Assembly: GCA_900471485.1 (NCBI GenBank)
Contig: UCEU01000013.1
Coordinates: 124,001-188,000, forward strand
DNA from: Hyphomicrobiales bacterium
GTDB lineage: Bacteria; Pseudomonadota; Alphaproteobacteria; Rhizobiales; Rhizobiaceae
Direction of reading: 5' to 3'
DNA length: 64,000 nt
The notes under the pieces were generated by a model, which did no database searches, had not been told where the DNA came from, and saw nothing but the letters and a program-made list of their open reading frames with translations. Both the position numbers and the translations under genes were made by a program. Below, piece by piece: positions 1 to 64,000 of this stretch; position 1 is the stretch's first letter; each line of letters opens with the position of its first letter.

Positions 1-96
1 CGCCGGCGCAGGCTGCTGGGCGAAGGCGGGCGCCGTCGCGGCGGCCGCAATACACGCTGCCAGGATAAACGGCCGTGCAAGCGAAGGGAAACCCAT
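1..96 (-). CDS. N-terminus of an exported protein (cut by window edge)
   Basis: The ATG on the minus strand at 96 opens a frame that stays open to the window edge (32 codons). It encodes a typical Sec signal peptide: Arg near the N-terminus, a hydrophobic Ala-rich core and an AFAQ-type cleavage site around residues 24-27, followed by QQPAPA. The product is therefore periplasmic or secreted. It is divergent from coxB. In related rhizobia an invasion-associated locus B (IalB) type protein can sit near here, but nothing in the 32 residues proves that, so the family is left open. Confidence 0.6.
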   Translation of the reverse strand, partial: MGFPSLARPFILAACIAAAATAPAFAQQPAPA

Positions 97-431
97 GAAA
101 ACCTCTGGAATTCGAATCAGTGCCGCTAAAGTGAGGCGACCCATCCAAAATGAAAAGCCCCACCTGCTGAAAAGCCGGGGACTACGGCGGAAATGGGACG
201 TTAACCCGATAATGTTCGCCAAGTCGATTGGCCGGCGTGGCGAATTTGCTTATGATGGTCGTTAAAGGTGGTATTTTCAGTCATGTTTTCCGCGGGAGAG
301 GGAAGCGAAAATGCCGCATCTACAAATGCTTTGCGCTGTTGCGGCGGATAGCAAACTGTGGTTTGAAGCGCAGAGGATGGCAAGATTCCGTGCGGTTTTT
401 GCACGGATCAGCGCTAGAGGGAGATGTTAAC
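97..431. promoter_or_regulatory. Divergent intergenic region upstream of the cytochrome oxidase operon
   Basis: About 335 bases lie between the divergent exported-protein start and coxB and must hold both promoters. A 7-bp inverted repeat TTCGCCA...TGGCGAA occurs near 218-246. I cannot assign it to a known regulator, and I see no convincing sigma-70 boxes or FNR/FixK palindrome by eye. Confidence 0.35.
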
Positions 432-1325
432 GTGATAAAGAAGGCTTACGCAGCCATGACAGCGCTATGCTGTCTGCTGTTTGCTTCCGGCAGTTATGCC
501 GACCAACCGATGCCTTGGCAGGCAACATTGCAGCCGGCGGCGACGCCGATCATGCGCTCCATTCATTGGTTCGAGCAGTATACCCTCTGGTTCATCGTTC
601 CCATCACGCTCTTCGTGCTGGTGCTCTTGATCGTCGTCTGTTTCAAGTTTCGCGCCAGCGCGAACCCGGTTCCGTCGAAGACCAGCCACAACACGCTGAT
701 CGAAATCGTCTGGACCGTCGGTCCGGTTCTGGTGCTGCTGTTCCTGGCGATCCCGTCCTTCACCCTGTTGACCGACCAGCTGACGCTGCCGGAAAACCCC
801 GATGTGACGATCAAGGCGACAGCGACGCAATGGCAGTGGAACTACGAATATGAAGGCACCGGCGAAAACCAGCTCGCCTTCGATTCCTTCCTGCTCAAGG
901 ATCAGGACCGCGCCGCCGCCGGCAAGGAAGACCGCGCCGTCTATCCGCGTCTTCTCACCGTCGACAACGAGCTCGTACTGCCGGTCAACAAGACGGTTCG
1001 CGTTCTCGTGACCGCCGCTCCGACCGATGTCATTCATGCGTTCGCCATGCCGTCCTTCGGCATCAAGATCGATGCCGTTCCCGGTCGCCTCAACGAGACC
1101 TGGTTCAAGGCGGAGCGCGAAGGCCTGTTCTACGGACAGTGTTCCGAGCTTTGCGGCAAGGACCATGCGTTCATGCCGATCGCCATCCGTGTCGTCTCCG
1201 AGGACAAGTACAAGCAGTGGCTGACTACGGCCGCCGCCGACCTTCCCGGAGCCTACAAGGCACTCATGGCCGCAACCGATGGTCCCGCAAAGACCGTCGA
1301 CGTTGCCGATAACGTCGCAAAGTAA
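432..1325 (+). CDS. coxB: Cytochrome c oxidase subunit II (aa3 type)
   Basis: CoxB accepts electrons from cytochrome c through its binuclear CuA centre and passes them to heme a in subunit I. The protein starts with a signal peptide (IKKAYAAMTALCC...), has two transmembrane helices around residues 45-120, then a cupredoxin domain with the CuA ligand pattern GQCSELCGKDHAFMP (Cys, Cys, His, Met) near residues 240-256. The GTG at 432 is preferred: a GAGGGAG Shine-Dalgarno lies about 7 bases upstream and it gives the normal signal peptide. An ATG at 456 is the alternative. The frame runs open further upstream without relevance. First gene of coxB-coxA-ctaB-coxF-ctaG-ctaE, with 18 bases to coxA. 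Confidence 0.95.
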   Translation: MIKKAYAAMTALCCLLFASGSYADQPMPWQATLQPAATPIMRSIHWFEQYTLWFIVPITLFVLVLLIVVCFKFRASANPVPSKTSHNTLIEIVWTVGPVLVLLFLAIPSFTLLTDQLTLPENPDVTIKATATQWQWNYEYEGTGENQLAFDSFLLKDQDRAAAGKEDRAVYPRLLTVDNELVLPVNKTVRVLVTAAPTDVIHAFAMPSFGIKIDAVPGRLNETWFKAEREGLFYGQCSELCGKDHAFMPIAIRVVSEDKYKQWLTTAAADLPGAYKALMAATDGPAKTVDVADNVAK

Positions 1326-3056
<1,731 letters not shown>

Positions 3057-3127
3057 ATGGATGCGAGACATCGTGATCGCCGCCGGAGGAGCGCGGCGGT
3101 CACAGTTCAGTTTTCAGGACAATACCA

Positions 3128-4084
3128 ATGACAGTCATCGACGATCGCAACAGCCTTGGACACGACAGCGAGCTTCGCATGTCGGAAGCCAGCGCACGCG
3201 ATTATTTCGAGCTCCTCAAGCCGCGCGTCATGTCGCTTGTGGTCTTCACCGCATTTGCCGGCCTGATCGTGGCTCCCGGCCACATCAATCCGGTGATCGG
3301 TGCGATCGCCATCCTCTGCATTGCCGTCGGCGCTGGCGCGTCGGGCGCGCTCAACATGTGGTACGACGCCGATATCGACGCCGTCATGACCCGAACCGCC
3401 AAGCGCCCGATCCCCGATGGCCGCATCGCGCCGAACGAGGCGCTTGCCTTCGGCCTCGTGCTTTCCTGTTTCTCCGTTTCGATCCTCGGGCTCGCCGTCA
3501 ACTGGCTCGCAGCCTCGATCCTCGCCTTCACCATCTTCTTCTACGCCGTCATCTACACGATGTGGCTGAAGCGCTCGACGCCGCAGAATATCGTCATCGG
3601 CGGCGCCGCCGGCGCCTTCCCGCCGATGATCGGCTGGGCCTGCGTGACCGACAGCGTCACCATCGAGAGCATCACGCTCTTCATGATCATCTTCCTCTGG
3701 ACGCCGGCGCATTTCTGGGCGCTCGCGCTGTTCAAGATGCGCGACTACGAATCCGTCGGCGTGCCGATGCTGCCGAACGTCTCTGGCGAGCGCACCACCA
3801 AGAACCAGATCGTCGTCTATGCCGTCCTGACCGCGATCAGCGCCGTGGCGCCGACCTTCCTCGGTTTCGCCAGCACCGGCTACGGCGTGGTAGCGGCGCT
3901 GCTTAGCGCCATCTTCGTCTACTGGTCCGTCATCTGCTGGCGCATGCCCGACGGCGACGAGAAGATGGTGCCGGCCAAGAAGCTCTTCGCCTATTCGATC
4001 TTCTATCTCTTCGCCATCTTCTCGGCCCTGATGTTCGATCGCCTGGCCTCCTTCCTCGTCTCGCATTGGGGAACGCTGCTGTGA
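3128..4084 (+). CDS. ctaB: Protoheme IX farnesyltransferase (heme O synthase)
   Basis: Converts protoheme to heme O by adding a farnesyl group, the first step toward the heme A needed by CoxA. This is an UbiA-superfamily integral membrane protein with 318 residues and about nine helices. The prenyl-diphosphate/Mg site [19 protein letters not shown] is visible near residues 77-95, and the second Asp-rich loop [12 protein letters not shown] follows. AGGACAATACCA precedes the ATG. Its stop overlaps the GTG of the next tiny gene (GTGA), indicating translational coupling within the oxidase operon. Confidence 0.95.
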
Positions 4085-4221
4085 TCGAAACCGTCAAGCT
4101 CACCGAGGGACAGCGCAAGTCGCGCCGCAACCGCAACGTCGCGCTCGGCCTCGTGCTCGCCGGCCTCGTCATCCTGTTTTACGCGATCACCATCGTGAAA
4201 TTCACCGGGGGACACGGCTGA
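4081..4221 (+). CDS. CoxF-like short single-pass membrane protein of the oxidase operon
   Basis: A 46-residue frame begins at the GTG overlapping the ctaB stop and ends one base before the ctaG ATG, filling the gap exactly. The sequence has a basic cytosolic N-terminus ([11 protein letters not shown]) and one hydrophobic helix ([20 protein letters not shown]) ending in KFTGGHG. Rhizobial oxidase operons carry a short CoxF or oxidase-assembly protein of this shape at this position. The role (oxidase assembly) is inferred from context. Overlap on both sides suggests strict coupling with ctaB and ctaG. Confidence 0.85.
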
Positions 4222-4222
4222 T

Positions 4223-4831
4223 ATGAGCGAGACGAAGCAGGTCACACAGGGCAAGCCGCGCAACAACAGCGCCGTCGTCTTCATGTGCCTCGCCTTCGTC
4301 TTCGGCATGGGCGCCGCAAGCTACGCCGCCGTGCCTCTCTACCGCATGTTCTGCCAGCTCACCGGCTATAACGGCACCACCCAGCGCGTCGAGCAGGCGT
4401 CGACCGAAATCCTCGACCGCAAGATGCGCGTCACCTTCGACGCCAATGTCGCCCCCGGTCTCGAATGGGAGTTCAAGCCGGTCGAGCGCGAGGTCAACCC
4501 GCGCATCGGCGAAACGATCCAGGTGAACTTCACCGCCGTCAACAAGTCCAACGAGACTCAGCGCGGCCAGGCCGTGTTCAATGTCACGCCGGGCGAGGCG
4601 GGTGTCTATTTCAACAAGGTCCAGTGCTTCTGCTTCAACGAAACCGTGCTGAAGCCGGGCGAGAAGCTGGACATGCCGGTGGTGTTCTACGTCGATCCCG
4701 AGATCACCAGAACGGTGGAATCGAAGAACATCCACACCATCACCTTGTCCTACACGTTCTATCCCAAGGAGGGCCCGAAGCCGGTGGCATCGCGCGAGGA
4801 TGGAACGAAAACGCTTGAAAAGAAACTTTGA
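4223..4831 (+). CDS. ctaG: Cytochrome c oxidase assembly protein CtaG (Cox11 family)
   Basis: Cox11-type copper chaperone that inserts CuB into subunit I. It has an N-terminal membrane anchor (residues about 13-33, [19 protein letters not shown]) followed by [17 protein letters not shown] and a periplasmic beta-sandwich domain. The copper-binding QCFCFNE motif is present near residues 133-140, with the usual KPGE following. The 202-residue length is normal. It starts directly after the CoxF-like gene, consistent with an assembly module between ctaB and ctaE. Confidence 0.95.
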
Positions 4832-4889
4832 TACTGGGTTCGTTTCCGGCTAAGCCGGGCGAAGAGGAAGAGATCTGGGGGTAGCTTAC

Positions 4890-5768
4890 ATGGCCGATGC
4901 GCATCAGAAACATCACGATTATCACATCATCGACCCGAGCCCGTGGCCGCTGGTGGCCTCGATCGGCGCCTTCGTCATGGCCTTCGGCGGCGTCGGCTAC
5001 ATGCGCTATCTCAACGGCGGCTCGTTGCACCTGTTCGGCATCGAATGGGCGCATCCCTGGATGTTCTTCATCGGCCTGATCGTCGTGCTCTACACCATGT
5101 TCTGTTGGTGGGCCGATACGGTGAAGGAAGCCCACGAGGGCGCCCACACCCGCGTCGTGTCGCTGCACCTGCGCTACGGCATGATCATGTTCATCGCGTC
5201 CGAGGTGATGTTCTTCGTCGCCTGGTTCTGGGCCTATTTCGATGTCAGCCTGTTCCCGAACGAGGCGATCCAGGCGTCCCGCGTCGCCTTCACCGGCGGT
5301 CAGTGGCCGCCGAAGGGTATCGAGGTGCTCGATCCCTGGCATCTGCCGATCTACAACACCGTGATCCTGCTTCTCTCCGGCACCACGGTCACCTGGGCGC
5401 ACCACGCGCTGCTGCACAACGACCGCAAGGGCCTGATCCAGGGCCTGACGCTGACCATCCTGCTCGGCGTGCTGTTCTCCAGCGTCCAGGCCTACGAATA
5501 CGCCCACGCTCCGTTCGACTTCAAGAACTCGATCTACGGCGCCACCTTCTTCATGGCCACCGGCTTCCACGGCTTCCACGTGCTCGTCGGCACCATCTTC
5601 CTGCTGGTCTGCCTGATCCGCGCCCTGCGCGGCGATTTCACCCCCAAGCAGCACTTCGGCTTCGAGGCGGCCGCCTGGTACTGGCACTTCGTCGACGTGG
5701 TCTGGCTGTTCCTGTTCTTCTCGATCTACGTCTGGGGCGGCTGGGGCGCGCCGCTCGCGGCCGGCTGA
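4890..5768 (+). CDS. ctaE: Cytochrome c oxidase subunit III
   Basis: The non-catalytic subunit III stabilises proton uptake and turnover of the aa3 oxidase. It has 292 residues and seven predicted helices. Characteristic stretches are HPWMFFIGLIVVLYTMFCWW, the conserved EVMFFVAWFWAYF helix, GTTVTWAHHALL, and the C-terminal HFVDVVWLFLF. A GGGGGT ribosome site precedes the ATG. It is the last gene before a strong intrinsic terminator. In many relatives DUF983 and SURF1 genes follow at once; here they resume only at 10042, after an accessory block. Confidence 0.96.
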   Translation: MADAHQKHHDYHIIDPSPWPLVASIGAFVMAFGGVGYMRYLNGGSLHLFGIEWAHPWMFFIGLIVVLYTMFCWWADTVKEAHEGAHTRVVSLHLRYGMIMFIASEVMFFVAWFWAYFDVSLFPNEAIQASRVAFTGGQWPPKGIEVLDPWHLPIYNTVILLLSGTTVTWAHHALLHNDRKGLIQGLTLTILLGVLFSSVQAYEYAHAPFDFKNSIYGATFFMATGFHGFHVLVGTIFLLVCLIRALRGDFTPKQHFGFEAAAWYWHFVDVVWLFLFFSIYVWGGWGAPLAAG

Positions 5769-5822
5769 TCGTCGCGATATCCTGATAAAGAGGCGGGTCT
5801 GCGGGCTCGCCGCCGACATCGA

Positions 5823-5860
5823 TGTGGAACCGCCGAAATCTGGCGGTTCCACATTTTTTT
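5823..5860 (+). terminator. Intrinsic terminator of the oxidase operon
   Basis: A perfect 12-bp stem (TGTGGAACCGCC / GGCGGTTCCACA) with a 7-base loop is followed by seven T. It lies 55 bases after the ctaE stop and before the LuxR gene, so the accessory block is probably transcribed separately. Confidence 0.93.
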
Positions 5861-5953
5861 GTGCCCGCCTTCAGCCGAAAGGCGGCTATATCAACATAGC
5901 CAAATATGTTTCTCGGTTGTGCCCGCCGTGCTATTCTCGCGCAGGGGGTGTCC

Positions 5954-7042
5954 ATGGATCACGAGCTTATCGCATCGATATATGAGGCGGCCGTCGTGCC
6001 CGAGCTCTGGAAGGGGCATGGGCTGCTCGACCAGCTGGCGCGCCGCAGCCAGTCGCATGACGGCGTCCTAATGGGCGTGTCGCCGGATGGAGTGGCCCGC
6101 TGGATCGGCAACGATTCCGCCATTCCCAAGATGGAGATCTACATCAAGGAAGGCTGGGGCGCGAAGAACCCGTATCTCCTGAGCGAGGAGCGCAGCCGCA
6201 AGTTCTCCGAGCCGCGCTTCCTGATGGATACCGACATCATGACCTACGAGGAAATGATGGAGAGCGAGTATTATCAGGGCTTCATGCGGCCGCACGGCTG
6301 CTTCTGGCACGCAGGAACCGGCATCACCTCGCCCTCGGGCGACATCATCAAGATTTCCGTGCATCGCAGCTACGAGGAAGGGCCGCTTCCGGGCGAGGTG
6401 ACGACGGCGCTGACCGAGATCAGGCCGCATCTGGCGCGCGCCGCACTTCTGGCATCCCGATTGAAGTTCGAGCAGATCAAGTCGACCGTGGACGCGATGG
6501 AAGCCCTCGGCATCTGGGCGGCAGCGCTGAAGAACGGCCGGCTGGTCGTCGCCAACCGGAGCTTCCAGAGCCTCATCCCCAACGTCATGCGCGACTGCCG
6601 GCATCGGCTGGTCATCGACCAGAAAACCGCCGATGCCCGCTGGGCGTCCCTGCTGGAATCGCGGGTGTCGCAGTTCGGCGGTTCCTTCCCAATCGCCGCA
6701 CGCGAGGATCATCCCGCGATGGTCGTCCATGCATTGCCGATATCGGGAGCCGCAAACGACATCTTCAACGCCGCCGACCTGTTGCTGGCGATCACGCCCG
6801 TCCTGAAGGAGGCGAAGGTGGACGACGGCATCCTGGCCGGTCTCTACGACCTGACGCCCGCCGAAGCCTCCGTCGCCAAGGAGATAGGCCTCGGCAAGAG
6901 CGTCGACGAGGTGGCGCGGCTGCGGGACGTCTCCGTCGGCACGATCCGCGCCCAGCTTCACTCCGTCTTCGACAAGACCGGCTCCAAGCGCCAGAGCGAA
7001 CTGGCACGCCTTGTACTGGGGCTCGGCCAACTGACCGAATGA
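5954..7042 (+). CDS. LuxR-family transcriptional regulator
   Basis: A 362-residue DNA-binding regulator. The C-terminal 60 residues are a LuxR/FixJ-type helix-turn-helix (LTPAEASVAKEIGLGKSVDEVA, then VSVGTIRAQLHSVFDKTGSKRQSELARLV). The N-terminal 290 residues begin MDHELIASIYEAAVVPELW and resemble orphan rhizobial LuxR proteins. I do not recognise a receiver or an acyl-homoserine-lactone domain in it, so its signal is unknown. The start at 5954 follows a GGGGG ribosome site; an upstream in-frame ATG at 5906 lacks one. It stands alone between the oxidase terminator and a secreted DUF995 gene. Confidence 0.85.
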   Translation: MDHELIASIYEAAVVPELWKGHGLLDQLARRSQSHDGVLMGVSPDGVARWIGNDSAIPKMEIYIKEGWGAKNPYLLSEERSRKFSEPRFLMDTDIMTYEEMMESEYYQGFMRPHGCFWHAGTGITSPSGDIIKISVHRSYEEGPLPGEVTTALTEIRPHLARAALLASRLKFEQIKSTVDAMEALGIWAAALKNGRLVVANRSFQSLIPNVMRDCRHRLVIDQKTADARWASLLESRVSQFGGSFPIAAREDHPAMVVHALPISGAANDIFNAADLLLAITPVLKEAKVDDGILAGLYDLTPAEASVAKEIGLGKSVDEVARLRDVSVGTIRAQLHSVFDKTGSKRQSELARLVLGLGQLTE

Positions 7043-7323
7043 ACTAAAGAAAACGACCGGACACCACCGCGCCCGATCGATTTCTTCAAGCATTTCGAAA
7101 GCCATATACCAGATGATATATGCGCTTCCGCCGCACCTTCTATAGCTTTGCAGATGGTGACCGGAGGGGGTGCCTGCGGACCTGTGTAACTGAGGGCGTG
7201 GTTGTCCGAAGGTTTCCGGTCACCAATTTTCCACTGCCAGATACGGCTCCGCCGAGCTTGGACCCCCGCACGATGCGGGCCGTCTTCTGACGGGCACATC
7301 CACGCGAAACACAGGAGGATCCC
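7043..7323. promoter_or_regulatory. Intergenic region before the DUF995 gene
   Basis: About 280 bases without a gene. It contains a 6-bp inverted repeat CATATA-8-TATATG at 7103-7122, which could be an operator or cruciform. No assigned regulator. Confidence 0.3.
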
Positions 7324-7815
7324 ATGCGACCGATGATCGCCTTCGCAGTCCTGGCTGCCCTTCCCACTCTTGCTTTCACCAACCTCGCATTCGCCCAGGC
7401 GGCGCCAAAAGGCACCGCGCCGGTCCCCGCGGCCGAGATCAAGCAGATGTTCGCCGGCAAGACATACAACTTCACGGAAAAAGGCCACAAGGGCGAAAAG
7501 GAGCCGATCTCCTGGTACCTCGCCGCCGACGGCAAGATGCTCGGCTACACCGGAAACGGGCCGTCGCATGCCGAAGGCACATGGTCGACGTCAGACGGAA
7601 AGCTCTGCGTATCGGACCAGTGGACCGGCGCCTGGGGCACGAACCATTCGGATGAATGTCAGCTCTGGGCCCGCGACGCCGCCAAGCCCACGGTTCTCTA
7701 CCGCGCGGAGCCGAGCAAGGGCGGCAAGTGGGCCAAGTTCACGCCAAAGCTGTCGGGCGGCGATACGATCACGCCGAAGATCGAGGCTTTGAAGGTGAAG
7801 CTGCAGAAGGGGTGA
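7324..7815 (+). CDS. Secreted DUF995 family protein
   Basis: 163 residues with a clear Sec signal peptide (PMIAFAVLAALPTLAFTNLAFAQ) cleaved around residue 25. The mature part shows the layout of DUF995 proteins: a short helix (PAAEIKQMFAGKTYNF), a repeated beta pattern, and two conserved Cys (LCVSDQW and DECQLW) that may form a disulfide in the periplasm. Function unknown for the family. An AGGAGG-like site (ACAGGAGGATCCC) precedes the ATG. Followed by a large hairpin that probably ends its transcript. Confidence 0.8.
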   Translation: MRPMIAFAVLAALPTLAFTNLAFAQAAPKGTAPVPAAEIKQMFAGKTYNFTEKGHKGEKEPISWYLAADGKMLGYTGNGPSHAEGTWSTSDGKLCVSDQWTGAWGTNHSDECQLWARDAAKPTVLYRAEPSKGGKWAKFTPKLSGGDTITPKIEALKVKLQKG

Positions 7816-7833
7816 GGGGGGAGCAATGTTTGT

Positions 7834-7897
7834 GAAGGCGCGTCCGCCGGCTAACTGCAGTTACAGCTGCGTTGCCAGTTACGACCGACGCGCCTTC
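7834..7897. terminator. Large hairpin after the DUF995 gene
   Basis: An 11-bp perfect stem (GAAGGCGCGTC / GACGCGCCTTC) encloses a 42-base loop that itself contains the 10-bp palindrome AACTGCAGTT. It lies between convergent genes and ends in a short T-containing stretch. Probably a bidirectional terminator, though the loop is unusually long. Confidence 0.55.
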
Positions 7898-7944
7898 GTG
7901 TTTCGAATACGCTTGAACCGATGCCAATGACGGCCGCCCTTCCA

Positions 7945-8400
7945 TCATGAAGAAATGCAGTTCTGTCTTGTTCGGAAGGCTGAGCATATGACTGTTTCCG
8001 ACGCATCGGCGACAGCCGCTTCGGTGTAGGGTATCGAGCTTCTTTCGAGAAGAGACTTCGTCTCTTCTACCGATAAGCCGGGTTCAAAACCATCGAAGCG
8101 CACATAGCGTCGCGGCGCGTATTTCATCTTTCCCTGCTTGGGCTCGGGAGATCCGCTTTTTGTCGTCCACATCCGGATGCCAACGCGCCGAACTTCCACC
8201 TGCTTTCCGCGAACCCAGAGCCCGATTTGAATGTTTCCGCCATAGTCAAGAAGACCGTCAAAGCCGACTGGATCCCCACTGAATTCCCATTGATCCGGCG
8301 GCCCCAGTGTGTGGGCTACAGTGGAAAAGGAGACATCCGGACGAATGGCCTGCGTGGGCGATCGTTTCAGTAGTTCTATAATCGAGAAAGGGAGCAACAT
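7945..8400 (-). CDS. Conserved hypothetical protein, immunity-protein-like
   Basis: A 151-residue cytosolic protein beginning MLLPFSIIELLKRSPT. The part SFSTVAHTLGPPDQW ... LLDYGGNIQIGLW resembles a family of small proteins (LG.P....W.YG.IE.. pattern) often seen as orphan immunity-like genes. The identification is by eye and weak. I chose the ATG at 8400 because AGGAA lies 7 bases upstream; the frame is open further up to 8520 with no better start. Base composition is lower in GC than the neighbours, which suggests acquired DNA. Same strand as the DUF4279 and P-loop genes. Confidence 0.6.
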   Translation of the reverse strand: MLLPFSIIELLKRSPTQAIRPDVSFSTVAHTLGPPDQWEFSGDPVGFDGLLDYGGNIQIGLWVRGKQVEVRRVGIRMWTTKSGSPEPKQGKMKYAPRRYVRFDGFEPGLSVEETKSLLERSSIPYTEAAVADASETVICSAFRTRQNCISS

Positions 8401-8666
8401 ATGGTTCCTGCTCAACGGTGCCGGAGAGATCAGTGCATTGGAAATTTCATCTGGACTTGGCTTATTGTCAGCGGCGCAACGCTGGAAGCCAGTGATGGCC
8501 GTTATCAGCGCTTCGCCCACTGGAGATACACTTGTTTCACAGTGGCACCTTTATCGGTCGAACATTGAATGTGTTTTTGACAATAGGCCACATGGTTGAA
8601 GAGTAGAATCCGACAAATCCCATTAACCGGGCTCTCTACGGCTAAGCAGCAAGCGCTAAGCGATGG

Positions 8667-9122
8667 CTATCGGCTCATCGGGCCGCCGGCTGGTGCCTCC
8701 GTGTCGCTTTCTCCATCTGAGGCAGCATAGATATCGAGACCGAGTTGCAGCCCTCGCATGCCAATGGCAGTCAAGGTTGGGGCGGAGAGGCTTAGACCCT
8801 CGTTGGAACTGCCCAGGAACAATCCCGCGAAGATATTGCCATCGTAGCGCTCGGCCAAACTCCGCCATTTGGGGAAATCCTCGGTGAGCTCTTCAAAAAG
8901 TGCGGCTATGTGTTGGTCGATGTCGCCAGGCATCGCCTCGCTGGTCCTCATAAGCCACAGACCGGAACTCGCGACGATTTCGCGGCCCTTTGGTGTGATC
9001 CACACGCCGCCTTTTCTAACCGCCAATGTCGGTTTCTTACCCAGTGCATCGGAGATTTCGTCTGGATCGAGATCATCACCGCCGAAGCGGAGAGAGGCGA
9101 CGGATTTACGAACAGTCGGCAT
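8667..9122 (-). CDS. DUF4279 domain-containing protein
   Basis: A 151-residue cytosolic protein. The N-terminal pattern ASLRFGGDDLDPDEISDALGKKPT, then a Gly-Leu-Trp block (SSGLWLM) and a C-terminal SLSAPTLTAIGMRGLQLGLDIY, match the DUF4279 family, small proteins of unknown function that often appear as scattered accessory or immunity-like genes. Second of three minus-strand accessory genes between ctaE and DUF983. No catalytic residues apparent. Confidence 0.8.
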   Translation of the reverse strand: MPTVRKSVASLRFGGDDLDPDEISDALGKKPTLAVRKGGVWITPKGREIVASSGLWLMRTSEAMPGDIDQHIAALFEELTEDFPKWRSLAERYDGNIFAGLFLGSSNEGLSLSAPTLTAIGMRGLQLGLDIYAASDGESDTEAPAGGPMSR

Positions 9123-9221
9123 GCGCTCCTCTTCGGTATCTAGCAGACCGTCCTAACACCATTTTCTCGGTCACCGCAATTTACGCACGATGACTGCAAT
9201 CGTGATCGCCCACTTCCGCCC

Positions 9222-9863
9222 CTACCGCTCTCCCGCAAGCCGCTCGAACGCCGAAGGGCTCGGAATCCCGAGATCCAGCTTCTGCCGGATCGCTTCCGCG
9301 CATTCCAGCGGCGTCATCACGGAGGTGTCCAGCTCGAGATCGTAGATTCCCGGCATATGCACCTCGTTCTGCCAGCGCAGAACCGGCTCGGGCACGGCTC
9401 CGTTTTCCTCGCCCTGCACATACAATCCCTCGCGGCCCGGCACCGCAAGCGCGCGCCGTTTCATGATCGTCTCGATCGGACACTTCACGCCGACGAAGAG
9501 CACCGGCAGGCCCTCCAGCCGCCGCGCGCAATCGACGAGGATGCCGAGCGGCTGCGAGTAGCTGTCGTGGTGGCCGACGTCGGCGACAACGTTGAGGCCG
9601 AGCCCGGCGTGGATGGCGATCGATTCATAGAGGGCCGCGTAGAAGAATGGCACGACCTCCTCGAGATCCGGCCGCTCGCCACCGGGGCGCAGGCCCACGC
9701 CCGGCAGGTAGCGCTCGGGCGTCATGCCGTTATAGGCGTCGACCCCAAAGTTGACCCATGGGCCGTCGAACTCCTCCTGGATCGCCTTGGCGATCGACGA
9801 TTTCCCGCTGCGCGGCGCGCCGTTCAGGATCACGATTTGGGCGGCAAGTGTTTCCTCGGTCAT
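9222..9863 (-). CDS. Chloramphenicol phosphotransferase-like P-loop kinase
   Basis: 213 residues. A Walker A motif GAPRSGKSS at residues 15-23 is followed by the CPT-family pattern GPWVNFGVDAYNGMTPERYLPGVGLRPGG and FFYAALYESIAIHAGLGLNVVADVGHHD. These match the chloramphenicol 3-O-phosphotransferase-like family. Most rhizobial members have no shown drug-resistance role, so substrate is open. It reads toward the DUF4279 gene and away from the DUF983/SURF1 genes. Confidence 0.82.
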   Translation of the reverse strand: MTEETLAAQIVILNGAPRSGKSSIAKAIQEEFDGPWVNFGVDAYNGMTPERYLPGVGLRPGGERPDLEEVVPFFYAALYESIAIHAGLGLNVVADVGHHDSYSQPLGILVDCARRLEGLPVLFVGVKCPIETIMKRRALAVPGREGLYVQGEENGAVPEPVLRWQNEVHMPGIYDLELDTSVMTPLECAEAIRQKLDLGIPSPSAFERLAGER

Positions 9864-10041
9864 TCATTTTCTTCTTCTGTTTGGCGCGAATCGGTGAGGC
9901 GAAAGCGCGCAGGCATTTCCTTTCGTTCTGCGATTACATTATGGGTGACTTTAAGGCAGGCTCGACATCGGCGCGGGTGCGTCCACAGGGACGCACAAGA
10001 CACGCACTGACGTTTTGAAGCTACGGCATCGGGAGGATAGC

Positions 10042-10425
10042 ATGAACGAGGACGGCGCGCATTTCCCTGTTGTCGATCCCGTGAAGACGGGTATCCGCGG
10101 TTGCTGCCCGCGCTGCGGCGAGGGCAAGCTGTTCGACGGGTTGCTGGGCTTGAAGCCGCGCTGCGCCGCCTGCGGGCTCGATTACGCCTTTGCTGACGCC
10201 GGCGATGGCCCCGCCGTCTTCGTCATCCTGATCGTCGGCTTCATCGTCATCGGCTCGGTGCTTTGGCTGGAGGTGAACTATTCGCCGCCGATCTGGTTGC
10301 TCATCCTCATCTTCGCGCCGTTGACGATCATTCTCTCGCTGTTGGCGCTGCGCTGGTGCAAGGGCATCCTGATCGCCATGCAGTACCGCCACAATGCCAG
10401 TGAAGGACGTCTCTCTCGTGACTGA
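10042..10425 (+). CDS. DUF983 membrane protein with zinc ribbon
   Basis: 127 residues. An N-terminal CPRCGEG...CAACG zinc ribbon (residues about 23-50) precedes two transmembrane helices (VFVILIVGFIVIGSVLW and IWLLILIFAPLTIILSLLAL). DUF983 genes are usual companions of alphaproteobacterial oxidase assembly genes and are thought to help oxidase biogenesis; this is by context only. The ATG at 10042 has GGGAGGATAGC before it. Overlaps the SURF1 gene by 8 bases. Confidence 0.85.
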   Translation: MNEDGAHFPVVDPVKTGIRGCCPRCGEGKLFDGLLGLKPRCAACGLDYAFADAGDGPAVFVILIVGFIVIGSVLWLEVNYSPPIWLLILIFAPLTIILSLLALRWCKGILIAMQYRHNASEGRLSRD

Positions 10426-11170
10426 TGCAATTGCCGCCCCGCGTCGCGGGAGACCCATCCTCACCGCCGTCGCGGTTCTCATCGCGCTCGCCATCCTGAT
10501 TGCGCTCGGCACCTGGCAGGTCGAGCGGCTGCACTGGAAGGAAGGCCTGCTCGCCGATATCGCCACGCGTCTCGCTGCCCCCTTAGTCCCCTTGTCCGAG
10601 ATCGAGGCCATGGCCGCCAAGGGCGAGGATATCGAATACCGCCGCGTCACCGCGACAGGCGTCTACGACAACAGCCGCGAACGCCACTTCTTCGCCACCT
10701 GGCGCGGCCAGACCGGATTCTACGTCTATACGCCGCTGCAGCTTGCAGACGGCCGCTTCCTCTTCGTCAATCGCGGCTTCGTGCCCTACGACAACAAGGA
10801 ACCGGAAATGCGCATGCAGGGCCAGCTGACCGGCGAGCAGACCGTCAACGGTCTCGCGCGCGCCAAACTTCCCGGCAAGCCGTCCTGGATCGTGCCTGAT
10901 AACGATATCGCCAAGAACATCTTCTACTGGAAGGACCTCGACGTCATGGCCTCGAGCACCGGGCTCGACAAGGCTTCAGTCGTGCCCTTCTTCGTCGATG
11001 CCGACGACACGCCCAATCCCAAGGGCATGCCGATCGGCGGCGTCACCGAAGTCGACCTGCCCAACAACCACTTGCAATACGCCTTCACCTGGTATGGCCT
11101 GGCCGCGACGCTGGTCGTGATCGTCGTCGTCGCGCGATTCCGCAAGCGCGGCAATCCGCCCGCGCAATAG
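10418..11170 (+). CDS. SURF1 family cytochrome oxidase assembly protein
   Basis: SURF1/Shy1 protein, a heme a-binding assembly factor for CoxA in the inner membrane. It has N- and C-terminal membrane helices (about residues 18-37 and 223-242) around a periplasmic domain. Family signatures GTWQVERLHWKE, YRRVTATGVYD, GFYVYTPLQLADGRFLFVNRGFVP and NNHLQYAFTWYGLA are all present. The GTG at 10418 has AAGGAC about 9 bases upstream and is preferred; an in-frame ATG at 10394 would overlap DUF983 by 32 bases without a ribosome site. Belongs functionally with the oxidase operon upstream. Confidence 0.9.
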   Translation: MTDAIAAPRRGRPILTAVAVLIALAILIALGTWQVERLHWKEGLLADIATRLAAPLVPLSEIEAMAAKGEDIEYRRVTATGVYDNSRERHFFATWRGQTGFYVYTPLQLADGRFLFVNRGFVPYDNKEPEMRMQGQLTGEQTVNGLARAKLPGKPSWIVPDNDIAKNIFYWKDLDVMASSTGLDKASVVPFFVDADDTPNPKGMPIGGVTEVDLPNNHLQYAFTWYGLAATLVVIVVVARFRKRGNPPAQ

Positions 11171-11232
11171 TATCGCTTCAATTCGTGCCTATATTGGGCT
11201 AGAGACGCGTATCTGCATAAACCGGAAAAGAC

Positions 11233-12234
11233 ATGAATATTGCGGCGAAACCTCCACTGACGATCAGGCTCTGCGGGCCGCGCGGCTTCTGCGCTGGCGT
11301 CGACCGGGCAATCCAGATCGTCGTTCTGGCGCTGAAATCCTATGGCGCGCCCGTCTATGTCAGGCACGAGATCGTTCATAACCGCTATGTCGTCGAGGGC
11401 CTGGAAGCCAAGGGCGCCGTCTTCGTCGAGGAATTGAACGAGATCCCGGAAGAGCATCGCGCCCAGCCGGTGGTCTTCTCCGCCCATGGCGTGCCGAAAT
11501 CGGTGCCGGAGGATGCGACCACGCGCAACCTCTTCTATCTCGACGCAACATGCCCGCTGGTCTCCAAGGTCCACAAGCAGGCCATGCGCCACAACAAGCT
11601 CGGCCGCCACGTGGTCCTGATCGGCCATGCCGGCCACCCGGAGGTGATCGGCACCATGGGCCAGCTCCCCGAAGGCGCCGTGTCGCTGGTCGAGACCATC
11701 GCCGACGTCGATCTCTACGAGCCGGTCGATCCCGACAATCTCGGCTATGTCACGCAGACGACGCTCTCGGTCGACGACACCGCCGGCGTCATCGCCCGCC
11801 TGCAGGAGCGCTTCCCGAACCTGACCGCGCCATCGGCCGATTCGATCTGCTACGCCACGACCAACCGCCAGGAAGTCGTCAAGCAGGCGGCGCCCGGCTG
11901 CGATCTCTTCATCATCGTCGGCGCGCCCAATTCGTCCAATTCCAAGCGTCTCGTCGAAGTGGCGCTGAGGGCAGGGGCGAAGAAATCGATCCTGGTGCAG
12001 CGCGCCTCCGAGCTCGATTGGGACGATATCGGCCACGTCGGCACGCTTGGCCTCTCGGCCGGCGCCTCGGCCCCCGAGGTCATCGTCAACGAGATCATCG
12101 AGGCTTTTCGCGCCCGGTTCGATGCCAAGGTCGAGCTTGCCGAAACCGTGCAGGAAAACGAGCACTTCCTCGTCAACCGCGAACTGCGCGACATCGAGCT
12201 GACGACGGCGGACATGGCGTTCGTCAACGGCTGA
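11233..12234 (+). CDS. ispH: 4-hydroxy-3-methylbut-2-enyl diphosphate reductase
   Basis: IspH (LytB) makes isopentenyl and dimethylallyl diphosphate in the last step of the MEP isoprenoid pathway. The [4Fe-4S] cysteines are in [16 protein letters not shown] and [10 protein letters not shown]; substrate-binding elements [16 protein letters not shown] and GAPNSSNS are intact. The 333-residue length is normal. Start has GGAAAAG upstream. Separated from SURF1 by 62 bases and from thrB by a palindromic repeat; co-location with oxidase assembly genes is common in rhizobia. Confidence 0.96.
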
Positions 12235-12295
12235 CGGCCAAGGCCGGCTTGACCCCGGCCAATATCTTCAATTGTTTGGGGAAGACGCTCCCCCC

Positions 12296-12348
12296 GGCCA
12301 ATCTCCCCCCTTGTGGGGGAGATGCCCGGCAGGGCAGAGGGGGGTATC
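12296..12348. repeat. Short palindromic intergenic repeat (rhizobial type)
   Basis: The sequence TCTCCCCC-CTTGT-GGGGGAGA followed by CCCGGCAGGGCAGAGGGGGG forms nested hairpins. This type of C/G-run palindrome is widespread between rhizobial genes. Here it lies in the ispH-thrB gap, about 54 bases before the thrB start, where it could attenuate or stabilise the message. Confidence 0.7.
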
Positions 12349-12401
12349 ATCTGCGCCGCCCGAAGCCGACCGAAGCACCAAACCGAAAACGAGAGCCCGC
12401 C

Positions 12402-13367
12402 TTGGCAGTCTACACCGATATCTCCGAAGACGATCTGAAGTGGTTCCTGACGGAATATGACGCCGGCACGCTGTTGTCCTACAAGGGCATCGCCGAGGGC
12501 GTCGAAAACAGCAACTTCCTGCTGCATACGTCGAAGGACCCGCTGATCCTGACGCTCTACGAAAAGCGCGTCGAAAAGACCGATCTGCCGTTCTTCCTCG
12601 GCCTGATGCAGCATCTTTCCGCCCGCGGCCTGTCCTGCCCGCTGCCGCTGCCGCGCAAGGATGGCGCGCTGCTCGGCCAGCTGTCGGACCGCCCCGCTGC
12701 CCTCATCTCCTTCCTCGAAGGCATGTGGCTGCGCAAGCCGGAAGCCAGGCATTGCCGCGAGGTCGGCAAGGCGCTCGCCCGCATGCACATCGCCGGCGAG
12801 GGCTTCGACCTCAAGCGCCCCAACGCGCTCTCGATCGGCGGCTGGCAGGAACTGTGGGACAAGTCCGAAGCGCGCGCCGACGAAGTCGAGACCGGCCTCA
12901 AGTCCGAGATCCAGGGCGAGCTCGACCATCTCTCGGCGAACTGGCCGAAGGATCTCCCCGCGGGCGTCATCCACGCCGATCTCTTCCCCGACAACGTCTT
13001 CTTCCTGGGCGACGACCTCTCGGGCCTGATCGACTTCTACTTCGCCTGCAACGATCTGCTCGCCTACGACGTCTCGATCATCCTCAACGCCTGGTGCTTC
13101 GAAAAGGACGGCGCCTATAACATTACCAAGGGCATGGCGATGCTCGAGGGCTACACCAGCGTGCGTCCGCTGAGCGACGCAGAACTGGCAGCACTTCCGA
13201 TCCTCTCGCGCGGCTCGGCGCTGCGCTTCTTCCTCACCCGCCTCTACGACTGGCTGATGACGCCGGAGGGCGCGATGGTCACGAAGAAGGACCCGCTCGA
13301 ATACCTGCGCAAGCTGCGCTTCCACCGGCAGATCAAATCCGCCGCCGAATACGGGCTCACGCCATGA
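12402..13367 (+). CDS. thrB: Homoserine kinase type II
   Basis: Phosphorylates homoserine for threonine synthesis (substrate for ThrC, found at 31.5-32.9 kb). It is of the aminoglycoside-phosphotransferase-like ThrB type: 321 residues with [13 protein letters not shown] (nucleotide loop), [20 protein letters not shown] (catalytic loop HxDxxxxN) and [10 protein letters not shown] (metal Asp). The start is a TTG at 12402, [11 protein letters not shown], which gives the usual rhizobial length and has GAGAG upstream; no ATG fits. Overlaps rnhA by 4 bases (ATGA). Confidence 0.94.
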
Positions 13368-13804
13368 AGCACGTTGATATCTACACCGACGGCGCCTGCT
13401 CCGGAAATCCCGGCCCCGGCGGCTGGGGCGCGGTGCTGCGCTATGGCGAGGTCGAGAAGGAGCTCTGCGGCGGCGAGGCGGAAACCACCAACAACCGCAT
13501 GGAGCTGCTTGCCGCCATCTCGGCGCTGACGGCGCTGAAAAGCGCCTGCGAGGTCGATCTCCACACCGACAGCAAATACGTCATGGACGGCATTTCGAAG
13601 TGGATCTTCGGCTGGAAGAAAAACGGCTGGAAGACCGCGGACAAGAAGCCGGTGAAGAACGGCGAACTCTGGCAGGCACTCGACGCCGCCAACCAGCGCC
13701 ACAAGGTCAAGTGGCACTGGGTCAAGGGCCACGCCGGCCACCCGGAAAACGAACGCGCCGACGAACTCGCCCGCAAGGGCATGGAGCCGTTCAAGAAGCG
13801 GTAG
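13364..13804 (+). CDS. rnhA: Ribonuclease HI
   Basis: Degrades RNA of RNA-DNA hybrids, removing primers and R-loops. 146 residues with the RNase H fold: [14 protein letters not shown] (first Asp), [13 protein letters not shown] (Glu), LHTDSKYV (second Asp), [21 protein letters not shown] (catalytic His loop and last Asp). All four acidic residues are present. Translationally coupled to thrB by ATGA overlap, as in other rhizobia. Confidence 0.96.
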
Positions 13805-13829
13805 GCGCGGCGGTAAATAGGACACAGTC

Positions 13830-14198
13830 ATGGCGCACTCTTCGCCGCTCGATATTGGAAAGAAGACGCCCATGACCGCCGTGCCATCGACCGTGCCGCC
13901 GCTGAACGCGGTCGTCGATTTCGACTGCCAGAGCTGCGGCGCCTGTTGCGCCTATGACGCCAGCTGGCCGCGGTTTTCGACCGAGACCGACGAGGAGCTG
14001 GACGAGCTGCCGCCGCATTTCGTCGCCGATGACGAACAGGGCATGCGCTGCGACGGCGACCGATGTTCGGCGCTATCAGGCAGCGTCGGCGTCCACACCG
14101 CCTGCATGGTCTACGATATCCGGCCGGACATCTGCCGCTCCTGCATGCCGGGCGACGGCGCCTGCTTCGAGGCCCGCGCGGCATACGGCTTCGATTGA
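13830..14198 (+). CDS. YkgJ-family cysteine cluster protein
   Basis: A protein of 108-122 residues with the CxxCGxCC motif (CQSCGACC), a central CDGDRC, and a CMVYDIRPDICRSC end. YkgJ/Fli-type cluster proteins carry conserved Cys that probably bind a metal or Fe-S cluster. Function is not established. Two starts are possible: 13830 with AGGAC upstream, and 13872 (MTAVPSTVPP) with GGAAAG upstream. Follows rnhA by 25 bases, so may be in the same transcript. Confidence 0.8.
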   Translation: MAHSSPLDIGKKTPMTAVPSTVPPLNAVVDFDCQSCGACCAYDASWPRFSTETDEELDELPPHFVADDEQGMRCDGDRCSALSGSVGVHTACMVYDIRPDICRSCMPGDGACFEARAAYGFD

Positions 14199-14295
14199 AA
14201 AATGCCGCCTGCGCGATCCGTAAAATCAATCGGATAGAGCGCTTCTGTGAATCAATCCGGCAAGCGCTTCGATCATCGGATGAGGAGGCTGCCCG

Positions 14296-15237
14296 TCACC
14301 GTCCGGCAATGACGAGATAGGCCGAGATCGTTGCGATCGACAGCACCGTCGAGGCCAGTACCACCCGTCCCGTCAGGCTCGCCTCGCGCCCATAAAACTC
14401 CGCCAGCATGAACGGCCCGGTCCCCGTCGGCAGCGCCGCGAGCAGCACGCAGGTATGCACCGCAACCGGCGGCAACTGCAGCAGCGGCCCGGCAATGACC
14501 CAGGTCACCAAAGGCTGCGCAACCAGCTTCAGCCCGACGAGTATCCCCGCAGTCGCAGCCCGCTCGGTCGCAGCCCCAGCCTTCGATCCCGCCAGAAACA
14601 ATCCGAGTGCAATCAGCGCGCAGGGCGAGGCCGCCCCGCCGAGAAGTTTTAGGAACGCATGTACCGGCGCCGGCAGTGCTACGCCCGAGACCATGAACAG
14701 CGCCCCCAGCACCGGCGCGATCAGAAGCGGGTTTTTGGCCAGCGAGAGAAAGGTCTTCCTGGCGATATCGCGCCGCCGCGTCTCCGATTGCAACCCGCCC
14801 TCGATCAATACGATGGCGACGGCGAAGAGCACGCAGACGGTGACGATCGTCGCGATCAGCGTCGGCGCCATGCCGTTGTCGCCGACAACAGAAAGCACCA
14901 GCGGAAAGCCGACGAACCCCGTATTGGCGTAGCTGGCGTTCAGGCTGTCGATCGCCGCATCCGCCAGATGCCGCCCCTTGGCCATCCGCCACCAGAGCGT
15001 CGCGCAAAAGATGATGGCGCAGCCCGAGGTGAAGGCGAGGATGAAGCCCGGCTGCCAGATCTGCGAGAGCTTCGCGTTGGCCATGATGTCGAAGAGCAAA
15101 GCGGGCAGCGCCAGATAGACCACCAGCCGGTTCACCTCGCGCGTCGCATTGGGGCCGAGCGCGTCGGTCTTGCGCGCGATCCATCCGGTCAGGATCAGCG
15201 CGAAGATCGGGAGCACGATGAGGAGATTGGTCAGCAT
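14296..15237 (-). CDS. AEC family transporter (auxin efflux carrier fold)
   Basis: A 313-residue integral membrane protein with about ten helices in two inverted halves, typical of the AEC/BASS-like permeases that export or import small organic acids or amino acids. Recognisable are LLIVLPIFALILTGWIARK at the start, NRLVVYLALPALLFDIMA, NTGFVGFPLVLSVVGDNG, and a conserved C-terminal repeat. An in-frame TTG at 15261 extends it by 8 residues. It is divergent from a LysR regulator that likely controls it, so the substrate could be the regulator's ligand. Confidence 0.85.
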   Translation of the reverse strand: MLTNLLIVLPIFALILTGWIARKTDALGPNATREVNRLVVYLALPALLFDIMANAKLSQIWQPGFILAFTSGCAIIFCATLWWRMAKGRHLADAAIDSLNASYANTGFVGFPLVLSVVGDNGMAPTLIATIVTVCVLFAVAIVLIEGGLQSETRRRDIARKTFLSLAKNPLLIAPVLGALFMVSGVALPAPVHAFLKLLGGAASPCALIALGLFLAGSKAGAATERAATAGILVGLKLVAQPLVTWVIAGPLLQLPPVAVHTCVLLAALPTGTGPFMLAEFYGREASLTGRVVLASTVLSIATISAYLVIAGR

Positions 15238-15280
15238 TGGGGGAAGGAACTCAGGTTGCAAAGGCCATTGTCTAGCCCCT

Positions 15281-15308
15281 GATATCGATATAATCCAATG
15301 TCGATATC
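15281..15308. promoter_or_regulatory. Likely LysR operator between divergent transporter and regulator
   Basis: A perfect 8-bp inverted repeat GATATCGA-12-TCGATATC lies in the 100-base gap between the AEC gene and the LysR gene. The dyad with a T-N-A core and central location fits a LysR recognition site. The regulator binding is inferred from arrangement. Confidence 0.7.
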
Positions 15309-15337
15309 ATCGCTGATCGATACTCCAGAGGTATGGA

Positions 15338-16240
15338 ATGGATACGCGCCACATGCGCTATTTCGTGGCGCTCGCCGAGACGCTGCACTTCGGCCACGCG
15401 GCGGCGCGCATGAACATGAGCCAGCCGCCCTTCAGCCGGCAGATCGCCGCGATCGAGAAGACGCTGGGCGCCCGCCTCTTCGAGCGCAATTCCCGCAACG
15501 TCGCGCTGACGGCGGCGGGCCGGCATTTTCTCGAGGAGTGCCGCGCCGTGCTCGCCCATTTCGACGCCGCCTGCCGCGATGTGCAGCTGGTGGCCTCAGG
15601 CGTGAAGGGTGAATTGAAGCTCGGCTTCATGATGAACGCCGCCTACAGCGTCGTCCCGGCGCTGGTGCGGCTCTATTCCGAGGCGCGCCCGGATGTGCGC
15701 CTCGTGCTCGAGGAGCGCATACCCACGGATATCGAGGAGATGCTGATCGAAGGCCGCCTCGACGCCGCCGTCACCTTCGGTGGCAGCCCGGCCACGCACC
15801 TGCGCACCACGCTTCTCGCCCGCGACCGCCTGCGCCTGATCGTGCCGCGAGATCACCGCCTGGCGAAACTCGACATCGCCGGCCCAACCGATCTCGCAAG
15901 CGAACGCCTGATCGCCGCCCCCGCAAGCGTCACGCCGACGCTCCGCGACGCCATCCGCAACTACTGCGCCTCCCCAGGCGTCGTCCCGCATTTCGCCTTC
16001 GAACCCCGCCTGCAGCACACCATCATCCGCCTCGTCGCCGAGGGCCTGGGCATCGCGCTCATCCCGCAATCGCTCTGCGCCGATCTGGCCGAAGGGCTGG
16101 TTTCGCGGCCGATCAAGGACCCGCCGGAGTTCGACATCGTGCTCTGCGCCTCGGCTGCGTCCAGCAATCCGGCGGTGCCGGCGCTGTTTGAGGTGGCGGA
16201 GAGGCTGGGTGGGGTGGGCAAACGCGCAGAGGGAGCTTGA
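15338..16240 (+). CDS. LysR-family transcriptional regulator
   Basis: 300 residues. The N-terminal winged helix-turn-helix is typical (MRYFVALAETLHFGHAAARMNMSQPPFSRQIAAIEKTLGARLFERN), followed by the periplasmic-binding-like effector domain (about residues 90-290, ELKLGFMMNAAYSVVPALV). This CbnR/BenM-like subclass often responds to aromatic or organic acids. AGAGG precedes the ATG. Transcribed away from the AEC transporter with a shared palindromic operator. Confidence 0.9.
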   Translation: MDTRHMRYFVALAETLHFGHAAARMNMSQPPFSRQIAAIEKTLGARLFERNSRNVALTAAGRHFLEECRAVLAHFDAACRDVQLVASGVKGELKLGFMMNAAYSVVPALVRLYSEARPDVRLVLEERIPTDIEEMLIEGRLDAAVTFGGSPATHLRTTLLARDRLRLIVPRDHRLAKLDIAGPTDLASERLIAAPASVTPTLRDAIRNYCASPGVVPHFAFEPRLQHTIIRLVAEGLGIALIPQSLCADLAEGLVSRPIKDPPEFDIVLCASAASSNPAVPALFEVAERLGGVGKRAEGA

Positions 16241-16256
16241 TCAAGCAGCTAACTCC

Positions 16257-16389
16257 GCGCCAGCGGCCCCCTCATCCCCGGTGCAACTTGTTGCACCTGA
16301 ACCCTTCGGGCCACCTTCTCCCCGAGGGGAGAAGGGAAGAGCGGAACCCTCTCCCCTTGGGGAGAGGGTAGGGTGAGGGGCCCACACGG
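16257..16389. repeat. RIME-like palindromic mosaic repeat, copy A
   Basis: Ends GCCAGCGGCCCCCTCATCC and GTGAGGGGCCCACACGG are inverted arms; inside are TTCTCCCCGAGGGGAGAA and CTCTCCCCTTGGGGAGAG hairpins and a nested palindrome GGTGCAAC-TT-GTTGCACC. It shares long stretches with copies at 17919 and 33891. It matches the style of rhizobial intergenic mosaic elements (RIME). Confidence 0.8.
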
Positions 16390-16502
16390 TAGGGCCGATG
16401 ATCAGTGGATTGGGTTGATTGTCGAGGAGTTTGTCCGCTTAGCGCCAAGAGCGGTCATTGACACTTCTTCCAATTCATCTCAGCTTGCGGCCGGAGGGTA
16501 CC

Positions 16503-17164
16503 ATGTCCGGCAAACTAACAATGAGGGCTGTACGAGATGACAACGCGAGGCGTGTCAGCGTGTATTTGCGCTCTGATGGCAAGTACGAATATGCCGAAGA
16601 GATGATCTCTGAGTGGGATGACAGTCCGCCTTCTTGGGTCGGACAACGTCCGTCCGGCATCTTCGCGAGCGCAGAGGCGGCCATGGCAGAAGCCAGACAG
16701 GCGATTGGTTGGATGCGGTATCCATCAAAAGCATGCGACGGGCCCACGGGTATCGACACACCGCTCAGGAATTGGCGTCCGATCGGTGTTACCGAGCATG
16801 CCCTTATCATGCATCTGCTGCGTGAGGAGTTTCGGGGACGAGCAGAAATCCTCGAACAGGTTAAGTCGCTGGAGGTGATGCGGGTCGGTAGATGGAGCTT
16901 AATGCTCCGTAGTCAAGGCCCGCTCGCCGATGTGAAAGATAGTGATGCTCCATCCCCACTGCCGAACGACTGCATACCAGTCGAAGGGTTTTACGACGAC
17001 GTAATCGATGAAACCCAGGGTTCCTACGCACGGCAGCACTTGTGAGGATTGCGTTGCACGTGACAACCGGAAAGCTATCCGAACTCGAAATATACAAGGA
17101 GAACGGAAAGCCTATCCTTCTCGATCCATATGAGATCGAGCTGTCGAGAGTTCATTTCTACTGA
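16503..17164 (+). pseudogene. Frameshifted gene for a DUF6984-like protein
   Basis: The first frame starts at an ATG with GGAGGG upstream and encodes 180 residues to a stop at 17045. The N-terminal 75 residues are unassigned; the rest (RPIGVTEHALIMHLLREEFRGR, ILEQVKSLEVMRVG) resembles DUF6984. The missing C-terminus of that family, ALVRIALHVTTGKLSELEIY then KENGKPI...HFY, follows in another frame and ends at 17164. Restoring one lost base somewhere between about 16995 and 17045 gives a continuous 220-residue protein. Either the gene is inactivated or the base was missed in sequencing. Family name from memory, moderate certainty. Confidence 0.68.
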
Positions 17165-17918
17165 ACTGTGCCATCGGGCTTTGCTCTAACGTCCGCTTCG
17201 GGCCGATAGCGGTCACAATAGCCGACTACGTCGCGCCATTGGCGACGCTACCCGGCCACCTCTCCATCCCGCATTCGCCTTCCTCGGCGCCCGCAACCTC
17301 GCCCCACATCTCACAATATCAACCACTTACTCGAATCTTTTTCCCCGCGCCCTTTATCTGCGCCACACTCACCCCGTCCCGTCTTCGGATACACCGGTTG
17401 CGTTGCCGGCGAGACGGGACCGGCGCTTTCGGGAAGCCCCTGACGCAGGGTGAAACGAAGGGCGTCGCGGAATGGTCCCGCCAGCGAAGAGTTGGTGTGC
17501 GGGTGAGAAGGTCGGTTCGCCGATACCACGCGCCTATGCACATAAGGGACGGCGACTGGCCGACCGTGGATCCGCAAGGGTTTTGCGGAACGGCGCTGGG
17601 GTGCTGCGGGCGACAGGTCCGCGGAGGTCCGCTCCGGCTTCGATCAAGACGGCCCTTCGGGATGCCCGGGCAGCGAAAGCGCAAGAAAAGCAACAAGTCC
17701 ACGAGCATATCTCTGAAAAGATGCCGACCGCCCGGTAAAGGAACCAGGACACGATTGCAGACCGTCGAACGGGGCGCCGGAAGGTGTCACTAAACTAAAC
17801 TATTTACGAGGCAGCTTTTGGCGCCCCGTCCGATCAGATGCCGTATCAGCCGGGGGTAAAACCTGCCGGGGTAGAGGCATGTTGTTTTGTGGGTGGGAGT
17901 TTCGAAAGTGGCTAACGT
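17165..17918. other. Gene-free stretch with strong RNA-like secondary structure
   Basis: No frame here has a credible start plus recognisable protein. Between about 17366 and 17660 several helices stand out: a 9-bp GTCCCGTCT/AGACGGGAC stem (17376-17384 with 17412-17420) with an inner CCGG/CCGG pair, a possible long-range CTCACCC/GGGTGAG pair, a GGTCGG/CCGACC helix around 17510-17565, CCGCAA/TTGCGG, and GGCCC-TTC-GGG. It could be a non-coding RNA or the remnant of an old element. I could not match it to RNase P RNA, tmRNA, 6S or SRP RNA. Confidence 0.35.
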
Positions 17919-18092
17919 CAGCGCCAGCGGCCCCCTCATCCCCGGTGCAACAAGTTGCACCTGAACCCTTCGGGCCACCTTCTCCCCGTTGGGGCGAAGG
18001 GAAGATGGAGCGAGCGGCCTGCCACGAGTCCCTTCTCCCCAGCGGGGAGAAGATGCCGGCAGGCAGATGAGGGGGCCACACGGCACAACGCC
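17919..18092. repeat. RIME-like palindromic mosaic repeat, copy B
   Basis: Shares its left 60 bases with copy A, including the nested palindrome (here GGTGCAAC-AA-GTTGCACC), and its right half with copy C in inverted orientation (CTTCTCCCC...GGGGAGAAG, GATGCCGGCAGGCAGATG). Lies directly after the 3-prime end of fdhA. Confidence 0.85.
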
Positions 18093-18117
18093 AGCCACCC
18101 CCTCATCCTCATATCCC

Positions 18118-19308
18118 TCAAGCCGCCTTCGCCACATCCCCATGCGGGTCGAGCACGAATTTCGTCGCCGCCCCGTGGTCGAAGCTCTCGTAGCCCTGAA
18201 CGGCCTCTTCAAGCGGGATCACCTTGGCGTTGACGATATCGGCGATCGGCAGGCGGTCGTGGAGGATCGCCTGCATCAGCTGCCGGTTATACTTCAGCAC
18301 CGGCGTCTGGCCGGTGTGGAAGGATTGCGCCTTGGCCCAGCCGAGGCCGAAGCGCAGCGACAGGTTGCCGGTCTTGGCGGCGCTGTCGACGGCGCCGGGG
18401 TCCTCGGTCACGTAGAGGCCGGGAATGCCGATCGAGCCGGCGGCGCGGGTGATGTCCATCATCTGGTTCAACACGATCGCCGGCTGCTCGCCGCCCGAAT
18501 GGCCGCGCGCCTCGAAGCCGACGGCATCGATCGCGCTGTCCACCTCGTTGCTCCCGGTCACCTGCGCGATCATGTCGCCCAGCCGGTCGCTCTTCGACAG
18601 ATCGATCGGCTCGAAACCGACGCGGGCGGCATGCGCGAGGCGATCCTTGTTGAAGTCGCCGATCATCACCACGGCCGCACCCAGGATGCGGGCGGAAGCG
18701 GCCGCGGCAAGCCCGACCGGACCGGCGCCCGCGACATAGACGGTCGAGCCGACGCCGACGCCGGCGCGCACCGCGCCATGGAAGCCCGTCGGCAGGATGT
18801 CGGAGAGCATGGTGAGGTCGCGGATCTTCTCCATTGCCCGGTCGCGATCCGGAATTTTCAAAAGGTTGAAGTCTGCGTAGGGGATGGTGACGTAGCGGGC
18901 TTGGCCGCCGATCCAGCCGCCCATGTCGACATAACCATAGGCGCCGCCGGCGCGCGACGGGTTGACGGTGAGGCAGACGCCGGTGTCCTGCGACTTGCAG
19001 CAGCGGCAGCGGCCGCAGGCGACGTTGAAGGGTACCGAGACGATGTCGCCGACCTCGAGCATCTCGACGTCGATGCCCTTTTCGATGATCTGGCCGGTGA
19101 TCTCGTGGCCGAGAACCAGCCCCGGCATCGCCGTGGTGCGGCCGCGCACCATGTGCTGGTCCGATCCGCAGATATTGGTCGAGATCACCTTCAGGATCAC
19201 GCCATGCTCGATGCGGCGCCCATCGGGTGCCTCGAGCTTGGGATCATCGATGTCATGGATTTCGACAACGCCGGGCCGCATGTAGACGACGCCACGGTTC
19301 TTGCTCAT
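18118..19308 (-). CDS. fdhA: Glutathione-independent formaldehyde dehydrogenase
   Basis: Zinc- and NAD-dependent medium-chain dehydrogenase that oxidises formaldehyde (or S-compounds) without glutathione, as in Pseudomonas FdhA. 396 residues. Catalytic-zinc region CGSDQHMVRGRTTA and GHEITG, structural zinc CGRCRCCKSQDTGVC, and Rossmann VYVAGAGPVGLAAAA are clear, with the family-specific long insert TVNPSRAGGAYGYVDMGGW. The ATG at 19308 is preferred because GGAGGAG lies 6 bases before it; the ATG at 19314 abuts the ribosome site. Monocistronic; downstream are repeats only. Confidence 0.93.
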   Translation of the reverse strand: MSKNRGVVYMRPGVVEIHDIDDPKLEAPDGRRIEHGVILKVISTNICGSDQHMVRGRTTAMPGLVLGHEITGQIIEKGIDVEMLEVGDIVSVPFNVACGRCRCCKSQDTGVCLTVNPSRAGGAYGYVDMGGWIGGQARYVTIPYADFNLLKIPDRDRAMEKIRDLTMLSDILPTGFHGAVRAGVGVGSTVYVAGAGPVGLAAAASARILGAAVVMIGDFNKDRLAHAARVGFEPIDLSKSDRLGDMIAQVTGSNEVDSAIDAVGFEARGHSGGEQPAIVLNQMMDITRAAGSIGIPGLYVTEDPGAVDSAAKTGNLSLRFGLGWAKAQSFHTGQTPVLKYNRQLMQAILHDRLPIADIVNAKVIPLEEAVQGYESFDHGAATKFVLDPHGDVAKAA

Positions 19309-19554
19309 TTTCATCTCCTCCGTTGAAAATGCTGCGGTCCGCGCGGGCTCCTCTTCCCTCGCGGTTGTCGTCGCAGCTTAGAGGAGAATGCCGCCGGCGT
19401 CGTCCCGTTTACGACGCTTTGGTCGCCCGAAACGGTCGCTGACGAAGAAGTGAGGCGAGGGCGGCGCGCTTCGGGGAGGGCCAATCTTTGCACCTTGCCC
19501 ATGGCCGCATTCCCACTATGCTCTAACGATAACAACATGTCGGGAGGCGACCAT

Positions 19555-19863
19555 ATGATCCTGCACTCGGTGCTGATGCGGCTGAAATCGGCCATCACGG
19601 GCGAAGAGAAGCAGTCCTTATTCGAGCAGATCGTCGCGCTGAAGCAGGTCATTCCGGGTATTCTGGATATCAAATACGGCCCCAACGTCTCGCCGGAGGG
19701 CCTGCATGCCGGCTTCGTCGATGGCTTTGCCGTCACCTTCGAAAGCCCGGAAGCGCGCGACGCCTATCTCGTCCATCCCGAGCATGTCGCCGTCGGCGAA
19801 CGCATCGTCTCGTCGCTGGATGGCGGCCTCGGCGGCCTGATCGTCTTCGACCTGCAGGTCTGA
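19555..19863 (+). CDS. Dabb family (stress-responsive A/B barrel) protein
   Basis: 102 residues starting MILHSVLMRLKS. The pattern MILHSVLMRL...ILDIKYGPNVSPEG...GFAVTFESPEARDAYLVHPEHVAV is the dimeric alpha/beta-barrel (Dabb) domain; the role in bacteria is not well defined. A strong ribosome site (CGGGAGGCG) sets the start at 19555. It faces the znuA-like gene convergently, 31 bases apart. Confidence 0.88.
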   Translation: MILHSVLMRLKSAITGEEKQSLFEQIVALKQVIPGILDIKYGPNVSPEGLHAGFVDGFAVTFESPEARDAYLVHPEHVAVGERIVSSLDGGLGGLIVFDLQV

Positions 19864-19894
19864 TCCCGCAGGTCGAACGTCTCGGTTTCCGTCG

Positions 19895-20794
19895 TCAGCT
19901 GCCCTTGCGCATGGCTGCAGAGATCTGGTCGACATTGTAGCGGAACATCTTCTCGTAGGTGGATGCCGGGCCCTTGGCATCCGAAAGCGATTCCACATAG
20001 AGCTCGCCGCCCGGCTCCGCCCCCGTTGCCTTGGCGATCTGCTTGACGAGGCGCGGATCGTTGGAGTTTTCGAAGAAATAGGTCTTCACGTGCTCGGCCT
20101 TGATCTGCTCGATCAGCTTGGCGACTTCGGCGGCCGACGCCTCGCTTTCGGTGGAAACGCCGAGCGGCGCCAGGAAGCTCACATGATATTCCCGGCCGAA
20201 ATAGCCGAAGGCGTCATGGCTGGTCAGCACCTTGCGATGGTCCTCGGGGATATCCTTGAACTTCGCCTTGGCATAGGCGTCCATCTCGTCGAGCTTCTTG
20301 GTATACGCCTCGGCATTGGCCTTGAACGCCGCCGCATCGGCTGGATCGGCCGATGTCAGCGCCTTCTCGATGTTGGCGACCCAGACCTTGACGCTGACGG
20401 GGCTGTTCCACACATGCGGATCGGTCACTGTCTGCCCGTCCTCTTCCATGGTGCGCGTCTTCACACCCTCGGAAACGGTCACCGGCGTGCCCTTGTAGCC
20501 CGAAGCCGCGATCAGCCGGTCCATCCAGCCTTCCAGCCCTTCGCCGCTGACGAAGGTGACCTTCGCGGCCTTCAGGTTCTTGGCGTCGGTGGGCGAGGGC
20601 TCGAATTCGTGGGGGTCGCCGTTCGGCCCGACGAGGCTCTTGACCTCGACATGGTCGCCACCAACCTGTTTGACCACATCGGCCAGCACGGTGAACGAGG
20701 CCACGACATGAAGCGTTTCGGCCGATGCCGGCATGGCCGAGAAGGCCATCAGCGCGGGAAGCGAGGCGGCAAGAAGCAATCTTCTATGGGGCAT
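19895..20794 (-). CDS. znuA: Metal (probably zinc) ABC transporter substrate-binding protein
   Basis: Periplasmic metal-binding protein of the cluster A-I (TroA/ZnuA) family, 299 residues with a signal peptide ending ASAETLHVV. Metal ligands: His in GDPHEFEPS, His in DPHVWNSP, and His in SHDAFGYF. In manganese-type members the third ligand is usually Glu, so His here argues for zinc. The fourth is in the FFENSNDPR region. There is no long His-rich loop, unlike E. coli ZnuA, which recalls AztC-type proteins. Last gene of a minus-strand operon with permease and ATPase genes; 15 bases after the permease. Confidence 0.85.
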   Translation of the reverse strand: MPHRRLLLAASLPALMAFSAMPASAETLHVVASFTVLADVVKQVGGDHVEVKSLVGPNGDPHEFEPSPTDAKNLKAAKVTFVSGEGLEGWMDRLIAASGYKGTPVTVSEGVKTRTMEEDGQTVTDPHVWNSPVSVKVWVANIEKALTSADPADAAAFKANAEAYTKKLDEMDAYAKAKFKDIPEDHRKVLTSHDAFGYFGREYHVSFLAPLGVSTESEASAAEVAKLIEQIKAEHVKTYFFENSNDPRLVKQIAKATGAEPGGELYVESLSDAKGPASTYEKMFRYNVDQISAAMRKGS

Positions 20795-20809
20795 AGAAGG
20801 ATCCTTTGG

Positions 20810-21682
20810 TTAGCCCTTGAGATGGGCGCGGGGGAAAAGACGCCGGGCAAGGCCCGACGGTGCGAAGAAGATGGAAAAGCCGTAGATCGCCGCCGCCGTC
20901 ATGATGATCGTCGGCCCGGAGGCGAGCTCGAAATGGTAGGAGGCGATCAGCCCGAAATAGCCGGATGCCGCGGCACTCAAGGCCGCCACCAGCATCATCG
21001 AGGGCAGGCTGCGCGACCAGAGCTGCGCGATCGCGGCCGGCAGCATCATCAGCCCCACAGCCATCAGCGTACCAAGCGCCTGGAAGCTGGCGACGAGATT
21101 GAGCACGACGAGCAGCAGGAACAGGAAGTGATAGACCGGACCGCGCCCGCCGATAACACGCAGGAAACTCGGGTCGAAGCACTCCGCGATCAGCGGCCGG
21201 TAGATCGCGGCGAGCACGATCAGCGTCAGCGTCGTGATCGCGCCGATCTGGTAGAGGGCAGGGGGATCGATGGCGAGAATGGTGCCGAACAGCACGTGCA
21301 GCAGGTCGATATTGGAACCCCTCAGCGAGACGATCAGCACGCCGAGCGCCAGCGACGCGAGATAGAAGCTGGCAAAGCTCGCATCCTCCTGCAGCACCGT
21401 CACCCGGCTGACCGCACCCGACAGCAGCGCCACCGCAAGCCCCGCCACCAGCCCGCCGATCCCCATCGCCGTCAGCGACAGCGAGCCGGCGACGAGATAG
21501 CCGATCGCCGCACCCGGCAGGATCGCATGGCTCATCGCATCGCCCATCAGGCTCATGCGCCGCAGCATCAAAAACACGCCGATCGGTCCGGAACCGAGCC
21601 CGAGGCAAAGGCACGCGACCAGCGCCCGGCGCATGAAGCCGTAATCGACGAAGGGCGCGAAGAAGAGATCGTAGATGGTCAT
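20810..21682 (-). CDS. znuB: Metal (zinc-type) ABC transporter permease
   Basis: 290 residues, eight to nine helices, ABC-3 family permease of zinc/manganese importers. Seen are YGFMRRALVACLCLGLGSGPIGVFLMLRRMSLMGDAMSHA (family hallmark with the DAMSHAILPG loop that contacts the ATPase) and a C-terminal ALGTLMAVGLMMLPAAIAQLW. Its start overlaps the end of the ATPase gene by 4 bases (ATGA), so the two are translated together. Confidence 0.9.
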   Translation of the reverse strand: MTIYDLFFAPFVDYGFMRRALVACLCLGLGSGPIGVFLMLRRMSLMGDAMSHAILPGAAIGYLVAGSLSLTAMGIGGLVAGLAVALLSGAVSRVTVLQEDASFASFYLASLALGVLIVSLRGSNIDLLHVLFGTILAIDPPALYQIGAITTLTLIVLAAIYRPLIAECFDPSFLRVIGGRGPVYHFLFLLLVVLNLVASFQALGTLMAVGLMMLPAAIAQLWSRSLPSMMLVAALSAAASGYFGLIASYHFELASGPTIIMTAAAIYGFSIFFAPSGLARRLFPRAHLKG

Positions 21683-22419
21683 GCGGCGGGCGCGCAGGCG
21701 TCTGCGTCCTCATCCCAGCGCTCGGCCATCGCCCGCGCTTTCAACAGGTTCTCGGCTGACATGGCTGTCGCCGTCGGCCCCCAATCGATCATCTCGCGGG
21801 CGAGAAGCAGCGTCTGCGGGAAATGTGCGCGGATCTGCTCGAAGTCGTGCAGCACCGCCACGATCGTCCGCCCGTCGCCATGCCAGGTCAGGATCATCTC
21901 GATCAGGTCGCGGGTGGTGCGGGCGTCGATCGCGGTAAACGGCTCGTCGAGCAGGATCACCTTGGCATCCTGCAACAGCAGCCGCGCAAACAGCACGCGT
22001 TGCAGCTGGCCCGATGACAGCGACCCGATCTGCCGCCGTTCGAAGCCCTCAAGCCCGACCGCCGAGATCGCCTCGCGCGCCTTCACCATCTCCGTGCCCG
22101 AAACCCGCGAAAACGCCCCCGCCTGCCGCCATGCGCCAAGCAGCACCGTATCGAGCACCGAGATCGGAAACCGCCTGTTGATATCCGCCGCCTGCGGCAG
22201 GTAGCCGAAATCGGTGCGCTGCAACTGGTGCTCGACGCGCCCCTCGCTCGGCCTGAGCTCGCCCATGATCGCCTTCAGCAGCGTCGACTTGCCGGCCCCG
22301 TTCGGCCCGGCAATGGCAGTCAGGCTGCCGGTCGCGATCGTGCCGGAAACGTGGTGCACGGCGGGATGCCTGTCGTAGGCGACGGTAAGGTTGGAAAGCC
22401 GGATCAACGCTTCGCTCAC
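21679..22419 (-). CDS. znuC: Metal (zinc-type) ABC transporter ATP-binding protein
   Basis: 246 residues from the GTG at 22419. Walker A GPNGAGKSTLL, Q-loop LPQAADINRRFP, signature LSSGQLQRVLFARLLL, Walker B VILLDEPFTAID, and H-loop VLHDFEQI are complete. The GTG overlaps the stop of a 41-residue membrane protein gene (GTGA), so I prefer it over an ATG at 22437. Together with the permease and binding protein it forms a high-affinity zinc importer, probably under Zur control. Confidence 0.88.
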   Translation of the reverse strand: MSEALIRLSNLTVAYDRHPAVHHVSGTIATGSLTAIAGPNGAGKSTLLKAIMGELRPSEGRVEHQLQRTDFGYLPQAADINRRFPISVLDTVLLGAWRQAGAFSRVSGTEMVKAREAISAVGLEGFERRQIGSLSSGQLQRVLFARLLLQDAKVILLDEPFTAIDARTTRDLIEMILTWHGDGRTIVAVLHDFEQIRAHFPQTLLLAREMIDWGPTATAMSAENLLKARAMAERWDEDADACAPAA

Positions 22420-22541
22420 GGCAACTGTACCGCCCATGCGATGGCGGCCCAGAGCAGCCCGGCGACAAGCGCCGCGCCGATAATGCGGCTGACCGCTGAG
22501 GCGCTCATCAGGCCAGCGGTGAGATTGTTCAGGAAGGTCAT
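22416..22541 (-). CDS. 41-residue membrane protein leading the zinc transporter operon
   Basis: A short frame opens with ATG at 22541 just after the likely Zur operator and ends in a TGA that overlaps the ATPase GTG. The product begins MTFLNNLTAGLMSASAVSR and continues with one hydrophobic helix (IIGAALVAGLLWAAIAWAV). The exact overlap and position argue for real translation. It could be a transporter accessory subunit or a leader peptide that couples translation to the ATPase gene. No family recognised. Confidence 0.65.
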   Translation of the reverse strand: MTFLNNLTAGLMSASAVSRIIGAALVAGLLWAAIAWAVQLP

Positions 22542-22556
22542 ATGGGTGCTCAATAT

Positions 22557-22585
22557 GTAATAACATTACTTGGTAACGTTATAAC
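22557..22585. promoter_or_regulatory. Probable Zur operator of the zinc transporter operon
   Basis: Two adjacent AT-rich dyads lie 15-45 bases upstream of the first start: GTAATAACATTAC (22557-22569; arms GTAAT/ATTAC) and GTAACGTTATAAC (22573-22585, containing TAACGTTA and GTTATAAC palindromes). They resemble alphaproteobacterial Zur boxes of the GTAAT...ATTAC / GTTATAAC type. In zinc-replete cells Zur would block the operon. Confidence 0.65.
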
Positions 22586-22715
22586 GAAAACTCGAGCCGG
22601 AATGCAAGCGGCCGAGCGTGAAAAAATATCGACGGTCGGCAGAGGTTTGTGGAGAACAGGGAAGTGAATTGCCGATTGGGGATGAAGGGTGAAAGCGCCG
22701 CCACGCTCTCAGCGC

Positions 22716-23009
22716 CATCCTCGGCCAACGTGCCGAGGATCTAAGCCCGCCTCCGGGAATGCGACGGTGCAGGGGGATGAGGGGAGCCGGAGCCACTGGA
22801 ATTTGTGGGCGGGTGCGTACTTGCGTCCGAACAGGCACTCGCAGCCTCCTCTGCGCCCAGCGTCCATTCACGTCGAGCAAGCTGCACCCGCAGCAGATAC
22901 TTGGGACGAGCCCGAGCATGACGGTCGAGAGGATGGCGCCGTCGTCAACATATTGAAACGACACCGCTTTCCCTTGCGCGCCGTCATCCTCGGCCATCGT
23001 GCCGAGGAT
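22716..23009. repeat. Intergenic palindromic repeat cluster
   Basis: Two direct copies of ATCCTCGGC-6-GCCGAGGAT followed by CTAAGC occur at 22717-22746 and 22986-23015, with a related inverted half (TTGGGACGAGCCCGAGCATGA) near 22900. This pattern of a palindrome around CTCGG...CCGAG is a common rhizobial intergenic repeat. Together with flanking bases it fills the gene-free 22542-23085 interval. Confidence 0.75.
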
Positions 23010-23085
23010 CTAAGCAAGCAGCCGCGAATCCAACGGCGCAGCAGGAGCGAGAGGGCAAAATAACCTCCCGCCAGCAAACATCTCT

Positions 23086-23571
23086 TCAGAGCTGCTCGAT
23101 CATCGTCGCGGCGCCCGAGACCGTCGCCTGGCCGGGGTTTTCCTCGACGTTGAGCGACTTCACCACGCCGTCTTCGACCAGCATCGAGTAGCGCTTGGAG
23201 CGAACGCCGAGGCCGCCGCCGGAGAGGTCGGCGTCGAGGCCGAGCGCCTTGGTGAAGGAGGCGTCCCAGTCGGGCAGGAAGTGGATCTTGCCGAGGCCGC
23301 CGGAGGATTGTGCCCAGGCGCCCATCACGTGCCAGTCGTTGACGGCGACGACGGCGATGTCGTCCACGCCCTTGGCGAGGATCGCGTCGCGGTTTTCGAG
23401 ATAGCCGGGGAGGTGGTTCAGCGAGCAGGTCGGCGTGAACGCGCCGGGGACGGCGAAGAGCACGACGCGCTTGCCGGAGAACAGCGCGTCGGTCGTGGTC
23501 TCGACCGGGCCGTCGGCGGTCTTTTCCTTGAAGGTCGCAGCGGGAAGCTTGTCGCCGATCGCGATGGTCAT
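23086..23571 (-). CDS. Peroxiredoxin (Prx5/AhpC-TSA type)
   Basis: Reduces hydrogen peroxide and organic peroxides, probably with glutaredoxin or thioredoxin as donor. 161 residues. The peroxidatic Cys lies in VPGAFTPTCSLNHLPGY (TPTC around residue 49-52); a resolving Cys is not obvious, as is usual for atypical Prx5 proteins. The ATG at 23571 has GAGGAC upstream. Downstream partner of the DsbD-like gene on the same strand, 68 bases apart, a neighbourhood that suggests a thiol-redox function. Confidence 0.93.
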   Translation of the reverse strand: MTIAIGDKLPAATFKEKTADGPVETTTDALFSGKRVVLFAVPGAFTPTCSLNHLPGYLENRDAILAKGVDDIAVVAVNDWHVMGAWAQSSGGLGKIHFLPDWDASFTKALGLDADLSGGGLGVRSKRYSMLVEDGVVKSLNVEENPGQATVSGAATMIEQL

Positions 23572-23639
23572 GGGTCTGTCCTCGTCTTGTCTGGAATGGA
23601 AGGCGGCGGGTTGCCGGTTCGCAGGACTATAGGACGGCA

Positions 23640-24476
23640 TCACTCAAAGGCAAGCGGGGTCTCGATGGCGCGATCGCCGTCGATGACCAGTGCTGTCCAT
23701 GTCTTGCCCTTCACGTCGTAATTCCTCGGGAGCTTGCCCACCGCGATGGTGGTTGAAAAGCTGGTGCCATCGCGCTTGCTGGTCTTGCGCTTGGTGAAGG
23801 CATAGCCGCTCGGGCCGGCGATGATCACTTCCGGCGCCGTCTCACCGGCTTCCGGCAGGGTGATCTCGAGCGACAGTTCCTTCATGTCGGGAGACAGCGC
23901 ATGCGCGGTGACCTCGAAGTCGGAGGAGGGTTCCATCGGCAGTCGTGTTTCGGCGGCGTCGAGAATGGCCTTCTCCTCCGGTCGCGATTGCGGCGGCGAA
24001 AGGAAGTCGAGCGAGAGCTTCGCCTGGAAGGGAATGCAGATATCCTTGCAGATGCCGATGAAGGCATCGACCTCGAGCTTGGCCGGCTTGCCGTCCGTGG
24101 CCGTCAGCCGCAGCGGAAGCGTCACCGTGCCGTCATAGGCGACCTCATCGACCGCATCGGTGACGATATGCTTGGGCACCGGATAGAGCATCGCGTCGAG
24201 TGAGACGCCCGGGGTCGCGACGGTAACCTGCGGTGGAATCCCGGCATTTCCGGGCTCGCGCCAATAGGTGATCCAGCCCGGTTTCGGCTCGATCTGCAGC
24301 CCCGCGCGAATGTGTCCGTCACTGTCGGCGGGAAGCGCCACGAGCCGCATTCGCCCGCCTTCGTTATCGGCCCATGCGCTGGTTTCCGCCCGGGCGGCAT
24401 GGCTCGTCGCCAGCATTGCCACAAGGCAAGAAACGGCTATCGGCATGGCGCATGAGGCAAGTGAAATAGTCTTCAT
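23640..24476 (-). CDS. Exported DsbD/ScsB N-terminal-like thiol protein
   Basis: 278 residues with a signal peptide ending around AARAETSAW. The family signature GLQIEPKPGWITYWREPGNAGIPPQ, a central beta domain, and the Cys pair AFIGICKDICIPFQA match the periplasmic N-terminal domain of ScsB/DsbD-type thiol-disulfide interchange proteins. Here the membrane and thioredoxin domains are absent, so it must work with separate partners. The two Cys, 4 apart, are the likely redox pair. Same strand and just upstream of the peroxiredoxin gene. Confidence 0.85.
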   Translation of the reverse strand: MKTISLASCAMPIAVSCLVAMLATSHAARAETSAWADNEGGRMRLVALPADSDGHIRAGLQIEPKPGWITYWREPGNAGIPPQVTVATPGVSLDAMLYPVPKHIVTDAVDEVAYDGTVTLPLRLTATDGKPAKLEVDAFIGICKDICIPFQAKLSLDFLSPPQSRPEEKAILDAAETRLPMEPSSDFEVTAHALSPDMKELSLEITLPEAGETAPEVIIAGPSGYAFTKRKTSKRDGTSFSTTIAVGKLPRNYDVKGKTWTALVIDGDRAIETPLAFE

Positions 24477-24616
24477 GGATCAAAGGTTTATTGAATATCA
24501 TGAAAATCTGCCAGCAATCTCTATCATTTAAGTTCTCATTTTCAGTTGATTGATCTGTGACATTGCCCCATGTTTCCCGGGTCGGGACTTTCAGCGGTCT
24601 GGCAGCAGGAGGAATG

Positions 24617-25222
24617 ATGTCGTTAGCAACTCTGAAGAACAGACGCGAACGCGGCTTCTTCGATGGGCAGTTCCTCATCGCCATGCCGGGCATGGAGGAC
24701 CGCAACTTCGCGCGCACGGTGATCTACATCTGCGCGCACTCCGATCAGGGCGCGATGGGCTTCGTCATTAATCGCCCGCAAAACCTGACCTTCACCGACG
24801 TTCTGCTGCATCTTGAGATGATCAAGGACGACGAAGCCATCGTGCTTCCGTCGCCGGCCCGCGACTTCCCGATCCAGACCGGCGGACCGGTCGAGAGCGG
24901 CCGCGGCTTCGTGCTGCACTCCGATGATTACCTCTGCGATTCCAGCATCCCCGTCAGCGACGACATCTGCATGACCGCGACGCTGGATATCATCCGCGCC
25001 ATCTCCAAGGGCGAGGGGCCGAAGCGCGCCACCATGCTGCTCGGCTATGCCGGTTGGGGTGCCGGACAGCTGGAGGCGGAGGTCGCCGGCAATGGCTGGC
25101 TCAATTGCGCCGCCAACGAAGAACTGATCTTCGACCGCTCGCTCGACGACAAGTATGAGCGCGCCCTGGCATCGATGGGCGTCACCGCCGCGATGCTGTC
25201 TGCCGAAGCCGGCCACGCGTAA
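24617..25222 (+). CDS. YqgE/AlgH family protein (DUF179)
   Basis: 201 residues. Family motifs [69 protein letters not shown] and ANEELIFD are intact. Cytosolic conserved protein; AlgH was linked to regulation of alginate in Pseudomonas but its biochemical role is unsettled. Of tandem ATGs at 24614 and 24617, the second is better spaced from GGAGGA. Divergent from the DsbD-like gene, as in other rhizobia. Confidence 0.93.
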
Positions 25223-25304
25223 ATCGCCGGAACGATTTTTCGAAACGCACGTTTCCTATCGGCAAGCGGGACAAGATGTCCCCGATCCCACAAGGAGACA
25301 GCAA

Positions 25305-25496
25305 ATGGGTAGCACCACCGACAAGATCGCCGGCAAGGCCAATGAAATCGCCGGCAAGGCCAAGCAGGCGGCAGGCAAGGCAACCGACGATCCGGCGCTT
25401 CGCGGAAAAGGCGCGGCCCAGGAAGCCAAGGGCAAGGCGCAGGTCGCCACCGGCAAGGTCAAGGACAAGCTTAAGGACGCCGTCGACCGCCTCTGA
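25305..25496 (+). CDS. CsbD family stress protein
   Basis: 63 residues, hydrophilic, made of repeats around GKANEIAGKAKQAAGKATDD and GKAQVATGKVKDKLKDAVDR. CsbD-like proteins are abundant general-stress proteins of unknown activity. The start has a canonical AAGGAGACAGCAA. Followed closely by a strong terminator, so it is probably expressed alone, possibly under the general stress sigma EcfG (promoter not identified). Confidence 0.92.
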   Translation: MGSTTDKIAGKANEIAGKAKQAAGKATDDPALRGKGAAQEAKGKAQVATGKVKDKLKDAVDRL

Positions 25497-25515
25497 GCGA
25501 TCCGATGTCCGAACG

Positions 25516-25551
25516 ATGCCTGCTGCGCCTTGGCGCCGCGGGCATTTTTTT
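25516..25551 (+). terminator. Intrinsic terminator after csbD-like gene
   Basis: Hairpin ATGCC...GCGCC-TT-GGCGC...GGCAT followed by seven T, starting 20 bases after the stop codon. Confidence 0.88.
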
Positions 25552-25579
25552 AATCTCCTGAACCGGGAACAGGAAACCG

Positions 25580-26662
25580 ATGAGACTGTTTGCCTGCGAG
25601 AGCTGCGATCAGGTTGTGCACTTCGATAATCGCCAATGCGTTCGCTGCGGTCATCGGCTCGGCTTCCTGCCGGATGACCTGAAGATGCATGCGCTGGAGC
25701 CCGCCGACGACGCCTGGCAGCTCACCGCCGATCCCGGTCGCCGCGTGCGCTTCTGCGCCAATGCCGGCCTCGATATCTGCAACTGGCTGATCCCGGCGGA
25801 GGGCGAGGGAGAGTTCTGCGTCGCCTGCCATTACAACAGGCTGGTGCCGAACACCAATATGCAGGACGGCATCGAGCGTTGGCGCCGCATCAGCCAGGCG
25901 CAGCGCCATCTCTTCTATTCGCTGCTGCGCTGGCGGCTCTCTCCACCCGATCGAACCGAAGATCCCGCAGGCGGCCTCGTCTTCGATTTTCTGGAGGACG
26001 AAGTGCAATCCGACGGCAACGTCGTTCCCGCCATGACCGGCCATGACGAGGGCGTCATCGCCATCCGCGCGGCGGAGGCCGACGACCTTACACGCGAGCA
26101 GGCGCGCGCCTCGATGAACGAACCGTATCGCACGCTGCTCGGCCACTTCCGCCACGAGATCGGCCACTTCGTCTGGAACAAGCTGGTTCGCGATCGCGAT
26201 GCCTTCGAGGGTTTTCGTGCGGTGTTCGGCGACGAGCGGCAGGATTATGGCCTGGCCCTGCAGGACCACTATCAAAACGGTGCGCCGCCCGATTGGCAGC
26301 TGAGCTTCATCAGCACCTATGCGACCGCCCACCCCTGGGAAGACTTCGCCGAGTGCTTCGCGCACTATCTGCATATCGTCGATACGCTGGAAACGGCGCG
26401 TGGTTTCGGCATCGCCATCGATCCCAGGGGGCATGAGGAGATGGCGGCGGAAGTGGATTTCGATCCCTATCGCGCGGCGAGCGCCGAGCAGCTGGTCAGC
26501 GCCTGGATACCGCTGTCGGTTGCGATCAACGCCATCCAGCGCAGCATGGGTCAGCCCGATTCCTATCCCTTCGTGCTGTCGCCGCCCGTGGTGGCGAAGC
26601 TCGAATATCTGCACAGGCTCATCCAGGCACGGGTCGCCGAGCGCAGGCAGGAAGCCGCCTGA
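25580..26662 (+). CDS. Putative zinc-binding metallopeptidase with N-terminal zinc ribbon
   Basis: 360 residues. N-terminal zinc ribbon CESCDQVVHFDNRQCVRCGH and a second Cys set (CANAG, CNW, CVAC) precede a domain with HEIGHF (HExxH) near residue 194 and a downstream HPWEDFAECFAHYLHI, which supplies the third ligand and the met-turn region. This is the layout of the putative peptidase family PF15887 (DUF2248-type). Substrate unknown; no signal peptide, so cytosolic. AGGAAACCG precedes the ATG. Convergent with the EAL-protein gene. Confidence 0.85.
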   Translation: MRLFACESCDQVVHFDNRQCVRCGHRLGFLPDDLKMHALEPADDAWQLTADPGRRVRFCANAGLDICNWLIPAEGEGEFCVACHYNRLVPNTNMQDGIERWRRISQAQRHLFYSLLRWRLSPPDRTEDPAGGLVFDFLEDEVQSDGNVVPAMTGHDEGVIAIRAAEADDLTREQARASMNEPYRTLLGHFRHEIGHFVWNKLVRDRDAFEGFRAVFGDERQDYGLALQDHYQNGAPPDWQLSFISTYATAHPWEDFAECFAHYLHIVDTLETARGFGIAIDPRGHEEMAAEVDFDPYRAASAEQLVSAWIPLSVAINAIQRSMGQPDSYPFVLSPPVVAKLEYLHRLIQARVAERRQEAA

Positions 26663-26668
26663 CTGACG

Positions 26669-29581
26669 TCAGGCGCGCTTGGTCAGCGGGAAGCGTTCCT
26701 TCAGCAGCCGCAATACCGATTCCGATGCCATCGGCGGGCCGAAGAGATAGCTCTGGCCGTAGGTGCAGCCCATCTTCGCCAATTCGATCGCATCCTCGTT
26801 GGACTCGATCCCCTCGGCGACGACCTTCATCTCCAGCTCGCGCGCCATCGAGATGACGGAGCGCAGGATGGTGGCCTTGCGGTCGGTCGCATCACGCACC
26901 AGCGTCTTGTCGAGCTTGATGGTGTCGAACGGGAAGCGCGTGAGGTAGGAAAGCGACGAATGGCCGGTGCCGAAGTCGTCGAGCGCCAGGCCCATGCCGG
27001 TCTCCTTCAGCTTCTCCAGCACTAGGCGCGCCTGTTCCGGGTTCTCCATGACCATGGTTTCGGTCAGTTCGAGCTTCAGCCGCGACGGGTCGCAATGGGT
27101 CTTGGCCAGCACCGAGCGCACGTCGTCGTAAAGCTCGTTGTTCAGAAGCTGCGCGCTGGAAAGGTTGATGGAGACGAAGATCGGCAGTTCGCCGGTCTGG
27201 CCTTCCCATGCCATGAGATCGTTTGTCGCCTGCTCCAGCGCGAAGACGCCGAGCATGTTGATGATGTCGGATGTCTCGGCGATCGGGATGAACTCGCTCG
27301 GCGGAATGGTGCCGCGCTTGGGATGCTCCCAGCGCATCAGCGCCTCGAAGCCGGCGATCTCCACGTCCTCAAGCCCTGCGATCGGCTGATAGACCATCGA
27401 CAGCTCCTTGCGCTCCAGCGCCCGGCGGAGGTCGGATTCGAGCTGCAGACGGTCGGCGCCGAAGTCGCGGAAGGCGGGCTGGAACGGCTCGACGCGGTTG
27501 CCGCCGGCGCGTTTCGCCCGGTACATGGCAAGCTCGGCGTCGCTCAGCATCCCGGCCGCCGTTTCCTGCTGGCCGACGAAGGATGAGAGCCCGATCGAGG
27601 CGGTGAGGATGATCTCGCGATTGGCGAAGTTGATCGGCACCATGATCGCCTTGCTGATCGCATCGGCGAAATCGGCGACCTTGGCCGGGTCGCGTTCCGA
27701 GGTCAGCACGAGGCCGAACTGGTCGCCGGAGAGACGCGCCAGCGTATCCTGCGGCTTGAGCAGACGACGGAGGCGGCGCGTCAGCGCGATCAGGATGTTG
27801 TCGCCGGCGGCGATGCCCAGCGCGTCGTTGACCATCTTGTAGCGGTCGATGTCGATGACCATCACCGTCGGCCGCAGCGTCTCCCCGCTTGGCGCCAGAG
27901 CCAGCACCGCCTGCAGGCGGTCGAGGAACAGCTGCCGGTTCGGCAGGCCGGTAAGGTTGTCGTGCAGCGCGTCGTGCAGCAGCCGCTCGATCGAGTTCTT
28001 CTGCTCGGTGACATCGACGATGGTGCCGACGCAGCGGATGATCTCGCCGTTCGAGCCGAGCACCGGCCGCGCGCGGATCAAGAGCCAGTGGAAATGCCCG
28101 TCTTCGGCGCGAATGCGGAATTCGTGGTTCAGCCGCCCGCGGCGGTGTTCGAGCAGCACGTCGAGCGTCGCGCGGAAACGGTCGCGATCATCGGGATGCA
28201 GCCGCGGCAGCCAGTTGCGGGCCGCGCCATGCATGGTGCCGGGCGACAGGCCGAGCTTCACCGAGACGTCGGGAATGGTGACGACGCGGTCGCGCGCCAC
28301 GTCCCAGTCCCACACCATGTCGCCGGAGCCGGCGACGGCAAGCGACTGGCGCTCGAGATCGGAGAACAGCCCCTGCTGGAAAGCACCGCCGGCAAAGGCG
28401 TGCTGCATGACGGTGAAGCCGATCAGGAGCACAATCAGGACCAGGCCGCCGCCGAGCGCCGGCTGGATGATATCGTTGTCGAGCCGGCCGGTGATCGTCA
28501 GCCAGGCGCCGAAGATCCACACCAGGATCAGCGCCCAGGCCGGCACCAGCAGAATGGCGCGGTCATAGCGGTTGAGGCCGAGATAGATGATGAGCAGCAG
28601 GCCCATCGTCGCCGTCAGCGCGAAGGATAGCCGCGCGATACCGGCAGCGATCGCCGGGTCGTAGATGGCAACCCCGAACAACAGCGCCAGTCCGAGCACC
28701 CAGGCGAGCGTCAGATAGCCGAGATGCGTGTGCCAGCGGTTGAGGTTGAGATAGGTGAACAGGAAGATCACGAAACTCGAGGCCAGCGCCACTTCCGCGC
28801 AGGCGCGCCATATTCGCTGGTCCGCCGAAGCGATGCTGATCAGCTTGCCGAGGAAGCCGAAATCGACGCAGATATAGCCGAGCACCGCCCAGGCGAGTGC
28901 TGCCGTCGCCGGCAGCATCGAGGTGCCCTTGACCACGAACAGGATCGTCAGGAACACCGCGAGCAGGCCGGCAATCCCCAGCACGATGCCGCGATAGAGC
29001 GTGAACGCGTTGATCGTGTCCTTGTAGGCGTCGGGCTCCCACAGATAGATCTGAGGCAGTTCCGGCGTCGAAAGCTCGGCGACGAAGGTGATGACGGCGC
29101 CCGGATTGAGCGTGATGCGGAACACGTCGGCCTCGTCGCTCTGCTGGCGGTCGAGCGCGAAGCCTTCGCTCGGCGTGATCGCCGTGATGCGCTGAGAGCC
29201 GAGATCCGGCCAGAAAAGCTTGGAATTCACCAGACGAAAATGCGGCGCGACGATCACGCGCTCCAGCTGTTCGTCGGAGACGTTGGCGAGCGCGAACACG
29301 GCCCAGTCGCCCTGGTGGTTGCCGGAGCTCGAGCGTACCTCGATGCGGCGGCGGATGCCGTCGGCGCCGGCAGCGGTCGAAACCTGGAAGGCTTCGCCCT
29401 GGTTGGCATAGATTTCCGTCGTCGCCGTCAGGTCGAGCGCGGTGTCGTCACGGGAGATCTTCACCGGCTCGGCCGCCTGCGCGGCGCCGGCCACCAGCAT
29501 CAAGGCCGACATAAAAAGCGCTGCGATCACCGCGATCAATCGTCCGGTCGGTGATGAGGGCAGCATACGGTTTTCAGTCAT
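26669..29581 (-). CDS. Membrane-bound DISM-PAS-GGDEF-EAL cyclic-di-GMP protein
   Basis: 970 residues: signal/anchor (15-36), periplasmic 7TMR-DISM type domain (about 40-185), seven helices (about 190-400), a PAS domain (about 425-530), GGDEF (about 545-700) and EAL (about 715-960). The EAL side keeps EALMRWEHPKRG, LNLSSAQL-like and DDFGTGHSSLSYL, so phosphodiesterase activity is likely. The GGDEF site reads SGDQF, which departs from the consensus and probably lacks cyclase activity, perhaps serving as a GTP sensor. Overlaps the upstream acetyltransferase gene by 4 bases. Probable input is a periplasmic carbohydrate-like ligand. Confidence 0.92.
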   Translation of the reverse strand: MTENRMLPSSPTGRLIAVIAALFMSALMLVAGAAQAAEPVKISRDDTALDLTATTEIYANQGEAFQVSTAAGADGIRRRIEVRSSSGNHQGDWAVFALANVSDEQLERVIVAPHFRLVNSKLFWPDLGSQRITAITPSEGFALDRQQSDEADVFRITLNPGAVITFVAELSTPELPQIYLWEPDAYKDTINAFTLYRGIVLGIAGLLAVFLTILFVVKGTSMLPATAALAWAVLGYICVDFGFLGKLISIASADQRIWRACAEVALASSFVIFLFTYLNLNRWHTHLGYLTLAWVLGLALLFGVAIYDPAIAAGIARLSFALTATMGLLLIIYLGLNRYDRAILLVPAWALILVWIFGAWLTITGRLDNDIIQPALGGGLVLIVLLIGFTVMQHAFAGGAFQQGLFSDLERQSLAVAGSGDMVWDWDVARDRVVTIPDVSVKLGLSPGTMHGAARNWLPRLHPDDRDRFRATLDVLLEHRRGRLNHEFRIRAEDGHFHWLLIRARPVLGSNGEIIRCVGTIVDVTEQKNSIERLLHDALHDNLTGLPNRQLFLDRLQAVLALAPSGETLRPTVMVIDIDRYKMVNDALGIAAGDNILIALTRRLRRLLKPQDTLARLSGDQFGLVLTSERDPAKVADFADAISKAIMVPINFANREIILTASIGLSSFVGQQETAAGMLSDAELAMYRAKRAGGNRVEPFQPAFRDFGADRLQLESDLRRALERKELSMVYQPIAGLEDVEIAGFEALMRWEHPKRGTIPPSEFIPIAETSDIINMLGVFALEQATNDLMAWEGQTGELPIFVSINLSSAQLLNNELYDDVRSVLAKTHCDPSRLKLELTETMVMENPEQARLVLEKLKETGMGLALDDFGTGHSSLSYLTRFPFDTIKLDKTLVRDATDRKATILRSVISMARELEMKVVAEGIESNEDAIELAKMGCTYGQSYLFGPPMASESVLRLLKERFPLTKRA

Positions 29582-30192
29582 CGGCTGTCGGTTATCCTGC
29601 CTTTATCCGTATCCGTGGCGAGCAGTGAAAACATCACGTGATCATGCCACTGACCGTTTATCTTCAAGTATCCGCGCAGATAGCCTTCCCGCTGAAACCC
29701 GGCTTTTTCAAGCAGGCGGATGCTCCGAGCGTTATCTGGAATACAGGCTGCTTCGATGCGGTGCAACTCAAGCCCCGCGAAGATGTAGGGTATAACCAAC
29801 CGAAGTGCGGCGAACATATGGCCCTGGCCGGCATGAGCCTCGCCCATCCAGTAGCCGATCATGCAGCTTTGCGCGGCGCCCCGGCGGATGTATCCGACGG
29901 TGATGCCGCCGAGCAACGTCATGTTCTGCTTGTGAAAAAGCAGGAGCGGCACGGCCTGGCCGGAGGCGTATTCCTGCTTGCCGCGAATGACGCGGGCGCG
30001 ATAGGCGCCCTCCGTCAGCTCGTCGCGGCGCCATGTCGGCTCCCAAGGTTCCAGAAACTGCCGGCTGGATGCCCGCAGCTTGTGCCACTGGTTGAAATCC
30101 TGATAGCGCGGGAGGCGGAGCACATAGTGCTCGTTCTCGAGTTCCACTGCTTCCGGCTGCCGTGACAGGAACCGAAAAACCGATTTTGTCAT
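29578..30192 (-). CDS. GNAT acetyltransferase, RimJ-like
   Basis: 204 residues. The GNAT core is visible as VLRLPRYQDFNQWHKL, IGYWMGEAHAGQGHMFAALRLVIPYIF (acetyl-CoA loop, Q-x-x-G-x-A-like), LHRIEAACIPDNARSIRLLEKAGFQREG and YLKINGQWHDHVMF. This is the RimJ/RimL group that acetylates protein N-termini, typically ribosomal protein S5. Third gene in thrC-M16-rimJ-EAL operon, 27 bases after the peptidase gene. Confidence 0.9.
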   Translation of the reverse strand: MTKSVFRFLSRQPEAVELENEHYVLRLPRYQDFNQWHKLRASSRQFLEPWEPTWRRDELTEGAYRARVIRGKQEYASGQAVPLLLFHKQNMTLLGGITVGYIRRGAAQSCMIGYWMGEAHAGQGHMFAALRLVIPYIFAGLELHRIEAACIPDNARSIRLLEKAGFQREGYLRGYLKINGQWHDHVMFSLLATDTDKGRITDSR

Positions 30193-30219
30193 CGATTACT
30201 CCCGGCAGGATGGATGGCG

Positions 30220-31515
30220 TTAGAGGCTGGCCTGCTTTTGCACGGCGGGCGCCGTGAGCGAAGCGGCGATGTCTTCCATCGGTGCCAGGTGTTCGAGCGG
30301 GCCGATCGCCGAAAGCGTCGGGACGGTATCGAAGAACAGTCGGCCCGCCAGATCGGTCAGGCGATCCACCGTGATGCCTTCCAGCCGCTCCATCATCTCC
30401 GGATTGGAGATCGGCCGGCCGTAGAGCATCATCTGCCGGGCGATCTGCCCCGCGCGCGCCGCCGGGCTTTCCTGGCCCATCAGAAGCTGGGCGCGAATCT
30501 GTGCGCGGGCGCGCTCGATTTCCTTCTGGTCGATCGACGCTGCCGACTTGTGCAGCTCGTCGATGATCACGGGCACCAGTTCCGGCAGGTTCTCGCCGCC
30601 GGTCGCGGCATGGATGCCGAAGATGCCGGTGTCGGAGAAACCCCAGTGGAAGGCATAGATGGAATAGCAGAGGCCGCGGATTTCGCGCACTTCCTGGAAC
30701 AGCCTGGACGACATGCCGCCGCCAAGGATGTTGGCGAGGATCTGCGAACAGTAGAAGTCGCGGGCGTGGTAGGCTTTGCCTTCGAAACCGAGCAGGATCT
30801 GCGCGTCCATCAGGTCGCGCGTCTCGCGAATGTTGCCGCCGACATAATGCGCGGCTTCCATGACCGGGGGCGCGCTCGGCGCGGTCGGCAGCGCCGCGAA
30901 GCGATCCTCGACCATGCGCACGAAGTCCTGGTGATCGACGGCGCCGGTGGCGACCACGAACATCCGGTCGGTCGTGTAGTTGCGGCTGAGATAGCCGCGA
31001 ATCTGCTGCGGCGTGAAGGAAACGACCGTCTGCGGCGTGCCGAGAATGGCGCGGCCGAGCGTCTGGTCGCGATAGGCGACTTCGGAAAAGCGGTCGAACA
31101 CGACGTCATCGGGCGTGTCGTTGGCGGCGTTGATCTCCTGCAGGATGACCTGCTTCTCCCGCTCCAGCTCTTCTTCCTCGAAGGCTGATTCGGTCAGGAT
31201 GTCGGCCAGGATATCGACGGCGAGCGGAACATGGTCCTTCAGCACGCGGGCGTAGTAGGAGGTCGTCTCTGTCGATGTCGCGGCGTTCACTTCGCCGCCT
31301 ACATCCTCGATTTCCTCGGCGATCTCGCGGGCGCTGCGCCGCTTCGTTCCCTTGAAAGCCATATGCTCGAGCAGGTGGGCAATGCCATGCTCGTCTGTCG
31401 TCTCATTGCGCGAACCCGATTTGATCCAGACGCCGAGCGCAACGCTTTCGAGATGCGGCATCGTCTGGGTCACTACTGTCAGCCCGGATTTTAGCCGGGT
31501 GCACTCAACTGTCAT
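30220..31515 (-). CDS. M16 family zinc metallopeptidase (processing-peptidase-like)
   Basis: 431 residues with the inverted zinc motif HLLEH (HGIAHLLEHMAFKG) near residues 44-57, the downstream ligand region EEEELEREKQVILQEI, and the second M16 half with RFAALP and GGGMSSRLFQEVREIRGLCYSI. This is the single-chain M16B type related to mitochondrial processing peptidase beta. No signal peptide, so probably cytosolic or membrane-associated peptide degradation. Sits between thrC and rimJ-like genes, a conserved rhizobial order. Confidence 0.93.
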   Translation of the reverse strand: MTVECTRLKSGLTVVTQTMPHLESVALGVWIKSGSRNETTDEHGIAHLLEHMAFKGTKRRSAREIAEEIEDVGGEVNAATSTETTSYYARVLKDHVPLAVDILADILTESAFEEEELEREKQVILQEINAANDTPDDVVFDRFSEVAYRDQTLGRAILGTPQTVVSFTPQQIRGYLSRNYTTDRMFVVATGAVDHQDFVRMVEDRFAALPTAPSAPPVMEAAHYVGGNIRETRDLMDAQILLGFEGKAYHARDFYCSQILANILGGGMSSRLFQEVREIRGLCYSIYAFHWGFSDTGIFGIHAATGGENLPELVPVIIDELHKSAASIDQKEIERARAQIRAQLLMGQESPAARAGQIARQMMLYGRPISNPEMMERLEGITVDRLTDLAGRLFFDTVPTLSAIGPLEHLAPMEDIAASLTAPAVQKQASL

Positions 31516-31542
31516 TGGCTATCTTTCTGCGCCTGCCGTCTC

Positions 31543-32934
31543 TCAGGCCCGGGAATGCTTGCCGATGAAGGTTTCGACGGCTTTAAGCTCGGGCTTCATG
31601 ATCTGGAAGCGCTCCTCCTTGTCCATCAAATCAGCAAGCCACGTCGGAAGCGCGGGGTCAATACCGGATGCGGATTTTACGGCCGCGGGGAATTTCGCCG
31701 GGTGCGCGGTGGCGAGCGTCACCATCGGCGAATTGGCCTTTTCGTGCTTTCCCGCCACGAAGACGCCGATCGCCGAATGCGGGTCGAGCAGGTAGCCGGT
31801 CTCGGCGTAGGTGGTCTTGATCGTCTGCGCCACCTGCTTTTCGCTGGCGCGGCCGGCGCGGAAATCCTTCTTGATGAAGGCCATGGCTTTGGCGGAAATC
31901 TCGAAGCCGTTCGATTGCTTCAGGCTCTCCATGGCGGCCCGCACCTTGGACGCGTCGCGGTCGTAGGCTTCGAACAGCAGCCGTTCGAAGTTGGAGGAAA
32001 TCTGGATGTCCATAGACGGCGAGGTCGTTGCCTTGACGTCCTTCATCTCGTAGCGGCCGGTCTTGATCGTGCGCGCCATGATGTCGTTTTCGTTGGTGGC
32101 GACGACCAGTTTCCCGATCGGCAGGCCCATGCGCTTGGCGCAATAACCGGCGAAGATATCGCCGAAATTGCCCGTCGGCACGGTGAACGAGACTTTGCGG
32201 TCCGGTGCGCCGAGCGTGATCGCCGTCGTGAAGTAGTAGACGATCTGCGCCATGATGCGCGCCCAGTTGATCGAGTTGACGCCCGAGAGCTTCACCTTGT
32301 CGCGGAAGGCGGCATCGTTGAACATCGCCTTCACGAGGTTCTGGCAGTCGTCGAAGTTGCCCTCGACGGCGAGCGCATGAACGTTCGGCGAAGTCGAAGT
32401 GGTCATCTGCCGCTGCTGCACCGGCGAAACCTTGCCGTGCGGGAAAAGGATGAAGATGTCGGTGCGCTCGCGCCCGGCAAACGCATCGATGGCGGCTCCA
32501 CCCGTGTCGCCCGAGGTGGCGCCGACGATGGTGGCGCGCTCGCCGCGCTTTTCCAGCGCATAGTCCATCAGCCGCGCCAGAAGCTGCATCGCGACGTCCT
32601 TGAACGCCAGCGTCGTGCCGTGGAAGAGTTCCATGACGAAGCTGTTCGGCCCGGTCTGCACCAGCGGCGCGATCGCCGGATGGCGAAAGGTGCCGTAGGC
32701 TTCGTCGATCATGGCGCGGAAGGTCTCGGCCGGAATCTCGCCGTTGGTGAATGGCGACAGGATGGTGAAGGCAATATCCTGATAGCTCTTGCCGCGAAGC
32801 GCGCGAATTTCCTTCTTGGAAAACTGCGGCCATTCGCGCGGAACGTAGAGACCGCCGTCGCGGGCCAGTCCGGTGAGCAAGGCATCACAAAAGCCGAGGG
32901 AAGGAGCTTCGCCGCGGGTCGAGATATAGTCCAC
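31543..32934 (-). CDS. thrC: Threonine synthase
   Basis: PLP enzyme turning O-phosphohomoserine into threonine, the step after ThrB. PLP lysine is in HGTTLAFKDVAMQLL; phosphate-binding GATSGDTGGAAIDAF and VPTGNFGDIFAGY are intact. I place the start at the GTG 32934 (DYISTRGEAPSLGF), since AAGGA lies 8 bases upstream and it aligns with the usual rhizobial N-terminus; the ATG at 32943 would abut that ribosome site. 463 residues. First gene of an operon with M16 peptidase, rimJ-like and EAL genes. Divergent from a lipoprotein gene. Confidence 0.94.
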   Translation of the reverse strand: MDYISTRGEAPSLGFCDALLTGLARDGGLYVPREWPQFSKKEIRALRGKSYQDIAFTILSPFTNGEIPAETFRAMIDEAYGTFRHPAIAPLVQTGPNSFVMELFHGTTLAFKDVAMQLLARLMDYALEKRGERATIVGATSGDTGGAAIDAFAGRERTDIFILFPHGKVSPVQQRQMTTSTSPNVHALAVEGNFDDCQNLVKAMFNDAAFRDKVKLSGVNSINWARIMAQIVYYFTTAITLGAPDRKVSFTVPTGNFGDIFAGYCAKRMGLPIGKLVVATNENDIMARTIKTGRYEMKDVKATTSPSMDIQISSNFERLLFEAYDRDASKVRAAMESLKQSNGFEISAKAMAFIKKDFRAGRASEKQVAQTIKTTYAETGYLLDPHSAIGVFVAGKHEKANSPMVTLATAHPAKFPAAVKSASGIDPALPTWLADLMDKEERFQIMKPELKAVETFIGKHSRA

Positions 32935-33177
32935 TGTCGTCATCCTTGATGTGCCGGCCGGAGAAAATCCGGGTTCTGAAGCAAGTCTGCCCTGCGCTCT
33001 ATCCCGCTTGTCTCGGCGGCCATGGCCGTCAACGATCCGGAAATGTGCATCAAAACGGTTCTTACCCAATCGATTTTTGTTTGCGCCGCTGATATAGACC
33101 ATCGCAAACTGTCACGAAAGGCCCTGCTTTCAAGTCGTTGGGTCTTGCAAACGCTTTGTGAAGAGGGTGGAAATATC

Positions 33178-33831
33178 GTGCTTGGTAAGGTCTCGCGTCT
33201 CATCGTTTCCGCATCGGTCGCCGCCATTCTTGTCGGCTGCAACTCGCTTGGCGTCGGCGGTGGGGAGAGCAGCACGGCGCAATCGACGCAGTCGGGCGGC
33301 AACAGCCAGATCATGCCGATGGCGCCTGCCAACCCGTCTTCCAGCGGTCCGCAGATCGGCACGGCAACCACCGCTTCCGGCGCAGTCGCGCCTGTTGTCC
33401 AGGGTTCCTGCCCGCAGATCTTCATGAAGGATTCGGAAGCGATCTACCGCTCCTACGCCGGCGGCGCCAAGACCGGCGACGCGGATAAGCTGTCCGTCCA
33501 GGCCTCGATCGGCGACTACACTCGCCAGTGCTCCCTGAACGAACAGAACCTGTCGATGACCGTGGTCGCCCAGCTCCGCCTGATTGCCGGCCCGGCCGGT
33601 GCACCCGGCAAGGTCAATCTCCCGATCCGCATCACCGTTCTGGACGGCGAGGATGCCCTCTATTCGGAAGTCACCAATTTCCCCGCCGACATGACCTCCG
33701 GCGCCACCCAGGTCCTGTTCCGCAAGGACGGCATCAAGCTGCCCGTTGGTTCCGGCGCGCTGGTACGCGTCAACATCGGCTTCGACCAGGGCGCGCCCGC
33801 TAAGGGCAAGGGCAAGAAGAAGTCCAGCTAA
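33178..33831 (+). CDS. Predicted lipoprotein
   Basis: 217 residues from a GTG with GAGGGTGG upstream. A basic start, hydrophobic core and lipobox (AAILVGC) near residue 21 mark it as a lipoprotein. The following 40 residues are Ser/Gly/Pro-rich linker. The C-terminal domain has ADKLSVQASIGDYTRQC and beta-rich VTVLDGEDALYSEV-like stretches and ends in a lysine-rich tail (KGKGKKKSS). Conserved in rhizobia, function unknown. An upstream in-frame extension exists but has no better start. Confidence 0.8.
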   Translation: MLGKVSRLIVSASVAAILVGCNSLGVGGGESSTAQSTQSGGNSQIMPMAPANPSSSGPQIGTATTASGAVAPVVQGSCPQIFMKDSEAIYRSYAGGAKTGDADKLSVQASIGDYTRQCSLNEQNLSMTVVAQLRLIAGPAGAPGKVNLPIRITVLDGEDALYSEVTNFPADMTSGATQVLFRKDGIKLPVGSGALVRVNIGFDQGAPAKGKGKKKSS

Positions 33832-33890
33832 GAGAGGTTTTGGGGTAGGGGATCGCGGTTGCTGTTGCGTCGCGGTATTCAAAGGGTGAG

Positions 33891-34044
33891 GTTGTGCCGC
33901 GTGGCCCCCTCATCTGCCTGCCGGCATCTTCTCCCCAACGGGGAGAAGAGACTCGGGGTTGGCCGCTCGCTCCATCTTCCCTTCGCCCCAACGGGGAGAA
34001 GGTGGCCCGAAGGGTCGGATGAGGGGGCCTCACGGCACAACGCC
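33891..34044. repeat. RIME-like palindromic mosaic repeat, copy C
   Basis: Reads as the reverse complement of copy B at 17919: GTTGTGCCGCGTGGCCCCCTC to GAGGGGGCCTCACGGCACAAC are the terminal arms, with inner CTTCTCCCC...GGGGAGAAG hairpins. It lacks the nested GGTGCAAC-NN-GTTGCACC insert seen in copies A and B. Fills the gap between two convergent genes. Confidence 0.85.
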
Positions 34045-34078
34045 AACACGTCACCCCTCAAACACCCTCAATCCAAAC

Positions 34079-34768
34079 TCAGGCCACGCCTTCCCATTCC
34101 GCCAGTGCCGCAACCACACCCGGCAGATCCACCATCCGCGAAATCACCGTCTCGGCACCCGCATCCGTCAACCGGTCGGCGTGCGAGGGGTAGGTGTGCG
34201 AGGCGCCGGTAAAGCCGATCACGCGCATGCCGGCGGCGCGCGCCGCATGCACGCCGTGCACGGAATCCTCGACCACCACGCAGCGCGACGGCGAGGCGCC
34301 CATCTGCTTGGCGCCGTGCAGGAATACATCCGGCTTCGGCTTGACGCGGTCGGGGCCGAGGTCCTTGGCCGAGAAGATGTTCGGCGCGAAGAGCCGGTTC
34401 AGCCCCACCTTGGAGAGCATCATCTCGAGGCGCGCGCTCGACGAGTTCGAGCAGATGCAGCGCTTCAGCGGGATTTTTGCCAGCGCCGCCTCGACGCCCG
34501 AGATCGCCTGGACGTCGGTTGCAAGGCGCATGTCGAGCAGCTTTTCGGACTTGTCGAGCAGGGAGGCCGAAAGCGGGATGCTCGCCTCGCGCTCGATCTG
34601 CATGAGGATGTTCTGCCATGTCATCCCGGAGAAGCGCTCGCCCATCTCCTCGATGCTAATAGGATAGCCGGCCTCCGTCAGAAGCCTGGACTCGACGTCC
34701 GCCGCGATGATTTCGGAATCGACCAGCACGCCGTCGCAGTCGAAAAGAATGAGGTCGAAGCCGTTCAT
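34079..34768 (-). CDS. HAD-superfamily phosphatase (subfamily IA)
   Basis: 229 residues. Motif I LFDCDGVLVDSE (nucleophile Asp), motif II SNSSS, motif III Lys in RVKPKPDVFL, motif IV VVVEDSVHGVHAA. This resembles beta-phosphoglucomutase-like or DOG-type sugar phosphatases; the substrate is not evident. ATG at 34768. Its neighbours give no pathway clue. Confidence 0.88.
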   Translation of the reverse strand: MNGFDLILFDCDGVLVDSEIIAADVESRLLTEAGYPISIEEMGERFSGMTWQNILMQIEREASIPLSASLLDKSEKLLDMRLATDVQAISGVEAALAKIPLKRCICSNSSSARLEMMLSKVGLNRLFAPNIFSAKDLGPDRVKPKPDVFLHGAKQMGASPSRCVVVEDSVHGVHAARAAGMRVIGFTGASHTYPSHADRLTDAGAETVISRMVDLPGVVAALAEWEGVA

Positions 34769-34945
34769 GTAAATCTCGAGCCTTGTTTGGGATGAGGCGG
34801 CTTTACACGATGCCTCGTTCGATCTCAACCGGCGGGGCGTCATGGCTGGTCTGCTACGGCCGGGAGGCTAGGGTTGCGCGCGAGGAAATTGCCTGCGGAT
34901 GCAGGCGCTTGCCGCCTCGACAAGCCATGGCTCGCCCTCTAATGG

Positions 34946-35623
34946 ATGAGTATGGCCAAGGAACCGGAAGACACAATCGCAAGCCGCATAAGCCGCGTGC
35001 TTGCCGACCGCATCGTTCGCGGCGAACTGCCGGCCGGCTTCCGTCTGCGCCAGGATCATATCGCCGAGGAGTTCGGTGCCAGCCACGTGCCCGTGCGCGA
35101 AGCCTTCCGCCGCCTGGAGGCCCAGGGGCTGGCGATCAGCGAGCCGCGCCGCGGTGTGCGCGTCGCCTCCTTCGACATCAAGGAGGTGCGCGAGGTGGCC
35201 GAGATGCGGGCCGCACTCGAGGTGCTGGCGCTGCGCCACGCCGCCAAGCACCTGACGCCCGCGATCCTCGATGCCGCCGAGGAGGCGACCCGCGAGGGCG
35301 ATGCGGCGGCTGACGTTCACGCCTGGGAGGAGGCCAACCGCCGATTCCATCGCCTGATCCTCACGCCCTGCAACATGAGCCGTCTGCTCGCCTCGATCGA
35401 CGATCTCCACGCCGCAAGCGCCCGCTTCCTGTTTTCCGCCTGGCGTTCGGGCTGGGAAAAGCGCACCGACCACGACCATCGCGCCATCGTCGTGGCCTTG
35501 CGCCAGGGCAGGGCGGAAGAGGCGGCCGGCATCCTCGAACGCCACGTCCAGTGGATCGGCCGCGCGCCAAAATCCACCAACAAGGCTGGCGAAAACGGCG
35601 AAGCCTTCGCCATCGTCGGCTGA
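34946..35623 (+). CDS. bioR: GntR-family biotin regulator BioR
   Basis: 225 residues. N-terminal GntR winged helix (LADRIVRGELPAGFRLRQDHIAEEFGASHVPVREAFRRLEAQGLAISEPRRGVRV) and C-terminal FCD ligand domain. Sequence and location next to bioY, with TTATAGATAA / TTATCTATAA boxes in the gap, match BioR of Agrobacterium and Brucella, a repressor of biotin synthesis and uptake genes. Start at 34946 (MSMAKEPE); ATG 34952 also possible. The first box is 10 bases after its stop, so autoregulation through it is unlikely. Confidence 0.88.
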   Translation: MSMAKEPEDTIASRISRVLADRIVRGELPAGFRLRQDHIAEEFGASHVPVREAFRRLEAQGLAISEPRRGVRVASFDIKEVREVAEMRAALEVLALRHAAKHLTPAILDAAEEATREGDAAADVHAWEEANRRFHRLILTPCNMSRLLASIDDLHAASARFLFSAWRSGWEKRTDHDHRAIVVALRQGRAEEAAGILERHVQWIGRAPKSTNKAGENGEAFAIVG

Positions 35624-35633
35624 TTTTCAAAAA

Positions 35634-35643
35634 TTATAGATAA
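35634..35643. promoter_or_regulatory. BioR box 1 (distal)
   Basis: TTATAGATAA, identical to the known BioR consensus dyad. It lies 180 bases upstream of bioY, just after the bioR stop. It may form a pair with box 2 for looping. Confidence 0.8.
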
Positions 35644-35797
35644 TTTATAATCGGTGCGAATCTCCCAGGAATGCGCGCATCTGCGCTCGTTTTCGTCGCC
35701 GATCCTGCGTGTGATCCCGTTTGTCCACTGCGCAATCGCGTCGTGGCCGCTTGCCATGGCGAAAAATCTCTCTCATAAAATAGATGGGAATCAAAAA

Positions 35798-35807
35798 TTA
35801 TCTATAA
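35798..35807. promoter_or_regulatory. BioR box 2 (proximal, bioY)
   Basis: TTATCTATAA, the reverse complement of box 1, lies 17 bases upstream of the bioY ATG and next to the AAGGAG ribosome site. BioR bound here would block initiation of bioY transcription. Confidence 0.88.
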
Positions 35808-35824
35808 TTTGAGAAGGAGAGTTC

Positions 35825-36403
35825 ATGTCCCTGTTCGATCAATCCCAGGAGTTCCGTTTCGACCCGCTGGGCCTCGCCACCCGCCCGGCCGCCATCAAGG
35901 CCGTCTTCGTGCTAGCGGGCACGCTCGTCCTGGCGCTCGCCTCGCAGATATCGGTGCCGATGGTGCCGGTGCCGATCACCATGCAGACTTTCGCGGTGAC
36001 GATGATCGGCGCGCTCTATGGCTGGCGTCTCGGCGCGGCGACGGTTCTCGCCTGGCTCGTTGAAGCAGCCATGGGCCTCCCGGTTCTGGCTGGCGGCGCC
36101 GGTGGTCTGGCACCCTTCGCGGGCCCGACGGCGGGTTATCTCGCATCCTTCCCTGTGATCGCGGCCCTTGCCGGCTGGCTTGCCGCGCGCGGCTGGACCG
36201 GCGACGCCGTGATCCGCAGCTTCGCCGCCCACTTCGCCGCCAATATCCTGTGCCTGGCGATCGGCGGCCTGTGGCTTGCAAACCTGTTCGGCATGGAAAA
36301 GGCGTGGCTGCTCGGCGTCGCCCCCTTCATCCTCGGCGCGGTGCTCAAGTCGGCGCTGGCGGCTGCCGTGCTGAAGGGCGTCAGGATCTACACCGGCCGC
36401 TAA
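35825..36403 (+). CDS. bioY: Biotin transporter S-component BioY
   Basis: Energy-coupling-factor type substrate-specific subunit that binds biotin in the membrane. 192 residues and six helices. Signatures include ISVPMVPVPITMQTFAV, GALYGWRLGA, GLPVLAGGAGGLAPFAGPTAGYL and the helix GWLAARGW. AAGGAGAGTTC precedes the ATG. BioR-controlled by two boxes upstream. The DUF1284 gene follows after one base; no ECF ATPase genes are near. Confidence 0.95.
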   Translation: MSLFDQSQEFRFDPLGLATRPAAIKAVFVLAGTLVLALASQISVPMVPVPITMQTFAVTMIGALYGWRLGAATVLAWLVEAAMGLPVLAGGAGGLAPFAGPTAGYLASFPVIAALAGWLAARGWTGDAVIRSFAAHFAANILCLAIGGLWLANLFGMEKAWLLGVAPFILGAVLKSALAAAVLKGVRIYTGR

Positions 36404-36404
36404 G

Positions 36405-36830
36405 GTGACCGTTCATCTCCGCGCCCATCACCTGCTCTGCATGCTGACCTTTGTCGGTGAAGGCTACACGCCCGCCTTCACCGAGAATTACATCGCCATC
36501 GCCCGGCGCCTGTCGTCGGGCGAGGAGATCCAACTGGTCGACGGCCCCGACGATATCTGCGCGCCGCTGCTTTCAGGAGCGGCGGCGCATTGCCACAACG
36601 AAAGCGTCGTCGCACGCGACGAGGCGGCTGCCGAGGCCGTCGGCCGTCTGCTGGGGGTTAAGGTCGGAAAGGGCACCCGCATCCGTCCCGACGCAGCGCT
36701 GCTGAAACGCCTGCGCCGCAATTTTGCCCTCGGCACGATCCGCAAGGCCTGCGGCGAGTGCGAATGGAGCGAACTCTGCGGCCATGTCGCCGAGCGCGCC
36801 TTCACCGATGTACTGGTCGCGCCGGGCTGA
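36405..36830 (+). CDS. DUF1284 cysteine-containing protein downstream of bioY
   Basis: 141 residues from a GTG one base after the bioY stop. VHLRAHHLLCMLTFVGEGY starts it; Cys residues at LLCML, DICAP, AHCHN, and CGECEWSELCGH suggest an iron-sulfur or metal site. DUF1284 proteins are of unknown function. Co-transcription with bioY and BioR control suggest a role in biotin use or uptake. Confidence 0.82.
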   Translation: MTVHLRAHHLLCMLTFVGEGYTPAFTENYIAIARRLSSGEEIQLVDGPDDICAPLLSGAAAHCHNESVVARDEAAAEAVGRLLGVKVGKGTRIRPDAALLKRLRRNFALGTIRKACGECEWSELCGHVAERAFTDVLVAPG

Positions 36831-36888
36831 CGCATGTCTCCCGAAAGTGGTTCGCGGTTTGGGGACAAGGACCTGCGCAAAAGCAAGC

Positions 36889-36913
36889 GCCTGAAGCGCG
36901 CCGCGCTTCAGGC
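36889..36913 (-). terminator. Perfect hairpin at the 3-prime end of the ArsR gene
   Basis: An 11-bp perfect stem GCCTGAAGCGC-GCC-GCGCTTCAGGC overlaps the stop codon of the minus-strand ArsR gene; beyond it on that strand comes GCTTGCTTTTG. Also convergent with DUF1284, so may stop both transcripts. Confidence 0.6.
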
Positions 36914-37606
36914 CGCGACTGGCGTCTCTACTGGAAACAGCGCAAGGAACTGTCGCTCTCCATCAGGCGAAAAGATCACCGAGCGGCTGCCCGCCGTGCG
37001 CCGCGCCCAGCCCTTGTCGAAGAAATTCGCAAGCAGCGCCTTGCCGAGACTGCCGGCCAGATGCGCTCGCCGCTCGCTCCAGTCGAGGCAGGAGCGGCAG
37101 AGCGGCCGCCGAGATGCCTTGAGGTCGGCGACATTGATGCCGATGCACTGGAACGTCTCCTCACCCTTTGCGCTGAGCGCCACGCCGTCGCCTATGGCAT
37201 CGATCGCGCCCCTTGCGACGAGGCTGTCCAGCATCCGCACCCCGTAATCTCCGGCCAGATGGTCGTAGCAGATCCGCGCCTTGCGCAGCGCCGGCTCCTT
37301 CGGCCCCGGCTGATGGCGCAGATGCCCGCGGCTCGCCGCAAAACCCATCATGCTTTCGATCAGCCGCGCCACCGTTTCATCGGCAAGCGTAAAATAGCGA
37401 TGCCGCCCCTGCTTGCGGGGAAGGAGCAGCCCGCCGGCCTCGAGCTTGGAAAGATGCGCGCTCGCCGTCTGCAGCGTGATGCCGCCGACCGCGGCGAGTT
37501 CGGTCGCGGTCAGCGCCTTACCACCCGTCAGCGCGGCCAGCATGTTGGCGCGGGCGGGATCGCCGATCAGCGCGCCGATCTGCGCGATATCAGGTCCTTC
37601 CTTCAC
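36908..37606 (-). CDS. ArsR-family transcriptional regulator
   Basis: 232 residues. The winged helix-turn-helix is at residues about 10-90 (IGDPARANMLAALTGGKALTATELAAVGGITLQTASAHLSKLEAGGLL), then a conserved extension with Cys pair RPLCRSCLDW found in longer ArsR proteins that act with small oxidoreductase genes. It is divergent from NIPSNAP and monooxygenase genes and probably represses them. No arsenic genes nearby; ligand unknown. Confidence 0.9.
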   Translation of the reverse strand: MKEGPDIAQIGALIGDPARANMLAALTGGKALTATELAAVGGITLQTASAHLSKLEAGGLLLPRKQGRHRYFTLADETVARLIESMMGFAASRGHLRHQPGPKEPALRKARICYDHLAGDYGVRMLDSLVARGAIDAIGDGVALSAKGEETFQCIGINVADLKASRRPLCRSCLDWSERRAHLAGSLGKALLANFFDKGWARRTAGSRSVIFSPDGERQFLALFPVETPVAA

Positions 37607-37708
37607 GGCTCACCTCCTCAGGATGTCATCTTCCATACTTCGACCGTAGCCGAAGCATCTCTGTCCCGCAACATGGCAAAACCATTCTGCAACCAAGGAG
37701 AAAGAGTG

Positions 37709-38038
37709 ATGATCACCTGCTTCATCCGCTACGAAATCGACCCGTTCAAGAAGGATGCCTTTGCCGAATACGCGCGCAACTGGGGCCAGGCCATCCCGCG
37801 CAACGGCGCCGACCTCATCGGCTATTTCGCCCCGCATGAGGGTTCCGCGACCACGGCCTACGGCGTCTACAACATCGAAAGCCTCGCCGCCTACGAAGCC
37901 TACCGCGCCCGCCTGGCCGCCGACCCGCTCGGCCGCGAGAACTATGAATTCGCAAGGCGCGAACGCTTCATCCTCAGGGAAGACCGCATCTTCCTGAAGA
38001 ACGTCTCGCTCCCCCACGCCGCAAAGGTGCTGCCATGA
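37709..38038 (+). CDS. NIPSNAP family protein
   Basis: 109 residues: MITCFIRYEIDPFKKDAFAEYARNW, IGYFAPHEGS, AYGVYNIESLAAYEAYRARLAADP. This is the NIPSNAP dimeric alpha/beta barrel fold. AAGGAG precedes the ATG at 37709. Overlaps the monooxygenase-like gene by 4 bases, and both are probably repressed by the divergent ArsR regulator. Confidence 0.88.
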   Translation: MITCFIRYEIDPFKKDAFAEYARNWGQAIPRNGADLIGYFAPHEGSATTAYGVYNIESLAAYEAYRARLAADPLGRENYEFARRERFILREDRIFLKNVSLPHAAKVLP

Positions 38039-38388
38039 TCGCCGTCATCTTCGAAGAACTGCCCTATATGGGCGAGCGCCATCGATATCTCGACCTCGCC
38101 GGCGAACTGCGCGCCGAATTGGAGAAGATGGACGGCTTCATCTCCATCGAGCGCTTCGAAAGCCTGACGACCCGGGGCAAGCTGCTCTCGCTCTCCTTCT
38201 GGCGCGACGAGGAAGCGGTCAAACGCTGGCGCAACCTCGAACACCACCGCGCCGCCCAGGCCGCGGGCAGGGGCGGCATCTTCGCCGACTACCGCCTGCG
38301 CATCGGCCATGTGGTCCGCGACTACGGGATGACCGAGCGGGCGGAGGCGCCGGCGGATAGCCGGGCGGTGCATGATGTGGTGGGTTAG
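38035..38388 (+). CDS. Antibiotic biosynthesis monooxygenase (ABM) domain protein
   Basis: 117 residues. Pattern MIAVIFEELPYMGERHRYLDLAGELRAELEKMDGFISIERFESL...LLSLSFWRDEEAVKRWRNLEHH is the ABM dimeric barrel. Such proteins can be cofactor-free quinol monooxygenases; activity here is unknown. Starts inside the NIPSNAP stop (ATGA). The last base overlaps the 3-prime end of the HepT reading frame on the other strand. Confidence 0.88.
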   Translation: MIAVIFEELPYMGERHRYLDLAGELRAELEKMDGFISIERFESLTTRGKLLSLSFWRDEEAVKRWRNLEHHRAAQAAGRGGIFADYRLRIGHVVRDYGMTERAEAPADSRAVHDVVG

Positions 38389-38729
38389 TTGGCCGAGAAC
38401 CGCGCAGAGAGATCGTCGATGGCAATCCGCAGGCGCGGTATCTCGTCGGAAATCACGCCTCACAGAATGTTGTCGGAGAGGCCGTGATACTCATGGCGCA
38501 AGACGTTGCCGATCGCTTTCACCTGCGGCCAGGGGATTTCCGGTCGCAGCGCCTTGATCTCGTCGGGCAGAGCACGGCTCGCTTCGGAAATGATCTCGAT
38601 GGCGCGCTGCAGCGGTCGAAGCAGCCAGTCGTTCTGGTAGTCCTGAAGCGACTTTCCCGCAGTCGCGTTCTCGATCCCCTCGATCGCTGCCCTCATGTCG
38701 TCGAGCAGGTGGCGGATCTCGCGCGCCAT
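38385..38729 (-). pseudogene. HepT toxin of an MntA-HepT pair, interrupted by an in-frame TGA
   Basis: HEPN/DUF86 ribonuclease-type toxin. The frame from 38729 reads 89 residues to a TGA at 38462-38460. The same frame then continues GVISDEIPRLRIAIDDLSAR to a TAA at 38385, giving the normal HepT length of 114. At the TGA position relatives have Trp (..DxIIW..), so a single TGG-to-TGA change explains it. The HxY element is in LRHEYHG. The protein is probably truncated and perhaps inactive; the helix lost packs against the core. Adjoins mntA directly. Confidence 0.75.
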
Positions 38730-39025
38730 CAGAAAACCTGCATCGCCGAGGATTCGATCCGCGCTCTCAAGCGCGGATGCAGGCCGTCGCGGGTGGTGAT
38801 GTCGACAGGGCTTCCGAGCTTATCTTCAAGCATCAGCTTGATACCGATAAGATCGAAAGCGTTGAAGCGGCTCTTGGGGTCGTAATCGATGAAAAGGTCG
38901 ATGTCGCTTGCCTGTTTCGCCTCGTCGCGGGCAACCGAGCCGAACAGGTAAAGCGAGGTTGCGCCGAGCGCGCGTACCGCCTCGGCATTGCTCTTCAGAC
39001 GTTCGAGCGCTTCGCTTTTCCTCAT
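38729..39025 (-). CDS. MntA-type nucleotidyltransferase antitoxin
   Basis: 98 residues. Minimal nucleotidyltransferase signature YLFGSVARDEAKQASDIDLFIDY (GS-x10-D-x-D) and a third acidic residue in SPVDITT. MntA proteins AMPylate the HepT tyrosine and so block its ribonuclease activity (type VII toxin-antitoxin). Intact here while HepT carries a stop, a state that is stable since antitoxin alone is harmless. Its stop and the HepT start share the base 38729. Confidence 0.9.
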   Translation of the reverse strand: MRKSEALERLKSNAEAVRALGATSLYLFGSVARDEAKQASDIDLFIDYDPKSRFNAFDLIGIKLMLEDKLGSPVDITTRDGLHPRLRARIESSAMQVF

Positions 39026-40299
<1,274 letters not shown>

Positions 40300-40370
40300 T
40301 CCGCGAAAGGCCCGATCGAGACTGCCGTCGACCGGTTTTTGTACCTCCAGTTGCGGAAGACGGCAAAAGG

Positions 40371-40405
40371 CGCCCGGGATCATACCCCGGGCGTCTTCAG
40401 TTTTT
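40371..40405 (+). terminator. Intrinsic terminator of ccrM
   Basis: CGCCCGGG-ATCATAC-CCCGGGCG stem followed within a few bases by TTTTT. Confidence 0.8.
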
Positions 40406-40429
40406 GGCCTTGGTCTTCACGCAGCCGCG

Positions 40430-40463
40430 CAATGAAAAACGCCCCGGAAAGCCCGGGGCGTTT
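40430..40463 (-). terminator. Intrinsic terminator of the minus-strand membrane protein gene
   Basis: AAACGCCCCGG-AAAGC-CCGGGGCGTTT: an 11-bp stem that on the minus strand runs into TTTTT. It is 29 bases after the stop of the membrane protein gene. Confidence 0.85.
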
Positions 40464-40491
40464 GATGTTTGTCGATATCGCGGTCTCGGCT

Positions 40492-41412
40492 TCAGCGCTG
40501 CAGCAGCGCCATCCGCTCCTCGTCCTCGTCGCGCTGGCGACCGCCGATCGCGGCGGCGACACTGGCGATGAAGGCGCCGACGAACAGCGACAGCGCGCCG
40601 AACAGGGCAACCGCCGAGGCCGTCTTGCGGGCGTCATCCGCCGCCTTCTGCGCTGTCGTCTTCGCATCGTTGATCCGCGTCAGGACGGCATCGATGCGGG
40701 CTTTGGCGTCGGCCTGTGAGAGCCCGGTGCGCGAGGTGACCACTTGCTCCAGGTAAGTCTGGTCGTCGGCCGAGAGCTTGCCATCGACGATACCGTTCAT
40801 CAGCACTCGCGATACCTCGGCGCTCACGGCTTCGTTGCTCTGGTTGGCGGGTGCTGCGGCCGGATTGGAGGGGCGCAGCAGTGCATCGGTGAAATAGGCC
40901 GGCGAGAAACCACTCGCCCCACCCGTATTTTCATTGGCACTCACTGCCGTTGCCGCGCCGGCGGTTCCCGCTGCGCCGACGGCTGTCGCCGCGACCTGGG
41001 TACCGGTGCCGAGCACGGATGACAGCGCCGAGCCCAGCAGACCGGCGACCACCACGGTCGCAAGCGCCCACGAGAGGAAGCCGTGCGCCGTGTCGCGGAA
41101 GAACACCTCGTAGGTATGAATGCCGACCCACTTCGCCCGCAACCGCCCGGTGAGGTAGCCGCCGAGAGCCGCCGAAACCCACTGCACGACGATCAGCCAG
41201 ACGGCCGCGGTCGCACCGAGCGTCGTCAGCGACGCGCTTTCCCCGGACCATGGAGAGACCATCGTCAGCCCGAGGCCGGATCCAATGAGAATGAAGACCA
41301 GCGATATCGCGGTCGCGGCCAGCGTACCGGCGATGATCGGTCCCCAGCTGACGGCGGACGAGGACGATTCCAGCGGTGCGTCGGTGACGACGGTGGACGA
41401 GGTGTACGACAT
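40492..41412 (-). CDS. Multi-pass membrane protein of unknown function
   Basis: 306 residues. Three N-terminal helices (SWGPIIAGTLAATAISLVFILIGSGLGL, AAVWLIVVQWVSAALGGYLTG, FLSWALATVVVAGLLGSALS), an Ala/Thr-rich periplasmic stretch, a helical soluble segment (residues about 200-265), and a C-terminal helix (VALFGALSLFVGAFIASVAAAIGG). Homologues are common in rhizobia and sometimes carry the misleading name PhnA-like. The ATG at 41412 follows AGGGAGG by 5-6 bases. A 25-residue peptide gene lies just upstream. Confidence 0.8.
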   Translation of the reverse strand: MSYTSSTVVTDAPLESSSSAVSWGPIIAGTLAATAISLVFILIGSGLGLTMVSPWSGESASLTTLGATAAVWLIVVQWVSAALGGYLTGRLRAKWVGIHTYEVFFRDTAHGFLSWALATVVVAGLLGSALSSVLGTGTQVAATAVGAAGTAGAATAVSANENTGGASGFSPAYFTDALLRPSNPAAAPANQSNEAVSAEVSRVLMNGIVDGKLSADDQTYLEQVVTSRTGLSQADAKARIDAVLTRINDAKTTAQKAADDARKTASAVALFGALSLFVGAFIASVAAAIGGRQRDEDEERMALLQR

Positions 41413-41422
41413 CGCCACCTCC

Positions 41423-41500
41423 CTAGTGCCAGAACAGCAGGATGATGAGGATCAGCGGAATCGGAACGCCGAGAAACCAAAGCAAGATACCTCTACCCAT
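41423..41500 (-). CDS. 25-residue hydrophobic peptide upstream of the membrane protein
   Basis: ATG at 41500, preceded by the near-perfect ribosome site ACAGGAGGTTACG, encodes MGRGILLWFLGVPIPLILII then LLFWH and stops at 41423, 11 bases before the membrane protein ATG. Similar tiny peptides (RGILLW.LG.PIP) are widespread in Proteobacteria. It is probably a single-helix membrane microprotein co-expressed with the larger protein. Confidence 0.75.
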   Translation of the reverse strand: MGRGILLWFLGVPIPLILIILLFWH

Positions 41501-41645
41501 CGTAACCTCCTGTCAGCGAAGCTGATCGATTGTTTTGCTCGAAGCCCGCCATGCGCGGGTCCTCTCAAAACTTTCAAGGTCACTCATTGTTCCTAACGCG
41601 ATGGAAAAATTGCGGTTTCCCATCGCGCAGGGAAAATGGCTGCGG

Positions 41646-42011
41646 TCAGAACGCCTGGTAGTCTTTCACTTCGACGTGGGTCACCTTGCCGTCTTCGTTG
41701 AAGGTGAGGGTTTCCTCGCCCTCACGCACAAGCGGCTTGCCCGTCTTGCTGTGGGTGGCGCGCACCGACCAAACCGCACGTCCGGCGTTCGGGCTCACGC
41801 GTTCGACGAGTGTGTTGAACGCCGCCTGATCCGGGTAATCATCGAAATACTTGCGGAATGCGGCCATGATCTCGTCGCGGCCCGAAAGACTGCCGACGCC
41901 GTTCGACGTGTAGGTCGCGTCTTCCGCGAAGTAGTCCTCGATGACGGCGTAGTCGAGCCGGTTGACGGCATCGTGGAACAGGACGACTTCCTTGATGGGA
42001 TCGAATGTCAT
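41646..42011 (-). CDS. SnoaL/NTF2-like protein
   Basis: 121 residues: FDPIKEVVLFHDAVNRLDYAVIEDYFAEDATYTSNGVG...RDEIMAAFRKYFDDYPD...ETLTFNEDGKVTHVEVKD is the cone-shaped NTF2-like fold. Binds a small ligand or acts as a minor enzyme; not specified. ATG 42011 has GAGGGT about 8 bases upstream; ATG 42017 overlaps the HAD stop (ATGA) but is too close to the ribosome site. Operon with the HAD and mutY genes upstream. Confidence 0.85.
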   Translation of the reverse strand: MTFDPIKEVVLFHDAVNRLDYAVIEDYFAEDATYTSNGVGSLSGRDEIMAAFRKYFDDYPDQAAFNTLVERVSPNAGRAVWSVRATHSKTGKPLVREGEETLTFNEDGKVTHVEVKDYQAF

Positions 42012-42013
42012 GG

Positions 42014-42622
42014 TCATACCCTCACGCCGCGTTCTGCAAGGTCGGCGCGCAACTGCTCGGCGCCGGTGAAGAGCACCGCATCCCATCCCGCCTTCTTGGC
42101 GCCTTCCACGTTGGGTGCCGAATCGTCGATGAAGATCGTCGCCGCCGGATTGAGGCCGAAACTCTCGGTGTGCGCCTCGTAGATCGCGATGTCGGGCTTG
42201 ATCAGGCCGATATCGCCCGAGACGGTAACGCCGCGCGGCTTGGTGAGGAAGGGGAAGCGCACTTGCGCCTCGCGGAACGTGTCGGAAGCGAAGTTCGTCA
42301 GCATCGTCACGTCGCGGCCTTCGGCTATCAACCCTTCCATGATCGCGACGCTGTCGTCGTAGGAATGCGACACCATCTCGTGCCAGTGCTTGCGGAAGGC
42401 GCGGATATGTTCCTCGCGATCGGGATGCGTCTCGATCAAGAGCGCCTCGGCATCCGCCCATGTGCGGCCGCGGTCCTGCTCGATGTTCCAGTCGTGGGTG
42501 CAGACATTGTCGAAGAACCACTGCCGCTCGGTCGCATCCGGAATGATGCGGCTGAAGGGGATATCAGGATCGTAATGGATAAGAACTTTTCCGATATCGA
42601 AAACGATATGATCAATAGGCAT
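42014..42622 (-). CDS. HAD-superfamily hydrolase (YihX-like subfamily IA)
   Basis: 202 residues. Motif I FDIGKVLIHYDPDIPF (nucleophile Asp with Gly where the usual second Asp is, as in other YihX-like members), motif II MLTNFAS, motif III Lys in GLIKPDIAIY, motif IV FIDDSAPNVEGA. Phosphatase on a small metabolite, perhaps glucose-1-phosphate, unproven. Its ATG abuts the mutY stop, so mutY-HAD-SnoaL is one operon. Confidence 0.88.
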   Translation of the reverse strand: MPIDHIVFDIGKVLIHYDPDIPFSRIIPDATERQWFFDNVCTHDWNIEQDRGRTWADAEALLIETHPDREEHIRAFRKHWHEMVSHSYDDSVAIMEGLIAEGRDVTMLTNFASDTFREAQVRFPFLTKPRGVTVSGDIGLIKPDIAIYEAHTESFGLNPAATIFIDDSAPNVEGAKKAGWDAVLFTGAEQLRADLAERGVRV

Positions 42623-43720
42623 TTACCCGTCCTTGGACTGTTGAAACGCGCGTGGAATAGCCGATGTGATCGCTTTTTTCATGACTGTGGGCAATGCCTG
42701 CGCGTCAAGATTTGTAACCGGCTCCCACCATCCGTCATCCCCTTCGATCCTCGCGGGGATCGCAACGCGCCAGATCGATAGCCTGAGCTCGAAATGGGTG
42801 AACACATGGGTGACGGTGCCCGATGGCTGCCAGTCGGCCGCGAAGGGGGCGGCGTCGGCCGAGGTCTCGCCGTCGATCCGCGCCGTCCAGCCCGTCGTCG
42901 GCACCTCGGTCATGCCGCCGAGCAACCCGCTCTCGATCCTGCGCCGCAACAGCACCTCGCCATCTGATGTCACCGCCACGAAGGCAGCGCCGACGTGAAC
43001 GGGCTTGGCCTTCTTGGCGGCCTTGACCGGGAAATGCTCGGGATCGTGAAGCGCCAGCGCCTCGCACGATCCGTTGAAGGGACAGAGCGCGCAGGCGGGC
43101 CGCTTCGGCGTACAGATCGTGGCGCCGAGATCCATCATCGCCTGGGCGAAATCGCCCGGCCGGTCCGCCGGCGTCAGCAGCGCCACCTTCTGCTTCATCA
43201 ACGGCTTGGCAGCAGGCAGGGGCGTCGAGATCGCATAGAGCCGCGAGATCACCCGCTCGATGTTGCCGTCCATCACGGACGCCTGCCGGTTGAACGCGAT
43301 CGCCGCCACCGCCGCTGCCGTATAATCGCCGATCCCCGGCAGCGCCTTCAGCCCTTCCTCCGTATCTGGAAACACGCCGCCATGATCGTACGCCACCGCC
43401 TCTGCGCATTTCTTCAGGTTGCGGGCACGAGCGTAGTACCCAAGCCCCGCCCATGCCGCCATCACGTCCTCGCTGGGTGCGGCAGCAAGATCGCCAACCG
43501 TCGGCCAGCGCGCGAGGAACTTCAGGAAATAGGCTTTGACTGCCGGAACCGTGGTCTGCTGCAGCATCACCTCGGAAAGCCACACATGATAGGGGTCGGC
43601 CTTGATCCCGCGCTTGGCCATCGGCGGCGAAACACGCCAGGGCAGGTCGCGGTGATGGCGATCGTACCAGTCGAGCAGGGGCTTTGCTAAGGGCGCGGTG
43701 GTGGTCTTTAAGGTCATCAT
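42623..43720 (-). CDS. mutY: A/G-specific adenine glycosylase
   Basis: Removes adenine mispaired with 8-oxoguanine. 365 residues: helix-hairpin-helix LKALPGIGDYTAAAVAAIAF with catalytic Asp in VMDGNIERVISR, the [4Fe-4S] cluster CTPKRPACALCPFNGSC, and the C-terminal NUDIX-like 8-oxoG recognition domain (VAVTSDGEVLLRRRIESGLLGGMTEVP, HVFTHFELRL). ATG tandem at 43720/43717. Divergent from the DUF721 gene, as in many rhizobia. Confidence 0.95.
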   Translation of the reverse strand: MMTLKTTTAPLAKPLLDWYDRHHRDLPWRVSPPMAKRGIKADPYHVWLSEVMLQQTTVPAVKAYFLKFLARWPTVGDLAAAPSEDVMAAWAGLGYYARARNLKKCAEAVAYDHGGVFPDTEEGLKALPGIGDYTAAAVAAIAFNRQASVMDGNIERVISRLYAISTPLPAAKPLMKQKVALLTPADRPGDFAQAMMDLGATICTPKRPACALCPFNGSCEALALHDPEHFPVKAAKKAKPVHVGAAFVAVTSDGEVLLRRRIESGLLGGMTEVPTTGWTARIDGETSADAAPFAADWQPSGTVTHVFTHFELRLSIWRVAIPARIEGDDGWWEPVTNLDAQALPTVMKKAITSAIPRAFQQSKDG

Positions 43721-43814
43721 TTGCCGTGCGGAGGGGAAGTGCCCTATACTTGGCGAAGCATTGCCGCCCGATCAAGGCGGCGGCGCCCGATAGCGGCGGC
43801 ATCCAAAGGTTTCC

Positions 43815-44303
43815 ATGAGTTATCCACGCAAAGGTGAAAAACAGATCTCCGAACTGGCCAACGGCCTGATCGACCCCGTGCTCGCCAAGCGCGCCGGCAT
43901 CAACACGGCGCTGCTCGGCTCCTGGGACGAGATCGCCGGCGAGGATTTCGCCGATTGCACCCGCCCGGAAAAGATCGCCTGGGCGAGGGGCGGCGATGAC
44001 GGCAGCTTCCGCCCTGGTGTCTTGACCATCGCCTGCGAGGGCGCCCGCGCCCTGTTTCTGACGCATGCGCAGGGCGAACTCATACAGCGCATCAACAGCT
44101 TCTTCGGCTTCTCCGCCGTCCACCAGATCCGCATCGTTCAGAAGCCGGTCTCCCAGGCCTTCAAACGCTCCCGCACCCCGCCACCGCTGAAAGGCGAGGC
44201 GGCCCGTCGTCTGGAGGGGATGATGGAGGGCATCGACAATGAGAAATTGCGCGAGGCCGTGAAGCGGCTGGGCACGGCGGTGTTGGGGAAGAAGGGGCGG
44301 TAG
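43815..44303 (+). CDS. DUF721/DciA-like protein
   Basis: 162 residues. The pattern LANGLIDPVLAKRAGINTALLGSWDEIAGEDFADCTRPEKI...LTIACEGARALFLTHAQGELIQRINSFFGFSAVHQIRI matches DciA-like DUF721 proteins, which in many bacteria help load the replicative helicase. The C-terminal region is basic and variable. The usual order mutY / DUF721 / dsbA / smc is kept except for a ParDE insert after this gene. Confidence 0.9.
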   Translation: MSYPRKGEKQISELANGLIDPVLAKRAGINTALLGSWDEIAGEDFADCTRPEKIAWARGGDDGSFRPGVLTIACEGARALFLTHAQGELIQRINSFFGFSAVHQIRIVQKPVSQAFKRSRTPPPLKGEAARRLEGMMEGIDNEKLREAVKRLGTAVLGKKGR

Positions 44304-44340
44304 CTGCTCGGACGGCCCGCTTGCATCAGAAGCGTTCTGT

Positions 44341-44353
44341 ATTACACTGTAAT
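44341..44353. promoter_or_regulatory. Palindromic operator of the ParDE pair
   Basis: ATTACA-C-TGTAAT, a perfect 6-bp dyad, lies 30 bases before the parD start. Toxin-antitoxin operons are usually repressed by their own antitoxin at such sites. Confidence 0.7.
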
Positions 44354-44382
44354 CATTCTCGTTCCGGTCTCAGGTGATCAGC

Positions 44383-44658
44383 ATGCGCAGCAGCAAACCC
44401 ATAACCGTTACGCTGGGCAGCCAGCAAAAGAGCTTGGACATGCGCCTGGAATCAGGGGCCTACAGCTCGGCCAGCGAAGTCATGCGCGCCGCCTTGCGCG
44501 CGCTTGATCGAGAAGAGGATGCGCTTGACGAAATCATGCGCCAGAAGATCCGCGAAGCGATTGACGATCCAAGCCCCGATATCGATGAGGACGTCGTCTT
44601 CGATCGCATCGAACGCAAGCATGCGGAAAGAATGAAAGCGCGCGATGCCGGTAACTAA
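44383..44658 (+). CDS. ParD-family antitoxin
   Basis: 91 residues. N-terminal ribbon-helix-helix ITVTLGSQQKSLDMRLESGAYSSASEVMRAALRALDRE, an acidic C-terminus (DDPSPDIDEDVVFDRIE) that would wrap the toxin. The ATG at 44383 has AGGTGATC upstream. Overlaps parE by 14 bases, as usual for type II modules. The pair is inserted between DUF721 and dsbA. Confidence 0.9.
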   Translation: MRSSKPITVTLGSQQKSLDMRLESGAYSSASEVMRAALRALDREEDALDEIMRQKIREAIDDPSPDIDEDVVFDRIERKHAERMKARDAGN

Positions 44659-44950
44659 GGTCGTCTATCGCGCCAAGGCCGAACGAGACCTTGACGAAAT
44701 CTATGACTTTATCGCCGACGACAATCCTGTTCATGCTGTCGACTTTGTTCGCAGATTGCGAGCCTTTTGCCGCAGCCTCACGGAGTTTCCGGAGCGCGGC
44801 GCTGCACGAAACGATTTTGATCCAGGCGTCCGCATCTTAGTTTTCGAGAAACGCGTTACGGTCGCTTACAAAGCTGACGGCAAACGCGTTCTGATCCTGC
44901 GATTTTTCTACGCGGGACGAAACACTCCGGCCGCCTTCCGCGCCAAATAA
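44645..44950 (+). CDS. ParE/RelE-type toxin
   Basis: 101 residues with the RelE/ParE fold: VVYRAKAERDLDEIYDFIADDNPVHAVDFVRRLRAFCRSLTEFPERGAARNDFDPGVRILVFEKRVTVAYKADGKRVLILRFFYAGRN. Pairing with a ParD antitoxin favours a ParE (gyrase poison) activity, but RelE-type mRNA cleavage cannot be excluded. Intact. Confidence 0.9.
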   Translation: MPVTKVVYRAKAERDLDEIYDFIADDNPVHAVDFVRRLRAFCRSLTEFPERGAARNDFDPGVRILVFEKRVTVAYKADGKRVLILRFFYAGRNTPAAFRAK

Positions 44951-45092
44951 AATCAACAGTTGCTTGCCAGTCCCGCCCCTTCGTCCCATCAAGGTCACAA
45001 TTGTTTGAAGAAACTCGTTCACGCGTGCCTTGTTCGCGGCCATCAGCCGTTATATCGCACTTCCAGCCGCTACTCTCATTTATGAGGAAATT

Positions 45093-45785
45093 ATGCAGAT
45101 GTCCGAAATGCAACTGACCAAGCGCCAGCTCCTGGGCGGCGTGGCTGCCGCGACTGCCGGCCTGGCGGTTTTCAGCAGCGCCAATGCGGCTGCCGAGATC
45201 CCCACCGCTGATGGCGATGTCGATATGGCTGCCGTGCTTAAGCCGGGCGAGCTGCCGGAAATGGCGCTCGGCAAGGAAGATGCCAAGGTCACCATCGTCG
45301 AATACATGTCGATGACCTGCCCGCACTGCGCGCACTTCCACACCACGACCTTCGACGAGATCAAGAAGAAGTATGTCGACACCGGCAAGGCTCGCTTCAT
45401 CATCCGCGAATTCCCCTTCGACCCGCGCGCCGCCGCAGCCTTCATGCTGGCCCGCTGCAACGCCTCCGACCCGACGAAGCTCAGCACGCCGGAGCAGTAT
45501 TTCCCGATGGTCTCGATGCTCTTCAAGCAGCAGCCGACCTGGGCCGCCGCCGACGATGGCCGCGCGGCACTGCTCCAGATGTCGAAACTCGCTGGATTTA
45601 GTGAGGATAGCTTCACGAAGTGCTTGACGAACCAGAAGCTGCTGGATGAAGTGAACGCGACGCGGGAACGGGGTTCCAAGGAATTCGGCGTCAACGCCAC
45701 GCCGACTTTCCTCATCAACGGGAAGCGCTACTCTGGAGACATGACGGTTGACACCATGTCGGCCCTTATCGACAGCCTGCTCTAA
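45093..45785 (+). CDS. DsbA-family thiol-disulfide oxidoreductase
   Basis: 230 residues. Signal peptide with KRQLLGG...[13 protein letters not shown] (an RR-less, Tat-like layout, probably Sec). Thioredoxin fold with CPHC active site in [18 protein letters not shown] and cis-Pro loop in [14 protein letters not shown]. Periplasmic oxidase/isomerase of the DsbA/BdbD group, known to be needed for folding exported proteins. ATG 45093 has GAGG at 5 bases. Terminator downstream before smc. Confidence 0.9.
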
Positions 45786-45804
45786 GCTGAACCGTTCCTA
45801 CAAG

Positions 45805-45838
45805 ACGGGCGACGGCGGAAGCCGTGCGCCCGTTTTTT
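45805..45838 (+). terminator. Intrinsic terminator between dsbA-like gene and smc
   Basis: ACGGGCGACGGC-GGAA-GCCGTGCGCCCGT hairpin with one bulge followed by six T. Confidence 0.92.
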
Positions 45839-45869
45839 CGTTGGGTCGTCGCCAGGCTGAGGCGACCGC

Positions 45870-48800
45870 ATGAAGTTCAACAAGCTTCGCGTCGTCGGCT
45901 TCAAGTCCTTTGTCGAGCCAACGGAATTCATCATCGAGCGCGGCCTGACCGGTGTCGTCGGGCCGAACGGCTGCGGCAAGTCCAATCTTGTCGAGGCGCT
46001 GCGCTGGGTGATGGGCGAGAACTCCTACAAGAACATGCGCGCCTCGGGCATGGACGACGTGATCTTCTCGGGTTCCGGCAACCGTCCGGCCCGCAACACG
46101 GCGGAAGTCGCGCTTTATCTCGATAACGCAGAGCGCACGGCGCCCGCCGCCTTCAACGACAGCGACGAGATCCAGATCACCCGGCGCATCGAGCGCGAGC
46201 AGGGCTCGGTCTACCGTATCAACGGCAAGGAAAGCCGCGCCAAGGATGTGCAGCTGCTCTTCGCCGACGCCTCCACCGGCGCCCGCTCGCCGTCCATGGT
46301 CGGGCAGGGGCGCATCGGTGAGCTGATCTCGGCCAAGCCGCAGGCCCGCCGCCAGCTGCTTGAAGAGGCCGCCGGCATTTCCGGCCTGCATTCCCGCCGC
46401 CATGAGGCGGAACTGCGCCTGCGCGCCGCCGAAAGCAATCTCGAACGTCTCGAAGACGTCACCTCGCAGCTCGAAAGCCAGATCGAGAGCCTGAAGCGCC
46501 AAGCCCGCCAGGCCAATCGCTTCAAATCGCTCTCCGCCGATATCCGCGCCCGCGAGGCGATGCTCCTGCATATCCGCTGGGTGCAGGCCAAGGAGGCGGA
46601 AGCCGAGGCCGACAGCGCGCTCAACCAGGCCACCTCGATCGTGGCCGAAAAGGCGCAGATGCAGATGGAGGCCGCCAAGGCGCAAGCGATTGCCAGCCTC
46701 AAGCTGCCGGAGCTGCGCGACGGCGAAGCGCGCGCCGCCGCCGCCCTGCAGCGGCTGCAGATCGCCAAGACCCAGCTGGAGGAGGATGCCGGCCGTATTC
46801 TGCGCCGCCGCGACGAAATCACTCGCCGCCTAACGCAGCTTGCCGAAGACATCCGCCGTGAAGAGCGGCTGGTTGCCGACAATGCCGCGATCCTTGCGAG
46901 GCTCGACGCCGAGGAAGCTGAGATTTCCGAAGTGCTGGCCGATTCCGGCCGCCATGCCGCGGAAACCCGCGAAGCCTTCGAAGCGGCCGCCGCCAAGCTT
47001 GCCGACAGCGAGCGCATTTTCACGACGCTCACCGCCGAGCGCGCCGAGGCCGCCGCCGGCCGCAACCAGCTGGAACGCGCCATCCGCGAGCTCGCCGATC
47101 GCAAGATGCGGCTGGAGCGCCAGATGGACGAGGCCAACCGCGAGCTGTCGTCGATCGGCGAAAGGGTCGCGACGCTGCCGGACCCCGAGGAAAAGCGCGC
47201 TATCGTCGAGGCCGGCGAGAACGCCGTCGCCGAGGCCGAGGCCGCGATCCAGGCGGTCGAGCAGGCGCTGGCCGCCGCCCGCCAGACGGAAGCCATGTCG
47301 CGCGCGCCGGTCGACCAGGCCCGCTCGAAGCTGAACGCGATCGAGACCGAAGCCCGCACCATTTCCCGCATGCTGGCATCAGGCGCCGCAGCCGGCGAGT
47401 TTCCGCCAGTCGCCGACGATCTCAAGGTCGATCGCGGCTATGAAACCGCCCTCGGCGCCGCATTGGGAGACGATCTCGAATCGCCGCTCGATCCGCATGC
47501 GCCTGCGCACTGGTCCGATAATGGTGACGGTTCGGGCGACCCGGCGCTGCCGTCGGGTGCCACGCCGCTGATCGATTGCGTCCGCGCGCCGGCCGAACTC
47601 ACCCGCCGTCTGCGGCAGATCGGCCTTGTCTCTGACGCCGATGCGCCGACGCTCATGAAAGAGCTCAAGCCCGGTCAGAAGCTGGTCACCACATCGGGCG
47701 CCGTCTACCGTTGGGACGGGCACGTCACCGGTGCCGATGCGCCGAGTGCCGCCGCGCTCCGCCTTGCCCAGAAGAACCGCCTGTCGGAACTGGAAGGGGA
47801 AGTGGAGCTCGCCCGCGATGTTCTCGACGAGGCCGAGGAACGCCTGGCGGTCGCCGCCGAGGCGATCCAGCACGAGGAGCGCCGCCTTGGCGATGCCCGC
47901 GACGCCAGCCGCCTGGCTTCCAGGCATTTGACGGATGCGCGCGAAGCTCTTGTGGCTGCCGAGCGTGCTTCGGGCGATCTGCTGCGCCGCCGCGATGTCG
48001 TCACCGAGGCGGCAAGCCAGCTGCAGAGCCAGCTTGAAGACATTGCGTTCCAGGAAGAGAACGCCCGCATCGAGCTCGACGACGCGCCCGACCTGACCGA
48101 GATCGACGAGCGGCTGCGCCAGCAGCAGTTCGAGGTCGCGACCGATCGCGGCGCGTTGGCCGAAGCCCGCGCCAACCACGAAAGCCTGAACCGCGAGAAC
48201 GAGGCGCGTCAGCGCCGCATCGTCGCCATCGGCCAGGAGCGTCAGACCTGGCACCAGCGCGCCGCCAGCGCCGAGGATCATATCGCCACGCTCCGCGATC
48301 GCGAGGAGGAAGCCCGCGAGGAAGCCGTCGATCTCGAAATGGCGCCCGACGAATTCGACGACAAGCGCCGCGCGCTGATGAGCGAACTGCAGAAGATGGA
48401 AGAGGCGCGCCGTGCCGCCGCCGATCTTCTGGCCGAGGCCGAACTCGTGCAGCGCGATGCCGACCATAAGGCGGCAACGGCACTTTCCGAGCTTGCCGAA
48501 AGCCGCGAGCGTCGCGGCCGCGCCGAGGAGCGCCTGGTTTCCGCCCGCGAAAAGCGGCAGGAGGGTGAAGCCCGTATCCGCGAGGCCCTGAACGTCGCGC
48601 CGCACGAAGCGCTGCGCCTTGCCGGCCTCGAAGTCATGCAGACGATGCCCGACATCCGCGAAGTCGAGCGCGAACTCGAGCGGCTGAAGATGGAGCGCGA
48701 ACGGCTCGGCGCCGTCAACCTGCGCGCCGAGGAAGAGCAGAAGGAACTGAGCGACCGCCTGGCGGCGCTCATCAAGGAGCGCGACGACGTGATCGACGCG

Positions 48801-49331
48801 ATCCGCAAGCTGCGCGGCGCCATCCAGAGCCTGAACCGCGAGGGCCGCGAGCGCCTGATCGCCGCCTTCGATGTGGTCAACGGCCAGTTCCAGCGCCTCT
48901 TCACCCATCTCTTCGGCGGCGGCACCGCCGAGCTGCAGCTGATCGAATCCGACGATCCGCTGGAAGCCGGCCTCGAAATCCTCGCCCGCCCGCCCGGCAA
49001 GAAGCCGCAGACCATGACCCTTCTGTCGGGTGGCGAGCAGGCGCTGACGGCGATGGCGCTGATTTTCGCGGTGTTCCTTACAAACCCGGCGCCCATCTGC
49101 GTGCTGGACGAAGTGGACGCCCCGCTCGACGACCATAACGTCGAGCGCTACTGCAACCTGATGGACGAAATGGCGGCTTCCACCGAAACTCGCTTCGTCA
49201 TCATCACCCATAATCCCATCACCATGGCGCGCATGAACCGCCTGTTTGGCGTGACGATGGCGGAGCAGGGCGTATCGCAACTTGTATCTGTGGACCTGCA
49301 GACGGCGGAGCAACTGCGCGAAATTGCCTGA
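45870..49331 (+). CDS. smc: Chromosome segregation protein SMC
   Basis: The condensin ATPase subunit that organises chromosomes. 1153 residues: N-terminal Walker [21 protein letters not shown], a first coiled coil (about 170-500), hinge (about 510-650), second coiled coil (about 650-980), and C-terminal [18 protein letters not shown] signature with Walker [13 protein letters not shown]. Length and order match full-length SMC. ScpA/ScpB are not in the window. The start follows the dsbA terminator by about 30 bases. Confidence 0.97.
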
Positions 49332-49738
49332 TTTCGGCATATGGCGCGGCTAAAACCCCAAAAAAAGTCAGTCACATTTAGGCGATATCACCTAATCAGG
49401 TGATGTGTTCGTACTCAACTTGTATTAAATATTACGAGAAGTCGGGTGCTGGCGACAGAATATGACTGTCGACGGCAAAGACCATACCTTCGCCGGGCCG
49501 GAGCGGAAAGCTCTGGGCGCGGTTGTTGACGTGATGGAACCCCCCGTCCGGTTTCCTGGCTGGACGGACATAAGGCTTTGCGGGACTTTGTTGCAGTCCC
49601 GCAAAGCTTTCCTTCCCCTCACATTCCAACGATTTAGCGGAGCCCATTTTTGTGCGCCGCAACATTTCGGCCGCATTTGTCGATTTTCATTTCCGCGCCA
49701 ACGGATTAAGTTGATCCGGATTTGGTGTTGGGGGAACG
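49332..49738. promoter_or_regulatory. Long smc-ppdK intergenic region
   Basis: About 407 bases with no credible gene. It holds the hairpin candidate described separately (49545-49610) and, further on, the ppdK promoter. I see no clear boxes. Confidence 0.4.
49462..49610 (+). ncRNA. Candidate small RNA or leader with terminator upstream of ppdK
   Basis: A 13-bp perfect stem GCTTTGCGGGACT-7-AGTCCCGCAAAGC (49575-49607) is followed by TTTCCTT and preceded by CCGTCC...GGACGG. This looks like a Rho-independent terminator of an unannotated transcript; the upstream boundary is a guess. It could also attenuate ppdK. A frame over 49462-49929 has no support as a gene. Confidence 0.4.
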
Positions 49739-52408
<2,670 letters not shown>

Positions 52409-52411
52409 GAG

Positions 52412-52815
52412 TTAATCGTCGGCGGCGTCGAAGGCCTGCCGCGATGCCTCGATCGCCTGCCAGTTCTCCCTGATCCACGACGTGAACCCTTCGAGCGCCG
52501 GGAGCATCGTCTGCCCATTCCGGTCAACTCGTATTCGACGCGTGGCGGCACCTCGGCGAAGTAGTGCCGGGTTACAAGGCCGTCTCGCTCGAGATTTCGT
52601 AGCGTCAGCGTCAGCATCCGCTGCGAAATGTCGGGAATGCCGTTCCGGATCGCGGAAAAGCGCAAGGGTGTCTCGGGAGAAAGCGCCAGCATCGACATGA
52701 CGAGGATCGTCCATTTGTCGCCGAGACGCGCCAGCACGCTGTTCGGCGCGCAGGGCGTGAGCACCGGTCCCTTCGCCGTTTCGACGTACGGCCGACCGTG
52801 GATCGTCTTCGCCAA
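52412..52815 (-). pseudogene. HxlR-type regulator with a one-base frameshift
   Basis: From a TTG at 52815 with GGAGG 6 bases upstream, the frame encodes a winged helix of the HxlR/MarR-like family (LARLGDKWTILVMSMLA, RNGIPDISQRMLTLTLRNLERDGLV, VPPRVEYELTGMG). The conserved ending, QTMLPALEGFTSWIRENW, is only reached after a frame change near 52511-52518; one extra G in the run there (ATGGGCAG to ATGGGGCAG) restores 134 residues, the normal size. Real decay or sequencing miss. It is divergent from an NmrA-like gene it would regulate. Confidence 0.75.
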
Positions 52816-52884
52816 CGGTTACCTCCTTGTGACCGACAGACAAAAATGTGCCGTCTTGCGCGACATCAATAGCAGTGCCACTTG

Positions 52885-52902
52885 GTAACTATCAATAGTT
52901 AC
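52885..52902. promoter_or_regulatory. HxlR operator between regulator and NmrA-like gene
   Basis: GTAACTAT-CA-ATAGTTAC, a perfect 8-bp dyad with a two-base spacer, lies 15 bases before the NmrA-like start. HxlR proteins bind such short dyads. If the regulator is broken the target gene would be constitutively expressed. Confidence 0.8.
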
Positions 52903-52916
52903 GAAAGGGAAGTTTC

Positions 52917-53837
52917 ATGTCGAGCGACAAGACGATCCTGGTATTTGGTGCCACGGGACAGCAGGGTGGAGCGGTCGCTCGGGCCTTGCGCGGCAAGGGA
53001 TGGGCGGTGCGGGCGCTGGTTCGCGATCCGGAAGCCGAGAAGGCGAGGCAGCTCGCCGCGATCGGCATCGACCTGCGCAAGGGGGATTTCTCCGATCTGC
53101 GATCCATCGAGAACGCAATGTCAGGTGCGTATGGCGTCTTCAGCATCCAACCGAGCTCCGGGCAGGGGGCAGCCTATGGCATGACCGACGAGCAGGAGGT
53201 CCGCTACGGCAAGGCCGTCGCCGATATCGCGGCGGCATCTGGCGTTGGCCATCTCGTCTACACCTCCGTCGGTGCCGCCGGCAAAGGCGAGACCGGCATG
53301 GGTCATTTCGACAGCAAGACGGCGATCGAGGAGCATATCCGCCGGCTCGATCTGCCCAGCACCATCGTCCGCCCCAGCACCTTCATGGAAATGCTCATGC
53401 TCCCCGGTATGGGGCTGGAGAAGCGGACATTCACGTTCCTGATGCGCGAGGATCAGCCGCTGCAGATGATCGCAGCCTCCGACATCGGCAGGATCGTCGC
53501 CAGCATCTTCGGCGATCCCGAACGCTTCGTCGGCCGGACATTGGATATCTCCGGCGACGAACTCACCGGCCGGCAGCTGCAGGAGGTGTTCAGCAAGGCA
53601 GCCGGCAATCCGATCACCTACAATCGCTTCTCCGACAGCTTTCTGGACGAAAACCCGTTCCTCGGCCGACTGGCAGCGCTCGTCGATGACGGCAGGTGCG
53701 CTGGATCGGCCGACATCCCTGCACTTCGGAGCGAATTCGGCGAATTGCTAACGCTTGCGCAATGGTTGTCGGGTGAGGGTCGGCTGTTGTTCGCGAGGGC
53801 TTTGCAGGCGGCGGACGCTCCCGTCGCGCTGCGATAA
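52917..53837 (+). CDS. NmrA-like NAD(P)-binding protein
   Basis: 306 residues with an atypical short-chain dehydrogenase fold. GxxGxxG nucleotide loop VFGATGQQGGAV, RALVRDPEAEKARQLAAIG, YTSVGAAGKGETGMGHFDSK (Ser/Lys but no YxxxK), PSTFMEMLM. NmrA-like proteins act as redox sensors or quinone reductases; activity uncertain. Divergent from the HxlR regulator, a frequent pairing. Confidence 0.9.
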   Translation: MSSDKTILVFGATGQQGGAVARALRGKGWAVRALVRDPEAEKARQLAAIGIDLRKGDFSDLRSIENAMSGAYGVFSIQPSSGQGAAYGMTDEQEVRYGKAVADIAAASGVGHLVYTSVGAAGKGETGMGHFDSKTAIEEHIRRLDLPSTIVRPSTFMEMLMLPGMGLEKRTFTFLMREDQPLQMIAASDIGRIVASIFGDPERFVGRTLDISGDELTGRQLQEVFSKAAGNPITYNRFSDSFLDENPFLGRLAALVDDGRCAGSADIPALRSEFGELLTLAQWLSGEGRLLFARALQAADAPVALR

Positions 53838-53848
53838 CCACGGCGATA

Positions 53849-54124
53849 TCAGCGATAGCGCCTGTAGTAATAGGGCCGGCCGTAATAGGGGCCGCCGATA
53901 TTGTAGGACATGTCGAGCATCAGCATGTCGCTGTTGTAGCGCGCGGCCGCACTGCGACTGAGATCGATCCGCTGCAGGCAGGTGGCGAAGCTGTCTGTGC
54001 CGCGGCGGAAGCCGTAGCTCAGGCATTGCTTTTCGTCGCCCGCCCGCCGCTCGGCGGCGGTCTGGCACGCGGCAAGGCTGATGGCGATAGCCGCCAGTGT
54101 CACCGAGAGAGTTAGCATACGCAT
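53849..54124 (-). CDS. Small predicted lipoprotein
   Basis: 91 residues. Signal with lipobox SLAAC near residue 20; CQTAAERRAGDEKQCLSYGF and ATCLQRIDLSR give three more Cys. The C-terminus is rich in Tyr/Gly/Arg (GGPYYGRPYYYRRYR). Surface or periplasmic small protein of unknown function, with similar ones in rhizobia. 11 bases from the end of the NmrA gene. Confidence 0.8.
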   Translation of the reverse strand: MRMLTLSVTLAAIAISLAACQTAAERRAGDEKQCLSYGFRRGTDSFATCLQRIDLSRSAAARYNSDMLMLDMSYNIGGPYYGRPYYYRRYR

Positions 54125-54199
54125 GTGACCGACTTCGCGTTATTGTCCGTCAAGACAAGAGACGCCTTTCACATGGTGGCGTCAATCTGAAATTGTGTC

Positions 54200-54397
54200 T
54201 CAGGCAGCACCCGCGGGATCGCCGATCGGCAGCAGCGCCGGGTTCAGCGTCGGGTCCTGCGGGTTCTTGCTGTCTCCGGGGTCCTGCGCCGGCGTCAGCG
54301 GCGGCTTTTCCTGCACGCGGTCGGGAATGCCTGGCGTCGGCGTCGGGCCGCGCGGGGTTTCCGGGCTGGGCGTGGGAATGGGGTCGCGATTGGGCAT
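54200..54397 (-). CDS. Small proline-rich protein
   Basis: 65 residues from the ATG at 54397, with AAGGAG 9 bases before it. Sequence MPNRDPIPTPSPETPRGPTP then PLTPAQDPGDSKNPQDPTLN is low-complexity, Pro/Asp/Thr-rich and probably disordered. Function unknown. An ATG at 54406 lies directly against the ribosome site and is less likely. Confidence 0.65.
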   Translation of the reverse strand: MPNRDPIPTPSPETPRGPTPTPGIPDRVQEKPPLTPAQDPGDSKNPQDPTLNPALLPIGDPAGAA

Positions 54398-54506
54398 GAT
54401 TGACATCTCCTTTTGAAAGGAAACGACACCCGCTGCCATTGGTTCCTGCTTTCGTTCCGCGCCGATCGCCTGTAAGAAGGCCGCTTCGTCGGTATGGAAG
54501 GCAGGC

Positions 54507-54746
54507 ATGGCACTACGCGATCGATTCTCGAAGAAACTGACTTGCCCGCAATGCGGCAACAGCGGCTTTGCGGAAGCGTCGGAGATCGACGATCCCAAGC
54601 GCAAGCATCCCGGCTTTACCGTCGATCAGTTGCCGCGCGGCCTCTTCATGCAGCGCGCTTCGAACCATCAGGAAAGCACCGTGATCAAGTGCGAATGTGG
54701 ACGCAAGTTCCCGTTCCGCAGCCTGTCGGAACCGGCAAGCAGCTAG
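54507..54746 (+). CDS. Small zinc-ribbon protein
   Basis: 79 residues. CPQCGNSGFAEASEIDD and IKCECGRKF give a zinc ribbon (CxxC...CxC). GGAAGGCAGGC precedes the ATG. Probably a nucleic-acid or protein-binding small protein; no family recognised. Convergent with the next gene. Confidence 0.75.
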   Translation: MALRDRFSKKLTCPQCGNSGFAEASEIDDPKRKHPGFTVDQLPRGLFMQRASNHQESTVIKCECGRKFPFRSLSEPASS

Positions 54747-54755
54747 CTCTGACAA

Positions 54756-55142
54756 TCAGAACCGCTCGAGCACCTTGATGAAGGCATCCGCGAACCGCAC
54801 GATATGGGCAGTCTCGGGCTCAGGTGCTTCCATGCGGATTTCGCTGCCGGTGTGATCGAGCACGGCAAGCACGATCCGCATCTGCGAATCCGAGGAGGGG
54901 ATGCGTAGCACCGCGATGCGCCGGCAATCCTCCATCAACCCTTCGGCAGGAAGATCGAACAGGAATTCGCCACCCGCCCGCGCCGCAGCAACCCGCACCG
55001 CATCGCAGAAATCCGCGTCGCCGTCATAACCCTCGAGCGATAGCTCGAGTTCCAGCAATTCCATCGGCAAAAGCGGGTCGGATGGATCGACCGCCCCCAT
55101 GGCCGGCGGCTGGGTTTCCGTTGCGAGCTCCGGTGAAATCAT
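54756..55142 (-). CDS. Conserved hypothetical acidic protein
   Basis: 128 residues, acidic, no signal peptide. DPLLPMELLELELSLEGYDG, GEFLFDLPAEGLMEDC and MRIVLAVLDHTGSEIRMEAPEPE give an alternating alpha/beta pattern. I do not recognise the family. Separate from its neighbours. Confidence 0.65.
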   Translation of the reverse strand: MISPELATETQPPAMGAVDPSDPLLPMELLELELSLEGYDGDADFCDAVRVAAARAGGEFLFDLPAEGLMEDCRRIAVLRIPSSDSQMRIVLAVLDHTGSEIRMEAPEPETAHIVRFADAFIKVLERF

Positions 55143-55365
55143 TGCCTTTCTCCTCTTTTTCCCTGTTCGTCAGGAGATCGCCCCTACGCAATGGCTCATG
55201 AATATCAGAAAATGCTTACGCACGCCATTGCCGTCTTCTTCGTGGATTGCGCGTTACTCTTCGAGACAACAGTTTCAATTTAGGCGAATCTTGCACTAAA
55301 CAAGTGATGGGCCGATTTGCGCGTTCATGCGGGACGCGCCGCCTGCGAGTGACCGGTAAGTTTTG

Positions 55366-56274
55366 ATGGCAATCCGTTTTGACCGCCCCGTTTCCAGTGC
55401 CGCCCGCTTCGCGCGGCGCATCGGGGCATTTGCACTGGTGCTCTGCCTGGCGGCCCTTGTCGGCCATCGCTTCGGCGGTCTTGCGACGCCTTATTTCGTG
55501 CTGGTCCTGCTGGTTTCGATCGGCCTGGCGCTGCTGGCCGCGCTGCTGGCCTTCATCGGCCTGCGCAGCCTGTGGCAGACGGGGGCCGAAGGCGGCCTGG
55601 ATGCCATGAAGGGGCTGATCTTCGCCGCTCTGCCGCTTGTTGTCGGCGGTCTGGCGGCCGAGCGCTACTACAGCCTGCCGGCGCTCTACGAGGTTTCCAC
55701 AGACATAACCACCCCGCCGGCCTGGCTGAAGCCGCCGAATGCCGACCAGATGTGGCTGAAGCGCAGCCCCGTTGTCTCGGAGGCGGACCGCGAAAAGCAG
55801 GTCGAGGCCTACCCCGAGCTCACCGGGCGCCGCTATGACGGTGCCATCGACCGCGTACTGGAAGCGGTGAAAAAGGTCGCCAAGCTGCAGGGCATCCGCA
55901 TCGTCCGCGCCGATGGCGACACCATCCCGCAGCCGGAAACGGAAGCCCCGCCGCCCAAGCCGCAGGCCGACGACAGCGCCGTGACCGACGCGCCCGATCT
56001 CGTGCCGGTCCCCACCCCACGCCCCTATGACGACGACGTCGCCCAGCTCATTCGCCGCGCCAACGGCGTGACGCTGCAGGGCGATACTCGCACGCTGGTT
56101 CTCGGCCTGCGCTTCGATGTCGAGATCCGCCTGCGCGAGGAGGCCGAAACCACCTTCGTCGACGTCCGCGTCGCCTCCCGCTACGGCCCGCACGATCTCG
56201 GCATGAGCGCCGATATCGCCGACGATTATCTCAAGGCGCTCGACGCCGAGTTGCTCGGGATCGCCGGCGGCTGA
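55366..56274 (+). CDS. DUF1499 membrane protein
   Basis: 303 residues. Three N-terminal membrane helices (ARRIGAFALVLCLAALVGH, YFVLVLLVSIGLALLAALLAF, MKGLIFAALPLVVGGLA) precede a DUF1499 domain (YYSLPALYEVSTDITTPP, RRYDGAIDRVLEAVKKVAK, VDVRVASRYGPHDLGMSADIADDYL). A Pro-rich insert (PQPETEAPPPKPQ) separates two halves of the domain. Conserved in rhizobia; function unknown. TTG at 55363 is the next in-frame codon upstream; ATG 55366 preferred. Confidence 0.85.
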   Translation: MAIRFDRPVSSAARFARRIGAFALVLCLAALVGHRFGGLATPYFVLVLLVSIGLALLAALLAFIGLRSLWQTGAEGGLDAMKGLIFAALPLVVGGLAAERYYSLPALYEVSTDITTPPAWLKPPNADQMWLKRSPVVSEADREKQVEAYPELTGRRYDGAIDRVLEAVKKVAKLQGIRIVRADGDTIPQPETEAPPPKPQADDSAVTDAPDLVPVPTPRPYDDDVAQLIRRANGVTLQGDTRTLVLGLRFDVEIRLREEAETTFVDVRVASRYGPHDLGMSADIADDYLKALDAELLGIAGG

Positions 56275-56292
56275 GGCCTTTCGATTTTGCCG

Positions 56293-56742
56293 TCAGCCGA
56301 TGAAGCGGCCCCGCTGCTCCGACGTCGGCACGTAGCAGCTCTCCCGCCGCCCGGCGATGCGAAGCCGGTTGCGCGCCACGAATTCGTAGATCAGGTCCAT
56401 CAGCCCGCGCGGGAAAAGCCGCAGCACGCCAACGGCCGACCACGGCGCGCCGAGACCGGCCGCCATGCGGATCGACCCCTCCGACTTGAAGTAGGCGCGC
56501 CCGTTCTCGATCAGGATATTGGTCTCGTAGTCCGGCGTCTTGAGCCCGTAATGGCGGTAGAGCGCCTGTCCGAGCGGCGATTGTGCCGCCAGAAAGCGAT
56601 AGCGGCCTGCCTTGTCGTGCTTCAGCACGAACTGCACCCAGCCTGAGCAGAAGATGCATTCGCCGTCGAAGACGATCAGCGGGTGACCGTCCGCGAAGGC
56701 CGGCACGTCGGGATCGCCGCGATAGCTGTAGTCGGCGCGCAC
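56293..56742 (-). CDS. Thiol-disulfide oxidoreductase DCC family protein (DUF393)
   Basis: 149 residues. The DCC signature DGECIFCSGWVQFVLKHD lies near residues 26-43 (the family is named for the conserved Asp-Cys-Cys; here CIFC). Later GLKTPDYETNILIENG and RLFPRGLMDLIYEFVARNR match the family. Possibly a redox protein; no direct evidence of activity. Last in the cupin-MBL-DCC operon. Confidence 0.9.
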   Translation of the reverse strand: MRADYSYRGDPDVPAFADGHPLIVFDGECIFCSGWVQFVLKHDKAGRYRFLAAQSPLGQALYRHYGLKTPDYETNILIENGRAYFKSEGSIRMAAGLGAPWSAVGVLRLFPRGLMDLIYEFVARNRLRIAGRRESCYVPTSEQRGRFIG

Positions 56743-56752
56743 GTCACTTCCC

Positions 56753-57661
56753 TCACGCGGGCCGGTAGTGTCCGCCGAGCGCCGGCGGGCCGTCCGTTTC
56801 GATCAGCCCCTGTTCCAAGAGGTCTTCGATATGGGCGAGCACCGAGAGTGCCGCAGCCCCATGCAGGCGCACATCCGTATCGCGGTAGATCACCTTCACC
56901 ATCTCGGCAATACCGGTGTCGCCGGCGCGGATTCGCGCCAGAATCGCCTGCTCGCGCATCCGGCGGTGTGTCTTCATGGCTCGCACGAAGCTCGCCGGCT
57001 TTTGCACGGGGCCGCCATGGCCCGGAAACAGGATGCGGTCCTCGCGTGTAATCAGCTTGTCGAGCGAGGCCATGTAATCCGCCATCGAGCCATCGGGCGG
57101 CGCCACGATCGAGGTCGACCATGCCATGACATGATCGGCGGAAAACAGGATGCCGGTATTGTCGAGCGCGAAAGCCGCATGGTTCGCCGTATGTCCCGGC
57201 GTGAGCACCGCCGACATCCGCCAGCCGTCTCCCGCAATGCTCTCGCCGTCGCCGATCGCGATATCAGGCCTGAAGGCGGCATCGGAGCTTTCCGCGAAAA
57301 GGTTGACCTCACCCAGATGCAGCGGCCGCGCCGCGCGGTGCGGCCCCTCGGCGACGATCATGGCGCCCGTCTCTTCCTGCAGTCGTCGCGACAGCGGCGA
57401 GTGGTCGCGATGCGTATGGCTGACGAAGATGTGGCTGACCTCGCGGCCATCGAGCGCCAGCATAAGCGCCTGGAAATGCGCCTCGTCCTCCGGCCCCGGA
57501 TCGATCACCGCGACCGAGCGGTCGCCGACGATATAGCTGTTGGTGCCGAAGAAGGTGAAGGGGCTCGGATTGTTGACCGTGATGCGTTGCACGCCGGGTG
57601 CTACGCTCACCGCCTGCCCATAGGCCGGCTCGAAGCTGGTATTGAACGCGGGATTGGCCAT
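56753..57661 (-). CDS. MBL-fold metallo-hydrolase
   Basis: 302 residues. Metal motif HTHRDHSPL (HxHxDH), GPHR, LTPGHTANHAAF, SADHVMAW, FPGHGGPV and a C-terminal winged-helix-like region. Resembles beta-lactamase-like hydrolases (LACTB2-type). Three bases after the cupin gene, so co-translated. Substrate unknown. Confidence 0.92.
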   Translation of the reverse strand: MANPAFNTSFEPAYGQAVSVAPGVQRITVNNPSPFTFFGTNSYIVGDRSVAVIDPGPEDEAHFQALMLALDGREVSHIFVSHTHRDHSPLSRRLQEETGAMIVAEGPHRAARPLHLGEVNLFAESSDAAFRPDIAIGDGESIAGDGWRMSAVLTPGHTANHAAFALDNTGILFSADHVMAWSTSIVAPPDGSMADYMASLDKLITREDRILFPGHGGPVQKPASFVRAMKTHRRMREQAILARIRAGDTGIAEMVKVIYRDTDVRLHGAAALSVLAHIEDLLEQGLIETDGPPALGGHYRPA

Positions 57662-57664
57662 TCT

Positions 57665-57961
57665 CTACTTGTATTCGATCTCGATGAAGGACATCGGCTC
57701 GCTGCCGGCATTGACGACATTGTGCTCCGTTCCGGCATCGCGGCGGTAGGCAGCGCCCTTGGCGATATCCACCCTGCGGCTGTCGCCGTTTTCCTCGATC
57801 AGGAAGCTGCAATCCGTCATCGGCACCACGACATAACCCATGCCATGCGTATGCACGCCGGTATCGGCGCCCGGCTCGAAATCCCAGCGGGTGATGCGCA
57901 CGACGGCGTCGTCGAGCAAAAGCGTGGCAAGGGCAGGCGGGCGTGCGCGATACTGGCTCAT
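57665..57961 (-). CDS. Cupin domain protein
   Basis: 98 residues. Cupin motif 1 WDFEPGADTGVHTHGMGYVVVPMTDCSF (His-His) and motif 2 AGTEHNVVNAGSEPMSFIEIE. Small single-domain cupin, metal binding through the His residues likely. Start ATG 57961 or 57964, GGAGCC upstream. Heads an operon with MBL and DCC genes; product probably works on the same substrate. Confidence 0.88.
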   Translation of the reverse strand: MSQYRARPPALATLLLDDAVVRITRWDFEPGADTGVHTHGMGYVVVPMTDCSFLIEENGDSRRVDIAKGAAYRRDAGTEHNVVNAGSEPMSFIEIEYK

Positions 57962-58123
57962 CATGGCTCCGGACGCTTGTCGATCGGTCGATCGAGACCT
58001 AGCACGCGCAGGAGCGGATCGCACAGAAATATGCGGACCGAAGAAACATAATCATTGTGACGGGAACGGACCTTTGCTAATCAGGCCCCGATCCGGCAAG
58101 CGCTTTGCGCTTCCGGGCCGTGG

Positions 58124-58198
58124 TGGGGCGTCGCCAAGCGGTAAGGCACCGGTTTTTGGTACCGGCATTCCCAGGTTCGAATCCTGGCGCCCCAGCCA
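58124..58198 (+). tRNA. tRNA-Gln (anticodon UUG)
   Basis: Acceptor TGGGGCG/CGCCCCA, D arm GCC...GGC, anticodon stem-loop CCGGT-TTTTGGT-ACCGG with TTG, T arm CCAGG-TTCGAAT-CCTGG, discriminator G and encoded CCA. All stems pair perfectly. A degenerate relative occurs at 59810. Confidence 0.96.
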
Positions 58199-58217
58199 CC
58201 TTGTTTCGGCGCGTTTC

Positions 58218-59618
58218 CTATTGGCTGAAGGCATACAACCGGTTGCCTTTCGGCGTCTCATCCTCGTCGTGATTTGCCGAACGCGCAGGCACGTCGAGGA
58301 CATACTCCATCAGCCAGGCTTGGCGTCTTTCCATCCAGATCTGTTGCGTGTTCGCTCTGGCGAAGTCTACCGCCTGACGCACCTGTCTTTTCAAGTCGCT
58401 TCTATTCTCGTCAAGGGCGACAAACGCCTCCGCAAGATTCTCGGCTGATGGCCAGGCGGTCGTCTTTACGGCTCCGCTCATCTCCGCGAGGTCGTTGAAA
58501 TAATCGAGATTGAAAGCGACGATGGGCAGTCCTCTTGCCATTGAATCGAATGCGGACCGCGGGGTGTCCTCCAGCAGCGGGCACGCAATCGAAGCGTGGA
58601 AGTTGAACAGGAGGCGAAACAGCGGTTCACCATACTTGACGGCAGGCAGGAAAGTGACTGCCTGCGACAGCCCGGCCTCCTCGGTTTGTCGGTGCAGCGA
58701 CTGCGCCTCAGGTCCGCTGCCAATGATTGTTAGCCGTATGTCGTTGCCTCGCGATCGCGCCAGACGAATGGCTTCGATAGCGCGATCCATTCCCTTGTAT
58801 TGGACCAGACGGCCGAAATAGACGAGGTTTAGAGGTCTGGTCTCGTCGTCGATCCAGGAAAGGCGCTGGTTCAACTCCTCGTCGGACAACACCTGTTCGA
58901 GCGAGTGCGCGGTGTCGAGCACGTTCTTTACGCTGGCCCTGCCTTTACCGAAGTCGCGGACCAGTTTGGGGCCCTTAAGCAAGACCAATTTCGATAGTCT
59001 TACCGCGAGCCAGACTTGAGCCCAGCGTAAGGGATCGTGCAGCAGACGGTTGATAAGGTAAGTCTTCCTGCTCCACATACCAAGTTGTCGAAGACGCTCG
59101 GTGTTGCGCCGAAAGTCGATGTCGACGACGAACAATGCACGTCTTCCGTAACGCCATGCGATAAAGTTGACCAGCAGCAGCATCGGCCGCCAAGTGTCGT
59201 GGGCGGGCCCCGTGTGCACCACGACGGCGCGCCTTATCGTTCGGTCAAGAACACGCCAAAGTTTCGGTACGTGGCGAAACCAGAATTCTTTCGTTGATGC
59301 GCTGGCCGGATAGGTGGGGACCGCCTCGATCCCTTCGTCGGCCGTGATGATGCCAAGCGACGGATTGTTGTCGAAATCGCTTCGGCTGAGTTCTGGCGCC
59401 ACGACTATCACCTTGCCGGCATGCTCGCCGAGCCGTGATTTTAGCTCCCTGAGATGATGGGAGAATGCGTCCTCGATCGCGAAGGAGCTGTCCGACAGTC
59501 GGTAGACCGGCGCCGGCACCGCGATGACATACGCGTTGTCCGCTGCTGAGTCCTTAAGCGATGAAACCGCTTTGATTGACGTTTCGCTTTGACCTGGAAT
59601 TTTCACGAACGAGGCCAC
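58218..59618 (-). CDS. GT4-like glycosyltransferase, paralogue 1
   Basis: About 466 residues from the GTG at 59618 (ASFVKIPGQSE). The C-terminal GT-B Rossmann domain shows LVYFGRLVQYKGMDRAIEAI, RLTIIGSGPEAQ, AVTFLPAVKYGE and LLEDTPRSAFDSMARGLPIV (nucleotide-sugar site, E/D-x7-like). N-terminal AYVIAVPAPVYRLSDSSFAI is shared with the gene at 59908; the two are about 60 percent alike by eye. No membrane helices. Probably builds a surface polysaccharide. No other polysaccharide genes are near. The start is uncertain; the open frame extends upstream to 59819. Confidence 0.85.
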   Translation of the reverse strand: MASFVKIPGQSETSIKAVSSLKDSAADNAYVIAVPAPVYRLSDSSFAIEDAFSHHLRELKSRLGEHAGKVIVVAPELSRSDFDNNPSLGIITADEGIEAVPTYPASASTKEFWFRHVPKLWRVLDRTIRRAVVVHTGPAHDTWRPMLLLVNFIAWRYGRRALFVVDIDFRRNTERLRQLGMWSRKTYLINRLLHDPLRWAQVWLAVRLSKLVLLKGPKLVRDFGKGRASVKNVLDTAHSLEQVLSDEELNQRLSWIDDETRPLNLVYFGRLVQYKGMDRAIEAIRLARSRGNDIRLTIIGSGPEAQSLHRQTEEAGLSQAVTFLPAVKYGEPLFRLLFNFHASIACPLLEDTPRSAFDSMARGLPIVAFNLDYFNDLAEMSGAVKTTAWPSAENLAEAFVALDENRSDLKRQVRQAVDFARANTQQIWMERRQAWLMEYVLDVPARSANHDEDETPKGNRLYAFSQ

Positions 59619-59809
59619 TCTGATTGAATTGCCTTCAAGATACCCGCTTGCTCCGAGAAGTTGAAGTTCGCAATAAGGAGACGGCAAGTACGCCCTTTGA
59701 TGCCCTCTCTGGTGCGGAGGCTTTTCTGGTCTTCCAAACGCGGAAGTGCCTGGGCTCATGGCGTTTACGCCGTCAATCCAACGCACAGGAACTGCCGGCG
59801 CTGAGCCTT

Positions 59810-59890
59810 TGGGGCGCAATCAGACGGTAGAGCCACCGGCTCTGGGTGCTGCCGGGATCCGGAGGCTCGAATCCGGCGCTCGGCAAGCGA
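59810..59890 (+). pseudogene. Degenerate tRNA-Gln copy
   Basis: TGGGGCG at the start equals the acceptor of tRNA-Gln at 58124; later GACGGTAGAGCCACCGG and GGCTCGAATCCGGCGC follow its D/anticodon and T-arm sequence (GGTTCGAATCCTGGCGC with one substitution and one deletion). A loop reading TCTGGGT suggests a CTG anticodon ancestor. The acceptor 3-prime strand is decayed (CGCTCGG), so it is not functional. It occupies the same place relative to paralogue 2 as tRNA-Gln does to paralogue 1. Confidence 0.6.
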
Positions 59891-59907
59891 TGAGGTCAGG
59901 CTCCATG

Positions 59908-61242
59908 CTACGCTTTTGGCGGAACGTTGAGCACATATTCCATAAGCCAGGCCTGTCGCCTTTCCATCCAGATTTGTTGCGTGTTGTCCCGCGCGAAAGC
60001 GATCGCCCTGCCGGCCTGCTCTGCAAGGATGCTTCGATCGTCATCCAGGGCGACGAACGCATCGGCGAGGCCCTCAGGAGAGGGCCAGGTCGTTGTCGTC
60101 ACTGCGCCGCTCATCTCGGCGAGGCCTTTGAAATAGTCGATATCGAATGCAACGATCGGCAGCCCCCGCGCCATGGCGTCGAACGCGCAGCGCGGCGTAT
60201 CCTCCACCAGCGGACTGGCGACGCATGCGTGACAATCGGATAGCAGCTCGAACAGCGGCGCGCCGTATTTGACGGCGGGTAGAAAAGTGATCGCATCGGT
60301 CAGCCGCGCTTCGGCGACCTGATGCTGCAGATCGGGCAGTTGGGGGCCGTCACCGATGATCGTCAGTCGGACATCGCTTCCTCGAGCTCGCGCGAGACGA
60401 ACAGCTTCGATCGCAAGATCTATGCCCTTATAGAGCACGATGCGGCCAAAGTATGCGAGATGAAGCGGCCTGGCCTTGTCGTGCAGCCACGCCAGCCGCT
60501 CTTCCGTCTCGCCCTTGGACAGTACCTGCTCTGCGCTGTGAACGACGTTGAGCAGGTTCTTGACCCTGGGCCGGCCTTTGCCGAAATCGCGCACCAATTC
60601 GGGGCTCTTCAGAAGGACCAGCCTTGAGAGCCTGACCGCGAACCAGATCTGCAGCCACCGCAAGGGATCATGAAACAGACGGTTCGTCAGGTAGTTTTTG
60701 CGGCTCCAGAGCCCCAAGTGCCGGAACCGCCAGGTGTTGCGCCGAAAGTCGATGTCGACGACGAACATCACGCGCTTCGTCAGAGACCAGGCGATGACAT
60801 TCACCAGCAGCATCATCGGGCGCCAGGTGTCCGACGAAAGGCTGCTATGCACGACACTCGCCTGACTGATCGTGCTGTAGAGCATGCGCGCCATCCGGGG
60901 CATATGCCGCAGCCAGAAATCGGGGACCGACGCGTTCTCTGGATAGGTGGGCAGCATCACGATGCCGTCGATGGCCGTCAGAATGCTCAGCGACGGGCTC
61001 TTGTCGAAGTCCGCCCTCGACATTTCCGGCGCGATCAGGATGATCTTGTCCACATGCTGGCCGAGTTGCGATCTGAGTTCCTTCAGATGGTGGGAAAACG
61101 CATCCTCTATTGCAAACGAACCATCCGCAAGCCGATACGCCGCGACCGGCACGGCGATGACATAGGCTTTTGAGGGCACCGTCTTCGCGTGGCGATAGGA
61201 GTTTGCCGCAATCAGGGTGAAGCTGGAGGCAATGATGTGCAC
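59908..61242 (-). CDS. GT4-like glycosyltransferase, paralogue 2
   Basis: 444 residues. It shares with paralogue 1 the N-terminal AYVIAVPVAAYRLADGSFAI, FVVDIDFRRNT, the C-terminal LAYFGRIVLYKGIDLAIEAV, RLTIIGDGPQLP, LPAVKYGAPLF, LVEDTPRCAFDAMARGLPIV and the shared tail NTQQIWMERRQAWLMEYVL. GT-B fold, UDP- or GDP-sugar dependent by family. The sugar and acceptor are unknown. Upstream, 61243-61503 has no gene on this strand, so it probably has its own promoter. Confidence 0.88.
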   Translation of the reverse strand: MHIIASSFTLIAANSYRHAKTVPSKAYVIAVPVAAYRLADGSFAIEDAFSHHLKELRSQLGQHVDKIILIAPEMSRADFDKSPSLSILTAIDGIVMLPTYPENASVPDFWLRHMPRMARMLYSTISQASVVHSSLSSDTWRPMMLLVNVIAWSLTKRVMFVVDIDFRRNTWRFRHLGLWSRKNYLTNRLFHDPLRWLQIWFAVRLSRLVLLKSPELVRDFGKGRPRVKNLLNVVHSAEQVLSKGETEERLAWLHDKARPLHLAYFGRIVLYKGIDLAIEAVRLARARGSDVRLTIIGDGPQLPDLQHQVAEARLTDAITFLPAVKYGAPLFELLSDCHACVASPLVEDTPRCAFDAMARGLPIVAFDIDYFKGLAEMSGAVTTTTWPSPEGLADAFVALDDDRSILAEQAGRAIAFARDNTQQIWMERRQAWLMEYVLNVPPKA

Positions 61243-61503
61243 GGATCGAAGGTTCTCGGCTTAAATTCCGGTCAATATCTGTGAATGTATTCACGGGGGA
61301 AAGCTGGCAATGCGTTGATGTGGCTACTTCATTCGAACTAGGACTTTCTGCCTAGACGATGAGCGCTCGCCGCTATCGGGAAGTGCCTGCGATGGACCCA
61401 GAATTGGCTCGCCCGCTGGCCCCCTTCGCGCGGCAATAAGATTGACAGTCCTCCGCCAGGCAATAAGCCTCCCCGTGCTCAATTCTGAGCAAGGGGCACA
61501 TAC

Positions 61504-61842
61504 ATGAAATTGAAATTTCTGTCCGCCGCGGTCGCTGCGGCTCTCTTGGCATCTGCTGGCGCTTCGCATGCTGATGAAGATCTCGTGTTCACGCTGAAGA
61601 ACGGCACGAACTCGGTGCTGACCAATTTCCACACCTCGCCCGTCGGCGTCGACGAGTGGGAAGACGACGTCTTCGGCAAGCAGGTACTCAATCCGGGCGA
61701 GAGTATGGACATCACCATCGCCGATGGCCGCGATGTCTGCAAATACGATATGCGTTTCGAGTTCGAGGAGGATTCAGATCTCGACACCACGACCGACACT
61801 CAGAACCTCTGCGAGATGAGCTCGTATACCATCCACGAATAA
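61504..61842 (+). CDS. Small secreted protein
   Basis: 112 residues with a Sec signal peptide (KLKFLSAAVAAALLASAGAS HADED). The mature part LVFTLKNGTNSVLTNFHTSP...DEWEDDVFGKQVLNPGES...ITIADGRDVCKYDMRFEFEE...LCEM is acidic and beta-rich with a Cys pair likely to form a disulfide. Similar small periplasmic proteins exist in rhizobia and methylobacteria. Function unknown. Confidence 0.8.
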   Translation: MKLKFLSAAVAAALLASAGASHADEDLVFTLKNGTNSVLTNFHTSPVGVDEWEDDVFGKQVLNPGESMDITIADGRDVCKYDMRFEFEEDSDLDTTTDTQNLCEMSSYTIHE

Positions 61843-61907
61843 TCACGGTCGCGCGATCGCGGAGGGGCTGCGGTCGCCGATGGTGGTGAACCGGCGTTGA
61901 AACAAAA

Positions 61908-61934
61908 AAAGGCGACCGCAAGGCCGCCTTTTCC
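61908..61934 (+). terminator. Intrinsic terminator after the secreted protein gene
   Basis: AAAGGCG...CGCCTTT stem with A-run before and TTTT after, so it may act on both strands between two convergent genes. Confidence 0.75.
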
Positions 61935-61951
61935 ACATGATCAGGGAACGC

Positions 61952-62365
61952 TCAGCCCGCGGCAGGCGCAGGCGCCAGGAATTCGGCGCAGTAGGACGGA
62001 CCGTTGACGCCCGGAATGTCGCCGGAAACGCGGATGCTGCGGATCGTGTAGTCTGAACCGGTGGTGATTTCCGCCTGGCAGCGGAGATAGAGCGTGCGGG
62101 CAGGGGAAATCTGCTTGCCGCGCTTGCCGTCGGCGCCATCGGCGTACTTCGCGGGAACCCGCACCGTCTTGTAGCCACCCTTCCAGGTGTAGTTGACGCC
62201 CGAACCATTATCGACGTCGTTGATCGGCGGGCCGTAGGCCGCGAAGAACTTGCCGGCCGACTGGCCGACCCAGCGGCTGGAGATCGGATCGGCGGCGTTC
62301 GGAATGGTCGTGCAACCGGCAAGCGCAATGGCAAGCCCGGCCGCGGCAAAGGTGCGGAGTTTCAT
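61952..62365 (-). CDS. Predicted lipoprotein
   Basis: 137 residues. Signal with lipobox ALAGC near residue 18. The mature part NAADPISSRWVGQSAGKFFAAYGPPIND, YTWKGGYKTVRVPAKYADGAD and CQAEITTG...YCAEFLAPAPAAG has a Cys pair in the C-terminal half. Membrane-anchored periplasmic protein of unknown function, conserved in rhizobia. Confidence 0.82.
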   Translation of the reverse strand: MKLRTFAAAGLAIALAGCTTIPNAADPISSRWVGQSAGKFFAAYGPPINDVDNGSGVNYTWKGGYKTVRVPAKYADGADGKRGKQISPARTLYLRCQAEITTGSDYTIRSIRVSGDIPGVNGPSYCAEFLAPAPAAG

Positions 62366-62634
62366 CGTGTGTCCCTGAAGTTGTCGCGCATTCGACGGCG
62401 AATCGCTGCCTTAAGGCAGTCCTCGCATGTCCCGCCAAGCGCTTTAGCGCGGAATCCGGCAAAAGAAAATTAGGCCTTGTTCGCAATTGCAAAATTTGCC
62501 CGAACTGTGGCTTTTTCTCCGCCCCCAAAGCCCCCGCCGGCCACGCCTTCGCCGCGCAAAAGAAATGCGCGCAATTTTCGATTTTGACGCTTGCGCAATA
62601 AGATGCGCCGTTCTATAGAGGCGCCGCTGGTCAC

Positions 62635-62711
62635 GGAGTGTAGCGCAGTCTGGTAGCGCACCACGTTCGGGACGTGGGGGTCGCAAGTTCGAATCTTGCC
62701 ACTCCGACCAG
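62635..62711 (+). tRNA. tRNA-Pro (anticodon CGG)
   Basis: Acceptor CGGAGTG/CACTCCG, anticodon stem-loop CCACG-TTCGGGA-CGTGG with CGG, T arm GCAAG-TTCGAAT-CTTGC, discriminator A and encoded CCA. All arms pair. Confidence 0.96.
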
Positions 62712-62715
62712 CCGA

Positions 62716-62742
62716 AAACCCTGCTCCGGCGGGGTTTTTTCT
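62716..62742 (+). terminator. Terminator after tRNA-Pro
   Basis: AAAACCC...GGGGTTTT hairpin running into TTTTTT. Confidence 0.85.
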
Positions 62743-62912
62743 TTTGTGGTTTTGCTCTTGCGCGGCGAGACACCTACACGCGCCCCACAACAAACATGTG
62801 TCGTCCACATCACACCTTGCATCGCCGTTCAATTAATTCGTCTCAGGGGTTGCCATCCGCGGTCTGACGAAGAAATATATCAGTGGGAGCATGATAGTGA
62901 TGGGAACCACAC

Positions 62913-63137
62913 ATGCCTAAGACTGGTAGAATTGCGATATCGGGCACGGCCCTCTCGGGGGCGTGCGTGTTTACGGAAGAGGGCTCTGGTGGCAAGATCC
63001 GGGGCTGTCCGCTCTTTTTGGGAATGCTGGCCGGCAAGGGGAGCATTCGCCTTTCCGACACGTCGAGTGGCCGTTGGACGTCGATCGAGATCAACAAGGT
63101 CGATCGGCGCGGCAACGCGACTTTCCGCTGGATCTAG
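62913..63137 (+). CDS. Small hypothetical protein
   Basis: 74 residues, MPKTGRIAISGTALSGACVF, basic, two Cys and several Gly. Weak ribosome site. No family recognised. Codon use looks rhizobial. Could be a remnant next to the tRNA, a common insertion site. Confidence 0.45.
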   Translation: MPKTGRIAISGTALSGACVFTEEGSGGKIRGCPLFLGMLAGKGSIRLSDTSSGRWTSIEINKVDRRGNATFRWI

Positions 63138-63345
63138 TCGCCGCGGCGAAGCGACGTAAGATGCGCTTTCGGGTGTTCTCGATGGCGTGAACAGGCTATC
63201 GCACAGCTGTGCATTGGCTTGGAAATGTCGCGAACAGACACGTCTATGTCGTATCCGCGTATCCAATCCAATGAGATGCGACTAAAGTAGCGATCCTCAC
63301 AGACAACATAAAAACAGCGCGCTTCCGGCGGGCGGGGAACAGTGC

Positions 63346-63576
63346 ATGAAGGCCTCAGAGTACAGAGCTGCGGTTGCCGTGACGGGACTCGACACGGCCG
63401 GCGTGGAGAAACTTTTCGGTGTGGATCAGCTGACTCACAGGCGCTGGGCGTCTGGAGAGCAGGAGGTGCCGCGTGCCGTGGCGCTTTGCCTGCTGTTGAT
63501 GACGGCCGCCAACGTGTCGGTGGCGCAGGCGCAGATACTGGCCGATGGCGAGCCACGTCTGGCGCTGGCCGGCTAG
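63346..63576 (+). CDS. Small HTH-like protein
   Basis: 76 residues. KASEYRAAVAVTGLDTAGVEKLFGVDQLTHRRWASGEQEVPRAVALCLLLM fits a short Xre/YdaS-like helix-turn-helix common in proteobacteria (the L.G.D..T.RRW.SG...VPRAVA pattern). Probably a small DNA-binding regulator. Ribosome site GGGGAACAG before the ATG. Confidence 0.65.
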   Translation: MKASEYRAAVAVTGLDTAGVEKLFGVDQLTHRRWASGEQEVPRAVALCLLLMTAANVSVAQAQILADGEPRLALAG

Positions 63577-63667
63577 CCGTCGCTCGGCTTTTTAATTTTC
63601 GTGAGGGTGTCCCGACGCGCCGTTGCCGCAAGCAGCGTGCGGCGCGTCGGTGTCGGATCTGGGCCTC

Positions 63668-63883
63668 TCAGGCGCCGAGGATGGCGTCGATCTGCGCGAT
63701 CAGCGCCGTGTAGGTCTCGATATGCCGGCGATACTCGTTCTTGATCTGGTCGGTTATGTCGGCCAGCGGTCCCTTGCCCTCCGAGCGAAAATGGCGAATG
63801 TCCTTCTCGCTCGTCTCCTTGAGGTTGGTCTCGTATTCCTTGATCCTCTGCGTGTAGTCTTCGCGAAGTTTTTCCAGGCTCAT
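63668..63883 (-). CDS. Small coiled-coil protein
   Basis: 71 residues, MSLEKLREDYTQRIKEYETN, highly charged, heptad-like, predicted all-helical. Ends in IDAILGA. No family recognised. GGCGTGAGATGAGC upstream gives a weak ribosome site. Region 63884-64000 beyond it shows no gene. Confidence 0.6.
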   Translation of the reverse strand: MSLEKLREDYTQRIKEYETNLKETSEKDIRHFRSEGKGPLADITDQIKNEYRRHIETYTALIAQIDAILGA

Positions 63884-64000
63884 CTCACGCCTCCTGCATC
63901 GAATGTCGCGGCCGCGGCGGCGGTCCTTCTAAAGCCGTCCTTCTAAAAAGGTTGCCTGTAAGAGATGCTGCGCTTAAACCGGATTGACAGTCCCCGCCTG

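Follow-up and report, generated by a model that had tools for sequence, protein, structure and literature searches.

A tRNA-Gln remnant between two glycosyltransferase genes at a turnover hotspot behind tRNA-Gln

Islander recognizes islands at tRNA genes by an intact tDNA together with a displaced tDNA fragment, and candidates below 2 kb are rejected, according to the excerpted description of the method (PMC4383910). In the archaeon Pyrococcus yayanosii, integration of PYG1 (~21.4 kb, with 44-bp direct repeats that show one difference) left a partial, non-functional Gln-TTG copy by the canonical gene, as the excerpted account has it (PMC9897764). Closer to the genome studied here, in the related genus Sinorhizobium, the tRNA genes of S. 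meliloti gather islands and phages, also serially; the excerpted sections name tRNA genes 010, 030 and 039 as hotspots, and there tRNA-Gln(UUG), numbered 014, appears in the gene table only (PMC11476347).

We analyzed a locus in the window (the whole stretch of 64,000 nucleotides under study, from a genome of 5.8 Mb) that, judged by its sequence, appears to belong to this known kind, the tRNA-associated insertion site. As in Islander islands, a degenerate copy follows downstream of an intact tRNA and runs the same way, the cargo that separates the two is patchily distributed, and both occupied and unoccupied sites are found among relatives. As with PYG1, the second Gln-TTG copy is non-functional and sits beside the canonical gene. 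Unlike both, the locus has only 1.6 kb between the copies, and the second copy is decayed but full length rather than an end fragment; unlike Islander islands, it has no integrase. Serial insertion at a tRNA gene would be the likeness to S. meliloti, although tRNA-Gln(UUG) 014 is not a hotspot named in the excerpted sections. The locus is laid out as follows, with strands in brackets.

58124..58198 (+): intact tRNA-Gln(UUG), found by ARAGORN and Rfam, the sole match in its own genome at E ≤ 0.001
58199..58217 (+): bases just 3′ of tRNA-Gln, where homology with the nearest relative, G114, ends after 58203, 5 bp past the CCA
58218..59606 (−): glycosyltransferase A (462 aa, predicted GT4 type), resembling an orthologue of the one gene that four relatives carry
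59607..59809 (−): region upstream of gene A, alignable to the gene's upstream region in the three relatives tested
59810..59879 (+): decayed tRNA-Gln copy, with homology restricted to the tRNA body
59908..61242 (−): glycosyltransferase B (444 aa, predicted GT4 type), which shares 64–66% identity with A and with the gene of the relatives
61504..61842 (+): orf112, a 112-aa ORF; G073 and G074, in which the glycosyltransferase is absent, also have it between tRNA-Gln and orf137
61952..62365 (−): orf137, a 137-aa ORF, often the right-hand neighbour of the hotspot
62634..62710 (+): tRNA-Pro(CGG), the right-hand landmark, on the examined piece in 50 of 80 loci

The tRNA-Gln copy and the paralogous genes

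The order tRNA, gene, tRNA, gene runs in one orientation, with similar tRNA–gene spacing in both units. As the original prediction had stated, both genes end about 20 bases from a tRNA sequence: the stop codon of gene A lies 19 bp from the intact tRNA-Gln and that of gene B 17–28 bp from the decayed copy, depending on the choice of alignment end. The intact tRNA-Gln(UUG) predicted at 58124 was confirmed by an ARAGORN call and an Rfam score of 60.6 bits. Infernal, proposed as a check at both sites, scored only this one; the covariance model gave no tRNA hit for 59810–59879 at E ≤ 10, and neither ARAGORN nor Rfam made a call. The prediction had offered the lack of a significant tRNA score at 59810 as grounds for its own rejection. 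That lack is real for the structure, yet the sequence homology is significant: the best local alignment of tRNA-Gln to this stretch scores 54, and none of 5000 dinucleotide-shuffled versions of the intergenic sequence scores above 43, indicating that the predicted remnant is genuine. The runner-up match to tRNA-Gln on either strand of the window scores 40. Identity to tRNA-Gln holds at 50 of 66 ungapped columns (76%; 71 columns overall). When the copy was aligned to the window's tRNA-Gln and to tRNAs from 30 of the 41 tRNA loci of the same genome, the next best was tRNA-Thr at 38, and a parent other than tRNA-Gln was rejected among the tRNAs compared.

That the resemblance at 59810 arose by chance, or belongs to a separate structural RNA, is very improbable. 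The missing covariance score would suit either idea, but the alignment score lies beyond every shuffle, the copy has the same position relative to its gene as the intact tRNA, and 59800–59907 folds no better than shuffles (z −0.85 and −0.62). With folding at shuffle level and no terminator-like site at 59810–59907, a terminator or structured RNA was ruled out.

The copy begins on the first base of the tRNA, and no similarity was found upstream of it (score 15, shuffled mean 18.9). The original prediction took it to have lost everything besides the acceptor start and T-arm; pieces of the D-arm, anticodon stem and T-arm are still present, and the acceptor end is unclear. Its two halves are identical to the tRNA at 24/36 and 26/35 positions, the copy is full length, and no attR-like identity block was found at its 3′ end. 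As aligned, 59810–59879 is a tRNA-Gln pseudogene along nearly its whole length. Searching for the decayed copy in 148 genomes of the genus returned only weak matches of 22–39 bases, in eight other genomes.

The two genes had been predicted to encode paralogous minus-strand glycosyltransferases, and their proteins are indeed identical at 284 of 444 residues (64%). The C-terminal domain of both exceeds the Pfam cut-offs for Glycos_transf_1 / Glyco_trans_1_4, and no NCBIfam model passes its cut-off on A or B. A low-confidence predicted structure (mean pLDDT 56) found its best PDB matches, enzymes such as MshA and HepE, at TM-scores of only ~0.3–0.45, which is weak support for a GT-B fold over the whole chain. 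A and B are, by their domains, glycosyltransferases of what we take to be the GT4 type, with sugar transfer as the predicted activity. Silent sites between them are saturated (dS 2.16, fourfold difference 0.61), which rules out a recent duplication; gene conversion was also set aside, as no window of a sliding comparison stood out by eye. When A and B are each compared with the genes of four relatives, silent sites are saturated as well (dS 1.2–2.2 over all comparisons that involve A or B), and two of the relatives are close to each other (dS 0.21).

At E ≤ 1e-30, relatives of these genes occur in 5 of 148 genomes of the genus, the present one included, and in all five tRNA-Gln is the same at all 75 bases. 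The copy number in relatives, which the original prediction had marked for checking, is one gene in four of the 147 other genomes (G025, G075, G121 and G135) and two in none of them at this threshold. The single gene stands in the same place as here, is 72–73% identical to A and 64–66% to B, and has no second tRNA-Gln beside it in the four relatives (best scores 20–23). Only the present genome carries the gene among 247 in a family sample (E ≤ 1e-30) and among 385 in a class sample (profile search, E ≤ 1e-40). Within the sampled genomes the subfamily thus appears confined to one genus at the thresholds used. Among plasmid records, 25 had matches, all below 60% identity and none covering more than 80% of the query. 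Named public records yielded no relatives with a single-protein query and three loci with an alignment query, one in Rhizobium sp. Root708 and the others in two isolates titled 'Rhizobiales bacterium', which places the genus in the Rhizobium group.

We then compared the regions upstream of the genes with those of three of the four single-gene relatives. The region upstream of A scored 58, 66 and 53 (maxima of 300 shuffles 43, 46 and 49), and that upstream of B scored 34, 35 and 30 (shuffle maxima 51, 49 and 56). The sequences upstream of A and of B show no relation to each other (30 against a mean of 27.3), no A/B similarity was found past the tRNA and coding regions, and none was found before the first tRNA base; the likeness of the two units, whose DNA-level alignment the prediction had proposed as a check, does not extend to these parts. 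In a tree rooted with distant plasmid-borne enzymes on long branches, B falls outside A and the relatives with weak support (68/58). A forced A+B clade was not rejected (AU p 0.157), and raw distances summed by hand with G025 and G135, which are unrooted, slightly pair A with B. If the tRNA copy had drifted for as long as the genes (fourfold-site identity 0.39), an identity of 50/66 would have a probability of ~1e-9. Because the copy retains 76% identity while the silent sites of A and B are saturated, it either stayed functional for long or arrived later. Separate arrivals of A and B would be the favoured reading, short of proof.

Turnover at the 3′ flank of tRNA-Gln

We surveyed the tRNA-Gln locus in 80 genomes, the present one and 79 of the 147 others in the genus, with locus L043 swapped for the longer L101 of the same genome; one set of 60 genomes was used without G061, G064 and G089. 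The gap between tRNA-Gln and tRNA-Pro, taken from the 50 loci with tRNA-Pro on the examined piece (it is absent from the piece in 30 of 80), ranges from 800 to 7208 bp, being at most 950 bp in 24 and longer in 26. An insert at the 3′ end of the tRNA is present in some relatives and absent in others, and this flank is a hotspot of turnover. In G121, tRNA-Gln and the glycosyltransferase are separated by ~5 kb encoding a MobA/MobL relaxase together with an MNT-HEPN protein, an arrangement that we read as stepwise insertion on the side of the tRNA. For a tree of the three flanking genes (52 of the 80 loci, those having all three), the five glycosyltransferase carriers need three changes and lie in one 25-row group with support 99/98; the pattern would fit both a gain followed by losses and repeated gain.

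A second tRNA-Gln-like stretch (score at least 45, up to 6 kb downstream) was found at 4 of the 80 loci, the present one included, and at 0 of 80 in a reverse-strand control; G043 has a second tRNA-Gln match outside the examined piece. The other three, G004, G079 and G014, have in common a 1.3 kb cargo, 86–93% identical, between an intact and a decaying tRNA-Gln. This cargo, which in G014 includes an NTP_transf_2 domain, occurs once only, before the tRNA copy, and no similarity of the flanks was found outside the tRNA. The decaying copy of G014, the only one to show an identity block, matches at 36/36 positions in its 3′ half and 30/36 in its 5′ half; the halves match at 33/36 and 35/36 in G004 and at 33/37 and 33/37 in G079, with no clear identity block. 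The original prediction had named, as its alternative, an attachment-site remnant of an integration that brought in one glycosyltransferase, and this reading is the better fit, given that cargo turns over at the site and that three other genomes have cargo bracketed by an intact and a decaying tRNA-Gln. The integrase and the clean 3′ fragment that would go with it are missing. A search of 12 genomes, this one among them, for PF00589 tyrosine integrases (E ≤ 1e-8) turned up none at tRNA-Gln and none anywhere on the window's contig, the interval between the tRNA copies included. A nearby integrase in G100 stands behind tRNA-Pro.

The nearest relative, G114, matches the present genome at 92% in a neighbouring gene for a metallo-beta-lactamase fold and at 97% in orf137. 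It agrees with the window at 243 of 254 bases up to 58203, where homology ends, and the first five bases past the tRNA are common to these two genomes only, among the 80. Neither glycosyltransferase A nor B is present in G114. About 9 bp past its tRNA-Gln stands a terminal piece of an IS481-like element, ~80 bp long and 84% identical to another copy. The decayed copy in the window has diverged by 24%, and the fourfold-site difference between window and G114 is 19–29%; by this rough clock, and if rates are equal, decay of the tRNA would have begun before the split from G114. Because an element relic stands behind tRNA-Gln and the decay would date to before the split, a loss of the gene array in G114 beside the element is possible, as far as a short stretch and such a clock can tell.

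Histories of the tRNA, gene, tRNA, gene order

We lean, with slightly better than even confidence, towards serial insertion at the tRNA-Gln hotspot, in which the second tRNA is the inner edge of the insertion that brought gene A. The stretch from 58204 to ~61900 would then be a variable filling between tRNA-Gln(UUG) and the conserved ORF beside tRNA-Pro. Gene B, or a B-like gene, would have stood directly behind tRNA-Gln when incoming DNA, with gene A and its own copy of tRNA-Gln, integrated at the tRNA in a Campbell-type event, either site-specifically or through homology of the tRNAs. This would place the intact tRNA-Gln on the outside, followed by gene A and by a second tRNA-Gln at the inner edge beside gene B, and the redundant inner copy would have decayed. 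Of this history, the remnant, the paralogy of the genes, the hotspot, the parallel cases in three genomes and the age mismatch are observed; we infer which gene came first, an intermediate that bore the tRNA, and the machinery of recombination. Points against serial insertion are the lack of an integrase and of an identity block, the single-gene relatives without a second tRNA, the A+B clade that was not rejected and the unrooted distances that slightly pair A with B. As G114 lacks both genes, serial insertion also requires either that they were lost afterwards or that they were gained late.

Tandem duplication is a possible history, though we rate it below stepwise insertion at the tRNA hotspot. 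In the form proposed originally, one unit duplicated in tandem before its tRNA decayed, it is weakened by the age mismatch, by the unrelated upstream regions and by a relatives' gene that is closer to A than B is. An old duplication of tRNA-Gln with its glycosyltransferase, whose second tRNA remained functional for long and decayed later, seems to us doubtful, and would also require that B evolved faster than A and was lost from, or never arose in, other lineages. The repeated order in one orientation with similar spacing speaks for it, as do the AU result, the weak A/B pairing in raw distances and a precedent, in that tandem events duplicating tRNA genes are known in evolved Pseudomonas from the excerpted text of PMC7661048. 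But the upstream region of A aligns to those of other species and not to that of B, the repeat would need its left edge exactly at the first tRNA base, and the tRNA copy would need its long functional life; the three parallel genomes, moreover, have a tRNA copy with cargo on one side only.

Homologous recombination is a still less probable route: a fragment bringing tRNA-Gln and gene A from a related donor would have recombined at a recipient tRNA-Gln preceding gene B, while its far end was joined illegitimately and no mobile element took part. It would yield the same end structure as serial insertion and make an integrase unnecessary, and the gene does stand at the same place in related genomes; however, gene A is no closer than 72–73% to any copy found, and recombination alone gives no account of the tRNA-bracketed cargo in G004, G079 and G014. 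Should serial insertion hold, a single tRNA gene can gather lone sugar-transferase genes without a leftover integrase, and the decayed tRNA would provide a clock for the insertion event that is separate from the genes.

An IS481-like element at tRNA T-arms

Tn7-like elements target tRNA genes via TnsD/TniQ or guide RNAs, as the excerpted source describes (PMC11406308). The IS481-like element seen beside tRNA-Gln in G114 encodes a 403-aa transposase, a homologue of which at locus L119 has Pfam integrase-core, helix-turn-helix and IS481 leucine-zipper domains. It occurs in 31 of 148 genomes of the genus (E ≤ 1e-120) and is absent from the present one. We surveyed 49 distinct copies of the 55 listed, at 50 loci with one place counted twice, on the transposase-stop side only. 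A tRNA gene ends 41–43 bp (once 51 bp) from the transposase stop in 37 of the 50 loci; these tRNAs represent 12 anticodons, always with the same polarity, although related genomes that have a copy at one and the same tRNA may have inherited it, and such copies are not independent. After five loci with short flanks and two without a recognisable left end were set aside, 41 of the remaining 43 carry the T-arm motif GGTTCRANTCC (at most one mismatch) 23–26 bp before the element, the distance being 23 or 24 bp in 37 copies. At four of the 41 motif sites no complete tRNA gene was found, and two of the 43 lack the motif. The background rate of the motif is ~5e-5 per base and strand in tRNA-Gln regions, with tRNA-Gln itself counted. 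Three-base target duplications fit 18 of 35.

That the element homes on the T-arm motif, and that its insertions and adjacent deletions drive cargo turnover including the loss in G114, is a tentative idea that we think rather unlikely as a whole. The element nevertheless offers a testable case of sequence-directed target choice, across many isotypes, by what appears to be a one-protein transposon. We recognised no report of a tRNA-directed IS481 element in the literature searched, a search that left out most subscription journals. In the rest of the class, 8 of 289 genomes yielded copies, 16 in all, three of which have too little flank; motif and tRNA gene are present at 10 of the 13 usable copies, six of these ten in one genome. 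Behind tRNA-Gln, the element occurs in 8 of the 80 surveyed genomes: it is full in three (G016, G038 and G143), cut by a contig end in one, reduced to relics of 44–116 bp in three and represented by an 18 bp match in one.

An IS481-like element at tRNA genes

Among genomes of the genus, tRNA genes belonging to many isotypes are followed at their 3' end by an IS481-like element, always with the same polarity.

L155:6664-7875, with further copies at loci L170-L235: IS481-like element
L147 (nearest relative, G114), about 9 bp behind tRNA-Gln: relic of an IS481-like element

Of the 43 copies whose left end is intact, 41 have a T-arm motif (GGTTCRANTCC, at most one mismatch) 23-26 bp upstream of the element; at four of these 41 motif-bearing sites, no complete tRNA gene was found. 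The element appears to be a single-protein transposon with T-arm DNA as its homing target.

Cargo behind tRNA-Gln

Other genomes carry different cargo at this tRNA gene.

L141, L142 and L045 (genomes G004, G079 and G014), about 1.3 kb behind tRNA-Gln: cargo with a nucleotidyltransferase
L101 (G121), about 5 kb, between tRNA-Gln and the single glycosyltransferase gene: segment with a relaxase
L109 (G012), 305-1327 bp behind tRNA-Gln: 340-aa protein

The nucleotidyltransferase cargo is flanked in all three genomes by one intact and one decaying tRNA-Gln copy, the pattern of decay varying among them; its MNT-like nucleotidyltransferase was shown for G014. The G121 segment encodes both a MobA/MobL relaxase with a BID-type domain match and an MNT-HEPN fusion protein. 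Judged from its sequence, the 340-aa protein, which is hotspot cargo in G012, resembles an FtsZ paralogue.

The right-hand side of the hotspot

Window 61504-61842: 112-aa ORF (orf112)
G100:C2:458359-458826, immediately behind tRNA-Pro(CGG), the landmark on the right of this region: phage-type integrase

The 112-aa ORF had no Pfam or NCBIfam match at E≤0.001; in G073 and G074 it also adjoins the 137-aa orf137, there without the glycosyltransferases. Because a phage-type integrase adjoins tRNA-Pro(CGG) in G100, this tRNA gene may be a further target.
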